DNA from: Syntrophomonadaceae bacterium
GTDB lineage: Bacteria > Bacillota_D > Dethiobacteria > DTU022 > PWGO01
Direction of reading: 5' to 3'
Length of the DNA stretch: 6,662 bases
Assembly: GCA_003554535.1 (NCBI GenBank)
Contig: PWGT01000090.1
Location: 1-6,662 of the forward strand
Shown here: piece by piece, positions 1 to 6,662 of the stretch
How the letters are laid out: every line of letters begins with the position of its first letter
Numbering within the stretch: position 1 is the first letter of the stretch
The notes under the pieces: model-generated
Database searches by the model: none
What the model saw: the letters and a program-made list of their open reading frames with translations, nothing else
Told to the model about the DNA's origin: nothing
Position numbers and translations under genes: made by a program

Positions 1-851
1 GCCTCATAAACATCATTTTCTTTGAGCCCATGCCAGGGAGGATTATCAGTTGCAGTTATGTATTGCAAATCCAGCGGCCCCTTCTTGATCCTTCCTCCAT
101 TGACGGGAAAATGTAGCCCGCCTATTATTGCATATATTGGTTCATCAAACAATTCACGAGCCCTCTCCAAAATTCTGTCCACAGTCTGGTGACCACAACC
201 CACTATGAGAACAATTCCCTTTCCCTCTACATTGATAGCCAGGCTTTGCTCCAGGGTATAACCCATTACGAATAAATAGCGAGGATGAGGCCCAATGCTG
301 GCCACGCCTGGCTTTATAACTTCAGGCTCATTAACTACCCTTACATCCATGTTTGGGTTCCAGGATGAAGGTTTTACCTCTTCCGGAGCATAAGTAGTAA
401 TTGTTCCAATATTAATATGGCCTTTAGATAAACTGAATGTTCCTTGCCTTTGTTCCTCCATACCGCCAACATGATCCAGATGCAAATGACTCAAAAAAAT
501 AAAATCAATATCTTCTAACTTAACTCCCAGTTGATCCATATTTTGAATCAACGGAGAAGGATGTGTTGCCTGCAAGTTACGTCCCAGGTCCATAAGAATA
601 TTGGTATCGTCAGCCCTTATAAGATATGAAACCCCGGGCTCTGTACTCAAATTATCATTAACAGCGTAATAATCAACTAGAGGAAGAATAGTGAGATGTT
701 TAACCTCGCCAAATGGAGAAAGCTTGGCAAATTTCATGTTGCTTATTTCTTCTTCTACTTTCTTTTTGCCAGCTTCCAACATATTTATCTTGTTCAAAAT
801 AAAAACATACCCTACCAAAAAAATTACGACTACAGCAAATACTACTTTCAA
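1..851 (-). CDS. Membrane-anchored MBL-fold metallo-hydrolase, partial (C-terminus off the left edge)
   Basis: This is the N-terminal 283 residues of a metallo-beta-lactamase-fold protein; the frame is open to the window edge. Residues 3-19 are a hydrophobic stretch (VVFAVVVIFLVGYVFIL), followed by a lysine/glutamate-rich segment, which predicts a single N-terminal membrane anchor. The metal-binding signature HLHLDH is at 122-127, preceded by MDLG (87-90). Further likely ligands are H221 in GCGH and H247 in GGLHF. The GCGHxxVxxIL...IIGGLHF pattern resembles the COG1237 group (dihydropteroate-synthase-related MBL proteins), but the substrate is unknown. No ATG precedes residue 24. TTG at 849-851 lies 7 bases after GGGAGG (859-864), and GTG at 852-854 lies 4 bases after it. 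TAA sits directly upstream of the GTG, so the start must be one of these two. The gene lies beyond the terminator of the thiolase cassette and is probably a separate transcription unit. The fold is secure; the function is not. Confidence 0.88.
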   Translation of the reverse strand, partial: MKVVFAVVVIFLVGYVFILNKINMLEAGKKKVEEEISNMKFAKLSPFGEVKHLTILPLVDYYAVNDNLSTEPGVSYLIRADDTNILMDLGRNLQATHPSPLIQNMDQLGVKLEDIDFIFLSHLHLDHVGGMEEQRQGTFSLSKGHINIGTITTYAPEEVKPSSWNPNMDVRVVNEPEVIKPGVASIGPHPRYLFVMGYTLEQSLAINVEGKGIVLIVGCGHQTVDRILERARELFDEPIYAIIGGLHFPVNGGRIKKGPLDLQYITATDNPPWHGLKENDVYE

Positions 852-858
852 CACTTAT

Positions 859-864
859 CCTCCC
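859..864 (-). promoter_or_regulatory. Ribosome binding site that decides the MBL start
   Basis: GGGAGG on the minus strand. It is 4 bases from GTG (852-854) and 7 bases from TTG (849-851), with an in-frame TAA between it and the GTG. The spacing favours the TTG. Confidence 0.7.
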
Positions 865-897
865 ATAAAAAAAAGGACTTTTTTAGACTCTTTTTTT

Positions 898-903
898 ATT
901 ATA
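898..903 (-). promoter_or_regulatory. Candidate -10 element for the MBL gene
   Basis: The minus strand reads TATAAT, a perfect -10 hexamer, about 45 bases before the start codon. The hexamer 17 bases further upstream (AAACTT) is a poor -35; a TTGAAA lies 21 bases upstream, which is too far for normal spacing. The assignment rests on one hexamer in AT-rich DNA and is weak. Confidence 0.3.
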
Positions 904-1098
904 TTGTTCGCAGACGAAAGAAGTTTTCAAAAATAATTTTATTTTCAGACTCCTTTCGCTAGCTTATCTCTTAAATGAAAGATAACACAAGAAAATATTA
1001 AAAACAAGGTAACTACCCTTAACTACCCGTAAATCAACAGCAAATATAGGGGAAGCTCCCCGGTAGCTGCCACCAAAAAGAATACTATTTTAATTAGC

Positions 1099-1140
1099 TA
1101 AACTAAAAAAGCGACAGGGTTCCGTCGCTTTTTTAGTTTA
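1099..1140 (-). terminator. Strong rho-independent terminator, probably bidirectional
   Basis: This is a perfect inverted repeat with 17-base arms (1099-1115 and 1124-1140) and an 8-base loop (agggttcc). The GC-rich core GCGAC/GTCGC lies next to the loop and is flanked by an A run on one side and a T run on the other, so it can act in either direction. It begins 24 bases after the last DUF35 stop codon. It therefore closes the thiolase/DUF35 transcription unit and insulates the MBL gene. Confidence 0.93.
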
Positions 1141-1163
1141 TAATAATTCAGTTTGGTCCTTAG

Positions 1164-1649
1164 TTAGGCAGGTTGAAACCCTGAAATATCCAAAATACTA
1201 CCCTTTCTTTCTCCCTCAGGCTTGAAGTTAGCCTTTACTTCCATACCGACTTCTACATCTCCCGGATTGCAATTTTCTAACCAGTGGACCAGATAACCAT
1301 CTGCAATTTTAATAACAGCTATGATGGAGGGAGATTCTTTTTGAGTGCCATCTTTTTCAACATAAGAAACTGTATAGGTATAAACCTCTCCCCTGGTTCC
1401 AACATCAATCCACTCCGACAATTCAGCAAAGCATCTTTCGCAGTACAATTTTCCCGGGACAAAGGTTAACTGGCAGTGAGGGCAGCTAGTTCCATAAATG
1501 CGCTCTTCTTCTTTAATTCCTTCCAAAAATTTTTGTCCAGCTAGACCAGCAGTATAGCGGTTTTTGACCGGAAAACTTACTACTTCGTCCGAATCCCAAT
1601 ATTTATTATCGATATTTTTGTTTATTCTTTCCACCAAACCCATTAGCAC
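1164..1649 (-). CDS. Zn-ribbon/OB-fold DUF35 protein, second copy (acyl-CoA-binding partner subunit)
   Basis: A 161-residue protein of the DUF35 family (rubredoxin-like zinc ribbon followed by an OB fold). The zinc site is C56-x2-C59 and C70-x2-C73. The OB fold runs from about residue 80 to the end, with the typical GEVYTYT strand near 87-93 and a closing stretch of the GMEVKANFKP type. Known relatives are non-catalytic subunits that bind thiolase-fold enzymes and help hold or channel acyl-CoA (for example BbsA, ChsH2 and the archaeal thiolase/HMG-CoA synthase partner). The GTG start at 1647-1649 is 5 bases after GGGAGG (1655-1660) and is preceded in frame by TAA; ATG at 1641-1643 (spacing 11) is the alternative. 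Only 14 bases separate it from the preceding DUF35 gene, so the two are probably translated together. It is clearly diverged from its neighbour, so it is probably a distinct subunit. Confidence 0.9.
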   Translation of the reverse strand: MLMGLVERINKNIDNKYWDSDEVVSFPVKNRYTAGLAGQKFLEGIKEEERIYGTSCPHCQLTFVPGKLYCERCFAELSEWIDVGTRGEVYTYTVSYVEKDGTQKESPSIIAVIKIADGYLVHWLENCNPGDVEVGMEVKANFKPEGERKGSILDISGFQPA

Positions 1650-1654
1650 TTAAT

Positions 1655-1660
1655 CCTCCC
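1655..1660 (-). promoter_or_regulatory. Ribosome binding site supporting a GTG start for the second DUF35 gene
   Basis: GGGAGG on the minus strand, 5 bases from the GTG at 1647-1649 and 11 bases from the in-frame ATG at 1641-1643. It sits inside the 14-base gap after the upstream stop codon, so termination and reinitiation are adjacent. Confidence 0.7.
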
Positions 1661-1663
1661 TTC

Positions 1664-2179
1664 TTAATAAGGCTTAAAATACTTAATATCAGTAATAGCT
1701 CCCGTTCTTTCTTCTGCGGGTTTCCACACTGCCTTTACTTTCATGCCGATGAAAATTTTATCCGTTTCTACCTCGCCCAAAAGGTGCAAAATTCCCATGC
1801 CCTGGGTAGCTCCATCAATTTCAATCACAGCTGGCAAGTGAGGATTTTGCCCTGGTTCAACCCGAGTAGCATCCCAATTAACCTGGCAAACAGAAAAGGT
1901 ATTTACCACTCCAGTATCTTCTACATATACCCAGTCATCAGAAGGACAATAACATAGCTCGCAAAACATCCGCGGCGGCAACATAATCCGGCGGCACTTG
2001 TTGCATTTTTTGGCTATGATTTTCCCGTTTTTTAATTCCTCCAGGTATCTGCCGATAGCCACCCCTGTATCCCAGGTATACCTGCAATTTAGGGCATCAT
2101 CTACTGTAAATATTTTATTTTGCTCCACATCTTTCCCAGAAAGGCCTGTGCCTCCCCTGACAAATTCTGTGTGATCCAT
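1664..2179 (-). CDS. Zn-ribbon/OB-fold DUF35 protein, first copy (acyl-CoA-binding partner subunit)
   Basis: A 171-residue DUF35 family protein. Residues 1-35 form an N-terminal extension leading to a helix around 40-50, followed by the zinc ribbon C59-x2-C62 and C73-x2-C76 (an extra C78 follows). The OB fold occupies about 85-171, with DTGVVNTFSV near 88-97 and GMKVKAVWKP as the closing strand. The family role is as a partner of thiolase-fold enzymes: the ribbon docks on the enzyme and the OB fold contacts CoA. The ATG at 2177-2179 has a modest upstream ribosome site (GGAAGGTGGGG). It lies 57 bases after thiolase-like gene 2 and 14 bases before the second DUF35 gene. Having as many DUF35 genes as thiolase genes suggests each thiolase-like chain has its own partner, or that the four chains form one complex; this is inference. 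Confidence 0.9.
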   Translation of the reverse strand: MDHTEFVRGGTGLSGKDVEQNKIFTVDDALNCRYTWDTGVAIGRYLEELKNGKIIAKKCNKCRRIMLPPRMFCELCYCPSDDWVYVEDTGVVNTFSVCQVNWDATRVEPGQNPHLPAVIEIDGATQGMGILHLLGEVETDKIFIGMKVKAVWKPAEERTGAITDIKYFKPY

Positions 2180-2236
2180 TTTTTCCCCACCTTCCTGTAC
2201 AAATTTGTCTTCAAATTATAGTAAAACACAAAAATA

Positions 2237-3394
2237 TTAAATTCCCAACACTGCTACTGAGCTCACCTGCATTAAATCACCCCAAGCCTGACAAACCCCA
2301 TATTTGGGTTTTCCGGGAACCTGTCTTTCGCCGGCCTCTCCTCGTAACTGCCAGAAAAGCTCAGCAACTTTCATTGTTCCTGCAGCAGCAATGGGATTGC
2401 CAACCCCCAAAAGCCCGCCTGAGGGGCACATGGGCAAGTTTCCATCCTGGTCAAAGTGACCGTCATTTAATAGCTCAACAGTTTTGCCCGGTGGAGATAG
2501 TTGCAAACCTTCCATATGGTGCAGTGCTTTATAATCAAAAGGATCATAAGGTTCGGCAATATCTATTTGCTTGGCGGGCTCAGTAATACCAGCCATATCA
2601 TAAGCCATTTTGGAAGCTTTTTCCAAATAACGGGGGTAATAAAGATCCCTGGTGGCCCAATAAGCAGTATCCAAATTCCAGCCTACACCCTCTACCCAAA
2701 CCGGTTTATCTGTTACCCGGCGCGCTACATGTTCTGCTGCCAAAACCACAGCAACGGCACCATCAGAAACAGGGCTTACATCTAGCCTGTTTACAGGATA
2801 AGCCATTACTTCCGAATTAAGAACATCTTCTAAGGTTACCTCCTCATTAAATTGGGAAGAAGGATGTTTAATGCCCTGATTTTTATTCTTAACCGCCACT
2901 TTGGCCATATCTTCCTTGGTATAGCCATAGGTATTCATATACCTATTCATCTCCATGGCAAATATCCATAGTAGAGTAGGCTGCAAAGGCCTTTCAGTAA
3001 TGTTATCAAAAATAGTTAGAAAAAAAGCCTGAGCATGCGGCATAGCGCTAGACATTTTTTCCTCACAAACTACTAAGCATGTATCAAACATTCCCGAAGC
3101 AATATGGTACCATCCATGAGCAAGGGCATGAACGCCAGTGGCTCCTCCTACAAAAACTCGCATAGTAGGCTTGTTCCATCCCCCACACCCATCTGCAAGA
3201 TATTCTCCTTTCTGATGAATACCATCAAATGCATCAGGAGCACTACCATGGGCTACAGATTCTATATCCTCCAAGTTAAGATCGCAACTATCCAGGGCAG
3301 CCCTGGTAGCTTGATAAGAAAGTTCCTTAGGGGTTTCCTGGGCTCTTCGAATGAAATTGGTCATTCCCGCCCCTACTACGCCAACTTTTCTCAT
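2237..3394 (-). CDS. Thiolase-fold protein 2 (SCP-x/lipid-transfer type), apparently lacking the catalytic cysteine
   Basis: A 385-residue thiolase superfamily protein of the branch that pairs with DUF35 subunits. It begins MRKVGVVGAG, and the N-terminal half runs to about 220 (DGAVAVVLAA at 211-220). Where SCP2-type thiolases have C-A-T-G, this protein has G84-A-T-G, so the acyl-accepting cysteine appears to be glycine. The HDxF position reads YDPF (Y283-F286), the GxGHP position reads GVGNP (N333 for His), and the C-terminal loop reads CQAWGD (368-373). Classical thiolysis therefore looks unlikely, while the fold and CoA-binding scaffold look intact. QLRGEAG (349-355) is typical of this branch. 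ATG at 3392-3394 is chosen because GGAGGG (3404-3409) is 9 bases upstream; a TTG at 3401-3403 would touch the ribosome site directly. It is a clear paralogue of its upstream neighbour, 65-75 bases away. Retro-aldolase or condensing activity is possible; the substrate is unknown. Confidence 0.88.
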   Translation of the reverse strand: MRKVGVVGAGMTNFIRRAQETPKELSYQATRAALDSCDLNLEDIESVAHGSAPDAFDGIHQKGEYLADGCGGWNKPTMRVFVGGATGVHALAHGWYHIASGMFDTCLVVCEEKMSSAMPHAQAFFLTIFDNITERPLQPTLLWIFAMEMNRYMNTYGYTKEDMAKVAVKNKNQGIKHPSSQFNEEVTLEDVLNSEVMAYPVNRLDVSPVSDGAVAVVLAAEHVARRVTDKPVWVEGVGWNLDTAYWATRDLYYPRYLEKASKMAYDMAGITEPAKQIDIAEPYDPFDYKALHHMEGLQLSPPGKTVELLNDGHFDQDGNLPMCPSGGLLGVGNPIAAAGTMKVAELFWQLRGEAGERQVPGKPKYGVCQAWGDLMQVSSVAVLGI

Positions 3395-3403
3395 GATACA
3401 CAA

Positions 3404-3409
3404 CCCTCC
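3404..3409 (-). promoter_or_regulatory. Ribosome binding site that fixes the start of thiolase-like gene 2
   Basis: GGAGGG on the minus strand. It directly abuts TTG 3401-3403, leaving no room for initiation there, and lies 9 bases from ATG 3392-3394. This trims three residues from the longest open frame. Confidence 0.8.
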
Positions 3410-3468
3410 GTTTTCCTTATTAATATCTTTAAATTTCCTAACTTCTTTACCAGGGTCAAAATAAAGCT

Positions 3469-4629
3469 TTAGTCTTCAATACCTAAAACAGCAGCCACTC
3501 CCGTAGCGGTTGGAATTCCCCTCCAGGAAAATGCCAGGCCAGTCCGAGCTTTATCCAATTGCTTTTTACCGGCCTCACCACGGAGCTGCAAAACCACTTC
3601 CATGACCTTATGTAAGCCATTACCTTCATGTAAATAACCTACCCCAAGATTGCCCCCAGAAACATTTACAGGGAAGTCTCCTTGATTACTAAAAAAGCCC
3701 TGTTCTAGCAAGTTGCCGGCCTCCCCACGAGTACAAATCTTCAAAGCCTCCAGGTGTTGCAACTCTTTGTATGAAAAAGTATCATCAATTTCGGCAAAAT
3801 CAATTTCTTTTCTGGGAGCTTTAATTCCAGCCATCCGATAAGCCTTTTCCCCTGCCAGGGAAGCATAGATAGCATCTCCCCATCCTTCTTCTCTGGTATC
3901 AAGATTGGGAGTATCAGTTGCCCATCCCATACCTTTGATCCAAACCGGTTTTTTACTCATTTGGCGAGCTTTTTCTTCTGATGCGAGTAACAGAACTATA
4001 GCACCGTCAACATCACCGCTGGTATCTAAATAGCTCAAAGGAAGGCACATAGGTGGAGAATTAAGGACGTCCTCAAACTCAATCTTGGCACCGTAAGCAG
4101 CAACAGGGTTATGCAATGCATTATATTTATTCTTTACCACTACTTTAGCACACTGCTCACGAGTAGCCCCTGTTTCGTAAAGATATCGGTTCATCTCCAT
4201 TCCTGCGATCATGTAGGGATTCTCGTTAAAAGGCCTTATAAATATGGGATCGCAGGCATAGGATACCATGTTATTTTTATTAGAAACATTTGAAGCCTTC
4301 GAAAAAGCTGAAGCTGCAACCACATCCATCTCCCCGGTTTGAATATGCATCATGGCCGATGCAATGCCCTGCATGCTATCACCAGCGATACTCTGCACAG
4401 GCTTGAGCACCGCTCCAAGCTGATCAGGGACATATTCATCAGCAATACTTACTCCTTCCATAAAATCCTCTGATGAAGCCACAAAAGCATCAATATCTTG
4501 GGGATGTATTCCCCCTGCATCTTCATAGCATTTTTGAGCAGCTTCAAAAATCATTTCCCGGTAAGACACATCCTGGGAGGTGGTTCGAAAACTGGTATAA
4601 CCTACTCCCACTATAGCTACTCTTTTCAT
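3469..4629 (-). CDS. Thiolase-fold protein 1 (SCP-x/lipid-transfer type), apparently lacking the catalytic cysteine
   Basis: A 386-residue thiolase superfamily protein, the first gene of the four-gene cassette. It starts MKRVAIVGVG. The nucleophile loop reads SIAGDSMQG (80-88): no cysteine is present between residues 35 and 125, and a gapless count back from the conserved D102 puts A82 at the cysteine position. The HDxF position reads DDTF (D282-F285), the GxGHP position reads GVGYL (Y332 for His, with H334 nearby), and the C-terminal loop reads SWRG (368-371) rather than the usual WGG. QLRGEAG (348-354) and EDVLNS (186-191) match thiolase-like protein 2, confirming paralogy. The GD-S pattern in the nucleophile loop recalls cysteine-less members of this branch in archaea and anaerobes (from memory, not searched). 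ATG 4627-4629 is preceded by AGGAGGG (4642-4648), 12 bases away. It may be a structural subunit, an aldolase-type enzyme, or half of a heteromeric active site. Confidence 0.88.
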   Translation of the reverse strand: MKRVAIVGVGYTSFRTTSQDVSYREMIFEAAQKCYEDAGGIHPQDIDAFVASSEDFMEGVSIADEYVPDQLGAVLKPVQSIAGDSMQGIASAMMHIQTGEMDVVAASAFSKASNVSNKNNMVSYACDPIFIRPFNENPYMIAGMEMNRYLYETGATREQCAKVVVKNKYNALHNPVAAYGAKIEFEDVLNSPPMCLPLSYLDTSGDVDGAIVLLLASEEKARQMSKKPVWIKGMGWATDTPNLDTREEGWGDAIYASLAGEKAYRMAGIKAPRKEIDFAEIDDTFSYKELQHLEALKICTRGEAGNLLEQGFFSNQGDFPVNVSGGNLGVGYLHEGNGLHKVMEVVLQLRGEAGKKQLDKARTGLAFSWRGIPTATGVAAVLGIED

Positions 4630-4669
4630 CTCTTTTATAATCCCTCCTCTATTTTTGCTAACTACTACT

Positions 4670-4698
4670 TTATAAATTTAAACTATACCAACAACCAA
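4670..4698 (-). promoter_or_regulatory. Candidate promoter for the thiolase/DUF35 cassette
   Basis: The minus strand reads TTGGTT (4693-4698), 17 bases, then TTATAA (4670-4675), a reasonable sigma-A-type pair about 40 bases before the start of thiolase-like gene 1. The AT-rich setting raises the chance of a false match. If real, the cassette would be expressed independently of the hydratase and HAD genes. Confidence 0.4.
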
Positions 4699-4730
4699 TC
4701 CTTAAATAAAACTAAAAACCTGCAAATGAC

Positions 4731-4751
4731 TCAACCAGATATTTTAGTCAT
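4731..4751 (-). other. Possible six-codon leader peptide (MTKISG) overlapping a hairpin
   Basis: AAAGGAGGG (4754-4762) is followed 2-3 bases later by ATG and a six-codon frame ending in TGA, upstream of thiolase-like gene 1. ATGACT (4746-4751) is complementary to AGTCAT (4726-4731), so the start codon could be held in a 6-bp hairpin with a 14-base loop. The spacing from GGAGG to ATG is short. It also lies upstream of the candidate promoter at 4670-4698, so it would be transcribed only from a promoter further up. It may instead be a relic ribosome site. Confidence 0.22.
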
Positions 4752-4928
4752 ATCCCTCCTTTAAAATATTATTTTTATAAAAAACCCTAAAAATATTTTT
4801 TTATTTAACAACCATTCCAAGATTTATATACTTCCGCAAGATTAATCATATTTTTTATCATTTTAAAAAATTCTATATTTGTGTGTAATTTTCCTTCTCT
4901 GTTATTAATTTGTTTTAAGAATACTACT

Positions 4929-5591
4929 TTATTTGCTGGAAATTATTTTCTGGAGATAGTTGAAATTAATTACTGAAAGATCATCTACTATGAAGTCTGC
5001 TTCTGTTAGGTCCTGTTTTATAGAATTAGGATTTTGAAAACCAATGCAAATCATCCCGGCTGCTTTAGCAGCTTTTACACCATGATTTGAATCTTCAATG
5101 ACTATACAACAATGAGGAGAAACTTGCAGCAAGCTAGCAGTGTTATAAAATATTTCTGGTTCTGGCTTCCCCCTGCTAACATTATCTCCACTCAACATAA
5201 CATCGAAATAGCCATCCAATTGGAGCCCCGCCAAAGTTACTTCTACTAATTGCCTGGAAGACGAAGAAGCCAGGGCAGTGTAAATGTCCCTTTTCTTTAA
5301 ATCATTAAGAAGTTCCCAAATACCCGGTATGGGTTCTTTATTTCCTTCCCGCATATATTCCAGGCTTCTGCTCAGTTGCATTTCTTTTAATTTATTAACA
5401 GGAAAAGGCAAAGAATACTCCCTCTTAATATCCGACCACATTTCCTGATTAGTAACTCCAATATATTGAGAGTATTTTTTTTGATCGACTTTAATTCCTA
5501 ATTCAGAAAATATTTGCCGGTTAATTTCTTCGTAAATAGGTTCACTGTCAATAATCACCCCATCCATATCGAAAATTACTGCCTGCAACAA
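4929..5591 (-). CDS. HAD-superfamily hydrolase, subfamily IA (beta-phosphoglucomutase/phosphatase-like)
   Basis: A 220-residue HAD hydrolase with all four core motifs: nucleophile D8 and acid D10 in FDMDG (motif I), the ASSSS loop at 108-112 (motif II), K142 in GKPEPE (motif III), and E166-D167 in IEDSNHG (motif IV). A helical cap lies between about 15 and 85, as in subfamily IA. Position 20 is Tyr, where characterised lactococcal beta-phosphoglucomutase has His, and the DSEP sequence at 15-18 is common in small-molecule phosphatases, so a general sugar-phosphate or metabolite phosphatase is as likely as a mutase. No ATG lies near the N-terminus. TTG at 5589-5591 is used, with AAGGTG (5597-5602) and GGGAGG (5603-5608) upstream. 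It begins 24 bases after the hydratase gene, so the two are probably co-transcribed. No direct role in acyl-CoA chemistry is evident. Confidence 0.9.
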   Translation of the reverse strand: MLQAVIFDMDGVIIDSEPIYEEINRQIFSELGIKVDQKKYSQYIGVTNQEMWSDIKREYSLPFPVNKLKEMQLSRSLEYMREGNKEPIPGIWELLNDLKKRDIYTALASSSSRQLVEVTLAGLQLDGYFDVMLSGDNVSRGKPEPEIFYNTASLLQVSPHCCIVIEDSNHGVKAAKAAGMICIGFQNPNSIKQDLTEADFIVDDLSVINFNYLQKIISSK

Positions 5592-5615
5592 ATTGTCACC
5601 TTCCTCCCTTTCTAT

Positions 5616-6404
5616 TTACTTACCTTTAAACTCAGCTTCCCGCCTTTCAACGAAAGATTTTAATCCTTCGGCAGCATCTTCACTGTTCATGATACCTTTC
5701 AGATCAGGAAGCAGATGAGAAATAGCCTCTTTTGTACCAGAAACCCTGGCCCTGCGGGAGGATATAAGCGATGTTTGTACCGCAAGCGGTGCCTGCCGGG
5801 CAATGCGATCGGTAAGTTCCAGGGCTTTGTCAAACTGATCACCCGGTTCCGTGATTTCTTGAACCAGCCCTAAACGATAAGCTTCCTGGGCTTTTATTTC
5901 ATCACCAGTAAGCAAATACCGCATAGCATTTCCCCAACCAACTTCTTCGAATAAACGCACAGTTGCTCCCCCTACCGGATAGATACCCCGCTTTACCTCG
6001 ATTTGTCCAAAACGGACGTTAGAAGCTGCTACACGAACATCAGTGGCCAATAAAAGTTCCAACCCGATTGTAAAACAAATACCCTGGACAGCCATCACCA
6101 TGGGCTTTGTTAACCTGTTATCCTCATCCAGACCAAAAGGATCTATTGAACCTTCAGGCAACTCAGGAAATTTTCCCTCCCCAAAAGTATCTGCCCATTT
6201 AATTAACTCCAACCCGGACGTAAAATGCTCGCCATGAGCGTAAAGCAAGCCACACCTGAGCTCCCTTTCATTTTGCAGTTGGCCAAAAGCTCTTGCCAGA
6301 TCCCAGTACATGTCCACATCGAAAGCATTCAATTTATCCGTTCTATTTATACCTATTAACAAGACATGACCTTTTTTATCAACAGTAATTTTGGCATTCT
6401 CCAT
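5616..6404 (-). CDS. Enoyl-CoA hydratase/isomerase family protein (crotonase fold)
   Basis: A 262-residue, full-length crotonase-fold protein, likely cytosolic. Oxyanion-hole elements are HFTSGLEL (60-67) and the glycine at 114 in FTIGLEL. The two glutamates corresponding to E144 and E164 of rat mitochondrial hydratase are present as E116 and E136 (in FGQIEVKRG), so syn-hydration of a 2-enoyl-CoA is chemically plausible. A segment around 73-99 rich in Pro, Gly and acidic residues forms the variable loop over the acyl pocket. ATG 6402-6404 follows AGGAGGT (6411-6417) with a 6-7 base gap, an excellent ribosome site. It heads the hydratase-HAD pair upstream of the thiolase/DUF35 cassette. By context it may supply the 3-hydroxyacyl-CoA that the cassette handles. 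Isomerase or hydrolase activity is possible in this superfamily, so the exact reaction is open. Confidence 0.92.
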   Translation of the reverse strand: MENAKITVDKKGHVLLIGINRTDKLNAFDVDMYWDLARAFGQLQNERELRCGLLYAHGEHFTSGLELIKWADTFGEGKFPELPEGSIDPFGLDEDNRLTKPMVMAVQGICFTIGLELLLATDVRVAASNVRFGQIEVKRGIYPVGGATVRLFEEVGWGNAMRYLLTGDEIKAQEAYRLGLVQEITEPGDQFDKALELTDRIARQAPLAVQTSLISSRRARVSGTKEAISHLLPDLKGIMNSEDAAEGLKSFVERREAEFKGK

Positions 6405-6420
6405 ATTAAAACCTCCTTAT

Positions 6421-6427
6421 CTTATAA
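6421..6427 (-). promoter_or_regulatory. Candidate -10 element for the enoyl-CoA hydratase gene
   Basis: The minus strand reads TTATAAG (TTATAA or TATAAG as the hexamer), about 17-20 bases before the start codon, which would leave a very short leader. No TTGACA-like -35 lies at the right distance; that position is occupied by the GGTAGT part of a direct repeat (6439-6467). This is the pattern expected of an activator-dependent promoter, but it is weak evidence. Confidence 0.28.
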
Positions 6428-6438
6428 TGTTGATACAA

Positions 6439-6467
6439 TGCCATACTACCGGCAGTGCCATACTACC
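6439..6467. repeat. Two direct copies of a 12-bp motif upstream of the hydratase gene
   Basis: TGCCATACTACC occurs at 6439-6450 and again at 6456-6467 (minus strand GGTAGTATGGCA), with 17 bases start to start. Between and overlapping them is a small palindrome, GGCA-C-TGCC on the minus strand. The position, just upstream of a candidate -10, suits an operator for a transcription factor. Confidence 0.7.
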
Positions 6468-6484
6468 CGCCCAATTTTGTTTCT

Positions 6485-6662
6485 TTAACACCCCCAATTA
6501 CGACTTGGAACTTTCTCTCTTTCCAGCACGTCTTCAGAAGTTGCCTGCCATCTCACTTTAGTTTGCTCTCGCAGAATCCTAAATAGATGATAAGGAATGC
6601 CAGCGATCATGTACTCAGGATAATTCGTACCCCACCCAATGCCACCACTACAAAAATGGGAA
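6485..6662 (-). CDS. C-terminal 58 residues of an unrecognised protein, partial
   Basis: An open frame enters from the right edge and ends with TAA at 6485-6487; the start is outside the window. I do not recognise the family with confidence. Visible features are a Gly-rich start (CSGGIGWGTNYPEY at residues 4-17), a mixed helix (about 24-34), and a charged tail ending VPSRNWGC. The GTNYPE sequence is loosely like the G-[ST]-D-Y-P strand near the end of amidohydrolase-2 enzymes, but the usual Asp is Asn and the tail differs. The codon usage and protein-like composition support a real gene. The 80-base gap to the hydratase gene contains a repeat and a candidate promoter, so co-transcription is uncertain. 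Confidence 0.6.
   Translation of the reverse strand, partial: SHFCSGGIGWGTNYPEYMIAGIPYHLFRILREQTKVRWQATSEDVLEREKVPSRNWGC

Follow-up and report, generated by a model that had tools for sequence, protein, structure and literature searches.

The four-gene block and its surroundings

The window, by which we mean the whole stretch of 6,662 nucleotides that was analysed, carries on its minus strand a block of four genes in the order P1, P2, DUF35-a and DUF35-b. P1 (3469..4629) encodes a PRK06066-like thiolase-fold protein of 386 residues and P2 (2237..3403) a thiolase-fold protein of the PRK06065 family, of 388 residues from a TTG start or 385 from an alternative ATG at 3394. A sequence-only reading of this DNA had described both as full-length and intact. 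This is borne out by uninterrupted reading frames (4629-3469 and 3403-2237) and by matches above cut-off to both Thiolase_N and Thiolase_C_1, which place the two proteins within the thiolase superfamily. Against the more specific models, P2 scores 614 bits with NF004721 (PRK06065; curated cut-off 455), and P1 scores 468 with NF004722 (PRK06066), below its curated cut-off of 516; the archaeal P1 of locus L098 scores 694 with the same model. Downstream lie DUF35-a (1664..2179, minus strand; 171 residues, zinc-ribbon Cys59, 62, 73 and 76 plus an OB fold) and DUF35-b (1164..1649, minus strand; 161 residues, zinc-ribbon Cys56, 59, 70 and 73 plus an OB fold). The zinc-ribbon model scores slightly under the Pfam cut-off in DUF35-b, for which the nearest solved chain is 3irb (SSO2064).

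The order P1-P2-DUF35-a-DUF35-b recurs in nearly all loci with room for it, bacterial and archaeal. Among the scan loci (the best 80 of 466), a script placed P1 upstream of P2, on the same strand and within 3 kb, in 71 of the 73 with room, the remaining two being missed only because the frames overlap; the same holds for 29/29 archaeal loci, drawn from the best 30 of 85. Two DUF35 genes follow downstream in 67/68 and 29/30 loci of these two sets, respectively. These counts include the genome used as the centre. Among archaea, Sulfolobus acidocaldarius also has a member of the P2 family.

The genes flanking the block were labelled from one annotated representative per cluster or by similarity search, rather than gene by gene, and on this basis acyl-CoA dehydrogenases and CoA ligases recur, with a Phe/Gln-type B12 acyl-CoA mutase in ten loci. 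Acyl-CoA dehydrogenase genes are found in 24 of the 80 scan loci (the best of 466) and, on the archaeal side, in 14 of 20 stretches of 20 kb. ORFs next to the block on the same strand were also tallied by Pfam family. Of 34 loci selected, 33 yielded such ORFs, 86 in all, and among the first 25 of 81 families the counts are 13 for acyl-CoA dehydrogenase, 5 for AMP-binding ligase, 3 for mutase and 2 for CoA transferase. Wherever its type can be read (12/12 cases), the mutase adjoining the block belongs to the Phe/Gln rather than the Tyr/Arg (methylmalonyl) type, and in four scan loci (L052, L063, L068 and L072) the operon carries on to include another mutase plus an epimerase, the methylmalonyl-CoA branch. 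Upstream of the block, the window encodes a crotonase/enoyl-CoA hydratase (5616..6404, minus strand), a homologue of which is similarly placed in L001, the nearest relative. A search for crotonase-type hydratases, with this protein as query, found one near the block only in the window, in L001, L028 and L056, and in the archaeal loci L138 and L147. In 12 Chloroflexi loci the block adjoins genes of the fabG/nusB/tatC kind, which give no pathway signal. A link to acetone degradation was also considered. PMC8084838 describes a Desulfotomaculum acetone cluster containing a DUF35 gene, acetyl-CoA acetyltransferases and a B12 mutase proposed to act on 2-hydroxyisobutyryl-CoA. This link was dropped, as the Ile and Asp found in the solved 2-hydroxyisobutyryl-CoA mutase are missing from the readable block-adjoining mutases.

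Active-site residues

The central claim of the sequence-only reading, that both proteins have lost the catalytic cysteine and histidine, stands: at the sites corresponding to the Cys of C-x-x-G, the HDCF-type His/Cys and the GHP His, neither protein has the thiolase residues. P2 has Gly87 (3143..3145, minus strand), Y286-D-P288-F (2537..2548) and Asn336 (2396..2398); alignment thus agrees with the earlier assignments of G84 and N333, which are G87 and N336 when counted from the TTG start. The corresponding features of P1 are the loop A82-G83-D84-S85 (4375..4386, minus strand), D282-D-T-F in place of HDCF (3775..3786) and, as previously proposed, Y332 in place of the GHP His (3634..3636). The reported lack of cysteine between residues 35 and 125 of P1 is likewise correct, its only cysteines being at 34, 126, 160, 195 and 299. 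All of these assignments are by sequence alignment because comparison of the predicted P1 structure (pLDDT 73, pTM 0.83) with the PDB yields ranges rather than residue pairs; the AlphaFold2 model of P2, built from 15 close sequences, has a pLDDT of 37 and is not usable.

The loss in P2 is not a matter of chance, since the Gly/Tyr/Asn set is invariant both in 121/121 sequences (the query and its 120 best homologues) and in 127/127 locus-derived members. In the latter, spanning bacteria and archaea, E284-P-Y-D-P-F, Y291-K292, H295-H296 and G335-N-P are also kept throughout. For the 80 scan loci the invariance of YDPF is in part built in because [AV]EPYDPFxY was one of the two peptide patterns used in the scan; the 30 archaeal loci, found by profile search, and the 120 homologous proteins are free of this bias.

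The picture for P1 is one of drift. The register of its loop is uncertain by three residues: MAFFT aligns S85 with the Cys position, and a backward count from where the next helix ends gives A82. Neither residue is conserved, position 85 being Gly, Ser, Phe, Ala or Leu among family members and column 82 containing Cys in 3/121. D84 is retained (Asp in 112, Glu in 7 and a gap in 3 of 122 sequences). Y332 aligns with Tyr344 of Ltp2, but its column (His 39, Asn 28, Tyr 22, Val 18, Arg 4; n = 122) is not conserved and a catalytic role for it is therefore unlikely. As its equivalent sites drift in this way, P1 is probably a non-catalytic partner.

As a control, 13 singly encoded relatives were taken from six genomes that carry the block. 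Ten of these retain Cys, HD and GHP, two (L165 and L166) are also Cys-less and have Gly-Gly, and one is unreadable. Gly-Gly at the loop together with Tyr in Y-D-x-F is common to P2, Ltp2 (6ok1), Sal (9myr) and 4u4e; neither feature occurs in any of 13 Cys-bearing alignment rows. Some block-carrying genomes encode additional Cys-less tandem pairs, and in these the division of residues between the P1 and P2 types is not clean: P1-type paralogues have Tyr (YDAF) in 2/7 and Asn at the GHP position in 5/7, and Pro follows the Tyr motif in only 5/8 of the P2 type.

Kinship and known DUF35-thiolase systems

Ltp2 had been put forward as the known precedent, and it does provide a near one. In the steroid aldolase Ltp2-ChsH2 of Thermomonospora curvata (6ok1), as in P2, a member of the thiolase superfamily has Gly for Cys, Tyr in Y-D-x-F and a DUF35 partner, to which the two downstream DUF35 genes of the window, putative partners by gene position, would correspond. 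The bile acid aldolase Sal-Shy of Comamonas testosteroni (9myr) offers a further parallel, sharing with P2 the Gly, the motif Tyr, the DUF35 partner and an amide side chain at the GHP position, where Gln352 aligns with Asn336. Y286 of P2 aligns with the base Tyr of both enzymes (Tyr294 in Ltp2, Tyr302 in Sal). This residue is essential in Sal, where the Y302F variant has almost no activity, and the inability of Sal to carry out thiolysis is attributed to Gly at the Cys position; these points, and the residue basis for the sites matched to Y286 and N336, are from PMC12329534. P1 has neither the Gly nor the Tyr, the latter being replaced by Asp. The differences are also clear. Ltp2 combines YDHF with Tyr344, whereas P2 combines YDPF with Asn336, and the acid of Sal, Cys304, is Pro288 in P2, such that P2 has the acid residue of neither enzyme. 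Both aldolases are homodimers; the DUF35 of Ltp2 is a domain of the hydratase subunit ChsH2 and that of Sal is fused to a MaoC hydratase, whereas those of the window are not fused to a MaoC hydratase.

Both also belong to a different clade. When 72 proteins are placed on a tree, the tandem pairs all fall into a single group (100/100) that excludes Ltp2 and Sal, Ltp2 itself being a long branch, and a single change accounts for the Cys/no-Cys state. As to whether the P1 and P2 types go back to a single ancient duplication or to two, the best tree joins P1fam with P2fam (98/93) and P1like with P2like (91/83); trees constrained to join P1fam with P1like or P2fam with P2like are not rejected (p-AU 0.33 each).

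Mycobacterial Ltp3/Ltp4 may be another tandem pair of this kind. PhlA and PhlC, for their part, are only distantly related. The acyltransferase PhlACB (5m3k) combines an active and an inactive thiolase-superfamily subunit with a DUF35 protein (PMC2954200); PhlC is catalytically active, whereas the window pair has the Cys in neither subunit. Benzoylsuccinyl-CoA thiolase, BbsAB (7pxp), resembles the block in pairing a thiolase-fold subunit with a separate DUF35 subunit, in an anaerobic CoA pathway. However, BbsB retains Cys, HDAF and GHP, which P1 and P2 do not, and the BbsB cut-off of 750 compares with scores of 140 and 99 for the two window proteins.

Possible functions

NCBIfam names proteins of the P1 and P2 types "thiolase domain-containing", and some source annotations give acetyl-CoA C-acetyltransferase. 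In view of the active-site residues, annotation as ordinary thiolysis cannot be right. From the residues, their conservation, the gene order and the kinship described above, we infer a complex, roles for its members and a chemistry: there is about an even chance that the block encodes a heteromeric, Cys-free acyl-CoA aldolase or C-C lyase in which P2 is catalytic. P1, P2 and the two DUF35 proteins would form one complex on the DUF35-thiolase assembly plan, with a P1:P2 heterodimer substituting for the homodimer and P1 as pseudo-enzyme partner. Cys-based thiolysis would have been given up for chemistry of the aldol type that passes through no covalent intermediate; the likeliest reaction is a retro-aldol split of a 3-hydroxyacyl-CoA into a carbonyl compound and a shorter acyl-CoA, or the reverse. 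Gly87 would replace the lost Cys, its backbone binding the β-hydroxyl, with Tyr286 as base and Asn336 polarizing; since Pro288 occupies the position of the acid in Sal, the acid would have to be another residue. This reading is supported by the absence of the nucleophile, HDCF and GHP residues from proteins that keep their domains, by the Gly-Gly and Tyr that P2 shares with Ltp2 and Sal, by the contrast between invariant P2 and drifting P1 sites, by the recurrent gene order, by the single Cys/no-Cys change on the tree and by the neighbouring acyl-CoA dehydrogenase genes. It is weakened by the lack in P2 of the acid of either known aldolase, by the position of the tandem pairs outside the Ltp2/Sal clade, by the mixed residues of the paralogous pairs, by DUF35 proteins that are not fused to a MaoC hydratase, by the few loci with a crotonase-type hydratase nearby and by the Chloroflexi loci. 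If it is correct, one step in the acyl-CoA metabolism of archaea and anaerobic bacteria is currently misassigned, and the thiolase fold would offer a new catalytic route to C-C bond chemistry.

Another non-covalent chemistry on the same scaffold would also accommodate the missing acid: P2 might stabilize an enolate while a malonyl-type CoA ester is decarboxylated, or in hydration or dehydration. Slow malonyl-CoA decarboxylation has been seen with TbSLP, a thiolase-like protein without the Cys, but Sal showed no such activity (both from PMC12329534). The four operons that reach the methylmalonyl-CoA branch point in this direction, whereas the Phe/Gln type of the adjoining mutase and the retention of the aldolase-type Gly-Gly and Tyr in P2 point away from it, and we regard such chemistry as rather unlikely, at something over one chance in five. 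A little less probable again is a non-catalytic complex of pseudo-enzymes that binds and delivers acyl-CoA, a role once proposed for DUF35 proteins (PMC2954200). The loss of conservation at the nucleophile and GHP positions of P1 would fit such a role, but the motifs of P2, invariant in 127/127 members (in part through the scan pattern, for EPYDPF in the 80 scan loci), exceed what a scaffold needs. An ordinary thiolase with a relocated nucleophile is very improbable. Cys326 of P2, kept in 118/121 close homologues, would be a candidate, as would a P1 residue acting across the dimer, given the loop Cys of three P1 homologues and the Ser85 of the window protein. Yet all 30 archaeal members have Ser (24) or Asn (6) at position 326, position 85 of P1 is variable, and the GHP and HDCF residues are gone as well.

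A wider version of the aldolase reading may be offered tentatively, at somewhat over one chance in three. The tandem Cys-less pairs would constitute a large class of ancient origin, made up of acyl-CoA aldolases that are obligately heteromeric and distinct from the steroid aldolases; bacteria and archaea would share it, some genomes having several paralogous versions. The P2 type would use a novel combination of catalytic residues, namely Gly for the nucleophilic Cys, the Tyr of the motif, Asn in place of the GHP His and, in the block family, Pro following Y-D, and the shortened Asp loop of the P1 type would complete or gate the site. Such enzymes might cleave or form C-C bonds in the metabolism of branched or short-chain acyl-CoAs, a step at present annotated as plain thiolase; in some loci it would be coupled to the Phe/Gln-type B12 mutase and would supply propionyl-CoA to the methylmalonyl pathway.

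The names PRK06065 and PRK06066 were not found among the literature matches listed, in a search that lay mostly outside subscription journals. One member of such a block does have a solved structure: PMC2954200 presents SSO2064 of Sulfolobus solfataricus (3irb), solved alone, as the first DUF35 structure, and a search of its text gave no mention of SSO2061, SSO2062 or SSO2063. The fourth block gene of the archaeal genome G596 matches SSO2064 identically over 144 residues, and on the aldolase reading this protein would gain likely partners.

Active-site residues of P1 and P2

The two tandem proteins P1 (4629-3469, minus strand) and P2 (3403-2237, minus strand) had been described in the sequence-only reading as full-length thiolase-fold paralogues that both appear to have lost the catalytic cysteine and histidine, and alignment with solved relatives confirms this. 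In P2 the cysteine column is occupied by Gly87, HDCF becomes YDPF and the histidine of GHP is replaced by Asn336. In P1 the column has Ser85 or Ala82, according to the register chosen, HDCF becomes DDTF and the histidine is replaced by Tyr332. Both proteins are whole members of the thiolase superfamily by Pfam, and the residues originally named were correct, G84 and N333 being Gly87 and Asn336 numbered from the ATG. Translation of P2 may begin at a TTG (388 residues) or at an ATG nine bases on (385 residues, as in most of the nearest homologues). The loss holds more generally than was noted at first. As a control, the same alignment included 13 relatives encoded singly in six genomes that hold the four-gene block (P1, P2 and two DUF35 genes): the cysteine, HD and GHP are all kept by 10, L165 and L166 lack the cysteine and have Gly-Gly, and the remaining one is unreadable. 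The cysteine is likewise kept in BbsB, 6esq and 7yvy.

Gly87, Tyr-Asp-Pro-Phe, Tyr291, Lys292, His295, His296 and Asn-Pro of P2 are invariant both in the query with its 120 best homologues (121/121) and in 127 members taken from the loci, of which 30 are archaeal (127/127). One of the two patterns that yielded the 80 scan loci contained EPYDPF, which partly accounts for the invariance of that motif there; the archaeal loci and the 120 best homologues do not carry this bias. At the GHP position of P1, by comparison, 122 sequences carry His (39), Asn (28), Tyr (22), Val (18) or Arg (4). Loop residue 82 is mostly Pro, Thr, Ala, Ser or Gly, with Cys in three of 121 close homologues, and the only steady loop residue is the Asp two places beyond (Asp 112, Glu 7, gap 3). 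Set against the variability in P1, this invariance makes P2 look like a catalytic subunit whose active site is fixed but not that of a thiolase, and P1 resembles a degenerate partner.

The four-gene block and its distribution

Transcription of the minus strand of the window would run from a crotonase (6404-5616) through a HAD-family hydrolase (5591-4929), P1, P2, DUF35-a (2179-1664) and DUF35-b (1649-1164) to an MBL-fold protein (854-3), which lies past a gap and runs off the window. The gaps between the four block genes measure 65, 57 and 14 bases, and a purine-rich stretch precedes the start of each. The NCBIfam matches listed for the MBL-fold protein are all below cut-off; in L001, the nearest relative, a homologue lies downstream of the block.

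Contigs from one genome per species were scanned, and the best 80 of the 466 relatives found were carried forward; their record titles include Syntrophomonadaceae, Anaerolineae and other Chloroflexi, Deltaproteobacteria, Actinobacteria, Acidobacteria, WOR-3, Planctomycetota, Krumholzibacteriota, an archaeon and others. Among these 80, 73 loci have room for P1, and in 71 of them a script placed it on the same strand as P2 and no more than 3 kb upstream; the remaining two (L036 and L037) also have P1 upstream, with overlapping frames. Downstream of P2, a pair of DUF35 genes is present in 67 of the 68 loci long enough to show it. Some Chloroflexi loci (L016, L027, L039 and L051) have an extra ORF between P1 and P2; in the last three it is a PD-(D/E)XK protein (PF13366).

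A profile search of the phylum to which the archaeon L047 belongs put the P2 family above its cut-off in 85 of 398 genomes. Among the best 30 of these 85, P1 precedes P2 in all 29 loci that have room for it, and a pair of DUF35 genes follows in 29/30; L141, a further archaeal stretch, has another ORF separating P2 from the DUF35 genes. Elsewhere the distribution of the family is patchy: centre genomes included, it is found in 10/198 genomes in the phylum of L045, 5/299 in that of L001 and 3/201 in that of L016. Sulfolobus acidocaldarius alone among 14 control genomes exceeds the cut-off.

The C4 zinc-ribbon pattern is present in 77 of 78 DUF35-a and 73 of 75 DUF35-b sequences of the 80 scan loci. 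The fourth block gene of the archaeal genome G596 (DUF35-b, L098:3188-3619) has the same sequence as SSO2064 (3irb) over 144 residues. SSO2064 is called the first structural representative of DUF35 in the available text of PMC2954200, and the structure so described therefore belongs to a P1/P2/DUF35 block. The same available text does not name SSO2061, SSO2062 or SSO2063.

Kinship and paralogous pairs

In an unrooted maximum-likelihood tree of 72 proteins, with long branches for Ltp2, BbsB, L165 and L166, the tandem pairs (53 rows) form one side of a branch (100/100), as do the P1 and P2 families individually (each 100/100). Ltp2 (6ok1), Sal (9myr), 4u4e and the Cys-less singles L165 and L166 make up a separate group (100/92), and the Cys thiolases a third (100/95). 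The cysteine state requires a single change over 71 scored rows (13 with, 58 without), and the P1 and P2 types may have arisen once or twice (p-AU 0.33). It looks as if the window system works like the Cys-less DUF35-dependent aldolases; however, it lacks their acid residue and falls outside their clade. The solved putative 'thiolase' 4u4e, from Sphaerobacter thermophilus, has Gly-Gly at the cysteine site and YDSF.

Among the regions read, the genomes of L001, L045 and L023 hold eight more tandem pairs, seven of them whole and one whose first member is truncated by a contig end. The whole pairs all begin with a P1-type protein, which has a short loop with Asp, followed by a P2-type protein with a Gly-Gly-Thr loop. 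The motif Tyr and the Asn at the GHP position occur in 8/8 P2-type paralogues, the Pro after the Tyr in five; P1-type paralogues also have the Tyr in 2/7 and the Asn in 5/7. For the seven regions read at length, at least one DUF35 gene lies beside a pair in every case, and six of the regions contain an acyl-CoA dehydrogenase gene. Genes for beta-keto acid cleavage enzymes (BKACE) were seen near two pairs (L170:1317-2303 and L172:5343-6305), and AMP-binding ligases near two. Regions of three genomes, G001, G002 and G005 (L148-L153 and L161), hold Cys-less thiolase-like tandem pairs, P1-type ahead of P2-type, with DUF35 genes; PRK08313 is the nearest NCBIfam model for the P2-type members tested, below its cut-off.

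Neighbouring genes and a possible pathway

Ten of the best 80 of 466 scan loci (L026, L045, L049, L052, L057, L063, L068, L070, L071 and L072, most titled Deltaproteobacteria or relatives) carry the large and small subunits of a B12 mutase directly upstream of P1. With neighbour identities taken from cluster representatives, acyl-CoA dehydrogenase is found in 10/10, corrinoid adenosyltransferase in 9/10, MeaB in 5/10, and a second mutase with an epimerase in four, three of which add a carboxyltransferase. In an alignment with just two references, one 2-hydroxyisobutyryl-CoA mutase and one methylmalonyl-CoA mutase, Phe and Gln occupy the substrate positions in all 12 readable block-adjacent mutases (the ten loci plus L047 and L056), and Tyr and Arg occupy them in five others (second copies in L052, L063, L068 and L072, and a distant one in L044). 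The Phe/Gln type can be read as isobutyryl-CoA-mutase-like. At the mutase loci, a possible scheme would have the mutase form a 2-methylacyl-CoA, dehydrogenase and hydratase convert this to a 3-hydroxy ester, and the P1/P2/DUF35 complex release propionyl-CoA. FH[YF]PT is found in 10 of the 12 Phe/Gln mutases (for example L068:6463-8151) in place of the FD of the other two (L047 and L056) and of the Tyr/Arg type, a sequence change that may mark a new substrate.

The block's neighbours in 12 Chloroflexi loci gave no pathway signal. Archaeal 20-kb stretches hold an acyl-CoA dehydrogenase in 14/20 and one cluster of AMP-binding CoA ligases, identified from its representative, in 11/20. A gene of one cluster lies near the block in three archaeal genomes (L143, L144 and L145), and its representative from L145 passes the cut-off for acetoacetate--CoA ligase (748 vs 521 bits).
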